Shown: positions 1 through 64,000 of the stretch, in pieces | Numbering within the stretch: the first letter of the stretch is position 1 | How the letters are laid out: every line of letters starts with the position of its first letter | Assembly: GCF_000739635.1 (NCBI RefSeq) | Contig: NZ_BATQ01000019.1 | Location: 1-64,000 of the forward strand | Length of the DNA stretch: 64,000 bases | Direction of reading: 5' to 3' | Source of the DNA: Verrucomicrobium sp. BvORR034 | Lineage (GTDB): Bacteria > Verrucomicrobiota > Verrucomicrobiia > Verrucomicrobiales > Verrucomicrobiaceae | Made by a program: the position numbers and the translations under genes | Notes under the pieces: generated by a model | Seen by the model: only the letters and a program-made list of their open reading frames with translations | What the model was told of the DNA's origin: nothing | Database searches by the model: none

Positions 1-469
1 CCGCAGGAGCGCCTGGGCGGGGCGGGGCACCCACACCAGCGGGACGCGGGGCGGCAGGTGCTGCTGGGGCCGGAGGGGCACCAGAGGTATCAACTTTTAC
101 ATACGCCGTCGCACGGGAGGCGGGCGGCGGCGGCAGGCTGACGGGAGCCGTGGCCTGACGGGCGGCGGGCGGTGGCAGCGGAGAACTCGGAAGCTGAATG
201 GAGGCCGTGGCCTTGCTGACAGGCGCGGCGGGCTTGGCCAAACCAGCAGGCGCTGGGACAGCTGCGGCACCAGCGGGCGTGATCGACGTCGTGATCGGGC
301 GTGGAACCTGGGCCGTCGCCGGCGTCACCGGCGCAGTCAGTTCCTTCGGCTGCGTCACACCAGCACCCGGGCGAGCCCTAAGGGTGATGCGCACCGTTTC
401 TTTCTTCAACGGCACTGCGGCGGTCTTTGCGGGAGGAGTTGGTGGCTGATTGGGCTGGTTGTCGCTCAT
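1..469 (-). CDS. Pro/Ala-rich protein, N-terminal part (runs off the left edge)
   Basis: Only the first 156 codons are in the window; the frame is still open at base 1. It starts at an ATG and begins MSDNQPNQPPTPPAKTAA. A basic stretch, KKETVRITLRARPGAG, lies at residues 22-37, and everything after it is low-complexity Pro, Ala, Val and Thr, with no transmembrane segment and no signal peptide. No domain is recognisable, and the visible part is probably disordered, so it may be the flexible leader of a larger protein whose folded region lies outside the window. No good Shine-Dalgarno sequence precedes the ATG. The frame is well supported by codon choice and by the absence of stops, but no function can be assigned. 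It is divergent from the epimerase gene, with about 200 bases between them. Confidence 0.65.
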   Translation of the reverse strand, partial: MSDNQPNQPPTPPAKTAAVPLKKETVRITLRARPGAGVTQPKELTAPVTPATAQVPRPITTSITPAGAAAVPAPAGLAKPAAPVSKATASIQLPSSPLPPPAARQATAPVSLPPPPASRATAYVKVDTSGAPPAPAAPAAPRPAGVGAPPRPGAPA

Positions 470-677
470 GGTGCAAAAAGTCTGTCGCGGGCATAAAAAG
501 TCCCCCGAATTTCAAAAAGTCTAGCTGGTGCCCACTTCCAACGTCAATAGCTTTCAAGAAAGTTGAAGGGAAAATCGCGCGTGGTGTGACGCTTCCGTTT
601 CTCCGATGCAGTCAGGAGCCAACTTTTGCTTGCCTCCGGCCCCAGCCCACCCATTCTGACCGCCCTTTTTCCTAATC

Positions 678-1640
678 ATGAAAGTCCTAGTTACCGGCGG
701 CGCAGGTTTCATCGGTTCCCATACGGTTGAGCGTCTGCTCGCCCAGGGGGCCGAAGTTGGCATTCTTGACAACTTCAATGACTACTACGCCCCCGAGATC
801 AAGCGGAACAACATCTCCGCAGTGCTGGATCGCATCACCCTCGTGGAAGGTGACCTGCGGGATCCTGAAGTCGTGGAGAAGACTTTCGCGGAAGGAAAAT
901 ATGATGCGGTGATCCACCTGGCAGCCCGCGCCGGAGTCCGTCCGTCGATCGAGCAGCCCGAGCTCTATATAGATACCAATATCAAGGGCACCTTCTACCT
1001 GCTGGAGGCCTGCAAGCGCCATGGGGTGAAGAAATTCGTCTTCGCCAGCTCCTCCTCCGTGTACGGGGTGAACAAGAAGGTACCCTTTGCTGAAGAGGAT
1101 CCCATTCTCCAGACCATCAGCCCTTATGCCATGACCAAGATGGCGGGTGAGCAGATGTGCTCCAACTACAGCACCCTGTACGGCATCCGCTGCGTGTGCC
1201 TGCGTTTCTTCACGGTCTATGGCCCCCGCCAGCGCCCTGATCTCGCCATTTCCAAGTTCTCCAAGCTGATCCTCGAGGACAAGCCGATCGATCGGTACGG
1301 CAAGGGGGACACCGCGCGTGACTACACCTTTATCAGCGACATCGTGGACGGCATCATCGGTGCCCTGAACTACGAGGAAGGTCCGCTGTGCAGCATCTTC
1401 AATCTGGGCGGATCTCAAACGGTGAACCTCAACCAAATGATTGGGGCCATCGAGGACGCGCTTGGCAAGAAGGCCATGATCAATGAGATGCCTGAACAGC
1501 CTGGCGATGTGCCCCTGACCAGCGCAGACGTGAGCAAAGCCAGCAAGCTTCTCAACTTCAAGCCGACCACTCACCTGGACACCGGCATTCCGAAGTTCGT
1601 GGAGTGGTTCCTGGAGATGCGGAAGCTCGGACTTCGCTAA
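678..1640 (+). CDS. NAD-dependent epimerase, UDP-glucuronate 4-epimerase type
   Basis: Extended short-chain dehydrogenase of 320 residues, acting in the cytoplasm on nucleotide sugars. The N-terminal Rossmann motif GGAGFIGSH (residues 7-15) binds NAD, and the catalytic pair is Tyr150 and Lys154 in YAMTK, after a serine-rich strand near residue 124. The DNFNDYY motif at residues 31-37 and the RFFTVYGPRQRPD motif are typical of UDP-glucuronate/UDP-galacturonate 4-epimerases (CapI/LspL group) rather than GalE, so that substrate is likely but not proven. Such enzymes supply galacturonate for surface polysaccharide. Length is normal for the family and the ATG begins directly with the MKVLVTGGAG strand. 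It appears to be a single-gene unit; no glycosyltransferases are adjacent. Confidence 0.88.
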   Translation: MKVLVTGGAGFIGSHTVERLLAQGAEVGILDNFNDYYAPEIKRNNISAVLDRITLVEGDLRDPEVVEKTFAEGKYDAVIHLAARAGVRPSIEQPELYIDTNIKGTFYLLEACKRHGVKKFVFASSSSVYGVNKKVPFAEEDPILQTISPYAMTKMAGEQMCSNYSTLYGIRCVCLRFFTVYGPRQRPDLAISKFSKLILEDKPIDRYGKGDTARDYTFISDIVDGIIGALNYEEGPLCSIFNLGGSQTVNLNQMIGAIEDALGKKAMINEMPEQPGDVPLTSADVSKASKLLNFKPTTHLDTGIPKFVEWFLEMRKLGLR

Positions 1641-1993
1641 GAGTTCCGTCTCTCCAAGTCTAGATGTTCTGGGCTGTAAGCCCGATTTATGCAGGGACGT
1701 CCGTGGTGGGCAGGCTTGATGAGGGCCGTGCCTTCAGCCCTTGTGAACCGTCTGGTTCCGCGAATGGTAGCGACGGCAACGATTCGCTTTTGAGTATTAG
1801 TATCATATGGAAAATATATCTTGCCTCTGGGCATGAGGTTGTGATTTCATAACTCACGCCTTGGAAAAACCCGCTGCTGCGCCGGCCGGAGCCTCCACTA
1901 GAGCTCGGCCAGCGGTCTTCCCACAAGGGGATTGGATCACATCAACCACCACCGCCCAGGGCAAACCGTGGCGGTATCTCAAGCAGCCATCCC
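1641..1993. other. Intergenic region without a recognisable gene
   Basis: About 350 bases between the epimerase and the autotransporter gene. Short open frames exist on both strands, but none has good codon usage or a ribosome binding site. A patch around 1795-1830 is AT-rich and could contain the promoter of the downstream gene, but no clear -35/-10 pair was found. No terminator-type hairpin with a T run follows the epimerase. Confidence 0.5.
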
Positions 1994-4798
1994 ATGAAAA
2001 CACGCACGTATGTGTGGGGGACCCTTTGTGTCCTCATGGCCACGTCTCTCGTGGCAGACCTGACGGCCGGTCCAGCTGGGACCTCCGCCGGGAAGGAATC
2101 CAAGGCCGTGACATTGGAAGACCGATGGAGTCTCCCGGGTACCTTTGGAGGAGGAATCAAAACCACAGGTGAATACACCGACGGCAATCTGTTTCTCGTG
2201 GTGCCCCTGCACAGCAGCCTGGGGAGGGATGGTATCCTCGGTGGGGATGTGCTCTTTCTGGAGCCGTACACCTCCTGGGGAGAACGCGGAGAAGTGGCGG
2301 CAAGTATTGGCCTGGGCTGGAGGCATCTTTTCAGCGATCAGTCCGTGACTGCCATCACCCGGCCGGATGGTCACCAAGCCGGATTCATGGAAGAGGGCTT
2401 CTACGTGGGGGCCAATGTCTTTGTGGACATGCTGGACACGGAGGCGGACAACCAGTTCTGGCAGTTGGGGTTCGGGATTGAGGCTGGGACCCGGTATGTG
2501 GAAGTACGGGGAAACTACTACCTCCCGCTCTCCGACCGCCAGCTCGCGGAGGAGATTCGTACGCGGGAGACTTTCACCAGTTCCCGCTCGCGCACCTACC
2601 AGAGCGCCACCCCGCTGAACCAGCCCTTCGCCACGGGCAATACCATCCAGCAGGATGCCCTCTTCACCACGAGACGGGCCACGACCACCAGCACCACGAC
2701 CATCGAGCGGCTGTTCCAGAGGTTTGAGGATGGCATGGAGGGCTGGGACGCTGAGGTGGCCGTCCTCGTGCCGGGCCTGGACAAGTACTGCGACCTCAAG
2801 CTGATCGGAGGTTATTTCAAGTTAGACAATCAGCCATTCGGCCCGCAAACCGGGGGCACGGGCAATGTGGAGGGATGGAAGGCGGGTGTGGAGCTGCGGC
2901 CTGTGCCAGCGCTGGTGCTCACCGCCACCTGGTACGAGGACGAACGCTTTGTGGGGGACGACTGGCTCTTTGGCCTGCGCATGGAACTGCCGTTTGAGAT
3001 GGGGGACCTCGGCGATGGCAAGACCTTCTGGAAACGCATCTCCGATTCCTTCCGTCCCCGTCGTCGCCATCTGGCAGAGCGTCTTGCTGAGCCGGTGCAC
3101 CGCCAGAATGCGGCGATCAAGGTGGCCAGCACTGTGGAGGAAGCGGCGGCCAAGGCCAGCACCCAGGTGAAGACGGTGACCAAGGTGGTCTCACAGAGCG
3201 CCCGACGGCTCGTGTTGAAGGAGGACATCGTGTTCGCCAACAACGGACCGGCGACTGGCAATGGCATTCAGGAGGGAGACAGCCATGGCGATGGCACTGC
3301 GGAACTGCCGTTGGACACCATCCAGGGGGCTGCTGACATCGCCCAGGCCAACAGCAATGCCACCTCCCGGACTTGGAACGTGTACACCCAGGGCACTTCA
3401 AGCGCCTATCATGAGAACGTGATGGCCACCACCGGCAGCGTGATCTTCATCGGCAGCGGTGATCTGATCCCGGGAGTGGGTGGCACGAGTTTTGGCGTTG
3501 GCCCTGCTCCAGCGGTCAAGGGAGGCTTCTACAGCGAAGGCATCGGCCTCTTTGGTCTGATAGGGTATGACATCTCCTGCGGGCTCTCCACGAGCGGAGA
3601 CGGCGTGAGGCTGGTCAATGTGGAAACCTTCATCATTGGCTCCAACACCTTCCAATCTCTGAAGGGCAACGGAGTGCATGTGAAGACCACCGGCGATGCG
3701 GTCAGCGAGGGAATCCTCTTGTTCAACACCTTCGACGGCATCTGCGATGAGTCTGTCTTGCTGGAGTCCAGGGATTGTTCCCAGCTGGCAGTCGCCCTCT
3801 TGGGCAACCAGTTCACCGATGGACATGATGCCTATGTCTCTGCCTCCAGCCGGGATCATTCGGAGCTGGGTATCTTTGCTTTTGGGAACGACTTCGGCGG
3901 GGGCAGTAGCGATGTCTTCAAGATCAGGTCGTACGACTGCTCCACCCTGGAATTCCATGCAGAGCTCAACCTCATCTCCGACTCGGGAGGCGACGGGTTT
4001 TCCTTCCGTTCGAAAGGGAATTCCAAACTCAAGGCCATGGTCATCAACAACGAGATCTACAACGTGTGGGATGATGGGATCGGCGCCGAGGCCAAACACG
4101 ACTCATTCCTCAAGCTCACCATCCTGGGCAACACCTTTGGCGGCGCAGGAAATCACTACATCGAGCACATGAGCTATGACGATGCATTTGCAAAAGTCAC
4201 GGTGGGCCAGAACAGCTTCAACAGCGCGGACAACGACGCCATCCATGTGGAGGCGCACGACAGCTCGTTCACCAAGCTGGTGGCCGATGGCAACACCATC
4301 CACCATCAGTCGGGCTACGGCATTTTTGGCTTGGTGGATGAAGGTGCCAGGCTGAAAGCCACGATCACCAACAACATCATTGGCAACACCATTGTGGATG
4401 GCATCATGCTCAGCGCAACGGGATGTCTGGACTTCACCATCGCTGGCAACCAGATTGCGGACGTTCCGACAGGCATTGGCATCTCAGTCTTCAACGACGG
4501 CCATGCAGAGGGGGCCATTGCGAGCAACCTCATCACGGGCAATTTCAATACCGGGGTGGTCGTCTATCTCGCCGGATCGGATCCCTTCGCCGACATCCGG
4601 ATTGAGGGGAACACGCTCACCGGCCCGGACGTGGATGGCATCAATCTCAAACACACCGCGGGGTCGCTGAACATCAGTGGTGACTTCAGCAACAGTGTGA
4701 CTGGATTTGGGAGCAATGCTCTGCGGGTCACCGGAACCCCGTCAGGGTCAATCATCATCAACGGCGTGATCCTCTCGCCGCCCGCCAATTTCCCGTAA
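1994..4798 (+). CDS. Inverse-autotransporter-type outer membrane protein with beta-helix passenger
   Basis: 934 residues. Residues 1-26 are a signal peptide. Residues about 40-345 are rich in alternating aromatic/polar strands ending in glycine turns (GEYTDGNLFLVVPLHS, then GWDAEVAVLVPGLDKY, then GWKAGVELRPVPALVLTATW), the pattern of the intimin/invasin inverse autotransporter barrel. Residues about 350-410 are a helical linker with many Ala, Lys and Arg. From about 410 to the end, the sequence has repeated GNxF/GNTI-like turns (ILLFNTF, LLGNQF, AFGNDF, VINNEI, ILGNTF, DGNTI, ITNNII, IAGNQI, EGNTL), as in right-handed parallel beta-helices. The barrel-first, passenger-last order fits export of the C-terminal helix to the surface. 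It may act in adhesion or polysaccharide binding; the ligand is unknown. A strong terminator follows, so it is probably monocistronic. Confidence 0.75.
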   Translation: MKTRTYVWGTLCVLMATSLVADLTAGPAGTSAGKESKAVTLEDRWSLPGTFGGGIKTTGEYTDGNLFLVVPLHSSLGRDGILGGDVLFLEPYTSWGERGEVAASIGLGWRHLFSDQSVTAITRPDGHQAGFMEEGFYVGANVFVDMLDTEADNQFWQLGFGIEAGTRYVEVRGNYYLPLSDRQLAEEIRTRETFTSSRSRTYQSATPLNQPFATGNTIQQDALFTTRRATTTSTTTIERLFQRFEDGMEGWDAEVAVLVPGLDKYCDLKLIGGYFKLDNQPFGPQTGGTGNVEGWKAGVELRPVPALVLTATWYEDERFVGDDWLFGLRMELPFEMGDLGDGKTFWKRISDSFRPRRRHLAERLAEPVHRQNAAIKVASTVEEAAAKASTQVKTVTKVVSQSARRLVLKEDIVFANNGPATGNGIQEGDSHGDGTAELPLDTIQGAADIAQANSNATSRTWNVYTQGTSSAYHENVMATTGSVIFIGSGDLIPGVGGTSFGVGPAPAVKGGFYSEGIGLFGLIGYDISCGLSTSGDGVRLVNVETFIIGSNTFQSLKGNGVHVKTTGDAVSEGILLFNTFDGICDESVLLESRDCSQLAVALLGNQFTDGHDAYVSASSRDHSELGIFAFGNDFGGGSSDVFKIRSYDCSTLEFHAELNLISDSGGDGFSFRSKGNSKLKAMVINNEIYNVWDDGIGAEAKHDSFLKLTILGNTFGGAGNHYIEHMSYDDAFAKVTVGQNSFNSADNDAIHVEAHDSSFTKLVADGNTIHHQSGYGIFGLVDEGARLKATITNNIIGNTIVDGIMLSATGCLDFTIAGNQIADVPTGIGISVFNDGHAEGAIASNLITGNFNTGVVVYLAGSDPFADIRIEGNTLTGPDVDGINLKHTAGSLNISGDFSNSVTGFGSNALRVTGTPSGSIIINGVILSPPANFP

Positions 4799-4825
4799 GG
4801 GTGTGTTCATGGTGCTGATGGCAGA

Positions 4826-4865
4826 ACGTCCGGCCACCTGGCGTGGCCGGGCGTTTTGTTTTTTT
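4826..4865 (+). terminator. Rho-independent terminator after the autotransporter gene
   Basis: A 12-base arm (ACGTCCGGCCAC) pairs with GTGGCCGGGCGT across a five-base loop, with a single G-U pair, and is followed by a T-rich tail (TTTGTTTTTTT). It lies 28 bases after the stop codon, which is the classical arrangement for intrinsic termination. Confidence 0.9.
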
Positions 4866-4924
4866 GAGTGTCAGAGGGCGCTGTCACATCTGACGGGTTG
4901 CGGGAGCGAAGATGCTGCGGAAAC

Positions 4925-6118
4925 ATGGCGCAATCCCGTCCGCCCGATCTGACCATGACTGAAGCCCTTCCCTCCTCCGTCACTGAACTCGCCCAGGCGC
5001 TGGTCCGCATTCCCTCCGTCAATCCGGACGGTGAGCCCGGCACGGGGAAGACGGGCGAGGCGGACTGCGCTGTATATGTGGCGCGATTTTTGGAAACGGC
5101 AGGGGCCACGGCGGTGCTGGAGGAAGTGCTGCCTGGCCGCCCCAATGTGATCGGGCGCTTTCCTAGTCAGCCTTTGGCTGGGGGTGGAAAGAAGCCAGTG
5201 GTTCTCTTTGGACCTCACACTGACACAGTCGGTGTGGGTGGCATGACGATCGACCCCTTTGGCGGTGAGGTCAGGGACGGCAAGCTTTGGGGGCGTGGGG
5301 CGTGTGATACGAAAGGCCCCATGGCCGCCATGCTCTGGGCGCTGTGGGAGTTGCGGGAAGAGATTCCCAACCTTCCGGTCGAGGTGCATTTTGCCGGATT
5401 CATGTCCGAGGAGTCGTCCCAATATGGCTCCCGTCATTTCGCGAAGCACCACGGCCAGGACTACGCCTTTGCCTTCATTGCAGAGCCCACCAGCCTGCAG
5501 ACGGTCTTCAAACACAAAGGCAGCCTGTGGGCGGACATTGAGACCTTTGGCGTGGCCGTGCACGGCTCCCGGCCTGAGCTGGGGGAGAATGCGATCTTGA
5601 AGATGGCCCGCCTCATCAAGCTGTTGGATGGCGACTTTCGCCAGCAGTTGAAGGATGCCTCTGGTCAGGACGAATGGCTGGGGCAGAGCACGATCAGCCT
5701 GGGCATGATTCAGGGTGGTTCACGGCCCAACATCACGGCCGACCACTGCTGCCTCACGGTGGACATCCGCTACACACCTGGTGTGGCGCGGCTGGGCGGG
5801 CCGATGCTGCTGCTGGAGGAGTTTGTGAAACAGCACGATGCCACGGCAGTGGTGAATCCGCGAGGTCGTGAAGCCGCCTCGCCGTGCCTCGACACGTCGG
5901 CGGAAGATCCCTTTGTGCAGGCGCTGGTGCGCCATGGCGCGACGCTGACGGGGGCACCCTGGTTCTGTGATGCGGCCTATCTCGCCGAGGTGGGCGTGCC
6001 TGCCGTGGCCGTGGGACCAGGTTCCATTGCCCAGGCGCATACGAAGGATGAGTGGATCGATCTGACCGAGCTGGAACGGGGAGCGAAGTTCTGGATGGAC
6101 TATCTCCGGGGTTTGTAG
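4925..6118 (+). CDS. M20 family metallopeptidase/deacylase (ArgE/DapE/ACY1-like)
   Basis: Cytoplasmic two-metal amidohydrolase of about 397 residues. Family marks are the HTD zinc ligand motif (LFGPHTDTVG), the GRGACDTKG motif with the bridging Asp, the SEES motif with the general-base Glu and adjacent Glu ligand, AEPTS, the dimerisation-domain segment beginning HKGSLWADIETFG, and a late His ligand in QAHTKDEW. The family hydrolyses N-acyl amino acids or small peptides; the exact substrate cannot be read from sequence. The chosen ATG has a weak GGA at a suitable distance. A second ATG at 4955 (MTEALPSS) fits the usual family start equally well, and a GTG at 4868 seems too far upstream because it would sit at the tail of the preceding terminator. 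It is followed after 48 bases by the PIG-L gene and probably co-transcribed with it. Confidence 0.85.
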   Translation: MAQSRPPDLTMTEALPSSVTELAQALVRIPSVNPDGEPGTGKTGEADCAVYVARFLETAGATAVLEEVLPGRPNVIGRFPSQPLAGGGKKPVVLFGPHTDTVGVGGMTIDPFGGEVRDGKLWGRGACDTKGPMAAMLWALWELREEIPNLPVEVHFAGFMSEESSQYGSRHFAKHHGQDYAFAFIAEPTSLQTVFKHKGSLWADIETFGVAVHGSRPELGENAILKMARLIKLLDGDFRQQLKDASGQDEWLGQSTISLGMIQGGSRPNITADHCCLTVDIRYTPGVARLGGPMLLLEEFVKQHDATAVVNPRGREAASPCLDTSAEDPFVQALVRHGATLTGAPWFCDAAYLAEVGVPAVAVGPGSIAQAHTKDEWIDLTELERGAKFWMDYLRGL

Positions 6119-6166
6119 TTCCATCGTCGGGCGTGTGCCCGCCATGAGATCCGAACCTGCCCTTCC

Positions 6167-6937
6167 ATGTTGAATCAGATCCTTGGGTGGCTGCGGCATG
6201 GCATGAACACTTGCACTTCTGCGCTGCTCACCGCACAGTTGCTGAAACGTGCGGAGCCCGTGCTCTCAGTGAGCCAGGTGCCCGTGGTGGTGGTTGCCCC
6301 GCACGAAGATGATGAGACCTTTGGCTGCGGTGGACTCATTGCCCTGAAACGCCAGTTGGGTGTTCCGGTGACGGTTGTCTTTGTCTCGGACGGAGGTGGG
6401 GGGTATCAAGAAGGAACGACAGCTCCTCCGGACATTGTGGCCGTTCGCGAGAAAGAGGCGCTGGAGGCCACCGGCGTCTTGGGAGTGCCGGTGGAGCACG
6501 TCCAGTTTCTACACTATCCGGACACACGATTGGGCAAGCTTGATGAGGTGGATCGTCGGCGACTGGTGTCCACCTTGACGGAGTGTTTCAACCAGCATGC
6601 GCAGTTGGAGGTGTATGTGACCCATCAGCGGGACCTGCATCCTGACCATGAGGCGACTTGTCGTGCGGTCATGGAGGCGGTGTCGCGAAGCTCCTCCCAG
6701 GTTCGCTTGTTTGAGTATCCCATCTGGATCCGGTGGATGGGCAAGTTCCATCGCAACCTTCAGTGGTCAGATTTTCCTGGGCTGATCAAGGTCTCGATCG
6801 CCCCTGTGCATGCGACGAAGCTGCGGGCCATTCAGGCCTACACCAGCCAGATTGGTATGCTTGGTCGTGCGCATCTGCGCTGCTATGAGCAAGTGTGGGA
6901 GATCTTTGTGGAGCGACCTCGTCCCCATCAACCATGA
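6167..6937 (+). CDS. PIG-L family N-acetylglucosaminyl-type deacetylase
   Basis: 256-residue zinc-dependent deacetylase of the PIG-L/MshB/BshB fold. The first metal motif is APHEDDE at residues 44-50 and the second is HPDH at residues 158-161, both intact. A Rossmann-like start (VPVVVVAPHEDDE) and GGGGYQEG loop are as in other members. The family removes acetyl groups from N-acetylglucosamine-containing glycolipids, thiol precursors or antibiotics. The neighbouring methyltransferase overlaps its stop codon, so the two are likely to modify the same glycoconjugate or small molecule, but the substrate is unknown. Residues 1-36 form an amphipathic extension before the catalytic core. Confidence 0.85.
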   Translation: MLNQILGWLRHGMNTCTSALLTAQLLKRAEPVLSVSQVPVVVVAPHEDDETFGCGGLIALKRQLGVPVTVVFVSDGGGGYQEGTTAPPDIVAVREKEALEATGVLGVPVEHVQFLHYPDTRLGKLDEVDRRRLVSTLTECFNQHAQLEVYVTHQRDLHPDHEATCRAVMEAVSRSSSQVRLFEYPIWIRWMGKFHRNLQWSDFPGLIKVSIAPVHATKLRAIQAYTSQIGMLGRAHLRCYEQVWEIFVERPRPHQP

Positions 6938-7554
6938 GCCCTCAACCCAAGCCATCCTGGTGGAAGCGTGCGCGGCATGTTCCCGGACGCCTGCGCACTC
7001 GTCTCTGGCTGATGATGGGGCGGCCCATGCCCATCACTTCGCAGGATCGCAAGGTGCTGGAGACGATCATCCTTCCCAAGGTGGCGGCTGAACATCACCG
7101 CGTGCTCTTCGTGGGTTGTGAGATTTACACCGCCCACTACCGCACCTTCTTCCGGCGGAATGACTATCACACTCTCGACTACGATCCCGCAAAACAGCGT
7201 TACGGGGCACGGCAGCACAAGGTGGGCTCCGCCACCGAACTGGATCGCTACTATCCAGCGGAGTGGTTTGATGCGGTGATCTTCAACGGCGTACTCGGCT
7301 ACGGTATTGATGAGCTCGCAGGTGCGGAGGCCGCCATCGCTGCGTGCCGTACGGTTCTAAAGCCGGGTGGTCTTTTGGTGGTGGGATGGAATGACCGGCC
7401 CGAAGTGCGTGCGCTGGTGGAGGCCAGCCAGGAACTCCAGCACGGATTAAAGCCCGTGGTGTTCGAGCCCCTCGGGGTGGTGCAGACGGAGCCCATCGAT
7501 GTGGTGAAGCACGTGTATAGTTTTTTTGTGAAGGAAGAAGCGGGGAGACAATAG
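6934..7554 (+). CDS. SAM-dependent methyltransferase-like protein
   Basis: 206 residues, starting at an ATG that overlaps the preceding TGA (ATGA), so translational coupling with the PIG-L gene is expected. The fold is class I methyltransferase: VLFVGCEIYT (weak motif I), an acidic LDYDPAK after strand 2, FDAVIFNGVLGYG for strand 4, and LKPGGLLVVGW for strand 5. Motif I has Cys-Glu where most enzymes have D/E-x-G-x-G, so SAM binding should not be taken for granted. The first 45 residues are basic. Upstream in-frame start codons lie inside the previous gene and are unlikely. Together with the deacetylase it could tailor a surface glycan, which is inference from overlap only. Confidence 0.7.
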   Translation: MSPQPKPSWWKRARHVPGRLRTRLWLMMGRPMPITSQDRKVLETIILPKVAAEHHRVLFVGCEIYTAHYRTFFRRNDYHTLDYDPAKQRYGARQHKVGSATELDRYYPAEWFDAVIFNGVLGYGIDELAGAEAAIAACRTVLKPGGLLVVGWNDRPEVRALVEASQELQHGLKPVVFEPLGVVQTEPIDVVKHVYSFFVKEEAGRQ

Positions 7555-7907
7555 GAAAGCGCGGACCAGATGGCCTATAGCCTCCGCAAGCGGGTTGGAG
7601 TTTGGGCGGTGCATGGGGGAACGAACTTCTCGCACGGAACGACGGCCTTCGGTCTGTCAAGCAACACCCGTGCGTCGGACCGCCACAACTCCTTCGGAGT
7701 AGAGCTTCATCATCCGCCTGCCCAACGTAGACTCGCTCGAAGCTCATCAACGTTGGGCTTGTAGCCGCATCCTCTTCGATGAAGAGCTTCGATGGAGCGC
7801 CAACCGGAACTTGCCGCCCAAGGCCATCCTGAAGACGGCATCCTACTTGTCACTTTTCACTGCCTCGCTCTCCCCTGACCTCAAGTCTTCTGTCTGCGGC
7901 GAAGCCG
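7555..7907. other. Intergenic region with several short hairpins
   Basis: No credible gene. It contains a 9-bp inverted repeat (7720-7728 with 7750-7758), a CTCTTC-GAT-GAAGAG palindrome near 7770, several TTCG-loop mini-hairpins (near 7645 and 7695), and GCGGC-GAA-GCCGC at 7896-7908, which overlaps the corA stop codon. It separates two convergent genes, so some of these may serve as terminators, but none has a T run. Confidence 0.5.
7720..7758. repeat. 9-bp inverted repeat (GCCCAACGT/ACGTTGGGC)
   Basis: Perfect 9-base arms separated by 21 bases, in the gap between the convergent methyltransferase and corA genes. It could be a protein binding palindrome or a stem-loop in the 3' tail of either transcript. 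Confidence 0.6.
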
Positions 7908-8885
7908 CTAGAGCAGCTTCTTCTTCTTGAAGTACCAGACCGGAAGGATGGCGGACATGACCACGGTGACCATCACCAACAGGAAGGCGAGGGGGCTTTC
8001 CGCGACGGGAAGTTTCACGTTCATACCATAGATGCTGGCGATGAGCGTGGGGGGCATGAAGAGCACGCTGGCGACGGTGAAGATCTTGATAATCTGGTTC
8101 TGCTGGATGCTGATGAGTCCCAAGGTGGAGTCCAGCAGGAAGGCCATCTCCTGCGTCTGCTGGTTGGTGTAGTCGTCCAGGCTCTTCACGTCGCGTGCCA
8201 CACTGCGGAATTGGGCGGCGAGTTCGCCCTTCATCCAGGGTGCGGCGTTGTTGAGGAAGTATTGGAGCATGCGGGCGATGCTCACCAGGCACTCGCGCAG
8301 GTTTGCTACGAGGGCGTTGCGCCGGCCGAGGAGTTTGATCACCTCGTTGAGGTCGCAGTTGGCCTTGCCGCCATCGGCGCGGTTCGGATCCACGGCAAAG
8401 ATGTCGCGGGATACGCCGCGCAGATCGGTCTCGATGTTCTGCAGCGTATCAGCGATGCGAGCCACGATCATTTCCACCAGCAGGAGGAAGACGGCATCAC
8501 TGCTCACCGGTGTGCTGCACTGGCGGCGCACCTGATCGGCCAGCACGCGAAAGGCGAGCGGATCTGAATAGCGCACGGTGGTGAGCGTGTCCGGGCTGAC
8601 CACGAAGGTGATGGCAGAAGTGTCGGGCTCTGGAGTCTCCAGTCCCACAGGCACCCAGGCCGTCATGTAGAGAGCGCCCTTTTCAGAGTACAACCGGCTG
8701 GACTCTTCAATCTCCTGCATCTCCTCGCGGGTGGGCAGGGTGTACTCCAGCCATTGCTCCGCTTCCACCTCCTCAGACCGGCTCGGATTGAGGAGGTCGA
8801 GAAAAACCAAGTTCTCCGGAAGCGGATGTGGTTTTTCATCGGTCCAGTCAATCAGCTGGGCGTGCTCGGTAATGAGGCGGATCAT
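7908..8885 (-). CDS. corA: CorA-type magnesium/divalent cation transporter
   Basis: 325-residue inner membrane protein of the CorA/2-TM-GxN family. Most of the protein is the cytoplasmic N-terminal domain with long helices (around residues 100-250). The two transmembrane segments are at the C-terminus (FTVASVLFMPPTLIASIYGM and LAFLLVMVTVVMSAILPVW), and the signature loop YGMNV follows the first. The C-terminus ends in a basic KKKKLL tail, as in canonical CorA. The GMN motif indicates Mg, Co or Ni transport; the usual GMNF is GMNV here. The ATG start opens with MIRLITEHAQL, close to typical family starts. The short stem GCGGC-TTC-GCCGC immediately after the stop may help end the transcript. 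Confidence 0.88.
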   Translation of the reverse strand: MIRLITEHAQLIDWTDEKPHPLPENLVFLDLLNPSRSEEVEAEQWLEYTLPTREEMQEIEESSRLYSEKGALYMTAWVPVGLETPEPDTSAITFVVSPDTLTTVRYSDPLAFRVLADQVRRQCSTPVSSDAVFLLLVEMIVARIADTLQNIETDLRGVSRDIFAVDPNRADGGKANCDLNEVIKLLGRRNALVANLRECLVSIARMLQYFLNNAAPWMKGELAAQFRSVARDVKSLDDYTNQQTQEMAFLLDSTLGLISIQQNQIIKIFTVASVLFMPPTLIASIYGMNVKLPVAESPLAFLLVMVTVVMSAILPVWYFKKKKLL

Positions 8886-8999
8886 GGGTGCGCGGTGGTG
8901 CCTCAGGCTTTATCGCTGCCGCCAAGGAGTGCAAGCCGGACATTGTGTCCTTTCTTGGAAGACGGGAGAAAGCCTAATCCAAGACCTGATGATGTGCGA

Positions 9000-11513
9000 T
9001 CACGAGAAGAGGTTTAATTCCGGCCCCGCGTTGGGATTTTCGCGTGGCGTGCGCCGGGGGGCGGGCTTCTCACGAACGAGAAGCGGCTCGTCCAATGCGG
9101 CGGCGTCTTCGTTGGGAGGGTGGCCGGCCTCGAGACGCTCCAGGATATGGCGCGCACGATGCAGCACCTTTTCCGGCAACCCCGCCAGGCGGGCGACCTG
9201 GATGCCATAACTCTTCTCTGCGCTGCCGGCGATGATCTTGCGCAGGAAGATGATCTGGTGATTCCACTCCTTCACGGCCACGTTGTAATTCTTCACTCCG
9301 CTGCAGGTGTGAGCCAGGACGGTGAGCTCATGGTAGTGCGTGGCGAAGAGCGTGCGTGAGCCGATGTCGTTGTGCAGATGCTCGGCCACGCTCCATGCGA
9401 TGCTCAGGCCGTCGAAGGTGCTCGTGCCGCGGCCGATCTCATCCAGGATGACGAGACTCTGGTCTGTAGCATTATTTAAGATGAGCGCAGTTTCATTCAT
9501 CTCCACCATGAAGGTGCTCTGGCCGCGGGAGAGGTCATCGCTGGCACCGATGCGGGTGAAGATGCGGTCCACCAGTCCCACCTCTGCACTGGCCACTGGC
9601 AGGTAGCTGCCGATCTGGGCCATGAGGGTGAGCAGGGCGACCTGGCGGATGTAAGTGCTCTTCCCGGCCATGTTGGGACCGGTGATGATGAGCACGCGGT
9701 TCTCCGCAGGTTCGAGTGTCGTGTCATTGGGCACGAACTTCTCCCCGGCCAGATTCTGGTCGAGCACGGGATGACGACCATCGCGGAAGAAGAGATTGCG
9801 CGTCTCATTGAGCAGCGGCCGCGTGTAGTTGAAGAGTCGGGCGGTCTCTGCCAGGGAGGCCAGCACATCCAGGGTGGCGATCGCTTCCGCCGTTTCCTGG
9901 ATCGCTTCGAGATGAACCATCGCGGCGCTACGCAGCTTTACGAATTCCTCGTACTCCAGTGCCTTCGCCTTTTCATCCGCGCCGAGGATCTTGTCCTCCA
10001 TGCGCTTCAGTTCATCCGTGATGAAGCGTTCGCCATTGGCGGTGGTCTGCTTGCGCACGTAGTCCTTCGGCACGGCATCGAGGTTCGACTTGGTGATCTC
10101 GATGAAGTAGCCGAAGACCGCATTGTATTTGATCTTCAGAGATTTGATCCCGGTGCGTTCGATCTCGTCGTTCTGCAGTCTGGCCATCCACTCGCGTCCC
10201 TGGGTGGAGGCACTGCGGAGTTCATCGAGCAGCGGGGAGTAGCCTTCGCGGAAGATGCCGCCTTCTTTGATCGTGGCCGGAGGTTCTTCCGTGATGACCT
10301 TCTCGATCTCCTCAGCCATTTCGGTGAGGTCGCGCATCTGCCCCATCAAATCTTCCGCCAGCGGGGTGCGAGGCAGTTCTTCCAGGAGCACTTTGATGGC
10401 GGGCACGGCGAGAAGCGCTTGAGCGAGCGCAAGGAGATCACGACCGTTGCCACTGCCCTGGCTGAGACGTCCGGCGGTGCGTTCCAGATCGCGAATGTCT
10501 TTGAAGAGATCGCGCGACTGCGAGAGCAGCATGGGCTCCTGAAGCAGAGCGGCGATGAGATCCTGCCGGGCGATGAGCTGCTGCAGATTGCGCAGAGGAT
10601 GCAGCACCCAGCGGCGCAACTTGCGTGCGCCCATGGGAGTGCAGGTGCGGTTGAGCGAGTGCAGCAAGGTGTGTTCCGTGCCGCCGCGGCTGTTCACCAG
10701 TTCCAGGTGGCTCTGGCTTGCGGCATCAATCCAAACGCCTTCATACGGCACGGCCACGCGCAGACGCTTGATGTGCGAGACATCCTTGCGCAGCTGGAAC
10801 TGCAGATACTGCATGATGGCTCCGGCAGCACTGATGGCCGCGGTGAGATGAGTGCAGCCATAGCCGTCCAGAGACTGCACCTTGAAGTGTTGCACGAGCG
10901 AGTGCACCGCCTGGTCGTGCAGGAAGAGGTAGCCTTCGCAGACCTGCGAGCCCTTCGATCCGCCCACTTCCGCCAACAACTCTGCCTGCTCCTCCGCATA
11001 CAACAGCTCTGATGGCATGATGCGCGTGAGTTCATCAGACAGTGCGTTGGATGAGTCGAACTCCGCGACTTCAAATTCACCCGTGGTGTGATCCACGTAC
11101 GCCAGGCCGAACTTCTTCCCCTCACGCCAGATGGCGGCGAGGTAGTGGGCCCGGCTTGCATCCAGATAACGTCCATCCGTTACCGTGCCGGCGCTGATGA
11201 TCTCTGAGACCTCGCGTGGTACGAGCTTGCCTGGTACCGGATCTGCCGTCTGCTCGCCAATGGCCACACGTCTGCCAGCGCGGATGAGTCTGGCGATGTA
11301 GCCCTGTGCGGCGTGATGCGGTACGCCGCACATGGGGATGCCATTGCGCTTCGTGAGTGCGACGTTGAGGATGCCGGCTGCTGTCTTCGCGTCTTCGAAG
11401 AACATCTCGTAGAAGTCGCCGAGACGAAACAACAACAGCACATCCGCTGGCAGCTCCCGCCGCATGGCGAGGTACTGCTTCATCATCGGGGTGGCTGCGG
11501 CATCGGTGGACAT
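9000..11513 (-). CDS. mutS: DNA mismatch repair protein MutS
   Basis: 837 residues, close to the 853 of the E. coli protein. Domain I begins TPMMKQYLAMRRE and carries the mismatch-reading FYEMFF motif (Phe-Tyr-Glu). The ATPase at the C-terminal end has Walker A GPNMAGKST near residue 613, Walker B LVILDEIGRGTST near 691, and the ATHYHELT sensor region. The clamp and lever domains lie between. The protein binds base mismatches as a dimer and recruits MutL. ATG at 11513 is preferred: the family begins a few residues before MMKQY. The frame also extends to a TTG 54 bases upstream, which would add an unconserved leader. No mutL is present in the window. It appears monocistronic. Confidence 0.97.
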   Translation of the reverse strand: MSTDAAATPMMKQYLAMRRELPADVLLLFRLGDFYEMFFEDAKTAAGILNVALTKRNGIPMCGVPHHAAQGYIARLIRAGRRVAIGEQTADPVPGKLVPREVSEIISAGTVTDGRYLDASRAHYLAAIWREGKKFGLAYVDHTTGEFEVAEFDSSNALSDELTRIMPSELLYAEEQAELLAEVGGSKGSQVCEGYLFLHDQAVHSLVQHFKVQSLDGYGCTHLTAAISAAGAIMQYLQFQLRKDVSHIKRLRVAVPYEGVWIDAASQSHLELVNSRGGTEHTLLHSLNRTCTPMGARKLRRWVLHPLRNLQQLIARQDLIAALLQEPMLLSQSRDLFKDIRDLERTAGRLSQGSGNGRDLLALAQALLAVPAIKVLLEELPRTPLAEDLMGQMRDLTEMAEEIEKVITEEPPATIKEGGIFREGYSPLLDELRSASTQGREWMARLQNDEIERTGIKSLKIKYNAVFGYFIEITKSNLDAVPKDYVRKQTTANGERFITDELKRMEDKILGADEKAKALEYEEFVKLRSAAMVHLEAIQETAEAIATLDVLASLAETARLFNYTRPLLNETRNLFFRDGRHPVLDQNLAGEKFVPNDTTLEPAENRVLIITGPNMAGKSTYIRQVALLTLMAQIGSYLPVASAEVGLVDRIFTRIGASDDLSRGQSTFMVEMNETALILNNATDQSLVILDEIGRGTSTFDGLSIAWSVAEHLHNDIGSRTLFATHYHELTVLAHTCSGVKNYNVAVKEWNHQIIFLRKIIAGSAEKSYGIQVARLAGLPEKVLHRARHILERLEAGHPPNEDAAALDEPLLVREKPAPRRTPRENPNAGPELNLFS

Positions 11514-12156
11514 GGGACCCGCATCATGAGCGGGAATGGGCGAATTGCAAAAGGGGAAAAAGCGCAACGAAGCGTCGGGTCAGAGTCGCGAGCACGCGTG
11601 ATCCATGACGTTGCAAAGCGATCATCAGGCATCGCAAAGACGTGCTCTCGCGACCTCTTCAAGGTGCATGCGGGGCGCTCCGACCCCGTCAAATGGGCCT
11701 TCAAGCGTGCCCGATGAAAAAAAATTTATCCTTTTTTTGACGGCTCTTCATCCTCGCGCAAGAGCACAACATGTGGTGTAGCGAGGTCATGAATCAGCAT
11801 CAACATGACCATGTGTTGTGCATGGAGGTCATTCATGTACGTCTGCATGAGTGAGCGGGTGATGATGAGTGATGCAACGCTGCAAGCCTTGTCGCACAAG
11901 GCTTGCAGCGTGCATGTGATGTTCAACACCCTTGCTTGGGTGCAAAAAGTTCCTCTGTGTATTTGTTAATAACCTGCATGTGCATGAAGGTTCGCGGAGG
12001 CATCATTCATCCCGGCAGGAGGCGAGAGCCGGGCATCATCACGCTCATCCACAACGGCGCGGTGATGATTTTCATGTTTGTTGTTCAAGAACTTTCGTGT
12101 TAAAACTCCATCGTCAGTAACCAATAACGATAATCGGAACGAAAGGAACACAAACC
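11514..12156. other. Long intergenic region upstream of mutS and of the histone-like gene
   Basis: About 640 bases between divergent genes. It is unusually rich in CATG/ATG/CAT triplets (11780-12080), has T and A tracts near 11718-11740, a perfect 16-bp hairpin at 11877-11911, and an 8-bp inverted repeat ATCATCAC/GTGATGAT around 12036-12070. One minus-strand frame (11726-11929, 67 codons) crosses the hairpin but has biased low-complexity content and is not called. The last part probably holds the promoter and leader of the histone-like gene. Confidence 0.5.
11877..11911. repeat. Perfect 16-bp hairpin (triloop)
   Basis: ACGCTGCAAGCCTTGT pairs perfectly with ACAAGGCTTGCAGCGT across a CGC loop. 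With one bulged base the pairing continues outward by about five more pairs (ATGCA/TGCAT). No T run follows on either strand, so this is not a classical terminator. It could be a structured leader, an RNA-processing site or a dyad operator. Confidence 0.85.
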
Positions 12157-12318
12157 ATGGCAACCAAGAAAGCATCCAAGAAAGCCGCCAAAAAGGCCGC
12201 ACCTGCAAAGAAAGCCGCCAAGAAGGCAGCCGCCAAGCCGGCGAAAAAAGCTGCCAAGAAGGCCGCTGTGAAGAAGGTGGCGAAGAAGGCCGCTAAAAAA
12301 GCCGCCAAGAAGAAGTAA
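12157..12318 (+). CDS. Histone H1-like Lys/Ala-rich DNA-binding protein
   Basis: A 53-residue gene made almost entirely of lysine and alanine (start MATKKASKKAAKKAA, end AKKAAKKK), with a few proline and valine residues. It is preceded by a good ribosome binding site (GAAAGGAA, eight bases before the ATG). The repeating KKAA units resemble the C-terminal tail of eukaryotic histone H1 and the Hc1/Hc2-like nucleoid proteins of Chlamydiae and other PVC bacteria. It should bind DNA non-specifically by charge and compact the nucleoid. Alternation of AAG/AAA and GCC/GCT codons shows it is not a simple slipped DNA repeat. It lies 640 bases from divergent mutS and appears to be its own unit; no T-run terminator was found. 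Confidence 0.88.
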   Translation: MATKKASKKAAKKAAPAKKAAKKAAAKPAKKAAKKAAVKKVAKKAAKKAAKKK

Positions 12319-12442
12319 GCACCTGCGACGCGGGCGAGCTGACGACATCAAGTCTCAGCAAGAGCCGGCGCCGCTTTGAGACGAGGAGGCAGGTTCAATA
12401 CAAAGCCTGAACGCTCCCCGCTCTCATCCCAACCTCGATTGT

Positions 12443-12463
12443 CCGGGCAGGTGTCCTGCCCGG
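12443..12463. repeat. 9-bp GC-rich hairpin downstream of the TPR gene
   Basis: CCGGGCAGG pairs with CCTGCCCGG across TGT, 20 bases beyond the stop of the minus-strand TPR gene and between it and the histone-like gene. It probably marks the 3' end of the lipid operon transcript, although there is no T run. Confidence 0.6.
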
Positions 12464-12483
12464 GCATGACAGGAGCTCAAAAC

Positions 12484-13254
12484 TCAAGAGTCGAGTTTTC
12501 TGAGCGTGTACCGGCCCCGTTCCTTGGTATCGGGATCATCTTTCTCCCGGTCGGGCATGGCCAGCCCTTTGGTGATGAGCTTCCGCGCTTCATCGTTGCG
12601 GCGCATCTGGGCATAGGTCCTCCCCAGTTCGATGTGGTGCATGAGCCGTTCAGGATGGAGCGCGAGCGCCTTCTCCAGACAGCGGGCGGACTCCTCGTTG
12701 GAGGCAGCAGGCAGGCTGCCGTAGATGAACTGTGCCAGCGCGAGCTTGGTGCCACCGATGTTGGCCAGCTCCTGATGCCAGCGCCCCAGCATGTGCCAGG
12801 CGAGATCGTTGTCAGGCTCCAGTGCGACGGCCTTCTCCGCAGAGGCTTTGACGACGCGGGACGCTTCCAGCTTCTGACGTGTGTCTAGCAGTGGCAGCAG
12901 CTTGCCATGGCTCACGGCCAGCGCCAGATGCGCATCGCAGAGGTTGGGATCTGCCGTCACCGCACGACGAGCGTATGCCAGTGCATTCTGTCCCTGGCGG
13001 GACTTCTCCTCCGGAGACGTGGCATCCGTCATCAGGTAGCTGTACTGTTTGGCGATGCACACCAGAAGCTTTGCGTTGTGCGGATCCATCACCTCCACCT
13101 GAAGGTAGAGCGGGAGCGCGGACTCTGGTTTCTGCTGCTGGTCGAATACACCTGCCTGCGCCATGAGTTCCGCAGCGGTGGGCGCGGCCTGGAGCAGTGA
13201 AGCAAGAGTCAGGAGCGTGGCGGTGATGGCGATGAAAGGGGCTGGCGTTTTCAT
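12484..13254 (-). CDS. Secreted TPR repeat protein
   Basis: 256 residues with an N-terminal signal peptide (MKTPAPFIAITATLLTLASL, cleavage near QAA-PTAA). The rest is helical with tetratricopeptide-like units: ALAYARRAVTADPNLCDAHL, SAEKAVALEPDNDLAWHMLG and CLEKALALHPERLMHHIELG at roughly residues 95-235. The arrangement resembles the regulator-of-microtubule-dynamics (RMD) type TPR proteins found in bacteria. Proteins of this kind act as periplasmic scaffolds; no partner is evident. It is the last gene of the minus-strand lipid operon, 44 bases after the second methyltransferase, and may be read through from it. The frame extends upstream, but the ATG at the signal peptide is the sensible start. 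Confidence 0.75.
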   Translation of the reverse strand: MKTPAPFIAITATLLTLASLLQAAPTAAELMAQAGVFDQQQKPESALPLYLQVEVMDPHNAKLLVCIAKQYSYLMTDATSPEEKSRQGQNALAYARRAVTADPNLCDAHLALAVSHGKLLPLLDTRQKLEASRVVKASAEKAVALEPDNDLAWHMLGRWHQELANIGGTKLALAQFIYGSLPAASNEESARCLEKALALHPERLMHHIELGRTYAQMRRNDEARKLITKGLAMPDREKDDPDTKERGRYTLRKLDS

Positions 13255-13298
13255 AGCAGGGCGTCGTCGGTGGTGGAGCAGAACAGGAATCGGGCCAA

Positions 13299-14342
13299 TC
13301 AAGCAAGTGGCTTCACAAACCGGTAGTGGGACACGATCCATTCATTGCCATGGTGGAAGCCCCACAGCTCTGCGCAGGCCATGTAGAAGACGCGCCAGTA
13401 CACCCACCACCGGGTACGCTGCTCGCGGCCATAGGTGTTCTCCAGCAGTGGCAGGATTTCCTCGCGATGGCGGTCCATGTTGGCCAGCCAGGCGTTGGCC
13501 GTCTTCTCATAGTGCTGGCCGTTCACGGCCCACTGCTCCTGGATCTGGAGGTGTTCCTGGAAGTGCAGCAGCAGATCATGCGAGGGCATCTGGCCGCCCG
13601 TGAAGAAGTAACGCGCCATCCAGTCGTTCTCATGACGCACCTCATAGTGGTAGGCGATGTCGCGATGCGTGAAGATGTGCACGAAGAGTTTGCCGCCCGG
13701 CTTCAGCCAGCTCGCGATCCGGCGGAGCAGCTCGCGATAGTTTTTCATGTGCTCGAACATCTCCACCGACACCACGCGATCAAACGCGCCTTCTCCTTCG
13801 CCTTGATAGTGGATCATGTTGGCCGTGCGCACGGTGAGATTGGTGAGACCACGACGGGTGGCTTCGGCATCGATGTACTGCTTCTGGGTGCGGGAGTTGG
13901 AGACGCTCGTGATGCGGGCATGCGGATAGTGTTCCGCCATCCACAGGGAGAGTGAGCCCCAGCCGCAGCCAAGTTCCAAAATGTGCTGGCCGTCGCGCAG
14001 CTGGGCCCGCTCACAGGTGCGGGCCAGCATGGCGGACTCTGCATCATCCAACGTGTGGCAGTCCATGTCCCACCAGCCGGAGCTGTACTTGAGATGCTTG
14101 CCCAGGCAGAGCTGGAAGAAGCGCGTCGGCAGCTCGTAGTGTTGTTCATTGGCCGTGGCGGTCTCCACGGCTACAGGGCTGGCCAGGAGGCTTTCCAGAT
14201 GTTCGTTGAAGAGGATCTGGCGGTACTCCACGTTTTGCGGACGCCGCTCGTCGAGCGTGGCCTGCAGTCGTTGACGAATGCCGAAACGGATGAGGGCATC
14301 GGGCAACAGGTTCTTCTCAAGAAGGGTGTCAGTCAGGCTCAT
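13299..14342 (-). CDS. Cyclopropane-fatty-acyl-phospholipid synthase-like methyltransferase (second copy)
   Basis: 347-residue SAM-dependent methyltransferase of the CFA/mycolic-acid group. It has the SAM motif I ILELGCGWGSLSLWMAE, the preceding family segment HYELPTRFFQLCLG and YSSGWW, a substrate-pocket acidic region VVSVEMFEHMKNY, and PGGKLFVHIFTHR. It lacks the N-terminal lipid-binding region seen in the other copy and has instead a short leader (MSLTDTLLEKNLLPDALIRF). Its ATG overlaps the TGA of the DUF1295 gene by four bases. CFA-type enzymes methylate double bonds in phospholipid acyl chains; the product could be cyclopropane, methyl-branched or furan-type precursors. With the desaturase and flavoprotein in the same unit, it is likely a lipid-tailoring step, but the chemistry is inference. 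Confidence 0.82.
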   Translation of the reverse strand: MSLTDTLLEKNLLPDALIRFGIRQRLQATLDERRPQNVEYRQILFNEHLESLLASPVAVETATANEQHYELPTRFFQLCLGKHLKYSSGWWDMDCHTLDDAESAMLARTCERAQLRDGQHILELGCGWGSLSLWMAEHYPHARITSVSNSRTQKQYIDAEATRRGLTNLTVRTANMIHYQGEGEGAFDRVVSVEMFEHMKNYRELLRRIASWLKPGGKLFVHIFTHRDIAYHYEVRHENDWMARYFFTGGQMPSHDLLLHFQEHLQIQEQWAVNGQHYEKTANAWLANMDRHREEILPLLENTYGREQRTRWWVYWRVFYMACAELWGFHHGNEWIVSHYRFVKPLA

Positions 14343-15139
14343 GAAGATTTCTTGGGGAACCACGGTATGAAGGCACTCGTGGTACGTTGATACTCGCGAT
14401 AGGCGTCGCCTTTGGACTCCACTGCGCATTTTTCTGTGAGAGGAATGCCCGTGACGCGGAGCACGAAGTGGAGGATGAGCAGCGGCGCGTACAGCGTGAG
14501 CCATCCCCACGGTGAGCCGCAGGCGAAGAGCCAGAAGCCCCACCAGACGAGAGATTCAAAGAAGTAGTTCGGGTGACGGGAATATTGCCAGAGGCCAGCG
14601 GTGCAGACCTTCCCGCGGTTCCCGGGTGCGGCTTTGAACTGCCTCATCTGCCAGTCCGCCACGCCTTCCCCAGTGAGGGCGATGAGCCAGAGGATTGCGC
14701 CGGCAATCTCCCAAAGACTCAAGGTGGATGATGGATTGATGAACGCCAGCAGCACCGGGATGGAAAGCAGCACGATCAACACTGCCTGTGCCTGGAAGAA
14801 GGCGAAGAAACGACTGCCCAGATGGCCCTGCCATTTCTTCCGCAGCACTTGGTAGCGCACGTCTTCATGCGGGTGGTGACTTTTGATACGTAGCAGCAGA
14901 TAGGTGCCAAGCCGCAGGCTCCAGCCTATGGCCATGACCAGGGCGAGCACATGGCGGGGCGGGTGTCCCGTGCTCCACGTGCAGATGGCATAGAGGGGTG
15001 CCAACACGCCGAGCGTGTAGGACCAGGTGATGTCCACGAAGCTGTAGTTGTCCAGCTTCCGGCTGAGCAGCCAGGTGAGGGTGAAGAGCACAAAGGCCAC
15101 GGCGGCCCCGAGCAGCAGCAACGTGGCGAAGGAGTTCAT
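14339..15139 (-). CDS. DUF1295 / steroid 5-alpha-reductase-like membrane protein
   Basis: 266-residue inner membrane protein with about six or seven hydrophobic segments. The C-terminal signature is clear: FKAAPGNRGKVCTAGLWQYS then RHPNYFFESLVWWGFWLF and YREYQRTTSAFIPWFP, typical of the DUF1295/isoprenylcysteine methyltransferase-like superfamily. Members are found beside cyclopropane synthases in many bacteria and are presumed to act on lipid double bonds or prenyl-like substrates with NADPH or SAM. The ATG overlaps the stop of the small DUF1475-like gene, and its own stop overlaps the next ATG, so it is translationally coupled on both sides. Confidence 0.85.
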   Translation of the reverse strand: MNSFATLLLLGAAVAFVLFTLTWLLSRKLDNYSFVDITWSYTLGVLAPLYAICTWSTGHPPRHVLALVMAIGWSLRLGTYLLLRIKSHHPHEDVRYQVLRKKWQGHLGSRFFAFFQAQAVLIVLLSIPVLLAFINPSSTLSLWEIAGAILWLIALTGEGVADWQMRQFKAAPGNRGKVCTAGLWQYSRHPNYFFESLVWWGFWLFACGSPWGWLTLYAPLLILHFVLRVTGIPLTEKCAVESKGDAYREYQRTTSAFIPWFPKKSS

Positions 15140-15477
15140 GCGCGCTTCATCAGCAGGGTTTCCATCGTCGCATCAGCTGGAAGGCGAATGAGCCGGATCA
15201 GTGCATACACGGCCATAGCAATGTTCCCCAGCAGGAGGATGGCCACCAGCCAGAGCATTCTGGCGGGGAGGCTGCGTTCCAGATAGAACACCCAGCAGTA
15301 GAAGGTGAGAAAGCCCCAGTACGCGTCAAACAGGGTCGCGATGAACCACGGGTGGGTGGCCACCTCACGCGGCACCTTCCACAAGGCGCCTTGCATGCTG
15401 GCCCAGATGGTGACGCTGAGCATGGAGACCAGCACCACGATGAAAAAGACGCGGAGGAAGGGGACCACTTTCATCAC
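15136..15477 (-). CDS. Small membrane protein, DUF1475-like
   Basis: 113 residues with about three transmembrane helices (VVPFLRVFFIVVLVSMLSVT, TLFDAYWGFLTFYCWVFYL, MLWLVAILLLGNIAMAVYAL). The FDAYWGFLTFY motif matches what I know of the DUF1475 family, which occurs in the same lipid clusters; this is moderate rather than certain. The start is a GTG placed immediately after the TAA of the CFA synthase, followed directly by ATG, and either may be used. It may form a complex with DUF1295. Function unknown. Confidence 0.65.
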   Translation of the reverse strand: MMKVVPFLRVFFIVVLVSMLSVTIWASMQGALWKVPREVATHPWFIATLFDAYWGFLTFYCWVFYLERSLPARMLWLVAILLLGNIAMAVYALIRLIRLPADATMETLLMKRA

Positions 15478-16764
15478 TTACCAGACCTCCCGGAGGGTGG
15501 GGTTGTTGGGGCGGGTGTAACAGGCCTGCACCACGCTGATGTTCCGCTGGTCAAAGGCGGCTTCACAGTACTTGAGGTAGTAGGTCCATTTCCGGATGAA
15601 GCGCTCATCGAACCCGAGGGCGAGCACTTCTTTGATGCGGGACTGGAACCGCTCATGCCAGAGGGCAAGCGTGCGCGCATAGCCGGCACCCAGGTCCTCC
15701 AGCTCATGCATGAAGAGCGTGCCGGTCTGGTTGAGCGCTTCATTGACCCGGCCCACGCTGAGCAGCAGGGAGCCGGGGAAAATGTGCTTCTGAATCCAGT
15801 CCACCCCTTTGCGCAACTGCGCGTGGTTGCAGTCCGGCACGGTGATCATCTGCACGGCCAGCAGGCCTTCGGGTTTGAGCAGCTCGGCGCATTTTGCAAA
15901 GTAGGTCTCCAGATAGGCCTCACCCACCGCCTCCAGCATCTCGATGGAGGCGATCTTGTCATACGTGCCCGTGATGTGGCGGTAGTCCTGAAGGCGGATC
16001 TCCACCCGGTCTGAGAGACCCTCGCGCGCCATGCGCTCCGTGGCGTAGCGATGCTGTTCTTCAGAGATGGTCACGGCGGTGACCCGGCAGCCATGCACTC
16101 GTGCGGCGTGGCTGCTGAAGCCACCCCAGCCGCACCCGATCTCCAGCACATGGTCGGTGGATTGCAGGCGCAGCTTGCGGCACAGCGCTTCGTACTTCTC
16201 CGTCTGGGCCTCCTCCAGACTTTGTCCTGCGCGGGTGAAGCGTGCGGCGGAGTAGGTCATGGTAGCATCCAGCCACAGGGAGTAGAAAGTGTTCCCCAGA
16301 TCGTAGTGTTCCGCGATGTTGCGGCGGGACACTGTCACACTGTTGGGGCGCAGCCAGTGCTGCACCCGGTTCACCAGCTTCAGCAGATTGAGAAGCGGCA
16401 AACGCTGGGAGGAACCTCTGGCCACGGGGTCACGATGGAGATTTTCCACGAACCACGTCACCACAGCCCCGACATCCGGGGTGTCCCAGTCTCCCTCTAC
16501 ATACCCTTCGCCAAAGCCCACGTTGCCATAGAGCGCACACCTCTGGAAGAAGGCCTCGCGCTGGCGGATCCGGATTTCCGCAGTCACTTCGGATCCGGCG
16601 TCTCCCAGCAGCCGGGTGGTGCCATCAGGCCAGGTGAGGCGGAGCGTGCCGTGGCTGAAGCGGGAGAGCACCCGCATCACGAGACCTTCGTAAAGGGTCC
16701 ACGGGTGGAAGGTGGCCATGGTGGCCGGGTTACCTGCGCTTTCCAGTGTCAGGGTGTCGTTCAT
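15478..16764 (-). CDS. cfa: Cyclopropane-fatty-acyl-phospholipid synthase
   Basis: 428 residues. An N-terminal lipid-interacting domain (FSHGTLRLTWPDGTTRLLGD, then FGEGYVEGDWDTPDV) precedes the methyltransferase core with HYDLGNTFYSLWLD, MTYSAARF, SAM motif I VLEIGCGWGGFSSHAA, and IASIEMLEAVGEAYLETYF. This matches the full-length cytoplasmic/peripheral CFA synthases that add a methylene group from SAM to cis double bonds of membrane phospholipids. The ATG overlaps the DUF1365 stop by four bases. The desaturase at the head of the same cluster could supply the unsaturated substrate. It differs from the second copy downstream in having the N-terminal domain. The frame also runs upstream into DUF1365, so the ATG at MNDTLTLES is chosen on context. 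Confidence 0.9.
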   Translation of the reverse strand: MNDTLTLESAGNPATMATFHPWTLYEGLVMRVLSRFSHGTLRLTWPDGTTRLLGDAGSEVTAEIRIRQREAFFQRCALYGNVGFGEGYVEGDWDTPDVGAVVTWFVENLHRDPVARGSSQRLPLLNLLKLVNRVQHWLRPNSVTVSRRNIAEHYDLGNTFYSLWLDATMTYSAARFTRAGQSLEEAQTEKYEALCRKLRLQSTDHVLEIGCGWGGFSSHAARVHGCRVTAVTISEEQHRYATERMAREGLSDRVEIRLQDYRHITGTYDKIASIEMLEAVGEAYLETYFAKCAELLKPEGLLAVQMITVPDCNHAQLRKGVDWIQKHIFPGSLLLSVGRVNEALNQTGTLFMHELEDLGAGYARTLALWHERFQSRIKEVLALGFDERFIRKWTYYLKYCEAAFDQRNISVVQACYTRPNNPTLREVW

Positions 16765-17576
16765 GATTTCGACGGGGTGTTGGCAGCAAGCGTGGCATGG
16801 GGTCGCAGCACCTTTTGCTGCAGGTCCGGTCGGGCAGCCTTCCGGTGTACGGGCAGCCGCTTCATCCACAAACGCAGTGCCTCCCAATGAATGAGGAAGA
16901 TGACCTTGAGCGTGAGCAGGGGGTACTTCACGGTGCACCAGAGCAGCCGCGTATCCGTCAGTGCGGTTCGAGTACCGGTCAGTGCGCTCAGCAGGACGCG
17001 CTCGTCCGCCTTGCGGTCATCGACGTGAATCTCCAGCTTCTCCCTGGGAACCCGGAGCTTGAAGTCAAAGCAGAGCTCCAGATCCATGAACGGGGACACA
17101 TAAAAATGTTTGGGGACGATGCGGCGGAAGCGCCCGTCGGCCTCCTGGTCCTGCACCAGATAGAGCTTCTGCTCTCTGAAGGTGTTCGTCACCTGTGCCA
17201 CCACGCAGAGTGGTGCGCCCTCTGTATCGTGACAGTAGAAGAAGCAGACGGGATTGAAGACGTAACCCAGCACGCGGGGGAAGCACAGCAGATGCACGGT
17301 CGCGATGCGGGCTGTGTCCACCCCTTCCGAGGCGAGCCAGGTCCGCAGACGCTCTTTCACGGGCCCGGGTTCTGAGCCCAGATGATCGGCATCGAAAAAC
17401 GAAAACACTTTGAAGCGGTTGTGTCCCAACAGGCGCAGCCGTTTGTCCAATGTGGGCAGTTCATCCAGATCCAGCCAGAGGTAAAACACCCGGTAGCGGA
17501 ACTGGTGCACGGTGGGCGTGAGGCGGCGATGCATCACCTCGCATTCATAGATCGCGCTGGAGGACGGCTTCACCAT
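16761..17576 (-). CDS. DUF1365 family protein
   Basis: 271 residues, with the family start IYECEVMHRRLTPTVHQFRY and VFYLWLDLDEL, then LLCFPRVLGYVFNPVCFFYC and KHFYVSPFMDLELCFDF. DUF1365 proteins nearly always sit between a flavin amine-oxidase-like protein and a CFA synthase, as here, and are required or suspected in the same lipid modification, but no catalytic residues are established. There is no signal peptide; the protein is probably cytoplasmic or peripheral. It overlaps the flavoprotein gene by seven bases and the CFA gene by four, which implies tight co-translation. Confidence 0.88.
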   Translation of the reverse strand: MVKPSSSAIYECEVMHRRLTPTVHQFRYRVFYLWLDLDELPTLDKRLRLLGHNRFKVFSFFDADHLGSEPGPVKERLRTWLASEGVDTARIATVHLLCFPRVLGYVFNPVCFFYCHDTEGAPLCVVAQVTNTFREQKLYLVQDQEADGRFRRIVPKHFYVSPFMDLELCFDFKLRVPREKLEIHVDDRKADERVLLSALTGTRTALTDTRLLWCTVKYPLLTLKVIFLIHWEALRLWMKRLPVHRKAARPDLQQKVLRPHATLAANTPSKS

Positions 17577-18847
17577 GGCTCCTCCCCCAGCAGATCCCGA
17601 CAGAGGTTCACAGCGGAGCCCAGGGCGTCCTCGTGGAAACCATAGCGGAAATAACTGCCGCAAAAGTAGGTGGTCTGGTCTGGCGACTGCCGGTTCAGCT
17701 CAGGCAGCCTCTGCTGGGCGCGGATGGCTTTCAGGTCAAAGAGGGGATGCTCATAGCGGATCGTCTTGAGCACGCGGTCCGGGGCGATGTCCTGCTCTCC
17801 GTTGATGGCGACGAAGTAGTTGGTGCGGTCTGACACCTTCTGCAGATTATTCATCCAGTAGTGCGTGCTGGTCTGAACCCCGCCGCCCGGCAGCGGTTTC
17901 ACATGGTAGTTCCAGGAGGCCCAGCAGCGTCGCGTGCGCGGCATGAAGCGCTCGTCGGTGTGCAGCGTGGCGATGTTGGGCTGGTACTGGAAGCAGGGCA
18001 GCAGTTCCTCCTCCAGCCCTGTGGGGGCATCCAGCAGAGCGAAAGACTGATCGGCATGGGCGGCCAGGATGACTTTGTCGAAGGTCTCACTGCTACCGTC
18101 TGCCAGATGCACGCGTGCCTGCCTGGGCAGCCGCTCCACACGCACGGCGGCCCGACGAAGGTGCACCTGATCCCTGAAGGGGGCGGTGAGCTTTTTCACA
18201 TAGGACCTCGCTCCATCGGTGACGGTCCACCAGGGGTGGCGCGTCTTCATCCCCAGGAAGCCATGGTTGTGCCAGAACCGCATCAGCGTCACTGCCGGGA
18301 ACTCGAGCATTCGTTCCGGGGGTGTGCTCCAGACGGCAGAGCCCATGGGCACGACGTAGAGGTCCAGAAAATCCTGCCCATAACCGCGGACGCGGGCGTA
18401 CTCCCGCAGAGTCATCTCCGCGAACCTTGGGTCGTCCAGGGCGGCCGCCGTCTCCTGGTTGAAGCGGTGGATCTTCCGGACGAAGTTCCAGAAGCGGGGG
18501 CGCAGCAGGTTCCGCCGCTGCCCGAAGACCGTCTTCACATTGCGGCCGTTGTACTCGATGCCTGTGGGATCATGCCGCACGCTGAAGGACATGTCCGTGC
18601 GCTGGGTGGGCACGTCCAGCTCACGAAAGAGCCGGGTCAGATGCGGGTAGGTGACGTGGTTGAACACCATGAACCCCGTGTCCACCGGGAGTTCCCGCCC
18701 CTCCTCCTGCACGGTCACCGTGTTGGTGTGACCGCCGGCGTAGTCGTTCTTTTCAAAGAGGGTGATGTCATGCCGCCTAAAAAGAAAATGGGCACAGCCG
18801 AGTCCGGCTATGCCCGTTCCTAAGATGGCGATGCGCTGGCGGCTCAT
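17570..18847 (-). CDS. FAD-dependent oxidoreductase of the CFA/DUF1365 cluster
   Basis: 425-residue NAD/FAD-binding amine-oxidase-like protein (COG2907 type). The dinucleotide-binding motif is ILGTGIAGLGCAHFL (Gly10, Gly12, Gly15), followed by an acidic end of strand 2 at FEKNDYAGGH and the DTGFMVFNHVTYPHL segment. It ends CGSYFRYGFHEDALGSAVN, which fits the C-terminal FAD-contacting motif. In alphaproteobacteria a related flavoprotein (UfaO) works with a CFA-type methyltransferase to form furan fatty acids, so a dehydrogenation of methylated acyl chains is a reasonable hypothesis. It is followed with overlap by DUF1365 and preceded, after 60 bases, by the desaturase. Confidence 0.88.
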   Translation of the reverse strand: MSRQRIAILGTGIAGLGCAHFLFRRHDITLFEKNDYAGGHTNTVTVQEEGRELPVDTGFMVFNHVTYPHLTRLFRELDVPTQRTDMSFSVRHDPTGIEYNGRNVKTVFGQRRNLLRPRFWNFVRKIHRFNQETAAALDDPRFAEMTLREYARVRGYGQDFLDLYVVPMGSAVWSTPPERMLEFPAVTLMRFWHNHGFLGMKTRHPWWTVTDGARSYVKKLTAPFRDQVHLRRAAVRVERLPRQARVHLADGSSETFDKVILAAHADQSFALLDAPTGLEEELLPCFQYQPNIATLHTDERFMPRTRRCWASWNYHVKPLPGGGVQTSTHYWMNNLQKVSDRTNYFVAINGEQDIAPDRVLKTIRYEHPLFDLKAIRAQQRLPELNRQSPDQTTYFCGSYFRYGFHEDALGSAVNLCRDLLGEEPW

Positions 18848-18907
18848 GAGGTGCGTGTCCGGCTTGATTTCTCAAACACCGCACCTCACGAGAACTGCGA
18901 GGGGGTG

Positions 18908-19909
18908 TCAGCCGGGTGATGCGCCAGCCCGCTCTTTTTGGATGCGGGCCTCTTCATAAATGTGCGCGGGCACCGGCTTGAGCTCCCAGATGATGCCGCA
19001 CCAGGAGAGCATCTTCAGCACATAGAAGCTGATATCAATCTCCCACCAGTAGAAGCCCTGACGGGCGGAGTGCATGTAGCGGTGGTGGTTGTTGTGCCAG
19101 CCTTCACCGAGCGTGAGCAGGGCGAGGATGAGGCTGTTGCGGGAGGTGTCCTCTGTAATGAAGCGGCGCTTGCCGAACACGTGGGCCAGGGAGTTGATGA
19201 AGAAGGTGCCGTGAAGCAGGGCCACGGTGCTGATGAAGAAGCCCCAGATGAAGAGCTGGCCACCGTTGGTACCAAGACCGGGGGCGAATTTCCCCAGAAG
19301 CCAGCCGACGAGCCAGAGGGAGGCACCGTATGCCAGGGGGACCACCATGTCATGGCGATTGAGGAAGACGAGTTCCTTGTGCTTGGCGAGGTCCTTCACA
19401 CGGCTGTAGTCCGTGGGGAAGTTCCGCGGGCTGGTGATCCAGCCAATGTGGGACCAGAGGAAGCCACGGATGGTGGGGGAGTGCACATCTGGATCTTCAT
19501 CCGAGTGCTGGTGATGGTGCCGGTGGTGAGCCGCCCACCAGAGGGCGCCGCGCTGCATGGCGGTGTTGCCAATGACGGCGAACATGAACTGCGCAAAACG
19601 CGACGTGCGGAAGGTGCGGTGTGAGAAGTACCGATGGTAGAAAGCGGTGATCGCGAACATGCGGATCACGTAGAGGGCGATGGCGGCCGCCAGCGCGAAC
19701 CAGCTAAAGCCCACCCAGATGACGGCGAGACAGCCGCCGTGCAGAAGGATGAAGGGCACGCAACGTTTGATATCGACAGTGTCCGCAGCGTTGCGGAGCT
19801 TGTCCTGGCCTTCAGGATGGTAGTCCGTGTCCCACCATTGGCGAAGCATGTCGGATAGATGCGCCCAGAGGGTGCGCTTTTTTGCGATACTTGGTGATTG
19901 GGATGTCAT
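18908..19909 (-). CDS. Acyl-CoA/acyl-lipid delta-9 type fatty acid desaturase
   Basis: 333-residue membrane di-iron desaturase. All three histidine boxes are present: HRYFSH at residues 92-97, the cluster HHRHHHQH at 128-135 containing HxxHH, and HNNHH at 272-276. Hydrophobic segments lie around residues 50-90 and 195-235. The enzyme inserts a cis double bond in saturated acyl chains using O2 and an electron donor. It is first in the run of minus-strand lipid genes; the next gene begins 60 bases downstream, so it may share their transcript or only their regulation. Cis double bonds made here would be the natural substrates of the two CFA-type enzymes. No clear ribosome binding site was seen before the ATG. 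Confidence 0.93.
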   Translation of the reverse strand: MTSQSPSIAKKRTLWAHLSDMLRQWWDTDYHPEGQDKLRNAADTVDIKRCVPFILLHGGCLAVIWVGFSWFALAAAIALYVIRMFAITAFYHRYFSHRTFRTSRFAQFMFAVIGNTAMQRGALWWAAHHRHHHQHSDEDPDVHSPTIRGFLWSHIGWITSPRNFPTDYSRVKDLAKHKELVFLNRHDMVVPLAYGASLWLVGWLLGKFAPGLGTNGGQLFIWGFFISTVALLHGTFFINSLAHVFGKRRFITEDTSRNSLILALLTLGEGWHNNHHRYMHSARQGFYWWEIDISFYVLKMLSWCGIIWELKPVPAHIYEEARIQKERAGASPG

Positions 19910-20259
19910 TCGAATTTTGTATTCTGGGTCCGCCCGTTAAAAACGGGCAGATTCGGAGTTGAAGGTGAATTGCCCGTGGCGTCAGGATCAGAAATGAGTG
20001 AACCTGTCGCCCCAGACGGTTGGGAGGGTTCAGAAAACGCCCCCCGACCAATCCTCATGCAGAAAGGGATTCCGAGGCTCCGCTGGTGAGCCCGTTTCAG
20101 CTGCGGCAGTTGCCAAAACTGCACTTAGAAACGGGGACAAAATCGGGTCACGGGCCTTTGGCGGCGTGAAAATCAATCTCATTTACGCCATTCCTTGGAA
20201 TTTAGCAATGGAGCAAAATGGTGCAAGATTGCCCACCATCACGCAAATCCTGTTCTGGA
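19910..20259. other. Intergenic region upstream of the desaturase
   Basis: No credible gene. It holds two small perfect hairpins: GCCCGTT-AAA-AACGGGC at 19932-19948, 22 bases before the desaturase start codon, and GCAGTT-GCCAA-AACTGC at 20106-20122. The first is well placed to be an operator or leader structure of the lipid operon. The promoter itself was not identified. Confidence 0.45.
19932..19948. promoter_or_regulatory. 7-bp palindrome just upstream of the desaturase
   Basis: GCCCGTT and AACGGGC are perfect arms around AAA. The position, immediately before the first gene of the lipid operon, suggests a regulator binding site or 5' leader hairpin; no regulator gene is nearby to support this. 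Confidence 0.35.
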
Positions 20260-21744
20260 TCAGCGGGAGCCGGGGCGTTTGCCCGGCTGTAGAGCCCGGC
20301 GGTAGTTCATCACCGCCTGGGCGATGGTGGTGGCCAGTTCGCTCCGAAAATTGTCGGCAGCGATGAGTCGGGCGTCGGTGGCATTGGTGACAAATCCACC
20401 TTCGAACAAGACACCGGGACGCTCCAGACCGCGCAGGACGTGCCAGCGGGCGCGCTTCACCCCGCGGTCCACCAGTTTGAAGTGGCTGACGACGGAGGCA
20501 TGGATGGCGGTGGCCAGGGCGATGTTTTCTGAGTCGCGCTGGTTCCCACGGAAGGCGTAGGCGTCGCTGGAATTGGAGCCATAGACGGAGGCGCTGCCCT
20601 GCGGTGAGAGGGCAAAGGTCTCAATGCCGGTGGCGCTGCTGCCGCCGGAATTGAAATGGAGGCTCACGTAGATGCTGTTGGGCACCTTGTTGGCGTAGGC
20701 CACGCGGCCGCCGAGGGAGATAAAGGTGTCATTCGTGCGGGTGAGCATGACGCGCAGGCCCTGCTTCTCCAGAATACCCTTGAGCGTGTAGGCCAGCTTC
20801 AGGGCGTAGTCTTTTTCATACCCGTAGATGCCCTTGGCCCCGGAGTCGTGACCGCCGTGGCCGGGGTCGATGATGACGGTGTCAAAGGTGCTGCCTTTGC
20901 CAATGTAGCTGGGGCGCAGGACGGGATCGATCAGTTTGCAGAGGTCCAGGCGGGAGATGCAGGACTTCCCATTGAGCTCCACCAGGGGGTAGCTCATGAC
21001 GAACTTGATGTTGTTGATGAGCAGTTCGTGGCTGCCCTTCGTGCCCTTCATGATGAGCACGGGAGAGGTGAACCAGACGGAGTTCCCGTTCTCCTTCAAC
21101 TCGTTGAACCGGTAAAAGCGGTGGATGCTGGCGGCAGAGACGTAGTCCCGCTCCTGGTAGCGAATGAGCTCCCAGCCAGCCATGTCCTTGGTGGTGGTCG
21201 TGCTGGTGGCTGACTTTGCCCGGGCGGCCGAGGCGGCCTTTTCAGCGGCCTCCTCCTCCGGATCAGGACCGTGCATCTCGCTGTCGCCATGGCCGTCGGA
21301 ACTCGCCTTGGAAGAAGAGGTCACGTCCTTGGGCGCAGCGTCCTTGGCGCCTGCATCGGCAGAGCCGCCCATGTCGGCTGTCGGGGGCTTGTCGCCCTCG
21401 GCCGGTTTCTCTCCGGACTTTTCAGCCGGTTTCACCTCCGGCTTGGTTTCTTTCTCCGTTTCCGCCTTGGGTTTGGCAGGGGCTGGAGTGGTCTTCTTGA
21501 CCGGGGTCGAAGTGGTTTTCTTGGCCGTTGTGGTGGTCTTTGCGGGCGCCTTGGCAGGCGGCTTCACCGGCACAGAAATTTTTTCCGTCTGTTTTGACTC
21601 GGTCTTGGGCTTTTCCTTTTCGTCTTCAGTGGATTTCTTGACGGCCCCTTGGGCCGAGCCGAGCCAGCCCGCCAGTGCACAGGCGAGCCCCACGCTCAAG
21701 GCTTTGCCGAGCGGTCTGGTGACGAAGGTGGACGTTGCCTTCAT
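20260..21744 (-). CDS. Secreted N-acetylmuramoyl-L-alanine amidase
   Basis: 494 residues. Residues 1-34 are a signal peptide (hydrophobic core ALSVGLACALAGWL). Residues about 35-180 are a disordered Lys/Pro/Thr/Glu-rich linker. A small domain (WELIRYQERDYVSAASIHRF...), resembling the substrate-binding N-domain of such amidases, comes next. The Amidase_3 domain then runs from about residue 285 to 485, with the zinc motifs VIIDPGHGG, YGYEKDYAL, SLHFNS, and the catalytic glutamate in VLFEGGFVTN. It cleaves between MurNAc and the stem peptide in the periplasm, probably during cell separation. An upstream in-frame ATG (21762) adds six residues (MMEPPP) and is a possible alternative. Confidence 0.9.
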   Translation of the reverse strand: MKATSTFVTRPLGKALSVGLACALAGWLGSAQGAVKKSTEDEKEKPKTESKQTEKISVPVKPPAKAPAKTTTTAKKTTSTPVKKTTPAPAKPKAETEKETKPEVKPAEKSGEKPAEGDKPPTADMGGSADAGAKDAAPKDVTSSSKASSDGHGDSEMHGPDPEEEAAEKAASAARAKSATSTTTTKDMAGWELIRYQERDYVSAASIHRFYRFNELKENGNSVWFTSPVLIMKGTKGSHELLINNIKFVMSYPLVELNGKSCISRLDLCKLIDPVLRPSYIGKGSTFDTVIIDPGHGGHDSGAKGIYGYEKDYALKLAYTLKGILEKQGLRVMLTRTNDTFISLGGRVAYANKVPNSIYVSLHFNSGGSSATGIETFALSPQGSASVYGSNSSDAYAFRGNQRDSENIALATAIHASVVSHFKLVDRGVKRARWHVLRGLERPGVLFEGGFVTNATDARLIAADNFRSELATTIAQAVMNYRRALQPGKRPGSR

Positions 21745-21948
21745 GGGGGGAGGTTCCATCATACACGTATGTTAGTCCTTTGCAATAATTGAGCGCCTTT
21801 GAGGAGAGTTGGGGCAGGGTAGGATCTCATCGGGCACCCTAAAGTGACAGTTCGATACGATGGACGTTGATCGAAAGTCGATTTTCCATTGAATGACCAG
21901 TTCATGACGACGTCCGTTTGTTCCACCTTATTTCGATTCTGACCGTTC

Positions 21949-23727
21949 ATGATGCGCCATCCTTCCCCCATGCGGTTGATTTTGCGGTTCATGTCGAGGT
22001 ACCCCTGGCGGGTGACAGCTGGTCTGGCCATGGGGGTTACGGGTACGCTATTGGCCTACGTTTTTCCTGCGCTGACCCAGTGGTTTCTGGATGATATCAT
22101 TCCCAATCGGGACACCTCCCGCATCGTCCAGCTCTCTGCCATTGGGCTGGGGGCCATGTTTCTGAAGCAGCTTTTCTTCAGCCTGCGCACGCTGGCGAAC
22201 AACGCCTTTGAGCTGCGCATGACCTATGACTTGCGGAGCCGGCTGCATGAGAAAATCCAGCATTTGCCGCTCAAGTGGTTCGACCGCCAGAGCACGGGGG
22301 ACATCATCACCCGCATGGCGGATGACGTGCCGGCCACCCAGCGGGTCATTCTTGACGGGATCGACCAGGGCGTGCCGGCGGTGCTCCAACTGGTGCTGAC
22401 AGCGGGGGTAATGTTCTGGCTGGATTCAAAACTGGCCATGGTGGTGCTCATCCCGGTGCCGTTCATCGCTGCCGGGGGCTGGATCTATGCACGGTGGGTC
22501 TCCCCGCGGGCGCTGGAGGCGCGGAAAGCGGCGGGCGGTCTGAACTCCCTGCTGCACGACAACATCGCGGGCATCCGTCAGATCAAGAGCTACACGCTGG
22601 AGGAGGAGAAGCAGCGGGGGTTCAACGCCTCCAGCAGCGAGTACCGTCGCCAGCAGACGCGGTTGCAGCGGGCGTGGTCGGTCTATGGGCCGGGCATGGG
22701 TTTTCTGGGGGATACGGGCGTGATTTTGCTCATGGGTTTCGGTGCCTGGTGGTGTATTCAGGACGCCATCGCGGTGCCTCCGCCCCCTCCGTCGGAGACG
22801 CTCACCATCGGGAAGCTTGCGCAGTTCCTACTGCTGATGGGCATGTTCTATGAGCCTGTGGGTCGGCTGCATGGCATCAACCAGACGGTGGTCATGGGGT
22901 TGGCGGCAGCGCAGCGCGTGTTCGAGATTCTGGAATTGGAGGGCACGGAAGACCTGAAGAAAGGGGAGCGTCTCGGAGAGGTGCGAGGGGAGATCGAGTT
23001 TAAGAACGTGTCTTTCCGCTATGATGAGAACCGGCCGATCGTCACCGACATCAATGTGGTGGTGCGGGCCCGGCAGACGGTGGCATTTGTGGGAGCCACC
23101 GGGGCGGGGAAGAGCACGCTCTTTCAGCTTTTGACCCGCTTCTACGAGGCGGATGAGGGGGCGATCACCCTGGACGGTCACCTGATCCAGGACGTGAACA
23201 AGGCGGACCTGCGGGATGCCATTGGCTACGTGACGCAAGAGAGCTACCTCTTTAACCAGAGCATCCGGGAGAACTTGCTGTTGGGGCGGCCTACGGCCTC
23301 GGACGAAGAATTGTGGGAAGCCCTCCGACAGGCCTGTGCGTTGGAGTTTGTAGAGCGCATGGACGGCGGGCTGGATGCTACGGTGGGTGAGCGCGGCTCC
23401 CGCCTCAGCGGTGGGGAGAAGCAGCGCATCTCCATTGCCCGTGCCTTTCTGAAGAACGCGCCCATCCTGCTGTTGGATGAGGCCACCAGCGCGGTGGACA
23501 CTCGCAGTGAGAAGCTGATCCAGCGTGCCATCGACGGGCTGCGGACGAACCGCACCTGCCTGGTCATCGCCCACCGCCTGAGCACCATCCTGCACGCGGA
23601 CCGGATTTATGCCATGCGGAACGGCCAGGTCCTGGCCTCGGGCAACCACCAGGAACTGCTGCAGACCTGCGAGTACTATGCGGAGCTGGTGAAGCTCAGT
23701 TTTCAGGAGGAGAAGATGCAGGGTTGA
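21949..23727 (+). CDS. ABC exporter, fused permease-ATPase (MsbA-like)
   Basis: 592-residue half-transporter that works as a homodimer in the inner membrane. Six transmembrane helices occupy residues about 15-330, beginning ITAGLAMGV-like hydrophobic stretches after the basic MMRHPSPMRLILRF. The nucleotide-binding domain has Walker A GATGAGKST (about 382-390), Q-loop region YVTQESYLFN, signature LSGGEKQR (about 485), Walker B ILLLDEATS and switch His in VIAHRLS. The subfamily exports lipid A core, other lipids or drugs; sequence alone cannot choose. There is one gene only, with no partner subunit. Two adjacent ATG codons are possible starts. Confidence 0.92.
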   Translation: MMRHPSPMRLILRFMSRYPWRVTAGLAMGVTGTLLAYVFPALTQWFLDDIIPNRDTSRIVQLSAIGLGAMFLKQLFFSLRTLANNAFELRMTYDLRSRLHEKIQHLPLKWFDRQSTGDIITRMADDVPATQRVILDGIDQGVPAVLQLVLTAGVMFWLDSKLAMVVLIPVPFIAAGGWIYARWVSPRALEARKAAGGLNSLLHDNIAGIRQIKSYTLEEEKQRGFNASSSEYRRQQTRLQRAWSVYGPGMGFLGDTGVILLMGFGAWWCIQDAIAVPPPPPSETLTIGKLAQFLLLMGMFYEPVGRLHGINQTVVMGLAAAQRVFEILELEGTEDLKKGERLGEVRGEIEFKNVSFRYDENRPIVTDINVVVRARQTVAFVGATGAGKSTLFQLLTRFYEADEGAITLDGHLIQDVNKADLRDAIGYVTQESYLFNQSIRENLLLGRPTASDEELWEALRQACALEFVERMDGGLDATVGERGSRLSGGEKQRISIARAFLKNAPILLLDEATSAVDTRSEKLIQRAIDGLRTNRTCLVIAHRLSTILHADRIYAMRNGQVLASGNHQELLQTCEYYAELVKLSFQEEKMQG

Positions 23728-23840
23728 GGCGGCGGGCGAATCTGCCTAAACTTGGGGTTCCTCCGTTACGTTTTGTTTGTTGATCTCTTCTGCTGACCGC
23801 CGTCCGGGCGGGAGCTTCTCCTTTTTCACGAATTTGACGC

Positions 23841-26018
23841 ATGAGCCAGACCGATACGCCGCCAGCCACGACGCCCACGCCCAAGCACACGAACGCCCTC
23901 GCCAGCGAGAAGTCTCCGTACCTGCTGCAACATGCGCATAATCCGGTGAACTGGCTCCCCTGGGGGGAGGCGGCCTTTGAGCAGGCGCGCAAGGCGGACA
24001 AGCCTATCCTTCTCTCCATCGGCTACTCCACCTGCCACTGGTGCCACGTGATGGAGCGGGAGTCTTTTGAGAATGAGGAGACAGCCCAGGTGCTGAACGA
24101 GCATTTCATCTCCATCAAGGTGGACCGTGAGGAGCGTCCAGATGTGGACCTCACCTACATGACCTATGCGCAAGCGGTGAGCGGTGGGGGTGGCTGGCCG
24201 CTGAACGTGTGGCTCACTCCGGAACTGAAGCCTTTCTTTGCCGGCACGTATTTCCCGCCGGAAGACAAGGGCGGGCGGATGGGCTTCCGCGCCTTGTGCC
24301 TGAAAATTGCCGAGGTCTGGAAAGATGACCGTGCTGGAGTGATGGAGCGCAGTGAAGCGGCCATCCAGAAACTGCAGGAGTACATCGAGGATGAGCAGAA
24401 GCATCACGACGCCCCCTTCGATGCGGTGATGAAGAAGGCGTACGACGATGTGTCGAACGCTTTTGACTACCATGAGGGCGGCTTCAGCGGCGCACCCAAG
24501 TTCCCCCGCCCGGTGACGCTGAACCTGCTGGGTCGGCTGAAGAAGCATCTCGCTCTGAAAAAGGAGGAGAGTGAGTCCAACTGGGCGGTGGCCATGGGCA
24601 AGACGACGCTCACCTGCATGGCCAACGGCGGCATCCGCGATCACATCGGTGGCGGCTTCCACCGCTACTCGGTGGATGGCTACTGGCACGTTCCCCACTA
24701 TGAAAAGATGCTCTATGACCAGGCGCAGCTCCTCACGGCCTATGTGGAGGGCTATCAACACACGGGGCTGAAGAGCTTCGCCACCATCGCACGTGAGATC
24801 GTGGAGTACGTGAAGCGGGACCTGCGTCATCCTGAAGGGGCCTTCTACTCCGCCGAGGATGCCGACAGCTACACGGATGAAACGCGCACCACCAAGGGTG
24901 AAGGTGCCTTCTATGTGTGGAAGGCATCAGAGATCGATGAGCTGCTGGGCAAGGAGGAAGGCAGCATCTTCCGCTATGCTTATGGAGCGCGCCGCGATGG
25001 CAATGCACGTCCCGAGAGTGATCCCCATGAGGAGCTTAAGGGGCTGAACACGCTTTTCCGTGCGTACTCGCCCAAGAAGACGGCGGAGTACTTCAAGCTG
25101 GAGGAGGACAAGGTGGCGGAAATCCTGGAGCGCGGGCGCAAGGTGCTCTTTGAAGCGCGCTGCAAACGTCCACGTCCGCATCTGGATGACAAGGTGCTCT
25201 CGGCGTGGAACGGCCTCATGATCTCCGGCCTGGCGCGTGCGGCCGGGGCGCTGAATGAGCCGAGTTTCCTCGAACTGGCGACGCAGGCGGCGCAGTTCAT
25301 CCATGACCATCTCTCTGACAAGGGCTCGAACCTCCGCCGGAGCTGGCGTGAGGGCGTCTCCACGGTGCAGGGCTTTGCCTCGGATTATGCGCTGCTCATC
25401 CAGGGCCTGCTAGACCTGTATGAAGCGGGCTTTGACGTGAAGTGGCTCCAGTGGGCCGCAGCTCTGCAGGAGGAGTTTGAGACGAAGTATGGCGACCCGG
25501 AGAAGGGTGGTTATTTCAGCGTCAGCAAGGCCATCCCCAACTCCGTGTTGCAGGTGAAGGAGGACTACGACAGCGCCGAGCCTTCGCCCAACAGCGTGGC
25601 GGCCATGAACCTCTTCCGCCTGGCGCGCATGCTCGCCCGGGAGGACCTGCGCGAGCGCGGGGAGAAGGTGCTGCGCCTCTTTGGCAAAAGCCTGGAGGAG
25701 AGCCCCTTCACCGTGCCAGCCATGGTGGCGGCGCTGGATTTCAGTCATTATGGCGAGGTGGAGATCGTGCTCGCTGGGAGCAAGGATGACGCCGGTTTCC
25801 AGGCGCTGGCCACGGCGGTGCGGTCCCGGTACCTGCCGCATGCGGTGCTGCTGCACGCGGATGGTGGTGCCGGCCAGGCCTTCCTCGCCACCAAGAACGA
25901 GGCGCTGGGGGCCATGAAACCCGTCAATGGTCAGGCAGCCGCCTATGTCTGCCGCAACCGCGTCTGCCAGTCCCCCGTAACCACGGTGGAGGCGTTGAAT
26001 GGCAATTTGGATTTGTGA
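23841..26018 (+). CDS. DUF255/YyaL-type thioredoxin-fold and (alpha/alpha)6-barrel protein
   Basis: 725 residues, full length for the YyaL/spermatogenesis-associated-protein-20 family. The N-terminal thioredoxin-like domain has [19 protein letters not shown], the redox motif [20 protein letters not shown] and [20 protein letters not shown]; the C-terminal two thirds is a glycosidase-like helical barrel with [20 protein letters not shown] and [19 protein letters not shown]. It is probably cytoplasmic, with no signal peptide. Redox or sugar-related activity is proposed for the family, but no reaction is firmly established. The ATG at [11 protein letters not shown] gives a short disordered leader before the conserved part. 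Confidence 0.92.
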
Positions 26019-26134
26019 TCTCTGATTTTGGATTTAGTCCAATTCATTGGTCACAAGTCAGTCTAAAGTGCCATCCATCGCCAACGGCGATGCTCTCATC
26101 TAGCATTCACAATTCCCCAATCATCATTTCAACA

Positions 26135-26809
26135 ATGCCCCGCGCTCTGATCTTCGACTTCGACGGTCTCATTCTGGATACTGAAACGGCCGTTTATGAA
26201 GGGTGGCGTGAGCTGTATGCCGAGCATGGGCAGCCCCTGCCGCTGGAGACCTGGGCCCAGTGTGTGGGCAGTGATTTCGGTGTCTATGACCCTGCCGCAG
26301 CTCTGGAGAAGCTGGTGGGCACCGGTGCGTTGCTGGATTGGCCGGCTCTCACCAGTCGGCGTCGCCAGCGGGTCTCAGAGATTCTGGTCGGCAAGGACAC
26401 GCTCCCGGGGGTGCGCCAGCTCCTGCGGGAGGCTGGTGATCACAACATCCCCTGTGCCGTGGCCAGCAGCTCCCCGCACGAGTGGGTGGACCGCTGGCTT
26501 AAGCAGCTGGGCCTTTGGGACTATTTCTTCAATGTGACGTGCCTGGAGGACACCGGCGGCAAAGTAAAGCCGGACCCCAGTCTGTTCCTACACGCCGCCA
26601 GCAAGCTGGAGGTGGATCCGGCGCAGGCGGTGGTGTTTGAAGACTCGCTCAACGGGCTTCGTGCCGCCACGGCTGCGGGCATGCGATGTGTGGTGGTGCC
26701 GTGCGCCATCACCAGCCACCTGGATTTCCAGGGGGCCTGGCGGCAGTTGCGGTCCCTGGAGGAGGTGACGGTGCCGGAACTTTTTCAGCTGTTCCGCGCC
26801 AGTCATTAA
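26135..26809 (+). CDS. HAD-superfamily phosphatase (subfamily IA)
   Basis: 224 residues. The nucleophile motif is FDFDGLILDTET (Asp11 and Asp13 of MPRALIFDFDG-type start), motif II is VASSSP, motif III lysine is KVKPDPS, and motif IV is VFEDSLNGL. This is the beta-phosphoglucomutase/phosphoglycolate phosphatase-like group; it dephosphorylates a small metabolite in the cytoplasm, not determined. Family members start directly at MPRALIFDFDG, so the in-frame upstream extension from 26015 is dismissed. It lies between the YyaL-like gene and the LolC/E permease and may share a transcript with the latter, 94 bases downstream. Confidence 0.9.
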   Translation: MPRALIFDFDGLILDTETAVYEGWRELYAEHGQPLPLETWAQCVGSDFGVYDPAAALEKLVGTGALLDWPALTSRRRQRVSEILVGKDTLPGVRQLLREAGDHNIPCAVASSSPHEWVDRWLKQLGLWDYFFNVTCLEDTGGKVKPDPSLFLHAASKLEVDPAQAVVFEDSLNGLRAATAAGMRCVVVPCAITSHLDFQGAWRQLRSLEEVTVPELFQLFRASH

Positions 26810-26903
26810 CAGCATCAACCGAATGCTGCCGACCGCACGAGGGGATGGCTCCGTGCCGCCCTTGTGCCTTGCATTCTCCACGCCTCCACCCACACTGCGC
26901 GCC

Positions 26904-28250
26904 GTGACCAAAAATTTCAGCCTCTACCTCGCCCTCCGCTACCTTCGTCCCAAGCGGACGTTCGTGAGCGTCATCACCCTCATCTCCATCCTGGGAGTGA
27001 CGCTGGGGGTGAGCGTGCTGATCGTGGTCATCGCGGTGATGGCGGGCTTCCATGCCCAGATGAAGGAGCTCGCGGTGGGCTACGAGGCACATATTGAGGC
27101 TCGGGATGCCTGGGGCACCTCCATGTTTGGCGAGAACCATCGCCCACCAGATGCCGCCGACAAACCCTGGCGGGAGGTGATCAAGGATCTGCGCAAGACA
27201 CCGGGGGTGGTCTCTGCTTCGCCCATGGTGCGTGGGTTGCTGTTGATCGAGTCCCAGGGGAGCATGGCTCCGGCCTGGATGTGGGGCATTCAACAGGAAG
27301 ATGGCAACCGGCTCGCGGAAAAGCAGAAGGAAATGGTGGAATCCGGTGAGCTCGACCTCTCTGGAGACAACATCGTGCTGGATGGTGGTGTGGCTCACTC
27401 CTTCGGTCTGAAGGTGGGGGACACAGTGACTGTGTATGCCCCATCGAATCTCAATGGCATCGTCCAGACCATTCGGGAGATCGATGACAAACCCGAGGCG
27501 GAAAAGCAGGCTGCGTTCAAGCAGCTCAAGGAGCTGGTCCTCCCGCTGGATCTGAAGGTGACAGGAATTATCAATCCGCCCCAGTTTCAGGACTCAGACA
27601 AGATGGCCATCGGCGTGGTGCCATTGCATGTGGCGCAGGAGCTTCGAGGCATCGATGACGGCATTTCCAGCATCGGGATTGAACTTCAGGAGCCCTACAT
27701 GGCCGGGCCGATCAAAGAGCAGCTATTGAAGGACAAGGTGCTTCCGGATTCCTGGGAGGCCTTCACCTGGATGGAGGCCCACGCCCGTCTCTTCGGTGCG
27801 GTGCAGAATGAGATGATGATGATGTACATCATCCTCTTCATCATTGTGCTCGTGGCGGCCTTCTGCGTGATGAACACCATGATCACCGTCACTGTGCAAA
27901 AGCGCCGTGAGATCGGCATCATCGCCGCGCTCGGCACCCGCATCGGCCAGATCATGTGGGTTTTTCTCTGGCAGGGCATGATGGTGGGTGCCTTTGGGGC
28001 CGTCTGCGGTCTCGCGGTTGGCTTGTCCGTGGCGTACAATCTGAACTCGATCCGCGACTTTCTGAACGACCGGTTGAAGCTCCAGCTCTTCGATCCCGCC
28101 ATCTACGGCCTTGTCGAACTGCCCGCCAAGGTCCTGCCGAAGGACGTCGCCATCATCTGCGGCGGTGCCTTTGTGCTCTGCTCCGTCGCGGCATTGGTGC
28201 CTGCGTTCCTGGCAGCTCGTACCGAGCCGGCGGTGGCGTTGCGGGATTAA
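26904..28250 (+). CDS. LolC/LolE-type ABC transporter permease
   Basis: 448 residues from a GTG start (MTKNFSLYLALRYLRPKRTF), the usual family opening. The first transmembrane helix is SVITLISILGVTLGVSVLIVVIAVMAGF, a large periplasmic domain follows, and three further helices lie at the C-terminus (MMMMYIILFIIVLVAAFCVM, then the FtsX-domain segments IGIIAALGTRIGQIMWVFLWQGMMVGAFGAV and VAIICGGAFVLCSVAALVPAFLAA). This is the architecture of lipoprotein-releasing permeases (LolC/E). It should pair with a LolD ATPase, which is not in the window. A frame upstream of the GTG starts at 26823 but lacks family similarity. Confidence 0.88.
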   Translation: MTKNFSLYLALRYLRPKRTFVSVITLISILGVTLGVSVLIVVIAVMAGFHAQMKELAVGYEAHIEARDAWGTSMFGENHRPPDAADKPWREVIKDLRKTPGVVSASPMVRGLLLIESQGSMAPAWMWGIQQEDGNRLAEKQKEMVESGELDLSGDNIVLDGGVAHSFGLKVGDTVTVYAPSNLNGIVQTIREIDDKPEAEKQAAFKQLKELVLPLDLKVTGIINPPQFQDSDKMAIGVVPLHVAQELRGIDDGISSIGIELQEPYMAGPIKEQLLKDKVLPDSWEAFTWMEAHARLFGAVQNEMMMMYIILFIIVLVAAFCVMNTMITVTVQKRREIGIIAALGTRIGQIMWVFLWQGMMVGAFGAVCGLAVGLSVAYNLNSIRDFLNDRLKLQLFDPAIYGLVELPAKVLPKDVAIICGGAFVLCSVAALVPAFLAARTEPAVALRD

Positions 28251-28291
28251 AGGGACGAACGCTGCACTTAGGGCGGTGCTGCCAATGTAGA

Positions 28292-28308
28292 AGAGCCGTC
28301 CCGGCTCT
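28292..28308 (+). repeat. 7-bp hairpin after the LolC/E gene
   Basis: AGAGCCG and CGGCTCT flank TCC, 42 bases after the permease stop codon. It is terminator-like but without a T tract. Confidence 0.5.
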
Positions 28309-28456
28309 AGTGGGCCTCGCGCTCCACGTCGGATAGGTGTGGTTCGATGTAATGGCTGACGCATCCAGTGATGGGCTGGCTGGCGTCGTGACGTCAATCG
28401 GGCGGGATGGGCTTCGTTGGTAACCGGTCGGAGGATGGGTGTCACAAGGCATCGCG

Positions 28457-28486
28457 AAAGCGGTGATTCTCACCGCAGTCCCAAAA
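28457..28486 (-). repeat. Palindromic repeat unit, copy 1 (inverted)
   Basis: Read on the minus strand this is TTTTGGGACT, the stem GCGGTGA, loop GAA, stem TCACCGC, then TTT. It matches the unit at 28606-28634 in flank, loop and tail, and differs at two stem positions that are each compensated in the partner strand. Confidence 0.8.
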
Positions 28487-28605
28487 CGGCTTCGCCGTCA
28501 GGTGATGGTCGTGGTGGGGACAGAGTGCCTCTGGGGGGAGCGACATCGGAGGGTGAATGAATTCCAAGCAATTTAGGAGCCCTCTTCACCTGGATGCGAA
28601 GCATC

Positions 28606-28634
28606 TTTGGGACTGCGGCAAGAATTGCCGCTTT
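28606..28634 (+). repeat. Palindromic repeat unit, copy 2
   Basis: TTTGGGACT, stem GCGGCAA, loop GAA, stem TTGCCGC, TTT. It is in the opposite orientation to the unit at 28457-28486, with compensatory stem changes. Confidence 0.8.
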
Positions 28635-28767
28635 GGGGAGTCCTGTGTCGAGCAGTTGGCAGTGTTGCGTGAACGAAGGTGTCGGTCCCGTTTGCGCACA
28701 TTTCTCGGGTTGCCCCCTGCGACAACGCCACTTGTTTCTCCGCCGCATCCATGATTAACTTTCCAGC

Positions 28768-29646
28768 ATGGACCGGCTTGCACCCCCGGAAACTCACGCC
28801 CGACGTCTGTTCGTGCGCGCCAGCGGCGTGTTGTTCATCGCCGTGGTGCAGCTCCTGCTGATCCAGTTCGTGGTGCTTTATCTTGATGACCGGCTCATCA
28901 GCATTGGGAGCAAGGAGTCGTATCATGTTGGTGATCTCATTGCGCATGGTGGTGTGCTGTGGCTGATCGTCTTGATCAAGCTGATCGTGGGAGCCTGGCA
29001 GGCGCTCCGCCAGCGCTGGCCAGATTGTGCCAGAGAGGTGCCGCGGAATCTTTCTTGGAGCGTCATCGTGCTCACCTTTGGGTTGCCGTGGATTCATCCG
29101 GAGTGGAGGTGGATGCACTCGGAAGATTCTCAGATTGCCTTCTACGTCATGATGGGCTGGATTGTGGGCCTTCCCGTTGCGAGCAGTCTCATCGCTTACT
29201 ACAGCACCGATCGCTGGCTCCTGGGAAAGAAGATCAAGCCCGCTCCCCGTCCGTATGGCGCCAGTTCGGCCTCCAAGTCCAGCGATGGCAAACCTCTCTG
29301 GGGCTACCGGCTCATCTTTGTCACCCTGGGATGGGGCTTGCTGCTTTTTGCTGTCGGATTCTTGTTTGAGCGGACGATCACCGCCATGGTCCTGGCCGGT
29401 CTGGCTATGGCCTGCTTTTGCCAATGGCGTGATCTTCAGTATCAACGGTTCTCTCCCGCTGTGTGGTATCGTGGTCTGGTGCTGATGGTTGCATTGATTG
29501 TCATCCCTCTCTTTGCCATTGGCGGCCCCGGCGCCCATATTGCCGCCGTCTTTTTCGGCTTCTGCATCATCAACTGGGCTGCCGCGACCGCCCGGGATCT
29601 GTTTTTCCGGAGGAGTGTGGTGGAGGGGGAGGCGGTGATTTTTTGA
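28768..29646 (+). CDS. Multi-pass membrane protein, unrecognised
   Basis: 292 residues, with about seven to eight hydrophobic segments (e.g. FIAVVQLLLIQFVVLYL near 35, GVLWLIVLIKLIVGAW near 65, a run around 90-110 ending in FGLPWIH, MMGWIVGLPVASSLIAYY, FVTLGWGLLLFAVGFLF, TAMVLAGLAMACF, VLMVALIVIPLFAIGG, AAVFFGFCIINWAAA). A hydrophilic loop rich in Pro, Ala and Ser lies near residues 155-175. I do not recognise a family and see no conserved catalytic motif. It is presumably an inner membrane protein. The following 86-residue gene starts two bases after its stop, which points to an operon. Confidence 0.7.
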   Translation: MDRLAPPETHARRLFVRASGVLFIAVVQLLLIQFVVLYLDDRLISIGSKESYHVGDLIAHGGVLWLIVLIKLIVGAWQALRQRWPDCAREVPRNLSWSVIVLTFGLPWIHPEWRWMHSEDSQIAFYVMMGWIVGLPVASSLIAYYSTDRWLLGKKIKPAPRPYGASSASKSSDGKPLWGYRLIFVTLGWGLLLFAVGFLFERTITAMVLAGLAMACFCQWRDLQYQRFSPAVWYRGLVLMVALIVIPLFAIGGPGAHIAAVFFGFCIINWAAATARDLFFRRSVVEGEAVIF

Positions 29647-29648
29647 GC

Positions 29649-29909
29649 ATGAACATTTCGGAAGACTTTTCAGAATGGCGAGACTGTGCGGATGCCACCT
29701 ATCTGGTGGGATTGGCTCTGGGCCTTTATTCTGAACAGGACAATGCGAGCATCGTCACGAGCGTTAGCAACCGAATTGGAAACCTGGCGATAACCGTTCT
29801 GGGCGAAATGGTTCGGATCGGTAATTTGGAATTCAACGAGGAACTGGGAGCGTATCGTTGGAACAAAGCGTATCGATTCAAGGAACGAATTGGCGACTTG
29901 ATCGAGTGA
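29649..29909 (+). CDS. Small hypothetical protein, probably co-translated
   Basis: 86 residues beginning MNISEDFSEWRDCADATYLV, with no signal peptide and one amphipathic alternation (ATYLVGLALGLY). The ATG lies two bases after the stop of the membrane protein gene, so translational coupling is likely. No homologue is recognised. The frame continues unbroken from further upstream inside the preceding gene, but codons there are in a shadow frame, so the start after the stop is the sensible one. The gene is called with moderate confidence. Confidence 0.5.
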   Translation: MNISEDFSEWRDCADATYLVGLALGLYSEQDNASIVTSVSNRIGNLAITVLGEMVRIGNLEFNEELGAYRWNKAYRFKERIGDLIE

Positions 29910-30147
29910 TGGCTATTGAGATTTTAGCTTCGGCATGTGCGCCACAAAGCCCCATGAGTGGGGTAATTGTTGTTTCATATATCCAATGTTCGTAGATGCG
30001 ATGCCGGGTTATTCCCGGAGAAAAGTTTTTGGCATCACGCTATCAGAACTTGCCGGATCGCCTGCGCGAGGCATTTTGCCGGGTTGTTCCGACCTGGACA
30101 AAGGAGGCTCACCAAGCAGAAACCATCCCTGCACTGATTCCTGAGCC

Positions 30148-30591
30148 ATGAAGATCCTTAAACGCCTGTTGTCTCTGATCGTCGTTCTCCTTGTATTGCT
30201 CGCCGCCGGGGCGGGTGGGTGGTTTCTCGGTTTCCGGGATGGGGCCAGCATGGCCTACGCGGATGTGTCCACCGCCCTGACAACTTATCATCTCGCCCAA
30301 AGTCGGCAGGACTCTGTGACGGCGCAACGGGCTGTGGATCGCTGCACTGGAAATGTGGTGAGCCACCTTCTCAACGGCCGTCATCAACTGCCGCTGGTGG
30401 ACGTTTTCCCGTATCGTTCTGAATACTCGCTGGCTCAGTTGCGAGCGGTCTGGACGCCGCCCGACCGCCTGATTCTCGCTCCCAAGGTGGAATACCCTTA
30501 CACGGTCAGGGGCCGCAAATACCGCGCTGAATTCGAGGCCATCCGACCGGCAGAGAAGGTGGAGTACGTGCGTTGGTATGCGGAGGAGTGA
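30148..30591 (+). CDS. Membrane-anchored or secreted hypothetical protein
   Basis: 147 residues with a strong N-terminal hydrophobic helix (LLSLIVVLLVLLAAGAGGW) preceded by basic residues (MKILKR). A cleavage site is not obvious, so a single-pass anchor facing the periplasm is as likely as a signal peptide. The remaining region (residues 25-147) is polar, with no recognised domain. It is separated by about 240 bases from the preceding small gene. Nothing in the neighbourhood suggests a function. Confidence 0.65.
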   Translation: MKILKRLLSLIVVLLVLLAAGAGGWFLGFRDGASMAYADVSTALTTYHLAQSRQDSVTAQRAVDRCTGNVVSHLLNGRHQLPLVDVFPYRSEYSLAQLRAVWTPPDRLILAPKVEYPYTVRGRKYRAEFEAIRPAEKVEYVRWYAEE

Positions 30592-30799
30592 GGCTCCCGA
30601 GGCAGGATTAAGGAAGGCTTCATTGGCGTTGGCTGGAAAAGTGATTCCGACCTCCAGTCGAAAAACGATTGCCTGTGGGAAATGGCCCCGGTACACTCAC
30701 CCGACGCGGGACCCCGGTTCGGTGTTCGATGCGACTTGGAGCAAGTTCCCGTGAAGTGAGATTCAAGGTAAGACCCAACCCTACCAAAGGAGAGCAGCC

Positions 30800-30910
30800 A
30801 TGAGCACCCCGACAAAGCCGACCCCCGAAACGATATTCTCTGACGAGAGCTATCCTGCCACCGTGCCGCCACCCCCGCCCCCGCCAACCAATGGTGGTGG
30901 CGGCGGCTAG
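30800..30910 (+). CDS. 36-residue Pro/Gly-rich short protein or leader peptide
   Basis: Starts MSTPTKPTPETIFSDESYPA, then has a run of seven prolines, TN, and five glycines before TAG. The ribosome binding site AAAGGAG is perfectly placed (seven bases before ATG), better than most in this window. A strong rho-independent terminator follows 70 bases later. It could be an expressed microprotein, a precursor peptide, or a leader peptide whose Pro run stalls ribosomes. Polyproline stalling (relieved by EF-P) is established; a regulatory role here is inference. No family is recognised. Confidence 0.6.
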   Translation: MSTPTKPTPETIFSDESYPATVPPPPPPPTNGGGGG

Positions 30911-30980
30911 ATCGCCCCTCGTCGTTGGACTGCCGTGAACCCGTGAGTAACGAATGGCGATGGCAGACCTTTTTTTCAAG

Positions 30981-31026
30981 CACTCTCAGTGGGCGGAAAG
31001 ATCCGGTCATTGAGGGTGTTTTTTGG
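30981..31026 (+). terminator. Strong rho-independent terminator between the short gene and the SdrD-like gene
   Basis: CACTCTCAGTG (30981-30991) pairs with CATTGAGGGTG (31008-31018) with two G-U pairs, and an inner CGGA/TCCG stem stacks on it. Six or more T follow (31019-31024). The hairpin ends only about 15-20 bases before the start codon of the next gene. Confidence 0.85.
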
Positions 31027-31040
31027 TCCACGCCTCACCC

Positions 31041-32183
31041 ATGAAGTCCGTTCGCCCCACCAGTTCGCCTGCTGCTCCCGCAGACAGTTACTACCGCAAA
31101 CGCGAAGACTGGTCCGGCAGCAGCGGCAAGCTCAACATCTCCGTCTTCGTCTTTCGGGACACCAACCGAAGCGGCCGCTATGACCTGGGGGACCGGCCGC
31201 TGGCCTCGGTGGCGGTGGAGATGCGAAGTGCAGGGGAGGAAGTGGTGGTGAAACAGTCTAACATTGCGGGTTTCAGCAACTTTGAGATGTCCACCTCAGA
31301 GGAGGCAAGCCTGATCCAGAAGCCCGGCAGGCGGACGTTTGAAGTCATTGCGCCCCCTGGGTGGGTGGTGACAACGGGCAATGCGGTGCAGGAGGTGGAG
31401 TTTGTGGCTCTGGCCGGCTCTGTGGCGGGGCTGATCTGCCTGCAACCACCACAGCTGGTGGGGCTGGCACCCGTGCTGTCCGTGAGAGCCACGCTGGATC
31501 TGGCATCAATGGGGGGCGAAGACCTCGACCTGAGGCGGGTTCAAGGCAATACGAGTCCGGGGAACGACGCGCCGTTCATTTGGCAGCGCCAGCGGCAGGG
31601 TCGGGGCCATGAATTCAGCGTTCGCTGCGGAGCAGGGCACTTCGAGCTGGTGCATGGTCGCTTTGCCCGTCCGGTGACCGTGGGATCTTTTCCTGCACAC
31701 GTAGGTGACCTCAATGCAGACCGCGAATACGCCCCTGACGTCGGCGGCGACTGGCGGACCATCGATTTTGAGTCAGCGGTGCAGGCGGGCATTGGCAAGA
31801 TTCCCAACGGCTATGCGGGCATGGGCTGGGACAACTTTGTGGCGGTGGACAATGCCTTCTACCAGGGGGAAGGCTATGTGAACGGCACGATCTCAGGTCG
31901 CATGGTGACCTACAATGGCTCCGGCCATCCGGCGGAGGTCCTCCATGAGAACGGGTTTGATCTCCTCGGATGCCATCTGACCCTGGGATGGATTCGTGCT
32001 GAGGGTGAACTGGCGGTCATCGAAGCCTTTCAGGGAGATGTGCTGGTGGCGGTGGACCGGGTGGAGCTCTCTGCGCTGGGTCCCGTGTGGTATGAACCGA
32101 GATTCCGCAACGTGACCCGGGTGCGCTTTGCCACCGAGCACTACTGGCAGTTCATCATGGATGATCTGGTGGTGCGTGTTTAG
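31041..32183 (+). CDS. SdrD B-like / 'NGYxG' domain protein
   Basis: 380 residues. The N-terminal third (FVFRDTNRSGRYDLGDRPLASV, then VEVRSAGEE-type strands ending in VQEVEFVALAG) matches the SdrD B-like / Cna-B-like carboxypeptidase-regulatory fold, beginning with the Ca-type DTNRSGRYD loop. The C-terminal half starts with IDFESAVQAGIGKIPNGYAG and continues MGWDNFVAV, a beta-sandwich motif seen in secreted PEP-CTERM-type proteins. There is no obvious signal peptide, which is odd for such surface modules: the N-terminus is MKSVRPTSSPAAPADSYYRK. The ATG at 31041 or a TTG 18 bases upstream are possible starts; no good ribosome binding site precedes either. Substrate or partner unknown. Confidence 0.7.
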   Translation: MKSVRPTSSPAAPADSYYRKREDWSGSSGKLNISVFVFRDTNRSGRYDLGDRPLASVAVEMRSAGEEVVVKQSNIAGFSNFEMSTSEEASLIQKPGRRTFEVIAPPGWVVTTGNAVQEVEFVALAGSVAGLICLQPPQLVGLAPVLSVRATLDLASMGGEDLDLRRVQGNTSPGNDAPFIWQRQRQGRGHEFSVRCGAGHFELVHGRFARPVTVGSFPAHVGDLNADREYAPDVGGDWRTIDFESAVQAGIGKIPNGYAGMGWDNFVAVDNAFYQGEGYVNGTISGRMVTYNGSGHPAEVLHENGFDLLGCHLTLGWIRAEGELAVIEAFQGDVLVAVDRVELSALGPVWYEPRFRNVTRVRFATEHYWQFIMDDLVVRV

Positions 32184-32552
32184 CCGGGGACTCAGTGCGT
32201 CAGTGAAGGTTCGGGGAAAATATTGTGTGAGCGGAGAGGGTTGGAGTGCCGTCCCCGCATGCGGGACGGAATCAGTTCTCCAGGCGAAAGCAGGTGAATT
32301 CACGTGCCGACAGCCACCACGAGTAGATGGGTGCCAGGCCGCCGCCTCGATGGAGCTCACGATCCGACTTTGATGAAAATACGCCGCTCAAAACGGAACT
32401 CCAACCCGCTCCCTTGGGGACTGCCGGTGGGGCTGAGGTTGTCGGAATTTTAGAGCGCATTTTCGTCAGTAGGGACCCCTGGTTTTGATCAAAAAACGCT
32501 TCGCCGAAATCATCTTCGTGCGGCTATGGCCGAGAGATTGTGGGCTGTGACA
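32184..32552. other. Intergenic region between convergent genes
   Basis: About 370 bases. No gene is credible. It carries a CCGTCCC/GGGACGG hairpin (about 32248-32270) that could terminate the SdrD-like transcript, though the T run is missing. Confidence 0.45.
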
Positions 32553-33395
32553 TCAATTGCCTTCAGGGTTTGCAAGCTCCTCCTGTTCATCAACCCAGTT
32601 TTTTAGCTCATCGAACTTCGCGGCCAGTGCCACTTGGTTGGTGGCATAGCTGGTCTTCAGCACGGTGAGTCCGTCGCCGGCGGGCAGGTAGCGTGAAAAA
32701 TATTCGCCGGCGGTTGTTTCCCCTCCCAGGAACTGTTTGGCAAGCTGCCACGGTCCTGCCTTGAGCTGGGTCAACACCGAGGCGGCGTTCAGAATCAGTA
32801 TGCCCGCGGAATCAATGGGGGGAGCTTCTGTGGCCCACTGTCCGCCCTGGGCCAGCTTCCCGGTGGCAAAGACTTCAACAAATTTCGACAAGTTGCCTGC
32901 GGACACGATGCCCCCACTTTCCTGTACGCTCTGTGAGATGGCATCGACAATGACTTGGCCAGCGGTTTCCATCAGCTTCTGGACCTCGACCAGAGAGTCA
33001 GAAAGTTCTCCGGCTGCTGGGTCTCTTGCGAAATAGGCTGAGATGGTGGGAATCAATCCAAAGATGTCTGCATGAGCCTTTGATGTCGCAGCGGACGAGG
33101 CCTGGGTGGTCCAGGTCTGAAGTTGGGGGTACCATGAGGCCAATTGGCCGGAGGCATCATTGGGGGCCAGGGAAAGGGCGGTTGTGGCGCGGGTGGCGAT
33201 GTCCTGAAGGATTTCTGAGTTCACCAGGCTCGTCAATCCCGGGCCAGCGGGGAGATAGTCTGCATCTGGCCTGGGGGGGGCGACGGGCGCTCCGATGACT
33301 TCTGAACTGCGGTCAGGCACGCTGTCCAGCCCAAGGGAGGCGATGGTGCTCATGCACAATCTCATCGGCACAAGGATCAAGAGGGAGGTTTTCAT
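32553..33395 (-). CDS. Secreted hypothetical protein, end of the amidase operon
   Basis: 280 residues. Residues 1-20 (MKTSLLILVPMRLCMSTIAS) form a signal peptide or anchor. The mature part is mostly helical (ATRATTALSLAPNDA, SLVEVQKLMETAGQVIVDAI, KTSYATNQVALAAKFDELKN) with a Pro-rich segment after the signal (VIGAPVAPPRPDADYLPAG). No domain is recognised. It starts five bases after the preceding gene's stop codon, so the three genes of this minus-strand run are likely one transcription unit. The 'SVPDRSSEVIGAPV' segment could be a processing site, which is guesswork. Confidence 0.65.
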   Translation of the reverse strand: MKTSLLILVPMRLCMSTIASLGLDSVPDRSSEVIGAPVAPPRPDADYLPAGPGLTSLVNSEILQDIATRATTALSLAPNDASGQLASWYPQLQTWTTQASSAATSKAHADIFGLIPTISAYFARDPAAGELSDSLVEVQKLMETAGQVIVDAISQSVQESGGIVSAGNLSKFVEVFATGKLAQGGQWATEAPPIDSAGILILNAASVLTQLKAGPWQLAKQFLGGETTAGEYFSRYLPAGDGLTVLKTSYATNQVALAAKFDELKNWVDEQEELANPEGN

Positions 33396-33399
33396 CCGG

Positions 33400-34173
33400 C
33401 TACTTTTGGTTTGTCGCAATTTCAAACCATCCCACTTGGTTTCCTCCAGACAGGTGGTTGGAAGCTTGCACTACTTCAATCGAACCGTCGCTTGCTACGC
33501 GGCCAATGGTAAACGCTGTTCCCTTCAATGGTTTGGGGAGGGCAACCTCAACCAGTGTGTTTGTATTGAGGTTGTAGGCGTAGAGTTTTGTCTGCGCGAT
33601 ACTGTGACCTTCGCAACATCCCACGGGCTTCCCATCTCCGCCCATCGCCTGCACATGATACTCTGCGATCAAAGTGTTGTTGTTGATCCATTCCCAGGTC
33701 TCAAATCCTTTTGTGCCATCGCCAGGCGGCTGTTTGGGTAGAGCGGTTCGCTGCTTCGTTTCAGGGTCGATCACAAAGGCGTTGCGATTGCCCGAAACGA
33801 TCACCACCCGGGAGATGCCTGTCTTGCTCCGCATCGAGATGAATGGAAGCTCCTCCGTTGCCTGAAAGATGACTTCTCCCTTCAAGTTCTTGATCGCTCC
33901 CTTGGACGTGGGCTGGGTGTGCCAGACGTACTCAGACCGCGGGGAACTGTGGAGAGTGTTTGGATCGGTTTTCGCGGTCCGGGGAACGAGCTGGACAGCC
34001 GCTTCGGCTGCGCTGTTTTCAAGGTGAGCCGATGGTGATGGAAGGATGCCGGGATGGTTCTCGGCACGAAGGGCGTTCGACGGATCTGTCTCGTTGCGTT
34101 GTCTTTGAAAAAGTGCAAAGACAAGAAAGATCAAGAGTCCGAACAAAATAAAGGCAATGATATTCTTCTTCAT
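33400..34173 (-). CDS. Anchored hypothetical protein of the amidase operon
   Basis: 257 residues. A single N-terminal transmembrane helix (MKKNIIAFILFGLLIFLVFALF) is followed by a disordered stretch to about residue 75. The C-terminal part has beta-strand-rich segments (VVIVSGNRNAFVIDPETKQR, ETWEWINNNTLIAEYHVQA, LYAYNLNTNTLVEV) that look like beta-propeller blades, one carrying a Cys-Cys pair (VGCCEGHS). The ATG overlaps the stop codon of the large amidase by four bases, so the two are co-translated. The partner may be the amidase itself. The family is not recognised. Confidence 0.65.
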   Translation of the reverse strand: MKKNIIAFILFGLLIFLVFALFQRQRNETDPSNALRAENHPGILPSPSAHLENSAAEAAVQLVPRTAKTDPNTLHSSPRSEYVWHTQPTSKGAIKNLKGEVIFQATEELPFISMRSKTGISRVVIVSGNRNAFVIDPETKQRTALPKQPPGDGTKGFETWEWINNNTLIAEYHVQAMGGDGKPVGCCEGHSIAQTKLYAYNLNTNTLVEVALPKPLKGTAFTIGRVASDGSIEVVQASNHLSGGNQVGWFEIATNQK

Positions 34174-37100
34174 GGTGTAGCTTCCGGCTGCGATTTGAGA
34201 TCATGGATGATACCATCCCGCATGGCGTTGGTGATCGCCGTCTTAACTGCTCCCGCGTTTGGACCAGTATTCAGCAGGATGTCAACAGCGTCGTCAGTGG
34301 GGTCGGATGGCGTGTGTGCCCCGAAGTCAATAAATTCAACTTCACAATATCCTGCTCTCACCGGATGATAGTCGTTCTCGTTGCCCAGATAGGTGTCGGT
34401 GGCAACCGTCGTGTCCAGCAAGACCTCCGCACGGCGGTTGCATCCGGCATCGAAGGGTTGCATTGCCGTTACCATGCGGTCTAAGACCGCATCAATGAAA
34501 TCAATATCTTCTTGCAAAGAGCCCGTCAAATTTGGGTCTTGTCGTACTTCCAGAGATCCACGAGCGGTATGTTGCTGCGATGCGTTGAAGTGGATGATGA
34601 ATATTTGGTCTGCGCCATTGTCACGTGCCAGGTATGCCCGGTCACGGCCAGAGATTGCCGTGTCAGTGCTTCTGGTGATAAGCACCTTGAGGTTGAGGTG
34701 CTCGTTTTGCGCATGCGCCTCAAGTGAGGTCTTCAAGGCTAGGCCATAGCTAAGCGCCATCGTCTTCTCCATCACGCCACTTGGACTTGTGGCGTGGTTC
34801 CAGGAAGCCGAAGGAAAATCAGTTTGTGGAGTGCCGCCGTGGCCGGGGTCGATCACAATCACAGCTTGAACATCTAAATCACCAAGCTCAATTGGCGTTT
34901 GGGTTCCTTCAACCTGGATCTTGATGCGAGCCTTGTTAAAACCAATCGGCGGCAGATTGACCCGAATCGCGGTGAAGCCGTCGACGCCAATTGTCGTCTC
35001 CGCCTGTTCTTGAGAAATACGACTATACGAGTGCGCGCCATAGGCCGTTGATGCTTCAAATCGGTCCTGGTGGGTTGCTGCTGCCTCAGCCCAATCTCCT
35101 CGAAAACTTGGCTCGCTCTGCCCCTCTGGGGTAAATTTTGGATCCATAGACCAAGTCACCTTCTTGTTCTTCAACACTACGCCGACTCTCACTTTCAGTT
35201 CCCGATGGGCGATGCGGTTGGTGTTCGGTGCTTCCTCTACAGTTGGATTACTCTCAGGAAGCGATTTTGGGACTTCAGAACCAGTAATTTCATTGTTGTC
35301 CGAATCCCGAAGTTTTGGCGACAACTCGACTACATCTACTGGTACCAGCAGTACAGGCTCGAATTCCCCCTCCTCGCCCCGAAGGCCGACAGCGGCGATG
35401 ACTCCGCTGGAGTTGATGTCGATCAGGCCAAAGCCGTTCCAGACAGGAGTTACCCCATCAGCTTCTTTCTCATCGACCAGGGAGACCATGGGCAGGGTTT
35501 GACCGTTGCGCCAGATGGAGCTGCTGCCGTTGCCGATGGCGATGCCCTGGCTGTTCATCTTGCCTCCTGGGATGGAGGTTTGCGTTGCCTCCCATCCGTA
35601 CAGGCTCTTGATGTGGGAACTGGTGGCATAGGGACCGGAGGGGATGACAAGGATGGGTCGGCCCACGGTGCTTGTCGGAGGAGGTGACTCGATGATCTTG
35701 ACGGAGTTGCCCGCGAAGCTCCCGGTCAGTGCCTCCAACGCGCCGGCGGGATTGATGAGGTGGAAGGCGGATCCCGCCTGGAAGTTGTTGAGGTCTTTCA
35801 GAATGCCAAAGCCGGAGCGGGTGGTGCCGCGCACTTCGTAACGGGTGCCGGATTCAACCTGACTGTCGACTTCCACCACGCTGCAGGCTCCCAGGACATA
35901 GGTGGTGTCCAAGGAGTATTCGAATACCTGCCCGTTGATCTGAAGCTCGGATTCGAGGGTGGCGACAAGGTGATTGGGGGTAAAGTTCGGGGTGAAGTCC
36001 GACTCTTCCAGGTTCCAGCTGAGTCCTCCGGGAAGGTACCGGGCGAGGTGGGTCTTCTCCAGGGAGCCTGACGTGGTTGTTTCATAGAGCTTCTGGCTGA
36101 TGATCAGCTGCGGGGTGGCGGTGCTTGAGGCCCAGCGGACGGCTCCGGGGCCGTATTCCGGGTAGACGCCACAATCAGGCTGGCCCAGGGACGTGACCTC
36201 GCCGTAGATGGCGCCGGTATTGTCTAAACCTGTGACCACCTGCACCTTCCTGGTCTGGGTCTGGCTGGGAGCGCCTGGCTTTTTGTCGAGCAGGGCCACG
36301 GCAGTGTTGAGCTCTGTCCACGTGCCGTCCTTCCACACGGCAAACTGTCTGTCCACGGGATCGCAGGAGCATGAGTCCTCATCCTGAAATTCGCCAAGGA
36401 CTTCGCTGTTGTCATTGATGAACTTGGGGCTCCAGACGCCGCCCAAGGGGATCACCAGATAGCGGCTTTCCGGAGCGCGCAGCCAGTTGACGACGGGATC
36501 ATTGGGGTCGGCGTCAAGGGTGTCGTCCAGTCCGTCTGCATCGGTGTCGGGCGGAGGCGTCAGGTTGTTGGCCACAGGAGAGCTTCGTCTGGCCACCTCT
36601 TTTGCGGAGGCACCTTTGCTTTCTCTATCGTCAGACGTGGCTCTTGCGGCGGCCTTCTGCAGAGTGCCCGCTGCATCCGGGGCAGTGCCTTTTCCCGGGC
36701 TGCCCAGGTCGGCCACAAGGGGATCACGGCCAAGCAGATACTCGACGAAGTTCTCATGGCCGTCTTCATCGGGATCCGCGAAACTAACGGTGGGGTCCAC
36801 CGGATCCAGCCCGTAGCGCAGCTTCCAGACATTGGGCACGCCGTCGTTGGCCCAGCTCAGGGCTGCGGCTCCGGAATCCCCGAGATCTTCTCCCGCCCAG
36901 TACCTTTCCGTGAGCGAGTAGCCGGTGCCTCCGGTGTCGCTGTCAGCGAAGAGGGGATCGGAGGTGTCGACACCGAAAAAGTCCACAATGACATCGGGAA
37001 TGCCCGCGCCAGTGGTATCGGTGAGTTCATCGAGCGTCAGATAGCGTGGCACTCCGGCGGGGGTTCTCTTGAGGAGTTCGAGGAATGTGTATCCGAGATT

Positions 37101-37343
37101 GTAATTCGGATCAAGCCCCGCCCTCCATGCCAGCCAGTCATCAAGGCTGTCAGGCTCGTCGAGATACTTCTCATAGCTGGGCGTCCGTGCGGGCGGTTCA
37201 GTGTATCCGTGAGCCGGATTCCTTTTTCCTTCTCCGTGGCCCTGAGGCCCGAGGGGGCACATCACGGCACCTACCATGAAGAGGGTGTGAAGAACTGCTC
37301 TGAGTCGAAATGGAAGGGGCGAACAGACTGATGCCTTCAACAT
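34170..37343 (-). CDS. Large modular secreted N-acetylmuramoyl-L-alanine amidase
   Basis: 1057 residues. Signal peptide within residues 1-35 (HTLFMVGAVMCPLG). Residues about 40-215 show Ca-loop repeats of the thrombospondin type 3 kind (DSDTGGTGYSLTERYWAGEDLGDSG region and DPDEDGHENFVEYLLGRDPL), followed by DTDADGLDDTLDADPNDP near 270. Residues about 285-720 have HAF-type repeated blades (INDNSEVLGEF, LDNTGAIYGEV, MNSQGIAIGNGSSSIW, INSSGVIAAVG). The C-terminal 240 residues are an Amidase_3 domain: VIVIDPGHGGTPQ, VMEKTMALSYGLAL, LITRSTDTAISGRDRAYLA, IFIIHFNAS, and late Glu in CEVEFIDFG. It likely cleaves peptidoglycan at the surface after binding through the blades. The C-terminal half is lower in GC than the N-terminal half. 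It is first in a three-gene operon. Confidence 0.85.
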   Translation of the reverse strand: MLKASVCSPLPFRLRAVLHTLFMVGAVMCPLGPQGHGEGKRNPAHGYTEPPARTPSYEKYLDEPDSLDDWLAWRAGLDPNYNLGYTFLELLKRTPAGVPRYLTLDELTDTTGAGIPDVIVDFFGVDTSDPLFADSDTGGTGYSLTERYWAGEDLGDSGAAALSWANDGVPNVWKLRYGLDPVDPTVSFADPDEDGHENFVEYLLGRDPLVADLGSPGKGTAPDAAGTLQKAAARATSDDRESKGASAKEVARRSSPVANNLTPPPDTDADGLDDTLDADPNDPVVNWLRAPESRYLVIPLGGVWSPKFINDNSEVLGEFQDEDSCSCDPVDRQFAVWKDGTWTELNTAVALLDKKPGAPSQTQTRKVQVVTGLDNTGAIYGEVTSLGQPDCGVYPEYGPGAVRWASSTATPQLIISQKLYETTTSGSLEKTHLARYLPGGLSWNLEESDFTPNFTPNHLVATLESELQINGQVFEYSLDTTYVLGACSVVEVDSQVESGTRYEVRGTTRSGFGILKDLNNFQAGSAFHLINPAGALEALTGSFAGNSVKIIESPPPTSTVGRPILVIPSGPYATSSHIKSLYGWEATQTSIPGGKMNSQGIAIGNGSSSIWRNGQTLPMVSLVDEKEADGVTPVWNGFGLIDINSSGVIAAVGLRGEEGEFEPVLLVPVDVVELSPKLRDSDNNEITGSEVPKSLPESNPTVEEAPNTNRIAHRELKVRVGVVLKNKKVTWSMDPKFTPEGQSEPSFRGDWAEAAATHQDRFEASTAYGAHSYSRISQEQAETTIGVDGFTAIRVNLPPIGFNKARIKIQVEGTQTPIELGDLDVQAVIVIDPGHGGTPQTDFPSASWNHATSPSGVMEKTMALSYGLALKTSLEAHAQNEHLNLKVLITRSTDTAISGRDRAYLARDNGADQIFIIHFNASQQHTARGSLEVRQDPNLTGSLQEDIDFIDAVLDRMVTAMQPFDAGCNRRAEVLLDTTVATDTYLGNENDYHPVRAGYCEVEFIDFGAHTPSDPTDDAVDILLNTGPNAGAVKTAITNAMRDGIIHDLKSQPEATP

Positions 37344-37635
37344 GGCCGGAGGGATTTAGTTCCGACCTCCCCTTGTGGAGTCAGCCAAATTAGCGTTATG
37401 TATATTAACTTGGTGTAGTATCAGTTGCTCCACTAAATTGTCAATGGCATGCAGGAAAATAAATCTTCTCCGATAACCGATGAGCCTTCCTTTTGAAGGA
37501 ACTGGGAATTTTTCCATGCGGTCATTTCACTGCTCAGATTTTTTTGCGACGATGAACTATTGCGCCGTGGTTGGTTTAACCAGGAGATCGGAGGGGTATC
37601 CTGTCAGTTTCGTAAAGTGGCGGGTTCGGCAACTT
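37344..37635. promoter_or_regulatory. Divergent AT-rich promoter region
   Basis: About 290 bases between the amidase operon and the TPR-redoxin gene, strikingly AT-rich around 37380-37470 (including TATATT near 37400). It probably drives both directions. A CCTTC-CTTTT-GAAGG hairpin lies near 37485-37500. No exact -35/-10 pair is asserted. Confidence 0.4.
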
Positions 37636-39849
37636 ATGCCGAAGCTGCGGCTCGTGCGTGGTGTTGTATTCCACGTGTCCCTGGCCGTGTGTACCGTGGG
37701 GGCTCTCGCTGACGATCCATTGCCGAATCACGGTTCCCATCAAGGAACTTTCAGGGGCGTCCCGTATGAGGCGGCGGTTTTGACGCCGGGCACGGGCCGG
37801 GTGCACTTTCCTATCAGCTCGGCCGATCCGCGGGCGCAGAAGTTTTTTGAGCAGGGGGTTGGTCTGCTGCATGGCTTTGGGTACTTCGAGGCGGAGCGTT
37901 CTTTTAAGCAGGTGATTCTGTTGGATCGAAACTGCGCCATGGGATATTGGGGCTGCGCCATGGCCAACTGGAGCAATGTGGACCGGGCTCGCAGTTTGAT
38001 TGCCGAGGCGGCAAGGCGTCAGGATGGTGCCACGGAACGGGAGAAAGCGTGGATTCAGGCTGGGGTGGCGTACTTTTCACGAGATGCCAGCACCAAGCGT
38101 GAACGATGGACCATTCTCTTGGATGACCTTGAGGAGATCAGCCGGCACCATCCCGAGGATCTGGAGGCGAAGGCTTTCTATGTGTGGGCGGCATGGCGGG
38201 CAAGGGAAGATCGCGTGCAGGGTGTGAATACGAAGCGGGTGGAGCAGAGGTTCGCGGAAATCTTTGAAGCGGAGCCGGAGCATCCAGCACATCACTATTT
38301 CATTCACTGGTGGGACGGGCCCCAGGCGGCGCGCGGGCTGCCCTCGGTTGATGTCTGCGGCCCCTCGGCTGCCGCGATCGCTCACATGTGGCACATGCCA
38401 GGTCACATTTTCACGCGGCTGAACCGCTATGCAGAGGCTGCGTGGCACCAGGAGGCGGCGACCAGGGTGGATCATGCCTGGCTTTTGAAGTCGCGAATTC
38501 TGCCGGACCAGATCCACAACTATGCCCACAATTCGGACTGGTTGATCCGCAGTCTGGTCCGCCTGGGGCGCGCCGGCGAGGCTATGACGATTGCTCGCAA
38601 TCTTATCGAGATCCCCCGGCACCCGTCTTACAACACGCCTCAAAGAGACCGGAGCACTTCTGCCTACGGTCAAAAATACCTCTGGGAGATCCCTCTTCAG
38701 TTCGAGCTCTGGGATGACGTTCTGGCGCTGGAGGGATCACCCTATCTCGATGCAGGGGCAGTATCTGGCGTGAGTGTGGAGCGGTGGCGGGCGCTGGGCG
38801 TGGCCGCCTTTTTCAAGGGGGACGAGTCGCGTCTTCGTCAGTGTCTGGCCAGGCTTCAGGATCAGCCGCCCGCCACGTCCGGTGCTACTGAAGGTTCGAG
38901 GTCGCAGGTGGCGAAGGCCCCAGCGGCAGCGGCCACAAAAAGACGCAAGACGGCTCTCAGTGAAGATCCTCCTGAGGACAGGGCGGCTCCTGCCATTGCG
39001 GAACTTCGGGCACTGGTTGCCATGAATGAGCAGCAGGATGCAAAGGTGGTGCTGGATCTTTTGGGCCGGTCGAATGACATCCCCAAAGAAAGGTTGTTGC
39101 GGTACCACCTTTTGCTTGAAGAGACCTCGCAGGCGCTGGTGTTGAGCAAGCAACTAGATGACGATGTCATAGGGCTGCATCTCAAACTGGAGGCTGTCCT
39201 AGCCTTCCAGCAGCAGGGTGAGGCGAAGGTGCTGTTTGAAAAGCTGCGTCATTCCGCAGCTATGGCGGATGAGAATCTTCCTGCGATCCGGAGGCTGGAA
39301 TCCTTGGCCGGGGACTGGGGCATGTCTGGCAACTGGCGGATTGCCCCAGGGGTGGAAGGTACTAGGAAAAGGCAACAGGTGCCTGAATCGATGGGACCCC
39401 TTTACTGGAAGCCTGCCTCTGCGGCGCATCTCCGGCTGACGGATGCTCTGGGAAAACCGGTGGATATTTTGGAGGAGCACGCTGGACGGCCATTTGTGCT
39501 GATCTTCCATCTCGGCAGTGACTGCGCCCACTGCGTGGAGCAGTTGCAGGGGTTCACTGCCGTTTTGGAGGAGTACCAAAAATTGGGAGTGGATCTGGTG
39601 GTGGTGGGCAGCCAGCCATCGCTGAAGGCGGAGTCACCGGACAAGGCGACTACCATGACATTATTCACAGACCCTGGGCTTGAGCAGTTCAAGGCCTGGC
39701 GTTGTTTTGATGACTTTGAGAACCAACCGCTTCACGGCACCTTTCTCGTGGATGGAAAGGGCAATGTCCGTTGGTGGGATGTGGGGCGGAAGCCCTTCAG
39801 CAATGCGCGATTTCTACTGGAGGAGGGAAGGAGATTGTTGCGGTGGTGA
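37636..39849 (+). CDS. TPR protein with C-terminal redoxin (AhpC/TSA-like) domain
   Basis: 737 residues. Signal peptide MPKLRLVRGVVFHVSLAVCT, cleavage near ALA-DD. A short segment ends in FPISSADPRAQKFFEQGVGL, then helical repeats (GYFEAERSFKQVILLDRNCA, KAWIQAGVAYFSRD, AKAFYVWAAWRARED, HMWHMPGHIFTRLNRYAEAA). The last 160 residues are thioredoxin-like: LTDALGKPVDILEEHAGRPF, VLIFHLGSDCAHCVEQLQGF with the redox CAHC motif, VVVGSQPS, and GTFLVDGKGNVRWWDVG. It probably works in the periplasm in thiol oxidoreduction or as a peroxiredoxin-like partner. The chosen ATG is the one at the signal peptide; the frame runs about 52 codons further upstream. Its 3' end overlaps the end of mpl by 36 bases (convergent). 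Confidence 0.8.
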   Translation: MPKLRLVRGVVFHVSLAVCTVGALADDPLPNHGSHQGTFRGVPYEAAVLTPGTGRVHFPISSADPRAQKFFEQGVGLLHGFGYFEAERSFKQVILLDRNCAMGYWGCAMANWSNVDRARSLIAEAARRQDGATEREKAWIQAGVAYFSRDASTKRERWTILLDDLEEISRHHPEDLEAKAFYVWAAWRAREDRVQGVNTKRVEQRFAEIFEAEPEHPAHHYFIHWWDGPQAARGLPSVDVCGPSAAAIAHMWHMPGHIFTRLNRYAEAAWHQEAATRVDHAWLLKSRILPDQIHNYAHNSDWLIRSLVRLGRAGEAMTIARNLIEIPRHPSYNTPQRDRSTSAYGQKYLWEIPLQFELWDDVLALEGSPYLDAGAVSGVSVERWRALGVAAFFKGDESRLRQCLARLQDQPPATSGATEGSRSQVAKAPAAAATKRRKTALSEDPPEDRAAPAIAELRALVAMNEQQDAKVVLDLLGRSNDIPKERLLRYHLLLEETSQALVLSKQLDDDVIGLHLKLEAVLAFQQQGEAKVLFEKLRHSAAMADENLPAIRRLESLAGDWGMSGNWRIAPGVEGTRKRQQVPESMGPLYWKPASAAHLRLTDALGKPVDILEEHAGRPFVLIFHLGSDCAHCVEQLQGFTAVLEEYQKLGVDLVVVGSQPSLKAESPDKATTMTLFTDPGLEQFKAWRCFDDFENQPLHGTFLVDGKGNVRWWDVGRKPFSNARFLLEEGRRLLRW

Positions 39850-41292
39850 CGTGTTCCCTTTGCTGAATGTTATCTCCTGAATCCGATCAAAAATTGCTTC
39901 ATTCCGGTAGGCCAGGGAAACCATCACCACGTCTCCTTGTTGGTGAAGACTTTGGAACTTCTTAATGAGATCAGCAACCTTGGCCACGTGATGCGCCTCG
40001 ATGCCGCTGCGCCGGATTGCGCTGCAAAGGGCCCGGCTTGAGAAAGCGCGGGAGACCGGGGCGATTTCCAAGGGATCGGTGACCAGGGCCAAGTCCACCC
40101 CGGACAGCGCCCCGGGCAGGGCCGTCTGGTGGGGGCCTTCGGCACCACCGGTGTAGCGAGGCTGGAGCAAGAGCACGAGGCGACGCCGGGGAAAGCGGGC
40201 GCGCGCCGCTTCCACCGCCCCAGCCAGGGCGTGGGGGTGGTAGGCCTCCTCCTTGAGCACGGTGAGATGTGACGAGTTCACGAGGATCTCCTGCCGGCCT
40301 TTCACGGGCTGCCAGGAGGTCAGGGCTTGGGCGGCCTGGTGGAGGGGCACGCCTTCTTGCCGAGCCAGGGTGACGGCAAGGGCAGCATTGATAGCGTAGA
40401 TTTTTCCGAAGGCGGGGAGGCTGAAGGTTTCCCCCATGAAGCGGAAGGTCTGGAGTTCGCGCCCCTGTCGCCAGCCAGTGATCCGGTGCTGGGCGTGTCG
40501 GCAGAATCCGACCGTCTCCGTGCCGGCGAGCTGGTGACGATCAGCGAGAGCGAGCGCTCCGGGGTCATCCGCGTTCAGCACCAGCCCTCCAGAGGGTGGC
40601 AGGAGATCGACCAAGGCCTCGAATCCGGCCCGGTAGGACCGCTCTGCAGGGAAGACCTCGACGTGATCCCAGTGTAGATTGGTCACTAGCACGCGATGGG
40701 GACGGTAGTGGAGGAACTTGGGGTTGAGATCACCCAAGCCGGAAAGGTACTCGTCGCCCTCCAGGACAAAAGGGCCGCTGCGGCGCTGACTGGAGTGGAA
40801 CATTTTCCCAAGATTGGGCGACTCTCCAGCCACGAGGTAGGAGGGGTTCATGCGGGCCGCTTTTAAGATCCACGTCAGCATGGCCGTGGTAGTCGTCTTG
40901 CCGTTGGTGCCCGCCACCACGAGGTTCTGGGTGGTCTGGAGGAAGTACCTTTCCACAAAACCTGCCAGGGTGGACCAGGGGAGGCGGCGTTCCAACACGG
41001 TCGCGACCTCGATATTGGCCGGGCTGAAGTAGCTGCCGATCACCACGTGGTCAGGTGTGGGGGTGAGGTGGGCGGCGGAGAACTCGGTGTGGTAGGAGAT
41101 GCCAGCGTGCTCCAACAATCCACCCATGGGCGGGAAAACGTGCTGGTCCGAACCGGTGATTCGGATCCCCAGTCGCGCCAATTCCATCGCCACCGCCCCC
41201 ATGGCCCGCCCGCAGATACCGACAAAATGGACACGAGCGGGGAAACGGGCCGGTATTGTGCTGGAGGAGCGATTGGGGGTGGGGGAGGGCAT
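39814..41292 (-). CDS. mpl: Mpl-type UDP-N-acetylmuramate:tripeptide ligase
   Basis: 492 residues. The Mur-ligase dinucleotide-like start HFVGICGRAMGAVAMELARL and TGSDQHVFPPM are typical of Mpl. ATP binding uses VVAGTNGKTTTTAM, followed by GPFVLEGDEYLSGLGDLNPK and FLHYRPHRVLVTNLHWDHVEVF, which distinguish Mpl from MurC by the EGDEY segment. Mpl joins UDP-MurNAc to recycled L-Ala-gamma-D-Glu-meso-Dap, so it re-uses murein fragments made by enzymes such as the amidases in this window. It acts in the cytoplasm. ATG at MPSPTPNRSS is preferred, with the Mur motif following 18 residues later; the frame also extends into the rpsA promoter region. It is divergent from rpsA. Confidence 0.88.
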   Translation of the reverse strand: MPSPTPNRSSSTIPARFPARVHFVGICGRAMGAVAMELARLGIRITGSDQHVFPPMGGLLEHAGISYHTEFSAAHLTPTPDHVVIGSYFSPANIEVATVLERRLPWSTLAGFVERYFLQTTQNLVVAGTNGKTTTTAMLTWILKAARMNPSYLVAGESPNLGKMFHSSQRRSGPFVLEGDEYLSGLGDLNPKFLHYRPHRVLVTNLHWDHVEVFPAERSYRAGFEALVDLLPPSGGLVLNADDPGALALADRHQLAGTETVGFCRHAQHRITGWRQGRELQTFRFMGETFSLPAFGKIYAINAALAVTLARQEGVPLHQAAQALTSWQPVKGRQEILVNSSHLTVLKEEAYHPHALAGAVEAARARFPRRRLVLLLQPRYTGGAEGPHQTALPGALSGVDLALVTDPLEIAPVSRAFSSRALCSAIRRSGIEAHHVAKVADLIKKFQSLHQQGDVVMVSLAYRNEAIFDRIQEITFSKGNTSPPQQSPSLLQ

Positions 41293-41526
41293 TTTCTCAG
41301 GGAATTTAGCCCGCGGAGCCCCCGTCTGGCCAGTTTTTCGGCAGCTTTTCAGCGGTGCCCGGGGCGAAAAAACTTGCTTTCGACCCAAAACCCCCGAACG
41401 TCCCGGCCCGCTTCATTCCGGCCTTTAACTTCACGTTCGCTGCGGGGCCTCAAGGCAGGACGAACAGCGCCCCAGGCAGCCCCGCGGCGTTTCAGTGGCA
41501 ACATTACAAACCCAAGAATAATACAC

Positions 41527-43200
41527 ATGAGCGCAACGCTCGCGGAGTTGATCGCAGGATCCTTCCGCACTCTTCACGAAGGATCCATCGTCAAAGGCCG
41601 GATCCTTGAAATCAAGCCCCAGGTTGTCCTTGTGGACATCGGCTACAAGTCCGAGGGCGCGATCCCCCACTCCGAGTTTGAAGACGAGGACATCCAGGTG
41701 GGTGACGAAATCGAAGTGCTTCTGGAGCGCCTCGAAAACGACGAAGGCATGGTCGTTCTCTCCAAGGAGAAGGCCGCCCACAAGCAGAACTGGGACAAGA
41801 TTTACCGCGTCTTCCTCGACGGCGGTCTCGTCAAAGGCAAGGTCAAGAGCGTCGTCAAAGGCGGCCTCATGGTCAACGTGGGCGTCGAAGCCTTCCTGCC
41901 CGGCTCCCAGATCGACATCATTCCTCCCCGCGATCTCAACGAGTACGTGGGCAAGGTCTACGAATTCAAGATCGTCAAGGTCAACGACGAGCGCAAAAAC
42001 ATCGTGCTCAGCCGCCGCGAAGTTATCGAGGCAGAGCGCGCCGAACAGCGCCAGAAGTTCCTCGAGAGCGTCAAGCCCGGCGACAAAGTCGAAGGGATTG
42101 TCAAGAACATCACCGACTTCGGTGTGTTCGTGGACCTCAATGGCATGGACGGCCTGCTTCACATCACCGACATGACGTGGGGCCGCTTGAACCATCCTTC
42201 CGAACTCGTGGCGATCGGCCAGAAGCTGAACGTCCAGATCCTGGAAGTGAACCGCGAGAAAGAGCGCGTCAGCCTCGGTCTCAAGCAGATGCAGTCCAAC
42301 CCCTGGGAAAGCATCGAAAACCGCTACCCCGTGGGTCAGCGCGTGCACGGCACCGTCACCAAGCTCGTCGCTTACGGCGCGTTTGTGGAAGTGGAAGAAG
42401 GCGTCGAAGGCCTCATCCACGTGTCCGAGCTCTCCTGGACCAAGCGTATCGCCCGTCCTTCCGACGTGCTTACGGTCGGCCAGAAAGTGGACGCCCAGGT
42501 TCTCGGAATCAACAAGGAAGAGCGCAAGATCTCCCTTGGCGTGCGTCAGCTTGACACCAATCCTTGGGACAACATTGATGAGCGTTTCCCGATTGGCACC
42601 AAGATGAAGGGCAAGGTGCGCAACCTCACAGCTTACGGCGCGTTCGTGGAGCTTGAGGAAGGCATCGACGGGATGATCCACGTGTCCGACCTCAGCTGGA
42701 CCCGCAAGATCAACCACCCCTCCGAAGTCCTCAAGAAGGGCCAGGAAGTGGAAGCCACGATCCTTGAGATCGACAAGGCCAACCAGCGCATCAGCCTTGG
42801 TATCAAGCAGCTCGAAGGTGATCCTTGGAGCGAGATCGACACCCGCTTCAAAGTGGGCGACCTCGTCAAGGGCCGCGTGGCCAAGATCGCAAGCTTCGGC
42901 GCGTTTGTGGAACTCGAGGACGACATCGACGGCCTCGTGCACATCAGCCAGCTCAGCGAAGACCACGTCAACCGCGTCAAGGACGTGCTCAACGTTGGCG
43001 ACGAAGTGGAAGCCCGCGTCATCAAGGTGGACAAAGTCGAGCGTCGCATCGGCCTGTCCGTCAAGGCGGTCAACTACGACGAAGAGTCCCTCAAGAAGGA
43101 AAGCCAAGCCTTCGAAAGCCTCCGCCCCAGCACCGACCTCGTCGGACTGGAGCAGGCCTTCAAGTTCGCGACGGAAGAATACCGTCCGGGCCAGGGTTAA
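41527..43200 (+). CDS. rpsA: 30S ribosomal protein S1
   Basis: 557 residues, the normal length for a six-domain S1. Six S1/OB-fold domains can be counted, starting near residues 18 (EGSIVKGRILEIKPQVVLVD), 98, 184 (GDKVEGIVKNITDFGVFVDL), 268, 355 and 443, each ending in an HITD/HVSEL/HISQL motif. S1 binds mRNA leaders to the 30S subunit and helps initiate translation of structured messages. The ATG is preceded by the CTTCAGT-poor leader ACATTACAAACCCAAGAATA with no Shine-Dalgarno, as is common for rpsA, which is autoregulated in many bacteria. A strong terminator follows. Divergent from mpl, separated by 235 bases. Confidence 0.97.
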   Translation: MSATLAELIAGSFRTLHEGSIVKGRILEIKPQVVLVDIGYKSEGAIPHSEFEDEDIQVGDEIEVLLERLENDEGMVVLSKEKAAHKQNWDKIYRVFLDGGLVKGKVKSVVKGGLMVNVGVEAFLPGSQIDIIPPRDLNEYVGKVYEFKIVKVNDERKNIVLSRREVIEAERAEQRQKFLESVKPGDKVEGIVKNITDFGVFVDLNGMDGLLHITDMTWGRLNHPSELVAIGQKLNVQILEVNREKERVSLGLKQMQSNPWESIENRYPVGQRVHGTVTKLVAYGAFVEVEEGVEGLIHVSELSWTKRIARPSDVLTVGQKVDAQVLGINKEERKISLGVRQLDTNPWDNIDERFPIGTKMKGKVRNLTAYGAFVELEEGIDGMIHVSDLSWTRKINHPSEVLKKGQEVEATILEIDKANQRISLGIKQLEGDPWSEIDTRFKVGDLVKGRVAKIASFGAFVELEDDIDGLVHISQLSEDHVNRVKDVLNVGDEVEARVIKVDKVERRIGLSVKAVNYDEESLKKESQAFESLRPSTDLVGLEQAFKFATEEYRPGQG

Positions 43201-43250
43201 GCTTGAGTTCGAGGAGAATTTATTCTCCATACATTTCATACAGATCTGCG

Positions 43251-43282
43251 GAGGAGCCCCCCAAAAGGGGCTCCTCTTTTTT
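43251..43282 (+). terminator. Rho-independent terminator of rpsA
   Basis: GAGGAGCCCC pairs perfectly with GGGGCTCCTC across CCAAAA and is followed by TTTTTT. A second small stem (GGAGAAT/ATTCTCC at 43213-43228) precedes it within 25 bases of the stop codon. Confidence 0.95.
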
Positions 43283-43403
43283 ACAGCCGTTCTGGGAATA
43301 ATTTGCGATCCCTTGATGCCCGTTGGTGGATTCTCCTAGGTGGCCTTCACAGGGTCATTTTATGGTTTCCTCATGCAGCAAAGGGCGCTAGCTTTTAACC
43401 CCC

Positions 43404-43979
43404 ATGTTGAGAAATTATTCCAGAAAAGCGTGCATGCTCGTCGCGGCCACAGTCGTGATGACGGGTGCGTCCATCATGTTGAATGACTATCGCAAAGATG
43501 AGTTCGTTGAAATTACTCCTGAAGAATCCGGGGCCGATGCGGCTGTGGATGCGGAGCATGAGGTGCAGGATGCGCAGCGCATCCAGGCGGCGGTGCGCGG
43601 ACTCATGGTGAAGGCGAAGGCCTCGCTGGACACCCGCAAGGAGCTGCGGCCGTCTGGCAAGTCGGAGCGCGGCATCGCCTCCAGCTATGGCAATGGATTT
43701 AACGGCCGCAAGACGGCCAATGGTGAGATCTACAACCAGAACACCTACACGGCGGCGCACAAGAAGCTGCCCTTCGGCACGAAGGTGCTGGTGAAGAACC
43801 TGCGAAACGGGCGTGAGGTGGTGCTGCGCATCAACAACCGCGGGCCCTATGTACGGGGCCGCATCATTGACGTGTCCCTGAAGGCCGCCAAGGATCTGGG
43901 CATGCTCAAGGCCGGTGTGGTGCCGGTGGAGGTGACCGTGCTCGCTGAAGAAAAGCGCGTGTTGGCCTCTGTCGAATAG
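43404..43979 (+). CDS. RlpA-like double-psi beta-barrel protein
   Basis: 191 residues, with an N-terminal hydrophobic anchor or signal (ACMLVAATVVMTGASIMLN), a charged coil-like segment to about residue 85 (AQRIQAAVRGLMVKAKASLD), and a C-terminal RlpA domain: GIASSYGNGFNGRKTANGE, AAHKKLPFGTKVLVKNLRNG, VVLRINNRGPYVRGRIIDVS. The family contains septal lytic transglycosylases that cleave denuded glycan strands, with the Asp in RIIDVS conserved. It lacks the SPOR domain of classical RlpA, so binding to the septum would need the N-terminal region. Single-gene unit; secreted or periplasmic. Confidence 0.9.
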   Translation: MLRNYSRKACMLVAATVVMTGASIMLNDYRKDEFVEITPEESGADAAVDAEHEVQDAQRIQAAVRGLMVKAKASLDTRKELRPSGKSERGIASSYGNGFNGRKTANGEIYNQNTYTAAHKKLPFGTKVLVKNLRNGREVVLRINNRGPYVRGRIIDVSLKAAKDLGMLKAGVVPVEVTVLAEEKRVLASVE

Positions 43980-44072
43980 GGCTGCCTGTCACAATAATAC
44001 CGAAACGCGGCACAAGGGGCGTTCAGTTGGCGCGGCGCATGGCGTAGGTTTCATGCGCTGCTCTGCGCCCTT

Positions 44073-47000
44073 ATGAAACTGCTGCCTTGCCCCCTGCTAT
44101 CAGGTACGATTGTGTTGTTCATTGCCGGTCTGGTGGCACCGGTTCACCGGGCATCTGCCGCCGAGCCTGCGGGAGGCATCAAGTCGGTCACGACACACCG
44201 GGAGGCCTATGGGGCGACCAAGGGCACGGTTGCGGTGGATCCTGCCAAGGATCTGCCCCGACTGCCTCCGGTGGAGCCGCAGAACGCTCTGGCCACCTGG
44301 CAGGTGAAGGAGGGCTTCAAGCTGGAGATCGCCGCGCATGAGCCGCTGGTGCGGGATCCCATTGCGGTCAGCTTTGACGAGCGCGGACGCATGTTCGTGT
44401 GTGAAATGATTGACTACTCGGAGCGTCGCGATGAAACGCCGCACTTGGGGCGCATCTCCATGCTGGAGGACAAGGACGGCGACGGTCGCTATGAGTCCAG
44501 CAAGGTGTTCGCCGAAGGCCTGGCCTGGCCCACGGGGTTGATCTGGGCCAATGGGGGGCTTTATGTGATCGCGACACCGGACATCATCCGGTTCGAGGAC
44601 AAAGACGGCGATGGCCGGGCTGAAAAGCGGGAGGTGGTGTACACGGGCTTCGGCACGGGTCTCAAGATTCTGAACGTGCAGGGCATGGCGAACTGTCCGC
44701 AGTGGGGCATGGACAGCCGGGTGCACCTTCAAGCCGGCGGCGGGAACCGCGGCAAGGTGAAGTGCCTGAAGAGGCCGGACCTGCCGGAGGTGGAGCTGGG
44801 CGGGCGGGATTTTTGGTTCGATCCGCTAACTCATGAGTTCGGCCTTGAAGCGGGGGGCGGCCAGTACGGCATGAGCTATGACACGTACGGGCGCAAGTTC
44901 GTGTGCAGCAACAGCGACCACCTGCAGTTCTTTGTGTGTGATGACGCCTATGCCCGGCGAAACCCCTATTTCAATTTTCCCCAGGTGCGTCAGAGTATCG
45001 CGGTGGATGGTGGTGCGGCAGAGGTGTTTCGTCTCAGTCCAGATGAGCCCTGGCGCATCATCCGCACCCGCTGGCGTATCGCCGGGGTGGTGAAAGGGGC
45101 GGTGGAAGGGGGAGGTCGTGTGTCAGGCTATTTCACCGGAGCCACCGGCACGACGGTGTACAGGGGTGATGCCTACGGACCGGAGTTCGTGAACAACACC
45201 TTCACGGGAGATGCGGGTGGCCAGTTGATCCATCGCAAGGTGCTGCGGCAGAAGGGGGCGAGCCTGGAGGGCGAGCGCCCGGCCGATGAGCGGGGGCGCG
45301 AGTTTGCCGCCTCCAAGGACACCTGGTGCCGTATTGTGAACTTCGCCAATGCGCCGGATGGCTGTCTCTATGCCATGGACATGTACCGGGAGACCATCGA
45401 GCACCCCTGGGCCATCCCGGACGAGATCAAGCAACACCTGGATCTGAACAGCGGCAATGACCGGGGGCGCATCTACCGGATCACGCCGACCGCTGGACTG
45501 CCGACAGGGCAGCACCAGCGTGCGAATTTTGCCGGCATGGATCTCGCTGGTCTGGTGAAGAACCTGGAGCATGCCAACGGCTGGCATCGTGAAACGGCCT
45601 CCCGGCTGATCTATGAACGGCAGGACAAGGCGGTGGTGCCGCTCCTGGAAAAGTTGTTGATTGAAACCCAAAGTCCGCTGGCGCGGTTTCATGCCTTGTG
45701 GTTGCTCGAGGTCTTCCATGCCGTAGGTGAAGCGCAGGTGCTGGCGGCCATTCAGGATAAGGATGAGCATGTGCGGGAACTTGGCATCCGTCTCAGTGAG
45801 GGGCTGCCTCTGGAGGTCCGGGTGGGCAAGACGCTGCGCCAGCAACTGGCGGCGTGCGCGGAGGATTCCGCTCCGCGGGTGCGCATGCAGCTCGCCTTCA
45901 CCCTGGGAAGTTATTTTACACCCGAGATGCTGGCGGGGCAGGGGCGGGAGACGAGCCGCACGTTGCTGGAGACCGCGTCCCGGTTGCTGGCGGAGGATCA
46001 GGATGACTGGACGTACAGCGCTTTGGTTTCTGGGCCTCCGGCGCTGGCGCGGGAGCTGTTTGGGAATGTGCGTGCGTCCACTCCCAATGGCATTCCTGAG
46101 TCCCGCATTGCAGAACTGGTGCAGGTGATCGCCGCCCGCCAGGAGCCTGAGGATCTGGCATGGCTCATGGAGAATCTCTCAAAAGGATCTGGCAGCAGCA
46201 CGGAGCGGCTGAGAGCTCTGGACAAGGGATTGCGTCAGCGGGGGAGTTCGCTTGCGCAAAAGGATGACAAGGGTGTCTTCAAGCCCATCTTTGACCTGGC
46301 CGCCAAAGAGGCGGCGAATGCCGGGGCTACGAGTTCGAGACGTCACGAGGCGGTGACCCTGCTGGAGATGGCGCCTTATGCCCAGGCGCGCCCTGCCCTG
46401 GCGGCACTGCTGCAAAAGGATCAACCGGCGGACCTGCAGCAATCCGCTGTGCAGTCGCTGGTGCGCTTCAATGATCCCTCCGTGGCGGAAGTGCTGATCG
46501 AGGCGTGGTCGGGTCTCCAGCCCGCAGCTCGCGCGGCGGCGTTGGATGGCTTGTTGTCCCGTCCTGAGCGCATCCTGGCGCTGTACCAAAACATGGGCGG
46601 TGGCCAGCCTGTGCTGAAGCCGGAGGAACTCTCCAGCGCTCAGGTGCAGGCGCTCATCAAGCACACGAATCCCAAAGTGGCGGCGCTGACCAAACAAGTG
46701 CTGGCCGCAGTGATCCCCAAACCACGGGAAACGGTCATCGCGGAGTTTCAGCCCGCCTCTTCACTCAAGGGAGACGCCACGCGGGGGCAGTTGGTGTTCA
46801 TGCAGCGGTGCTTCACCTGCCACCGGGCAGGGGGCCAGGGCTTTCAAGTGGGGCCGGACCTCATCACGGTGAAGGCCAAGGGACGTGAGGCGCTCCTCAG
46901 CGCCATTCTTGATCCCAACAAAGAGGTGGCTCCACAGTTCATCGCCTACACGGTGGAGACGCAGGACGGCCAGACTCTGGGCGGGTTGCTCTCCAAGGAC

Positions 47001-47174
47001 GATACGACGGGGGTGACGGTGAGGATGACCGCCGGGGCGGAGGTGAATGTGGCACGTGCCCAGGTGAAAAAGATGTCGGCCGGCGGCCTGTCGCTCATGC
47101 CGGAAGGTCTGGAGGCGGGGATGGATGCGCAGGGGATGGCGGATTTGTTGGAGTTTGTGGAGACGCTGAAGTAG
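44073..47174 (+). CDS. PVC-type heme-binding dehydrogenase with HEAT repeats
   Basis: 1033 residues. Signal peptide to about residue 30. Residues about 65-470 form a beta-propeller-like 'membrane-bound dehydrogenase' domain (LEIAAHEPLVRDPIAVSFDE, GRMFVCEMIDYS, DGDGRYESSKVFAEGL, GWDS-type NCPQWGMDSRVHLQ). Residues about 480-890 are HEAT-like helical repeats. The C-terminal cytochrome c domain has CFTCH near 913-917, preceded by GQLVFMQR and followed by VGPDLITVKAKG and SAILDPNKEVAPQF. This domain order is known almost only from Planctomycetes and Verrucomicrobia. It probably oxidises sugars or alcohols in the periplasm and passes electrons through the heme. The substrate is unknown. The start codon is a clear ATG. 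Confidence 0.9.
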   Translation: MKLLPCPLLSGTIVLFIAGLVAPVHRASAAEPAGGIKSVTTHREAYGATKGTVAVDPAKDLPRLPPVEPQNALATWQVKEGFKLEIAAHEPLVRDPIAVSFDERGRMFVCEMIDYSERRDETPHLGRISMLEDKDGDGRYESSKVFAEGLAWPTGLIWANGGLYVIATPDIIRFEDKDGDGRAEKREVVYTGFGTGLKILNVQGMANCPQWGMDSRVHLQAGGGNRGKVKCLKRPDLPEVELGGRDFWFDPLTHEFGLEAGGGQYGMSYDTYGRKFVCSNSDHLQFFVCDDAYARRNPYFNFPQVRQSIAVDGGAAEVFRLSPDEPWRIIRTRWRIAGVVKGAVEGGGRVSGYFTGATGTTVYRGDAYGPEFVNNTFTGDAGGQLIHRKVLRQKGASLEGERPADERGREFAASKDTWCRIVNFANAPDGCLYAMDMYRETIEHPWAIPDEIKQHLDLNSGNDRGRIYRITPTAGLPTGQHQRANFAGMDLAGLVKNLEHANGWHRETASRLIYERQDKAVVPLLEKLLIETQSPLARFHALWLLEVFHAVGEAQVLAAIQDKDEHVRELGIRLSEGLPLEVRVGKTLRQQLAACAEDSAPRVRMQLAFTLGSYFTPEMLAGQGRETSRTLLETASRLLAEDQDDWTYSALVSGPPALARELFGNVRASTPNGIPESRIAELVQVIAARQEPEDLAWLMENLSKGSGSSTERLRALDKGLRQRGSSLAQKDDKGVFKPIFDLAAKEAANAGATSSRRHEAVTLLEMAPYAQARPALAALLQKDQPADLQQSAVQSLVRFNDPSVAEVLIEAWSGLQPAARAAALDGLLSRPERILALYQNMGGGQPVLKPEELSSAQVQALIKHTNPKVAALTKQVLAAVIPKPRETVIAEFQPASSLKGDATRGQLVFMQRCFTCHRAGGQGFQVGPDLITVKAKGREALLSAILDPNKEVAPQFIAYTVETQDGQTLGGLLSKDDTTGVTVRMTAGAEVNVARAQVKKMSAGGLSLMPEGLEAGMDAQGMADLLEFVETLK

Positions 47175-47553
47175 AAATTAGGAATGATGAATTAGGAATG
47201 GAGAATAAGTTCCTGGTTCTTTTGTGCGAGTTATCTCATGAACCCTCCGGGTTCGAGGTGGACTGGAGTTGGTAGGCGGGTTCAGCGGGCCTGAAGGGGA
47301 GGCAATGTCGTGGCAGAAGGGAATGTGCGTGCGCATGAGGAGACACAGGATGGGTCGAAACAAAATGAGGTCTGTGGATGACGCAGGCTCGTGCGTTGAT
47401 GTATGAACCCAAAGAGATGGGGGATGGGGCGTGCCCGATGACCGGGCCTCGCCATGACCTCAAAGGGGAGTCGAACGGTTCCGTCGGCACCTCGCATGAA
47501 AAATGCTTCCTCCCGCTGAAAGGCCCGCGCGGCCCCAGCGTCTTTGTCACTCT
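47175..47553. other. Intergenic region
   Basis: No gene. Just after the heme protein stop it has two imperfect tandem copies of an ATTAGGAATG-like unit (47178-47205), related to the arms of the inverted repeat at 48066-48160. The rest holds the leader of the metal-binding protein gene. Confidence 0.5.
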
Positions 47554-48045
47554 ATGAAATCCATCACTCTGCTCGTCACCGCCACCTTGCTCGCCCTTGG
47601 GCTGTCCGCCCAGGCGGAATCCACCCTCACGCTCAACGGCATCCACAACTGCTGCAAAGGCTGTGAAAACGGCATCACCAAGGCTATCACGAAGGTGGAC
47701 GGCACCACGGCCGCTGTCACCAAGACCAGCGTGACCATCACGGCCAAGTCCAAGAGCGATCTGGACAAGGCGGTGGACTCCCTCCTGGACGCTGGCTACT
47801 ACGGCGAAGGGGCCACCGTGAAAGCTGTGGCCGACAAGCAGGTGAAAACCGCCACCGTCAGCAGCACTCACCTCTGCTGCGGCAAGTGCGTGAAGGGCGT
47901 GGATGAGGCGATCAAAACCGTCAAAGGTGCCACCAAACACAACGCCACCAAAGGCGAAGACAGCTTCACGGTGGAAGGCGACTTCAATCTGAAAGACCTG
48001 CAGACCGCGCTGAACAAAGCCGGCTACAACGGCAAGATCGAGTAG
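47554..48045 (+). CDS. Periplasmic tandem heavy-metal-associated-like protein
   Basis: 163 residues. Signal peptide MKSITLLVTATLLALGLSAQ, cleaved near AQA-EST. Two HMA-like ferredoxin folds follow: residues 24-90 with the metal-loop NCCKGC (Cys33, Cys34, Cys37), and residues 98-163 with LCCGKC (Cys108, Cys109, Cys112). Each domain has the KAITKVDG / AIKTVKGAT strand typical of HMA domains. The usual copper motif is MxCxxC; here both are CCxGC or CCGKC, which suggests a different metal preference or an added thiolate. Secreted HMA tandems are unusual; most are cytoplasmic or in ATPases. It may be a periplasmic metal shuttle or buffer. Confidence 0.8.
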   Translation: MKSITLLVTATLLALGLSAQAESTLTLNGIHNCCKGCENGITKAITKVDGTTAAVTKTSVTITAKSKSDLDKAVDSLLDAGYYGEGATVKAVADKQVKTATVSSTHLCCGKCVKGVDEAIKTVKGATKHNATKGEDSFTVEGDFNLKDLQTALNKAGYNGKIE

Positions 48046-48065
48046 AGAGTCTTCCAGAAATTAGG

Positions 48066-48160
48066 AATTAGGAATGCTGAATTATGAATGAGTGTCTTGA
48101 GTTGTGTGTTCCGCCCAGCTCGGCCTCTCATTCACAATTCATAATTCAGCATTCCTAATT
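48066..48160. repeat. 24-bp perfect inverted repeat, AT-rich
   Basis: AATTAGGAATGCTGAATTAT and the following GAAT (48066-48089) are the exact reverse complement of bases 48137-48160. The spacer is 47 bases. The arms are related to the ATTAGGAATG-type units at 47178-47205. It sits between the metal-binding protein and a methyltransferase gene, where it could end transcription from the former or be a repeat insertion. Confidence 0.85.
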
Positions 48161-48192
48161 TTGAATTGTGAGGATTCTCGCTTGAGTGCGGC

Positions 48193-49227
48193 ATGGCCGC
48201 TGACCTCACCTCTGTCCCTCAAAGTGATCCGCTTCGTGTTTACCGCTACCGCGATGGCTTGTATGCCGCCGACCTGCTGACGGCGGCGGTGGTGCATCTG
48301 GATTTCTTCACCTGGCTGGGAGCGAACCCGTCCACCAAGGAGGAGGTCTGCGCGCGTTTTGAGTTCGCGGAGCGTCCCACGGATGTGATGCTCACGCTGT
48401 TCGCCGCGAATGGATTTGTGGAGCGCCAGGAGGATGGAAAGTTTCACGCCACGCTCACGGCCAGCGAGCATCTCACAGCGGGTTCGCCCTGGTGTCTTTC
48501 GCCTTACTACGCCTCCCTGAAGGACCGGCCCATCACGCAGGACTACCTGAAAGTTCTGAGCACGGGCAAGCCCGCCAACTGGGGCGGCGACGAGGCGGCG
48601 CTGGACTGGCACAAGGCCATGGAGACGGACGCATTCTCCCGAAGCTTCACGGCGGCCATGGACTGTCGCGGATTCTATCTGGGCCAGGCGCTGGCGAAGA
48701 AGGTGGATCTGGGCGGTCGCAAGCACCTCCTCGATATCGGAGGTGGCAGCGGGATCTACTCCTGCTCCCTCGTGGCGCACCATGCGGAGCTGAAGGCCAC
48801 CGTGTACGAGCAAGCCCCGGTGGATCGTATCACGCAGCGTTGTATCGTGGAGCGAGGCTATCCGGATCGCGTGTTGGTGGCTACGGGTGACATGTTCAAA
48901 GACCCTCTGCCAACCGATGCGGACGTGCATTTGTTTTCTAATGTGCTGCATGACTGGGACTATCCTGAGGTGCGGCAACTTTTGGCCATTTCCCACAAGG
49001 CGCTGGCTCCGGGAGGCCTGTTGATCATCCACGATGCGTTCATCAATGAGGCGAAAAACGGGCCGCTGCCCGTGGCGGAGTATTCTGCGCTCCTCATGCA
49101 CTCCACCCAGGGCAAATGCTATGGAGTGGGAGAGTATGCCGAACTCCTGCGCGAAGCCGGGTTCGAGCCCGGAGCCTATCAGGACACGGCGGCGGACCGT
49201 GGCTTTATGACGGCGATTCGCCGATAG
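48193..49227 (+). CDS. SAM-dependent O-methyltransferase (acetylserotonin/polyketide type)
   Basis: 344 residues. An N-terminal winged-helix dimerisation domain (ADLLTAAVVHLDFFTWLGA, FAANGFVERQEDGKFHATLT) leads to the methyltransferase domain with HLLDIGGGSGIYSCSLV (motif I), the ATGDMF motif, and LFSNVLHDWDYPEVRQLLA with the catalytic His in NVLHDW. PGGLLIIHDAFI is motif III. This is the small-molecule O-methyltransferase fold, usually acting on phenolics or polyketide-like compounds in the cytoplasm. No biosynthetic genes surround it. A methionine initiator follows at MAADLTSVPQ, eight bases downstream of a purine-poor leader. Confidence 0.88.
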   Translation: MAADLTSVPQSDPLRVYRYRDGLYAADLLTAAVVHLDFFTWLGANPSTKEEVCARFEFAERPTDVMLTLFAANGFVERQEDGKFHATLTASEHLTAGSPWCLSPYYASLKDRPITQDYLKVLSTGKPANWGGDEAALDWHKAMETDAFSRSFTAAMDCRGFYLGQALAKKVDLGGRKHLLDIGGGSGIYSCSLVAHHAELKATVYEQAPVDRITQRCIVERGYPDRVLVATGDMFKDPLPTDADVHLFSNVLHDWDYPEVRQLLAISHKALAPGGLLIIHDAFINEAKNGPLPVAEYSALLMHSTQGKCYGVGEYAELLREAGFEPGAYQDTAADRGFMTAIRR

Positions 49228-49288
49228 TCCGGTGATTCGGCAAAACAGTAATTTGGCAGCCCAGTAAAACGGTGGGACAGGGGAGGCT

Positions 49289-49303
49289 GCTCCGTTGCGG
49301 AGC
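49289..49303 (+). terminator. 6-bp GC hairpin between convergent genes
   Basis: GCTCCG and CGGAGC flank TTG, in the gap between the methyltransferase (plus) and the Gfo/Idh gene (minus). A weak terminator candidate; no T run follows. Confidence 0.4.
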
Positions 49304-49373
49304 GCTTCCTTCGCGTTCTTCGGGGGTGGTGAGTGGAGAGGTTGTTTCCTGTATCTTGGGGGCTTCAAGCGGG

Positions 49374-50405
49374 CTACGCCACTCTCACCAGATCCCCGGC
49401 ATCCATGCTCTCGGCCGCGGCCTGGACCACGCGCATGTACTTGATGCCCTCAAGGAAATCCGGCTTGGGGCGTGGGGCGGAGGGATTGAGCACGGCGTTG
49501 ATGAAGTCGCGCTCGACGGTCCACTCCTTTGCCTCGGTGTCGGGAAGCGGCACGACCTCCAGTGCACCGCCGATCCTGCCCAAGCGAATTTCGTCGGTCA
49601 CAAAGTTGTAGGTCAGGGTGCCCTCACTGCCATAGATCTGGAGGGCGTCCTGAGGCGGGTGGGAGGCCACGCCGCTGAAAATGAGGCTGCCTTGGGCGCC
49701 GTTGCGGAAGCCACAGAGCACGTGGAGGTAGTCCGGGATCTCCACCTCATACCCTTGGCGATCCGGGGTGACGACGGCCCCGTTGGCCTGAACGGCCACG
49801 ATGTCACCCAGCCAGCGCTGGATGATCTCCACATAGATGCCAAAGCTTAGCACCTGGAGACCGCTGATTTCCACCCGCTGCCGCCAGTGGGCCGGTGCTG
49901 CAGGATCCAGCCAGCCGCCGTTCATGCTGTGCAGGACGGCGTGGTAGGGCTTGCCAATCGCGCCCTCGGTCAGGAGCCGACGCATGGTGGCGTCGCCCTT
50001 CATGCCGTAGGGAGGCGGGCAGAGGGCGGCCACCAGTTCTGGATTGCTCATGCTAGCCTCCCACATGAGCTGGGCCTCCTGCAGGCTCATGGCCATGCGC
50101 GCCTGGCAGAAGACGTGCTTGCCGGCGCGGAGGGCGTAGCAGGTGATCTCACTGTGGAGCATGGGTGGGGTGCCGACCCAGACGACATCAATATCGCCCC
50201 GGGACACCAGTTCCGGCCAGTGTTGCATGGGCTCTGCCGTAGGGGCCTGCTCGGCACAGAACCGCTGGCTGCTTTCTAGCGTGGCATTGCTCACGGCCAC
50301 GATCTCCACCTCGGGCATGGCCTGAAGGGCGGGGAGGTGCCGGGACTTCACAATGCCGCCGGCACCGACGATGCCGACACGGATCCGCTTGGGGTCAGAA
50401 CTCAT
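49374..50405 (-). CDS. Gfo/Idh/MocA family oxidoreductase
   Basis: 343 residues. The N-terminal Rossmann motif is VGIVGAGGIVKSRHLPALQA, with EIVAVSN at the end of strand 2 and the family motif GKHVFCQARMAMSLQEA, in which a catalytic-site Lys is normally found in EKP; here it reads FCQARMAM, so the usual Glu-Lys-Pro is not conserved. The C-terminal beta-sheet domain has GGWLDPAAPAHWRQ and GYEVEIPDYLHVLCGF. The family oxidises or reduces sugars and inositols with NAD(P). Loss of EKP may mean a structural rather than catalytic role, or a variant chemistry; this is the main oddity. Monocistronic, minus strand. Confidence 0.85.
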   Translation of the reverse strand: MSSDPKRIRVGIVGAGGIVKSRHLPALQAMPEVEIVAVSNATLESSQRFCAEQAPTAEPMQHWPELVSRGDIDVVWVGTPPMLHSEITCYALRAGKHVFCQARMAMSLQEAQLMWEASMSNPELVAALCPPPYGMKGDATMRRLLTEGAIGKPYHAVLHSMNGGWLDPAAPAHWRQRVEISGLQVLSFGIYVEIIQRWLGDIVAVQANGAVVTPDRQGYEVEIPDYLHVLCGFRNGAQGSLIFSGVASHPPQDALQIYGSEGTLTYNFVTDEIRLGRIGGALEVVPLPDTEAKEWTVERDFINAVLNPSAPRPKPDFLEGIKYMRVVQAAAESMDAGDLVRVA

Positions 50406-50601
50406 GGGAGAACAGGGATGGGAAAAGGAAAAATGAGATTCTTGCTGTTGAAAAGGGATTGTCCAGAGGCGGATACGGTCCCAAACGACACTCTGGCCGC
50501 GGAAGAGGCTTTTCTGCCGACGATGTCAAAATTAGTTGACGATCTTCAGACTGCGATTAACCTCCCGACCCTTCTTTTCAACCCTAACCCTTTTCACAGT
50601 C

Positions 50602-50865
50602 ATGGCCAGAGTTTGTCAAATCAGCGGCGCCCGTGTTACCTCGGGACACAAAATCCATCGCAGCGGTAAGGCCAAGAAAGAAGGCGGTATCGGTAAGCAC
50701 ATCACCAAGCGTGTGAAGCGCAAGATTTACCCGAACCTGCGTGACAAGCGCATCTTCGTCGCCGAACTGGGTCGCTGGGTCAAGGTCCGTGTGACCGCCC
50801 GTATCTTGAAGACCATCAACAAGGTTGGTGCTTTCAAGGTGCTCAAGGAAGCCGGTCTCGTCTAA
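50602..50865 (+). CDS. rpmB: 50S ribosomal protein L28
   Basis: 87 residues with the classical start MARVCQISGARVTSGHKIHR and the RKIYPNLRDKRIFVAE segment, ending KVLKEAGLV. L28 is a basic, RNA-binding protein of the 50S subunit. The ATG is the family start; the open frame upstream lies in the leader. A TTGACG box near 50535 followed by a poor -10 could be part of the promoter. A small membrane gene begins 16 bases after the stop, and lysA shortly later, so this may be a mini-operon. Confidence 0.96.
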   Translation: MARVCQISGARVTSGHKIHRSGKAKKEGGIGKHITKRVKRKIYPNLRDKRIFVAELGRWVKVRVTARILKTINKVGAFKVLKEAGLV

Positions 50866-50881
50866 GACGAAGGGCTCTTCC

Positions 50882-51235
50882 ATGGCGGTTGACGCCATAT
50901 TCAATCTTTTTGAAGCCGCGCTGTGGTTCGCCATCAGCGCGGTTTTCTTTTTTCGCGGCGTCTTCCGCGCAGGCGGTCAATCCGCGGAAACCCGGAGCCT
51001 GCGGCGGGAAATGTTCCTGCTCGCGGCGGCGTTTGCCGCCTTTGGGGTGAGCGATGTCATTGAATCCCGTACCGGGGCGTGGTGGGAGCCGTGGTGGCTG
51101 CTGGCTCTGAAGACGGCGTGTGTGCTGGTGTTTCTGCGCGCGTTCTGGCGGTACCGGGCAGGACTACGCGCCAGGAGAAAGCCGGAGGAAGCTGCGCTGA
51201 CCAGAGAGGATGTGAAGGACGAGAGCGCTCCCTAG
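50882..51235 (+). CDS. Small inner membrane hypothetical protein
   Basis: 117 residues. Three hydrophobic stretches (FNLFEAALWFAISAVFFF, MFLLAAAFAAFGVSDVIES, WWLLALKTACVLVFLRAFW) and a charged C-tail (RARRKPEEAALTREDVKDE). The 'AFGVSDVIES' and 'WWEPWWLLALK' pattern occurs in a family of short uncharacterised bacterial membrane proteins. No function is known. The start is 16 bases after the rpmB stop and 48 bases before the lysA start, so all three may be co-transcribed. Confidence 0.7.
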   Translation: MAVDAIFNLFEAALWFAISAVFFFRGVFRAGGQSAETRSLRREMFLLAAAFAAFGVSDVIESRTGAWWEPWWLLALKTACVLVFLRAFWRYRAGLRARRKPEEAALTREDVKDESAP

Positions 51236-51283
51236 TGACGCACAGCTTGCACGCGGCGCATTTTGGCTTACATCACGCGCCCT

Positions 51284-52585
51284 ATGCATTCTTTCCGCTA
51301 CATTCAGGGTCGCCTGCACTGTGAGAACGTTGATTTGGAATCCCTCTCCGCCAAACACGGCACACCGCTGTATGTGTACAGCAAGGAGACCATCACGGAT
51401 CACTACAAGCGGCTGGATGGAGCGCTCGATCGCCTGGACCACCTCATCTGCTATGCGGTAAAGGCCAACTCCAACCTCGCCATCCTGCAGACCATTGCGG
51501 ATCTGGGCGGTGGTTTTGACATCGTTTCCGGTGGTGAACTCTACCGCGTGATCCAGGCCGGGGGCCGCGCCTCCCAGTGCACCTTTGCCGGGGTGGGCAA
51601 AACCCGGGCGGAGATCGAGTACGCCCTGCAGCAGGGGATCTACAGCTTCAATGCCGAGAGCGAGGCCGAGCTGCGCCAGATCAACGAGGTGGCTGGCTCC
51701 TTGGGCAAGAAGGCCCCGGTGGCCCTGCGCGTGAACCCGAACGTGGACGCGAAGACCCACAAGTACATCTCCACCGGCAAGAGCGAGAACAAGTTCGGAG
51801 TGGACTTCGATCGCATCCTCGATGCCTATGCGGCCATCGCGACGGAGTGCGAGCACCTCGAGATCCGCGGTCTGCAGATGCACATTGGTTCCCAGCTCAC
51901 GAGCATCGACCCCTTCGTCGAAGCCGCGAAGAAGGTGGCCCCGCTGGTGGAGAAGCTCAAGGAGCGTCACCACATCAAGTTCTTCAGCATCGGTGGCGGC
52001 TTGGGCATTGTGTACCGCGAGAGCCTGGACAGCGGCGACCAGACCTGGTGGGGTGAGAAAGAGGAGGCTGAGCGCCCTCTCACCATCCAGAGCTATGCCG
52101 ATGCCCTGGTGCCGATTCTTGAGCCCCTAAAGCTGCGCATCCTCCTGGAGCCCGGCCGTTTCATGGTAGGCAATGCGGGCGCGCTCCTCTCCAAGGTCCT
52201 CTATCTCAAGAAGGGCAACGCCAAGAAGTTTGTCATCGTGGACGCAGGCATGAACGACCTCATCCGCCCCGCCCTCTATGAAGGCTGGCACCAGATCACC
52301 CCCCTGCAAAAGGCAGAGGGTGCCGAGCTGGAAAAGGTGGACGTGGTGGGACCGATCTGTGAGACGGGCGACTTCCTGGCCCAAGATCGCGAGTTGCCCC
52401 CGGTGCAGGCTGGCGACACCCTGGCGGTGCTCAGCGCCGGTGCCTATGGCTTCACCATGGCGTCCAACTACAACTCCCGCCCGCTGGCAGCGGAGATCCT
52501 GGTGGACGGCTCTGAGGCCCATCTGGTGCGCGAGCGCCAGACGCTGGACGATTTGGTCCGCGGTGAGCACCTGGTGCAGAAGTAA
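51284..52585 (+). CDS. lysA: Diaminopimelate decarboxylase
   Basis: 433 residues; last step of lysine synthesis (meso-diaminopimelate to L-lysine plus CO2). The PLP lysine is in CYAVKANSN (Lys60), the glycine-rich PLP phosphate loop is GGGLGI, the substrate-binding EPGRFMVGNAG is intact, and the active-site Cys is in GPICETGDFL, followed by YGFTMASNYNSRP. Family length is normal. The stem-loop terminator begins 34 bases after the stop. Shares a gene run with rpmB and the small membrane protein; pyrH and frr lie further downstream in the same direction. Confidence 0.97.
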   Translation: MHSFRYIQGRLHCENVDLESLSAKHGTPLYVYSKETITDHYKRLDGALDRLDHLICYAVKANSNLAILQTIADLGGGFDIVSGGELYRVIQAGGRASQCTFAGVGKTRAEIEYALQQGIYSFNAESEAELRQINEVAGSLGKKAPVALRVNPNVDAKTHKYISTGKSENKFGVDFDRILDAYAAIATECEHLEIRGLQMHIGSQLTSIDPFVEAAKKVAPLVEKLKERHHIKFFSIGGGLGIVYRESLDSGDQTWWGEKEEAERPLTIQSYADALVPILEPLKLRILLEPGRFMVGNAGALLSKVLYLKKGNAKKFVIVDAGMNDLIRPALYEGWHQITPLQKAEGAELEKVDVVGPICETGDFLAQDRELPPVQAGDTLAVLSAGAYGFTMASNYNSRPLAAEILVDGSEAHLVRERQTLDDLVRGEHLVQK

Positions 52586-52618
52586 GCCCTGGTTCCACGG
52601 GATTTTGACGAATTCTGA

Positions 52619-52652
52619 CAAAAGAGGGGGTGCTACGGCACCTCCTCTTTTG
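52619..52652 (+). terminator. Rho-independent terminator of lysA
   Basis: CAAAAGAGGGGGTGC pairs with GCACCTCCTCTTTTG (one G-U) across a TACG loop. The stem itself begins with A4 and ends with T4, so it could act from both sides, but it lies after the plus-strand gene. Confidence 0.9.
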
Positions 52653-52764
52653 CATCTGTGAAAGATCGCGGTGGAGTTTCCCGTGGCAGAGATTATGGAG
52701 ACTGGCCCTTTGGGGGCAGTTCTGAACCCACAGACCAATCCCTGACCTCTCGACGAAGCGAAGC

Positions 52765-53484
52765 ATGAACCTCACCCGTCCTATTCACACCTGCCTGCTG
52801 TTGCTGGGCCTTGTGGCCAGTCTTGGATTTGCGAGCGCCGCCTCCGCCCAGAGCCAGGAATACGTGATCGTCAGTGGTGGTCCGGCTCTGAGAAAGTGGG
52901 AGGACCTGCGCGCGCCTGGCACTCAGCATGATCGCTGGTGGGGCAATTTCATCCGTCCAGCCCGGGTACGCATTGAGGAGATCAAGAAACAGGACCCCAA
53001 CGCGATGATCACCTGGCTGGTGTATCGCACCGCCTTCGTCACCCGCAGCACTGAAGACAATCGCGCCCTCACTCCGCTGGTGGAGAGTGTGCGGGACAAG
53101 TACGGCGTGCGCCTGATGTGGTTCGACAACGGCACCCAGCTGATCAACTACCTCAACGAAGGCCAGCCTCGTGGCCGGGTGAAGATTTGCAGCTTCGAGT
53201 ACTACGGCCACAGCAACAAGTACTGCTTCATGTTTGACTACAGCAATCTGGTCTATGGCGTGTCCAAGTCCTGGCTGCATGAAAAGGATCTGCCGCGAAT
53301 CCGCCGTGGTATTTTCACCAACAACGCCTTTTGCAAAAGCTGGGGCTGCCACACGGGCGAAAGCATGAGCCGGGCCTGGCGCAACGCGACCGGCATCCCC
53401 ATGATCGGGGCCTACGGCAAAACGGACTACTCCAACCCGGTCCAGATCGAGCTGTCATTCGGCGGTCACTGGACCAATGGCTGA
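52765..53484 (+). CDS. Secreted protein with a possible caspase-fold His-Cys pair
   Basis: 239 residues. Signal peptide MNLTRPIHTCLLLLGLVASL, cleavage near SAQ-SQE. The mature protein alternates strands and helices: EYVIVSGG, ITWLVYRTAF, VRLMWFDNGTQLINYLN, VKICSFEYYGHSNKY (His149), then FTNNAFCKSWGCHTGES (Cys190, Cys195), and IGAYGKTDYSNPVQ. The order strand-YGH...strand-C-G is that of clan CD cysteine proteases (caspase/legumain/gingipain group), where His and Cys form the catalytic dyad. This is a fold-level guess; no family match can be claimed. If true, it would be an extracellular or periplasmic protease or an inactive relative. It is preceded by the lysA terminator and may form a two-gene unit with the next gene. 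Confidence 0.7.
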   Translation: MNLTRPIHTCLLLLGLVASLGFASAASAQSQEYVIVSGGPALRKWEDLRAPGTQHDRWWGNFIRPARVRIEEIKKQDPNAMITWLVYRTAFVTRSTEDNRALTPLVESVRDKYGVRLMWFDNGTQLINYLNEGQPRGRVKICSFEYYGHSNKYCFMFDYSNLVYGVSKSWLHEKDLPRIRRGIFTNNAFCKSWGCHTGESMSRAWRNATGIPMIGAYGKTDYSNPVQIELSFGGHWTNG

Positions 53485-53517
53485 TTGAGCGGCAGGGGAG
53501 CCAGGTGACGTAGACGC

Positions 53518-54231
53518 ATGCCGCCCGCAGTTGAGCAGACCTTTCGAGCCTATGGCCCCAGCCATCTGGCAGCCCTGCTGGCGACGGCGCTGGTGGCAGC
53601 GGTGATGATCTGGGTGGCTCGTCGTGGTCACGGGAGCGCGCAGCGCATTCTGGAGTGGATCATGGCCGCGGCCCTTCTGGTGCAGTGGCCGGTGAGCTAC
53701 GCCTTTTACGTCCACACTGGCACGCTCACGGTGGACAATCAGTACCCCTGCCACCTGTGCGATCTCTCCGCACTCCTGGGGGTGGTGGTGTTGCTCACCC
53801 GAAAGCAGTTTTTTTGTGAGTTGCTCTTCTTCTGGGGGCTGGCGGGCACCATGCAGGGCATGCTGACCCCGGCGCTTACCACAGATTTCCCCAGCCCGCG
53901 GTACTTTGCCTTCTTCCTGGCGCATGGCGGTGTGGTCGCCACGGCACTCTACGGGGTGCTTGGTCTGCGGCGCACCCCCCGAGCCAAGGCCAAGTGGGTG
54001 GCCTGGGGTTTGATCAATCTCTACGCCCTGGTCATCAGTGGGTTCAACGCTCTCACGGGAGCCAACTATGGCTTCCTCTGCCGGAAGCCCGCCACGGCCT
54101 CGCTCTACGATCTGCTGGGTCCCTGGCCCTGGTACATTGGCGCGGCGTCCTTGATGGCGCTGGTCATCTTTATCCTGCTGGATCTGCCCTTTGTGCGGGG
54201 CAGAGGGCGGGCCTCACGGGGGAAACGGTGA
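53518..54231 (+). CDS. YwaF-like (TIGR02206) membrane protein
   Basis: 237 residues with six to seven transmembrane helices. The marks are FRAYGPSHLAALLATALVAA, YPCHLCDLSALLGVVVLLT, FFWGLAGTMQGMLTPAL, PSPRYFAFFLAHGGVV, and NYGFLCRKPATASLYDLLGP, all typical of the YwaF/TIGR02206 family of integral membrane proteins. It has no known function, although the CHLCD cysteine pair and a His-rich loop suggest metal or redox binding. It starts 33 bases after the preceding gene, so co-transcription is plausible. Confidence 0.85.
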   Translation: MPPAVEQTFRAYGPSHLAALLATALVAAVMIWVARRGHGSAQRILEWIMAAALLVQWPVSYAFYVHTGTLTVDNQYPCHLCDLSALLGVVVLLTRKQFFCELLFFWGLAGTMQGMLTPALTTDFPSPRYFAFFLAHGGVVATALYGVLGLRRTPRAKAKWVAWGLINLYALVISGFNALTGANYGFLCRKPATASLYDLLGPWPWYIGAASLMALVIFILLDLPFVRGRGRASRGKR

Positions 54232-54327
54232 GAACCCGTCTCGGTATCGCGATTCCATCGCCACAAACTCGTCACGCGGTGATTTGTCTTTGCAAGCGTG
54301 CACGCTTCATGTAATTACGACCCGAAG

Positions 54328-55062
54328 ATGCCAGACGAAGACACACGAAAGTTCAAGAGGGTCCTCATCAAACTTAGCGGCGAAGCCCTTCGTGAAGTCG
54401 GCAGTCATGACAACATCTCTCCGCCGATCGTTGAGAACATTGCCTCGCAGATCAAGGCGGCCCACCAGTCCGGTCTTGAGATTGCGGTGGTGGTCGGCGG
54501 CGGCAATTTCTGGCGGGGCATCAGCGCCAGCAACCGCGGCATGGAGCGCGCCACGGCAGACTACATGGGCATGCTGGCCACGGTGATGAACTCCCTGGCC
54601 GTCCAGTCCATGCTGGAGGGCATGGATGTGCCCACCCGGGTGCAGAGCGCCATCAAGATGGACAATGTGGCGGAGCCCTTCATCCGTCGCAAGGCCATGC
54701 GCCACCTCGAGCTCGGTCGGGTGGTCATCTTCGCCGCCGGCACTGGCAACCCCTTCTTCTCCACGGACACCACGGCCGCCCTGCGCGCCAGTGAGATCAA
54801 TGCCGATGTCGTGCTCAAGGCCACCAAGGTGGACGGCATCTACGACAGCGATCCCAACAAGAATCCGAACGCCGTTCGGTATGAGCGTCTTAGCTATCAA
54901 GAGGCGCTCACCCGCCAGCTCAAGGTGATGGACGCCACCGCCTTCAGCCTGTGTCAGGAGAACAACATGCCCATCGTGGTGTTCGACATGAACGGTCCGG
55001 ACAACATCCGGCGGGCTCTGACAGGCGAATCCATTGGCACGATCGTCAGCAACGACGCGTGA
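54328..55062 (+). CDS. pyrH: Uridylate kinase
   Basis: 244 residues. The amino acid kinase fold starts [13 protein letters not shown], with the ATP-phosphate loop [14 protein letters not shown], and the family-specific [37 protein letters not shown], and [19 protein letters not shown]. It phosphorylates UMP to UDP in the cytoplasm and is allosterically regulated by GTP in other bacteria. The ATG at [11 protein letters not shown] is preferred; a GTG 30 bases upstream is possible but unconserved. It is followed by frr 90 bases later, the normal bacterial order, but the usual rpsB-tsf pair upstream is missing. Confidence 0.96.
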
Positions 55063-55152
55063 CAATCCGGCCGGAGCGTGCTTTGCTGTCGGCCCGCTGG
55101 TGGCAGACTGTCGCCATGCCGGGCTTGATCAACTCGAACCTTACTGCATCCC

Positions 55153-55719
55153 ATGCCCCTTGATACCGCCCTCCTCACTGCTGAGGAAAACATGACCAAA
55201 GCGGTGGAATACGCCATCCACGAGTTCGCTGCCGTCCGCACCGGCAAGGCCTCCCCGGCCCTTGTGGAAAACACGGACATCTGGGTGAACAGCTATGGCA
55301 GCAACATGAAGCTGAAGCAGCTGGCCATGATCTCCACCCCGGAGCCCCGTCTCATTCGCATCGAGCCGTTTGATCCCTCCACGCTGAAAGACATCGAGCG
55401 CGGCATCAATGCCTCCAATCTGGGTCTCAACCCCAGCGTCGAAGGCAAGGTGATCCGCCTTCCTGTGCCAGAACTCTCCACCGAGCGTCGCCAGCAGATG
55501 GTGAAGCAGGTGAAGGGTATGGCCGAAGACGCCCGCGTCCGCGTGCGCGCTGTGCGCCGTGAGTCCATGGAAGAGCTCAAGAAGCTCGAGAAGGCAGGCA
55601 CCATCACCGAGGATGACTTGCATCGCGGTGAGAAGGAAGTCCAGACCTTCACGGACAAGAAGATCGCCGAGATCGATCAGCACGTCGTTTCGAAGGAAAA
55701 GGAAATCCTCACCGTGTGA
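55153..55719 (+). CDS. frr: Ribosome recycling factor
   Basis: 188 residues, full length. Long helical N-terminal part with AVRTGKASPALVENTDIWV, then the RIEPFDPSTLKDIERGINAS and NPSVEGKVIRLPVPELSTER segments, and the coiled KMAEDARVRVRAVRRE tail, as in all RRFs. With EF-G it splits the post-termination ribosome. The ATG opens with MPLDTALLTAEENM, and pyrH lies immediately upstream, supporting a pyrH-frr operon. Confidence 0.97.
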   Translation: MPLDTALLTAEENMTKAVEYAIHEFAAVRTGKASPALVENTDIWVNSYGSNMKLKQLAMISTPEPRLIRIEPFDPSTLKDIERGINASNLGLNPSVEGKVIRLPVPELSTERRQQMVKQVKGMAEDARVRVRAVRRESMEELKKLEKAGTITEDDLHRGEKEVQTFTDKKIAEIDQHVVSKEKEILTV

Positions 55720-55810
55720 GGCTCTTTCTGGTCTGGGTTGGGCAGGAGGAGCTGGCGGATTGGCGTCGGTGCCGGGCTGCCCTGCCTGTTGCATGTCCGC
55801 TTGATTTCCC

Positions 55811-56485
55811 ATGTTCTCCGCTGGCAACTACCTGGACCTCTCCCGCACCATTCACGGGCTGCTCTTTGACGATGAGCAACCCGTTTGGAGCGCCCTGACT
55901 CGCATCGAGGGGTACCTGCAGTTCAAGCTCAAGCCTGAGATCCTGGGCGACATCTCTCCCAAGGCGACCCTCGGGGACCAGGTCTTCATTGATGAAGGCA
56001 CCGTTGTCGAGGCCGGAGCCGTGATCAAAGGCCCCGCCTGGATCGGCAAGAACTGCCACATCCGCTCCGGCGCGTACATCCGGGAAAACGTCATCGTGGG
56101 CGATGGATGCGTCCTGGGGAATTCGTGCGAGTTCAAGAACTGCATCCTGTTCGACAACTGCGAGGTGCCCCACTTCAACTACGTGGGAGATGCCGTCCTC
56201 GGCTACAAGGCCCACCTTGGCGCAGGTGTCATCCTCTCCAACGTCCGTCTCGACCGCGCTCCGGTCGTGGTCCACCACGGCAGCGAGCGCATCGCCACGG
56301 GATTGAGGAAATTCAGCGCCGTTGTTGGTGACCACGCTGAAGTGGGCTGCAACAGCGTCCTTAGTCCCGGTACCCTGATCGGAAGGCGCAGCATCGTCTA
56401 TCCCTGTGCGAATTTCGCTGGCGTCCTGCCGGAGTCGTCGATCCTGAAAGTGCGCCAGCAGCACGAAGTGGCGGAACGCCGGTAG
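55811..56485 (+). CDS. Left-handed beta-helix acyl/nucleotidyl transferase
   Basis: 224 residues with hexapeptide (LxxxGx-type) repeats: ISPKATLGDQVFIDEGTVVEA, GAVIKGPAWIGKNCHIRSGA, YIRENVIVGDGCVLGNSCEF, then FNYVGDAVLGYKAHLGAGVI and VVGDHAEVGCNSVLSPGTLI. A short helical start (NYLDLSRTIHGLLFDDEQPV) precedes the helix. The N-terminal nucleotidyl domain of GlmU is absent, so this is the acetyltransferase-like/binding half only, similar to LpxA/GlmU C-terminal domains. A sugar-nucleotide or acyl transfer role in cell-envelope synthesis is likely. It starts 91 bases after frr and probably belongs to the same run. Confidence 0.82.
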   Translation: MFSAGNYLDLSRTIHGLLFDDEQPVWSALTRIEGYLQFKLKPEILGDISPKATLGDQVFIDEGTVVEAGAVIKGPAWIGKNCHIRSGAYIRENVIVGDGCVLGNSCEFKNCILFDNCEVPHFNYVGDAVLGYKAHLGAGVILSNVRLDRAPVVVHHGSERIATGLRKFSAVVGDHAEVGCNSVLSPGTLIGRRSIVYPCANFAGVLPESSILKVRQQHEVAERR

Positions 56486-56603
56486 TCCAGTAATTTGGTG
56501 AACCATTGGGCGCATTCGTGTGCGGAACTGTATGGAGTCCAGCCTTCAGGCTGTGTATTTTCATTCAGGAATTGAACGCGCGCCCGGCTCCCGTCCAAGG
56601 AGC

Positions 56604-56630
56604 GGCGGTTTGTGCATCGAGACAACCGCC
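56604..56630. repeat. 9-bp stem-loop with one bulged base
   Basis: GGCGGTTTGT pairs with ACAACCGCC, leaving an eight-base loop and one unpaired T. It lies in a non-coding stretch between the transferase gene and the hydrolase remnant, and resembles dispersed REP-like palindromes. Confidence 0.6.
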
Positions 56631-56799
56631 GATGGTCGAACAGAGTGAGGGGGGCCGCAGAAGACTGAAAGTACTCATGGCCCGTCCGTTTCGCATGGTT
56701 GGGGGAGAGGACTGCATCCTTAAGCGCCTCATTCTCCTGTAGATGTTGTGCGAAATTCTTCACCCATGCTCAAACACTGTCACCATCTTGAAGCGCCTG

Positions 56800-56990
56800 C
56801 AGAAAGAAGGCGGCTACCAAGTGGTGGCCAGACACGGCACCGAGGATGAAGTGATCCCCGTGGCGATGGGGCGCAAGCTGGGTCAGTTATTTCCTGATGT
56901 TGTGAAGTATGAGGATATTAAGGGGGCGCGGCACCACGGATACGGACAAGGTGCACGCGGCGCTGGAGATGGTGAGATGAGGGGGCAATC
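56800..56990 (+). pseudogene. Decayed alpha/beta-hydrolase C-terminal fragment
   Basis: Translation of this stretch reads ARHGTEDEVIPVAMGRKLGQ, followed by LFPDVVKYEDIKGARH, which is the typical C-terminal segment of alpha/beta hydrolases (the HGTxDxVIP loop carrying the catalytic Asp, then a late His). Upstream the expected catalytic Ser and oxyanion region are missing, and the open frame begins in unrelated sequence at 56743. After GARHHG the frame appears to shift. It is therefore a remnant, not a working gene. Confidence 0.6.
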
Positions 56991-57071
56991 GGGGATATTT
57001 AGCCAATTCGAAGCGAAATTAGGTCGGGCGTTGCCCAGCCGGATTGTGCGAATAATTTATCATTCTGCGAG

Positions 57072-57100
57072 TTGATATAGGTTAAATGCTGATGTATATA
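57072..57100 (+). promoter_or_regulatory. Sigma70-like promoter for the RCC1-RHS gene
   Basis: A -35 element TTGATA (57072-57077), 17-base spacer, and TATATA -10 (57095-57100). Transcription would start around 57107, about six bases before the ATG, giving a very short or leaderless 5' end. No other good promoter is seen in the AT-rich patch. Confidence 0.6.
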
Positions 57101-57112
57101 GGTAAAAAACGT

Positions 57113-60100
57113 ATGTTCTCAATTAGACATCTTTGCGAGTGTTGGTTCCCTTCTTATTCTGTTGGAGGAAGACTTTCCCGAAAGCCGGTTGAAAAAATCA
57201 TCTATATTCAATCACAAATAGGCCAAATTCTAATCGGCCTATTGATATCTTTGCTGCCGGTCTCTCTTTGCGGGCAAAATTCTGGGGAACAACAACGAGT
57301 GTCTGCGGGTTCCTCTGCATCGGCAGTAATCGATCACCTGGGAAGAGTTTGGACTTGTGGGGGTAACACACATGGTCAGTTGGGAAACAACTCATTGGTA
57401 GCATCTGCCGCCCCAGCTTTGTCTCTGATGGCTGACGCTGTCGCAGTTTGTACCAGAGGCGACTCTATGATTGCTCTGAAAGAGGATGGGACGGTGTGGA
57501 CTTGGGGAGCGATCGGAGCTGTTCATCTGGGCAACTTGTCGAGCGCTTCCAGTTCAATCCCACTCGAGGTGCCGGGATTGACCGACGTAGTGAAAATTGC
57601 TACAGGCGGCACCCATTTTCTCGCCTTGAAATCTGACGGATCGGTCTGGGCTTGGGGCCTCAATTACTTTGGAAAACTGGGGGATGGCTCGCAAAATTGG
57701 CGCCCCCTTCCCTTCCAAATTCCAGGACTGTCGGATGTGACCTCTATCGCAGCAGGTGCCGAACACAGTATGGCCTTGAAAAGCAATGGGGATGTACTTG
57801 CATGGGGCGCAAACAGTTCCGGAGAGTTGGGCGATGGTACAAACACTATGCGGTTGTCGCCAGCGCTTGTTGCAGGTGCCCATGCGGCAGTGGCCATCTC
57901 AGCGGGAGGATCTAGTAGTGCCATGATCGATAGCGCTGGCGTTGTCCTTGTTTGGGGGGCACGCTTTCCATACAGTGCAAATGTTCCACAGTCGCTACAC
58001 GGCCTGGAGGGGGCGGTTTCGGTCTCCTGCGGAAGTGGTTTTGGATTCGTCCGCTTAAACGATGGCAGCTATTGGGCTTGGGGTGCTAATCAATATGGCC
58101 AATTGGGCGTGGCCGCACCGATGGCGTCGATGAGTGGAACACCATATACAAATTCACCCGTTAGAATATCAGCAGATCGCCCGCTAGTATCGATCGATGC
58201 GGGCCCGCTCAACGCTATTGCTGTGGCGGATGATGGTACAATCTGGAGTTGGGGAAAGAAGCAGGATTTGCTCGGACGTCTATTCATTACAAACACGGCC
58301 GATCCGGTGTATTCCTTGGGCGACGTGCGCTACAGTCAACTTGCTGCGGGAGGTCAACATGGAGTTGCGTTGGACAAATCAAGTGAAATCTGGTCCTGGG
58401 GCGGCAACGGTTCTGGTCAGCTGGGACGAGGGCACAAAGTTGACATCGATAAAGCCGAAAAGTTGCCCGATTTTAGTGGCATAAAATCGGTTACAGCAGG
58501 GGTGGATCGATCACTGGCGCTCAAGCAAGATGGGACGATCTGGGCTTGGGGTGCCAATCCGCGTAACATATTGGGCACTGGTATGGTTTCGCCAACTCTC
58601 GATTCTCCTGCGCAAGTCTTGGATCTTCTGGATGTTGAGGCGCTCTATGGCGGATACTATCGTTCGCTGGCGAAAAAACGTGACGGCACGTTTTGGGAGT
58701 GGGGCATAAGGTCAACTGTCATAAGTCAAGTGATCGGGTTGCTCAATGCAAAGGATGTTTACGTAGGATATGATCACTATGTGGTGGTAGACACAGGAGG
58801 CCAACTTTGGACTTGGGGAGATAATGCTTCAGGTCAACTTGGAAACGGATCAACAACGGCTCAGACAACTCCGGCTGCAATCAGCATGAGTGGGCTCGTA
58901 TCGAAAGCTGCAGCTGGGAGAAATTTCTCGCTAGCAAGGTTGTCAAACGGGACTGTATGGGCGTGGGGAAACAACCAATACGGTCGATTGGGGGTGGCCG
59001 TCGCTCCTGGCGCCACTTCGCCGCAGCAATTGTCTGGCATTGCTAATGCGGTGGATGTATTCGCAGGGGGGTGCCACAGCTTGGCAACAACAAGCGCCGG
59101 AGGCCTCTACGTTTGGGGGCGGAACGATCGAGGACAGCTCGGCACGGGAGATTACGTCGATCAGCCAACTCCAACACTGTCGGCCTTCTCGGGCCGAGTA
59201 AAGTCAATTAGCGCCTCGGACTCTGCCACTTTGGTATTGAAGGAAGATGGGACCCTTGCTGCATGGGGGGCGACTGACGTTAATCAGATAGGGGAGAGTG
59301 TGAATGCTCGCTCCAACGCTCTGCCGGATCTGGCATATTCTGATGTTAACACTTTCTACGCGCGCCCTGAGATCGAAATCATAGCGCCATCAACGGATGT
59401 AACGGTTCTAGTGGGAGATTCTGTTTTGATCCATGGTGAATTCGTGAATGCTGCACAAGCGCCTCATACGATGGCATTCTACCAGTACGGCGTACTTATT
59501 GGAGAGGACGATTCGGCACCATTCGTTTTGAACTTTAGACCTCAAACGTGGGGAAAATTTGTGGTGCATGCAGTCGGCCGAGATTCTTCAGGAGCTCCCA
59601 GCGCGTCTTCGAATTCTATCGTGGTCAATGTTCCCTATGATGGTGACAGTGACGGGCTTCCTGATTGGTGGGAAATTCACTATTTCAACAGTCTTGGTGC
59701 TGCTTTCGGAGGGGATCCTGATCGTGACGGCTATTCGAATGGCCAGGAGTACGCCGCGGGCACTGACCCCTTGGGCATGTCTGCCCCAAGCGTACCGTCA
59801 GGAACTGTTCCCGCCATTCCATGGGTTGGGAATCAACCTGGAACCAATTCAGGAGGTCCGGGTTCTGGCGCGAACCTTCCAAGCGCCGTCGCCCCGGGCT
59901 CCCCTGAGGTCGCTTCGTTTGAGGATATCACTGCGCCGCCGCTAGGACCAAGCGGCAAAGGCGAGGTTCTCGAGCTTCAGTACCAAATGGGTTTGCGCAC
60001 TTTTTTGAGGGTTGACTATGATTTCGTAAACGGATGGAACGACACCTTTTGGGCTGATTGTACGCTGTGGGTTGATCCTACCAATGTCGTGCCCCCTGGC

Positions 60101-63100
60101 ACTATCGGCGATGGAACCATTCTTCCGATGTACATGGGTGCGACTTGGAGCGAGGTGGGAGATGAGACGAATGGACGTGTTTCGGAGGCTCTCTCCAATC
60201 GTGCCGACTACAGTGAACCTTCTCCGATTTACGAAGAGGAGGGTAATCCCTTTACCGAACTCATTGGCTGGAACACAAGGACGGAGTATCAGTATACCGA
60301 ATGGAAAAATGTTCGTGCGGCACTTCCGGAGCCTGCCAGCCGGTGGCGCTACTACTATTACAACAAGGTAAGGTACACGGACCTTGATCCCTACGGTGCC
60401 CCCGAGATTCTTGAGAAAGTCACTCTGATTATCCCCCCCGGTGAGACATTCAGTGCGCAGCAAGTTGAGCTCAAGGCCAAGGATAGCACGTTGATGGATC
60501 GCGGTGAGTTTGAGCATCTCATCTTGGATCCCATCGACTCCAGCGGCGACTCGGCGCCCGGCTTTCAGATCTCCGCATCGGATGCTGCTGGTCCCTCCTA
60601 TCGCAAGGTGGGTCTCAACGGCATGCCGTTGTCAGACAGCAAACCCCAGAGCAAGGACGAGAGCGGAGAACTCCCTGAGGAAACGTTTGTTGATGCCTTT
60701 ACGCGCCAGCTCAATCATGTCGTCAGCGATGTGTACTCGGCGGCGGACAGCAGCCTGCTGCCCCTCGTGGTGCGCCGCAGCGCCAGGGAGCACACGTGGA
60801 ACTTGCGCAGCGGGCTGCGTCCCTCGGAATTTCCGGACGCCCCGTTCGGCCCGGGCTGGTCCTCCAATCTGTGTGCCAACATTCGCTTTGAAGACAACTT
60901 CCGCAAGGCGGTGGTGACCGATGAACAGGGGGCGAGCACTGTGTTCTACCGTTCGCTGCCCACCTTGCTCCCCGAAGAACCGGGCGATCCTCACGTCTGG
61001 ATTCACTCCCGCGAAGAAAAGCAGGATGCCCGCACCGCCTACGACACCCTGGAAACCCTCCGAAATGGCAGCAACCAGGTGGTGGGGTTCAAGTACAGCA
61101 AAAAGTACGGCACCGTTTGCACTTATGAGCTGACCCCCATCATCCAGAAGTTCAGCAGTGACCGCGAGGATGGCAGCTACAAGGCGCTGGAGTTGCGCTA
61201 TGCCAGGCTGACCAAGGCAGAGGATCGCTGGAACAACGAGATTCAATACACCTATCCTTCCAACACCACGCTGATCCCGAACAAGATCCACGACCCGGAC
61301 CGCCCCAACCAGGTGGTCACTCTCACGCAAAACAACGGGGTGGTCACCGCCGTGCGTGGTCCCTCGGGTGAAACGGTGTCCTACTCCTACACGCTCCTGA
61401 ATGCGGGCGACGATCAGGCCCGCTGCCTGACCTCCGTTCAACGAGGCGGGAACAGCGTGCAGTATGCTTACCAGACCGTCATTGAATCCACTCCTCCAAG
61501 TGATGCGGACCCTGACGGGCCTCCGGCCCCGGATCACCGGCACCTCAATGTCGTGGGGATCACGGATGAACGGGGTGCCGACTATGACTTTGAGTACGAG
61601 TTCAATCACGGCAACAAGTACCTGGAGGTCTCCGGTGCCGCGTTTCGCCTCCGCAGTCAGTTGGGCCTGCCCCGGTTGCTGAAAAAGATCACTCTGCCTG
61701 ACAACGCGGTCGTCAACGTCAGCGGGACCCGCGACATCCGGACCCAGGCCAATGCCACGCTCAGCACCGCGGACATTCAGACAATCGTCAGTGGGGCCTG
61801 CGGCACCTACACTTTCACCTTCACGCTGCCGGATGTGTTTGTGCCTCTCCAGAATGATCCCGGAAAGGAGCAGGACCCGTACAGCAAGCAGCTCACCGTC
61901 TTCTTCAGCCGCATGGAGATCGACACCCCGGAAGGAGACGAGGTCTACAACTTCGACTTCGACCACGGCATGGCGCTCAGCTCGGCCACGGATATTAGTG
62001 GAAACACCACCACCTTCCATTATGGCACCGTGGGATCCAACGGCCTGGGCTGGGATGATCCCATCCAGCAGGTCAATGCCCTGGGCAAGAGCCGGTACTT
62101 CACCTATGACAATGACACCCGGGTCATGAAGTCAATGACCGATGAGCGGGGCACGCTGACCAGCTACACGATTCAATCGGGCACCGGACTGCGAACCAAG
62201 GAAACCATCAGCAAGGGTGTCTCGACCCTGAAGGTCACTGACTTCGACTACGGTGCTGGTGGCTTTGCCGGGTTCCTGGCCAAGACTACCGTGCAGAGCA
62301 CCACGGCCACCGGGGGCGACCTGATCACTGAGTACACCCCCGATGCCAATGGCCGGGTCCAGAAGGAATCGGTCACGGCCGGAGGTGGCATCGAACTGGT
62401 CACCAGCTACACCTACACGGGCAACGGCAGCAAGAAGACCGTCACCAATCCGCGCGGGCACACCACCACCTTCACCTACGACGCCCAGAGCCTCCGGCTC
62501 ACGGGCGTGGAGAACCCCGACAGCACCACGCGCACTCTGGGCTACGACGCCCATGGCAACCTCACCAGCGAGGTCAATGAACGCGGGGTCACGACCACGC
62601 ACGAGTATGACTCCTTGAACCGGCGCAAGAAGTCCACCGTGGACATGGATGACGGGGCCGACCTGGTGAGTGAAACCACCTACACGGCGCTGAACCTGCC
62701 GCACACGGAAACCGACCCGCGCGGCACGGTCACCACCCACACCTATGACGGCATTGGCCGTCGTCTCACCACCACGGTGGGCAGCGGCGGGGACGCCCAG
62801 ACCACGACCTACACCTACGGGGCCAACAGCGGGGGCAGCGTCTTTGATGTGAGCGGGTTCAAGCCCACCACCATCACCGATCCCCGTGGCAAGGTGACCA
62901 CCATCACCTATGACGACCTCTACCGGCCCACGGTCAAACAGGCGCCGGAAGGCAACACCGTCACCACCACCTATGACGACGCGGGCAACCCCGAGGAGGT
63001 CAAGGATGCGCTCAACCGCATCACCAAGACCACCTTTGACGGCCTGAACCGTCCCACCAAGGTGGAGTATCCCGATGCCACCACCCGGCACTCTTACTAC

Positions 63101-64000
63101 ACACCCTCCGGCCTGGTCTGGAAGGTGGTGGATGAGCTGGGTCGTGAAACCCTCACCCAGTATGACCGGGCCGGTCGGGCTGTGGAGGTGACGCTGCCTG
63201 AGGTCAACGGAGTCAGCCCAGTGACCAAGACCGCCTATGACGCCAATGGCAATGTCATTGCCGTGCAGGATCCTCTGGGGAACATCGTCACCACGGTTTA
63301 TGACAACCGGAACCGCCCCACCAAGGTGACCTCCCCATACATCTGGGATGCCCTGGAGGGCCAGTGGTCCCGGCCGGAGGTGAACACCACCTATGACGCC
63401 GGAGGCAACGTGCTCACGGTCACCGACCCTCTGGGCAAGGTCACCACCAAGACCTACAACAACGCCGGCTGGGGACTCACTGTGACCAATGCCCTGGGCC
63501 AGGTGACCGCTTCCACCTACGATCGCAACGGCAACGTCAAGACGGTGACCGATGCGCTCAACCGCGTCGTGACCAACACCTATGACATCCACAACCGCCT
63601 CACCGAGACGGAGGACGCGGAGGAGCAGATCACCGGGTTTGGATATGACAAGAACGGCAACCGGACCTCGGTGACCGATCCGCGGGGCAAGGTGACCACG
63701 TTCACCTATGACGACTTGAACCGGCTGCTCAAAGAAACGTTCCAGGAGGGCGTGTGGACCGAGCGGCACTACGATGCCCTTCGTGAAACCTCCCGGGAGG
63801 ACAGTGCGGGGCGTGAGTTCACCTTTGGGTATGACCTGCGAGACCGTCTCACCACCACGACCTGGACGGTGGGTGGCAGCCCGGTGGTGCGCACCCGGGT
63901 CTATGATACTGCGGGCCGTCTCACCGATGTGACCGAGACCGGGCGTCCCGAGGCCACGGTGGGCTACACCTATGATGCCCTTGACCGGGTGGCCACGGAA
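57113..64000 (+). CDS. Giant RCC1-repeat / Ig-like / RHS (YD-repeat) surface protein, partial
   Basis: At least 2296 codons, open to the right edge of the window. Residues 1-55 are basic with a hydrophobic core (IGQILIGLLISLLPVSLC), a signal or anchor. Residues about 60-740 hold about 14 RCC1-like repeats (WTWGANxxGQLG-type, spaced about 49 residues); for example WAWGANQYGQLG and WTWGDNASGQLG. An Ig-like domain follows (about 745-840), then a Ca-type loop DGDSDGLPDWWE, a linker, and a long RHS/YD-repeat shell with TYDDLYRPTV and YDxxGN-type units from about 1620 to the end. RHS shells enclose a C-terminal toxin, which would lie outside the window. The RCC1 part is distinctly lower in GC than the YD core. 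ATG is the only sensible start, near a short leader. Confidence 0.85.
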   Translation, partial: MFSIRHLCECWFPSYSVGGRLSRKPVEKIIYIQSQIGQILIGLLISLLPVSLCGQNSGEQQRVSAGSSASAVIDHLGRVWTCGGNTHGQLGNNSLVASAAPALSLMADAVAVCTRGDSMIALKEDGTVWTWGAIGAVHLGNLSSASSSIPLEVPGLTDVVKIATGGTHFLALKSDGSVWAWGLNYFGKLGDGSQNWRPLPFQIPGLSDVTSIAAGAEHSMALKSNGDVLAWGANSSGELGDGTNTMRLSPALVAGAHAAVAISAGGSSSAMIDSAGVVLVWGARFPYSANVPQSLHGLEGAVSVSCGSGFGFVRLNDGSYWAWGANQYGQLGVAAPMASMSGTPYTNSPVRISADRPLVSIDAGPLNAIAVADDGTIWSWGKKQDLLGRLFITNTADPVYSLGDVRYSQLAAGGQHGVALDKSSEIWSWGGNGSGQLGRGHKVDIDKAEKLPDFSGIKSVTAGVDRSLALKQDGTIWAWGANPRNILGTGMVSPTLDSPAQVLDLLDVEALYGGYYRSLAKKRDGTFWEWGIRSTVISQVIGLLNAKDVYVGYDHYVVVDTGGQLWTWGDNASGQLGNGSTTAQTTPAAISMSGLVSKAAAGRNFSLARLSNGTVWAWGNNQYGRLGVAVAPGATSPQQLSGIANAVDVFAGGCHSLATTSAGGLYVWGRNDRGQLGTGDYVDQPTPTLSAFSGRVKSISASDSATLVLKEDGTLAAWGATDVNQIGESVNARSNALPDLAYSDVNTFYARPEIEIIAPSTDVTVLVGDSVLIHGEFVNAAQAPHTMAFYQYGVLIGEDDSAPFVLNFRPQTWGKFVVHAVGRDSSGAPSASSNSIVVNVPYDGDSDGLPDWWEIHYFNSLGAAFGGDPDRDGYSNGQEYAAGTDPLGMSAPSVPSGTVPAIPWVGNQPGTNSGGPGSGANLPSAVAPGSPEVASFEDITAPPLGPSGKGEVLELQYQMGLRTFLRVDYDFVNGWNDTFWADCTLWVDPTNVVPPGTIGDGTILPMYMGATWSEVGDETNGRVSEALSNRADYSEPSPIYEEEGNPFTELIGWNTRTEYQYTEWKNVRAALPEPASRWRYYYYNKVRYTDLDPYGAPEILEKVTLIIPPGETFSAQQVELKAKDSTLMDRGEFEHLILDPIDSSGDSAPGFQISASDAAGPSYRKVGLNGMPLSDSKPQSKDESGELPEETFVDAFTRQLNHVVSDVYSAADSSLLPLVVRRSAREHTWNLRSGLRPSEFPDAPFGPGWSSNLCANIRFEDNFRKAVVTDEQGASTVFYRSLPTLLPEEPGDPHVWIHSREEKQDARTAYDTLETLRNGSNQVVGFKYSKKYGTVCTYELTPIIQKFSSDREDGSYKALELRYARLTKAEDRWNNEIQYTYPSNTTLIPNKIHDPDRPNQVVTLTQNNGVVTAVRGPSGETVSYSYTLLNAGDDQARCLTSVQRGGNSVQYAYQTVIESTPPSDADPDGPPAPDHRHLNVVGITDERGADYDFEYEFNHGNKYLEVSGAAFRLRSQLGLPRLLKKITLPDNAVVNVSGTRDIRTQANATLSTADIQTIVSGACGTYTFTFTLPDVFVPLQNDPGKEQDPYSKQLTVFFSRMEIDTPEGDEVYNFDFDHGMALSSATDISGNTTTFHYGTVGSNGLGWDDPIQQVNALGKSRYFTYDNDTRVMKSMTDERGTLTSYTIQSGTGLRTKETISKGVSTLKVTDFDYGAGGFAGFLAKTTVQSTTATGGDLITEYTPDANGRVQKESVTAGGGIELVTSYTYTGNGSKKTVTNPRGHTTTFTYDAQSLRLTGVENPDSTTRTLGYDAHGNLTSEVNERGVTTTHEYDSLNRRKKSTVDMDDGADLVSETTYTALNLPHTETDPRGTVTTHTYDGIGRRLTTTVGSGGDAQTTTYTYGANSGGSVFDVSGFKPTTITDPRGKVTTITYDDLYRPTVKQAPEGNTVTTTYDDAGNPEEVKDALNRITKTTFDGLNRPTKVEYPDATTRHSYYTPSGLVWKVVDELGRETLTQYDRAGRAVEVTLPEVNGVSPVTKTAYDANGNVIAVQDPLGNIVTTVYDNRNRPTKVTSPYIWDALEGQWSRPEVNTTYDAGGNVLTVTDPLGKVTTKTYNNAGWGLTVTNALGQVTASTYDRNGNVKTVTDALNRVVTNTYDIHNRLTETEDAEEQITGFGYDKNGNRTSVTDPRGKVTTFTYDDLNRLLKETFQEGVWTERHYDALRETSREDSAGREFTFGYDLRDRLTTTTWTVGGSPVVRTRVYDTAGRLTDVTETGRPEATVGYTYDALDRVATE

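What the first reader, a model, noticed from the sequence alone, without database searches (positions are those of the whole stretch)
57113..64000. RHS giant with about 14 RCC1 units, possibly two seven-bladed propellers, and mosaic GC content
About 14 RCC1-like repeats can be counted from about 57350 to 59270 at near-regular 147-base spacing, which would form two seven-bladed propellers on top of an Ig-like domain and a YD-repeat shell. RCC1 heads on RHS shells are unusual; the lower-GC head against the GC-rich YD core points to module shuffling. The toxin tip and immunity gene must lie beyond the right edge.
Basis: partly seen in the sequence, partly recalled or inferred. Interest (0 to 1): 0.6.

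Follow-up and report, generated by a model that had tools for sequence, protein, structure and literature searches.

The report
Toxin shell with double RCC1 head
A bacterium of the genus Verrucomicrobium carries a giant exported gene that joins a head of two seven-bladed RCC1 propellers to the hollow shell of an Rhs-type toxin, and comparison with relatives shows that both the head and the toxin tip of such genes are exchanged as modules around a nearly identical shell core.

Summary
The gene at 57113-64000 encodes a Sec-type leader, exactly 14 RCC1 repeats (57299-59350), an Ig-like domain, a TSP3-like motif, a linker, and a YD/RHS shell that runs off the contig (ends C182:64774). The structure model gives two separate seven-bladed propellers, each matching UVR8 at 1.8 A over about 330 residues. 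Fourteen is the fixed number in all eight RCC1 proteins examined in the genus, and RCC1 arrays in the order cluster at 7 and 14. In relatives the same shell entry carries TSP3-type heads instead, and at one syntenic locus both head and tip differ between two species. Complete relatives end in variable tips; one has PT-HINT, a URI-nuclease-like tip and an Imm26 immunity gene. This gene's own tip is not in the assembly. Best read as a Sec-exported polymorphic toxin resembling teneurin-like proteins in layout, with a head I did not find described on an Rhs shell: a new variant of a known kind.

The parts
57113..64000 (+). RCC1-RHS giant gene, cut by the window; the contig continues to 64774 still open (2554 aa in all)
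57113..57274 (+). N-terminal leader with a hydrophobic stretch (IGQILIGLLISLLPVSLCG), Sec-type signal by inspection
   Evidence: sequence; the relatives' leaders are similar in kind; no signal-peptide predictor was available
57299..58324 (+). RCC1 blades 1-7, first seven-bladed propeller
   Evidence: model residues 2-340 on UVR8, Z 46.9, rmsd 1.8 A
58325..59350 (+). RCC1 blades 8-14, second seven-bladed propeller
   Evidence: model residues 349-684 on UVR8, Z 48.2, rmsd 1.8 A
59366..59545 (+). Ig-like domain (Big_7)
   Evidence: E=3e-4; profile A1 also meets a bacterial Ig structure, E=0.0012
59633..59812 (+). TSP3-like motif with the conserved LPDWWE signature
   Evidence: TSP3_bac E=8e-4; conserved in A1
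59813..60463 (+). linker of unknown fold; low GC3
   Evidence: no usable model
60464..61882 (+). shell-entry module, shared with RHS proteins of other genera that carry other heads; weak DUF6531 at 60836-60946
61883..64000 (+). YD-repeat shell core, 93-94% identical in DNA to three paralogues
   Evidence: RHS_repeat and YD_repeat_2x
60467..60467 (.). composition junction: GC3 0.50 to 0.81
   Evidence: maximum-likelihood changepoint
61880..61886 (.). identity junction: about 68% to 94% against C26, G3a and G3b
   Evidence: maximum-likelihood changepoints

Best explanation
The gene encodes a Sec-exported Rhs/YD-shell polymorphic toxin. Shown: 14 RCC1 repeats modelled as two seven-bladed propellers, followed by Ig, TSP3-like, linker and YD-shell sequence; complete relatives go on through an Rhs-associated core (DPxG...DPxG) into a variable tip with a small gene behind it. 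Inferred: the shell encloses the tip, the tip is released by autocleavage at the core end, and the double propeller sits outside the shell as the binding face that decides what the protein touches. The gene evolves as three exchangeable blocks (head, shell entry plus core, tip); recombination through the near-identical core, and upstream of the start codon, lets heads and tips be swapped independently.
For: Domain calls. Two propellers in the model, Z 47-48 on UVR8. Fixed 14 blades in eight relatives and 7/14 quantisation in the order, 24 arrays of 14 and 12 of 7 among 43. Shell matched to solved Rhs effectors and a bacterial teneurin-like protein, E 1e-20 to 1e-11. Relatives' tips: PT-HINT E=1e-19 plus Imm26 E=6e-6 next door, and PT-TG E=5e-8. 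The tip of G3a carries the Y, YxG, R, RxxE, N residues that PMC3482391 lists for Tox-URI1, for which it names Imm26, HINT and RHS. Sharp junctions. Core under strong constraint, dN/dS 0.06-0.08. Head exchange: the TSP3-headed relative L086 shares linker and shell entry; the C26 locus has both flanks of the G3b locus (94.9% over 3.3 kb, 90.1% over 17.5 kb) but a gene 89% like G3a and a tip unlike either. A 328-base identical run between G3a and G3b points to recent conversion in the core.
Against: This gene's own core end, tip and immunity gene are not in the assembly. No model of the linker or shell was obtained (pLDDT 28), so the geometry of head and shell is unknown. No ligand of the head is known, and no sign of positive selection was found in the blades (dN/dS 0.14-0.22), so the receptor-binding role rests on analogy. 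Export through Sec is inferred from the leader only.
Confidence: 0.75

Rival explanations
1. A surface adhesin: the double propeller, Ig and TSP3-like parts form a cell-surface binding protein, and the YD shell is a structural body whose tip has little or no toxic role, as teneurins became in animals.
For: Sec-type leader; RCC1-Ig-TSP3 proteins without any shell are common in the order; bacterial teneurin-like proteins also carry adhesion domains (PMC13018210).
Against: Complete relatives end in pretoxin domains, one with an Imm26 neighbour, and differ completely in their last 250-350 residues; an adhesin would not need immunity genes.
Confidence: 0.15
2. A decaying or silent Rhs relic whose head was acquired by chance, cut by the contig end only because the core is repeated in the genome.
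For: The contig ends inside a repeated core; a loose core fragment lies near the C181 tip.
Against: 2554 codons without a stop; dN/dS 0.06 in the core against C26; domain order kept in G3a and G3b.
Confidence: 0.07
3. The GC step reflects amino-acid composition or selection on the RCC1 fold rather than separate histories of the modules.
For: The heads of G3a, G3b, C26 and C135 are also low in GC3.
Against: GC3 is largely free of amino-acid constraint; the RCC1 array of C169 in the same genome has GC3 0.84; the step falls at the start of the shell entry (codon 1118), not at the end of RCC1 (codon 746).
Confidence: 0.1

Closest known systems
Bacterial teneurin-like proteins (PMC13018210; PDB 9pt5, 9ifo)
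   Same: Exported, variable N-terminal adhesion modules, a propeller before a YD shell, core-end motif and variable tip; the shell matches by sequence, E about 1e-11
   Different: Their propeller is a single six-bladed NHL domain behind an FN-plug, part of an invariant superfold; here there are two seven-bladed RCC1 propellers ahead of Ig, TSP3-like and linker; that paper's survey reported six phyla, none of them Verrucomicrobiota
Enterobacterial Rhs proteins and T6SS Rhs effectors (PMC2935791; PDB 8cp6, 8qja, 7q97)
   Same: Clade-specific head, GC-rich core, low-GC exchangeable tip; shell E 1e-20 to 1e-13
   Different: No PAAR or VgrG family was called in this gene; a Sec-type leader and RCC1 head instead
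Tc toxin TcB-TcC shell
   Same: Propeller next to a YD shell that holds a variable toxin tip (general knowledge and PMC3482391)
   Different: Two proteins, with SpvB and an integrin-like propeller; no such domain was called here
RCC1-Ig-TSP3 proteins of Verrucomicrobiales without a shell (C135, G007, G094)
   Same: An RCC1 head (14 blades in C135) followed by the same Ig and LPDWW part
   Different: They lack the shell entry and YD repeats

Membership tests
Rhs/YD-repeat polymorphic toxin | tandem YD repeats forming a shell | tested here: met
   RHS_repeat E=1e-63, 14 stretches over the full frame; solved Rhs shells match by sequence
Rhs/YD-repeat polymorphic toxin | Rhs-associated core end with DPxG motif | tested here: inconclusive
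   beyond the contig end for this gene; present in G3a, G3b, G3c and C181
Rhs/YD-repeat polymorphic toxin | variable toxin tip plus adjacent immunity gene | tested here: inconclusive
   missing from the assembly for this gene; met in G3a with PT-HINT and Imm26
RCC1 superfamily, seven-bladed propellers | seven RCC1 blades closing into one propeller | tested here: met
   two of them in the model; Z 47-48, rmsd 1.8 A on UVR8
Bacterial teneurin-like protein | FN-plug plus NHL propeller immediately before the YD shell | tested here: inconclusive
   no NHL or FN-plug family was called, but the linker could not be modelled
T6SS Rhs effector | PAAR, VgrG or prePAAR/TMD head | tested here: inconclusive
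   no PAAR or VgrG family in the Pfam and NCBIfam scans; T6SS genes were not searched for
Tc toxin TcB | SpvB domain and integrin-like propeller | tested here: not met
   not called by Pfam; the head is RCC1

The most novel reading that the evidence does not exclude
A doubly polymorphic toxin class: in one genus the shell core is kept nearly identical while two ends are exchanged independently, the toxin tip as in other Rhs genes and also the whole recognition head (double RCC1 propellers of several divergent types, or TSP3 arrays), so that targeting and killing specificity are shuffled as separate cassettes.
Probability: 0.4. Interest if true: 0.6.

Novelty: new variant of a known kind. Interest (0 to 1): 0.42.

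Why it matters
Propellers next to YD shells recur in Tc toxins and teneurins. A third type (two RCC1 propellers) found as an exchangeable head offers a natural test of whether the propeller sets the target, and shows how Rhs genes may acquire new targets while keeping the same shell.

Tried and rejected
Model of residues 841-1649 from two sequences: pLDDT 28, not usable and not searched. Search for this gene's missing tip: core DNA in the genome occurs only in C26, C182 and weakly C69; the orphan core end C181 belongs to C26 by synteny of both flanks; the C30 contig end, which follows frr by synteny with G003, holds no Rhs sequence. Whole-propeller duplication: blade identity does not peak at offset 7 in this gene. 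Positive selection in the blades: not seen in C26 against G3a. Plasmid records: no match to the junction. Viral contigs: RCC1 arrays are common, mostly of 7, but none of the fetched ORFs of 300 aa or more carried five YD motifs. Twenty stretches fetched around giant RCC1 frames of the order: no frame carried both arrays, though that motif scan is crude. No Rfam hit in the window. A clean empty site at the frr locus could not be drawn: synteny stops at 56486 against both relatives.

Full report
Check of the observation. The frame from 57113 stays open to the window end and to the contig end at C182:64774. Pfam finds RCC1 (E=3e-85), the RCC1-like domain (3e-130) and RHS repeats (1e-63), with weaker Big_7, TSP3_bac and DUF6531 (again on all 2554 aa). 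I delimited 14 consecutive blades at 57299-59350, and a profile built from this and related proteins finds the same 14. Mean start-to-start spacing is about 146 bases; blades 5 and 10 are short and degenerate.

Two propellers. The model of residues 56-850 (8 sequences, mean pLDDT 73, mostly 75-95 over RCC1) matches seven-bladed RCC1 structures twice: model 2-340 on UVR8 (329 residues, 1.8 A, Z 46.9) and model 349-684 on UVR8 (335 residues, 1.8 A, Z 48.2) (Foldseek). Model residue n is protein residue n+55. Independently of the model, all eight RCC1 proteins examined in the genus have 14 blades (one further hit of 0.5 bits in G3c is spurious), and uncut arrays of five or more in the order are 14 (24), 7 (12), 13 (3), 6 (3) and 12 (1), while arrays in viral contigs are mostly 7. 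So arrays come in sevens and fourteen means two propellers. This also shows that a 14-blade head is ordinary in this order.

Where it lives. Contig G001:C16 is the exact reverse complement of NZ_BATR01000194.1, Verrucomicrobium sp. BvORR106, and the window's genome is in the same genus. G003, one contig of 8,220,857 bases, is probably V. spinosum (from memory, not tested). Names used below: C26 is the paralogue in the window's genome (L018); G3a (L039), G3b (L040) and G3c (L041) are RCC1-RHS genes of G003.

Mosaic. GC3 steps from 0.50 to 0.81 at codon 1118 (window 60467). DNA identity to C26, G3a and G3b steps from 66-70% to 93-94% at codons 1590-1592 (about 61880) in all three comparisons, and most of the head is only 23-53% identical in protein. 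Core codon usage is like that of neighbouring housekeeping genes, head usage is not. A low-GC head is not forced by the fold, since the RCC1 array of C169 in the same genome has GC3 0.84. In G3a and G3b composition falls again in the tip. This layout (clade-specific head, GC-rich core, low-GC tip) is the one described for enterobacterial Rhs genes (PMC2935791).

Heads are exchanged. The profile of codons 740-1330 (A1) splits in other genomes into a head-side half (positions about 1-155) found in RCC1-Ig proteins without a shell, and a shell-entry half (about 390-580) found in RHS proteins with other heads; both occur in one frame only in this genus (order; phylum). The frames fetched from other genera carry TSP3-type arrays or short heads. 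Within the genus, L086 has the same linker and shell entry (55% identity over the aligned stretch) behind a TSP3 array. At the locus of G3b, this genome has the same left flank (94.9% over 3.3 kb) and right flank (90.1% over 17.5 kb on C181) but a gene 89% like G3a, with a third, unrelated tip. The switch lies 100-370 bases upstream of the start codon on one side. G3a and G3b share a 328-base identical run in the core.

Tips. Complete relatives continue through the Rhs-associated core into different tips. G3a: PT-HINT, then a tip with the residues listed for Tox-URI1, then a gene with Imm26 (the pairing of Tox-URI1 with Imm26, HINT and RHS is in PMC3482391). No library names the URI-like tip itself, so that step rests on motif and neighbour. 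G3c: PT-TG. G3b and C181 tips: no family, each followed by a small frame. This gene's own tip was not found.

Mechanism. Shown: domain order, two propellers in a model, module junctions, constraint on the core (dN/dS 0.06-0.08), variable tips in relatives. Inferred: Sec export, shell encloses tip, autocleavage, and the head as the binding face. The closest functional likeness is the bacterial teneurin-like protein (PMC13018210), but its defining NHL/FN-plug superfold was not seen here, and the linker could not be modelled. Searches of the held papers for RCC1 with Rhs gave no description of this fusion in what I read; PMC4140846 calls a part of TcdB1 RCC1-like, which is a different protein. 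Most subscription journals are not held, so this is a weak negative.

Noticed in passing
L018 1-11404 (G000:C26), L079 and L278 (G000:C181); G003 L039, L040, L281: A locus with the flanks of G3b carries the G3a-type gene and a third tip: head and tip differ between two species at one site.
   Followed up: yes
L079 2071-3460 (G000:C181): Behind a tip and a lipoprotein-like gene lies a loose 262-base core fragment (93-94% identical to the paralogues' cores), then a frame that looks like a REP-associated transposase (by inspection); the transposase-like frame also lies near G3a and G3b.
   Followed up: partly
L079 230-910: The C181 tip has no family match but shows a DHS...LCACDGG pattern that recalls caspase-like peptidases (by inspection only).
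   Followed up: no
L018 against L039, head codons 208-405: dS in blades 4-7 is 0.79 against 0.32-0.34 in neighbouring blades, which suggests exchange of part of a propeller.
   Followed up: no
L201-L276 (IMG/VR contigs): RCC1 arrays, mostly of seven blades, are common in contigs classed as viral, often several genes in a row.
   Followed up: partly
L166 5777-18770 (G048): A 14-blade RCC1 gene without a shell is followed directly by an RHS gene with a different tip: the two modules as neighbours, not fused.
   Followed up: partly
window 56487-57112: Synteny with both relatives ends at 56486; a low-GC stretch follows with a frame (56743-57075) that looks like a hydrolase remnant, part of which (56783-56932) is still found in G001.
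   Followed up: partly
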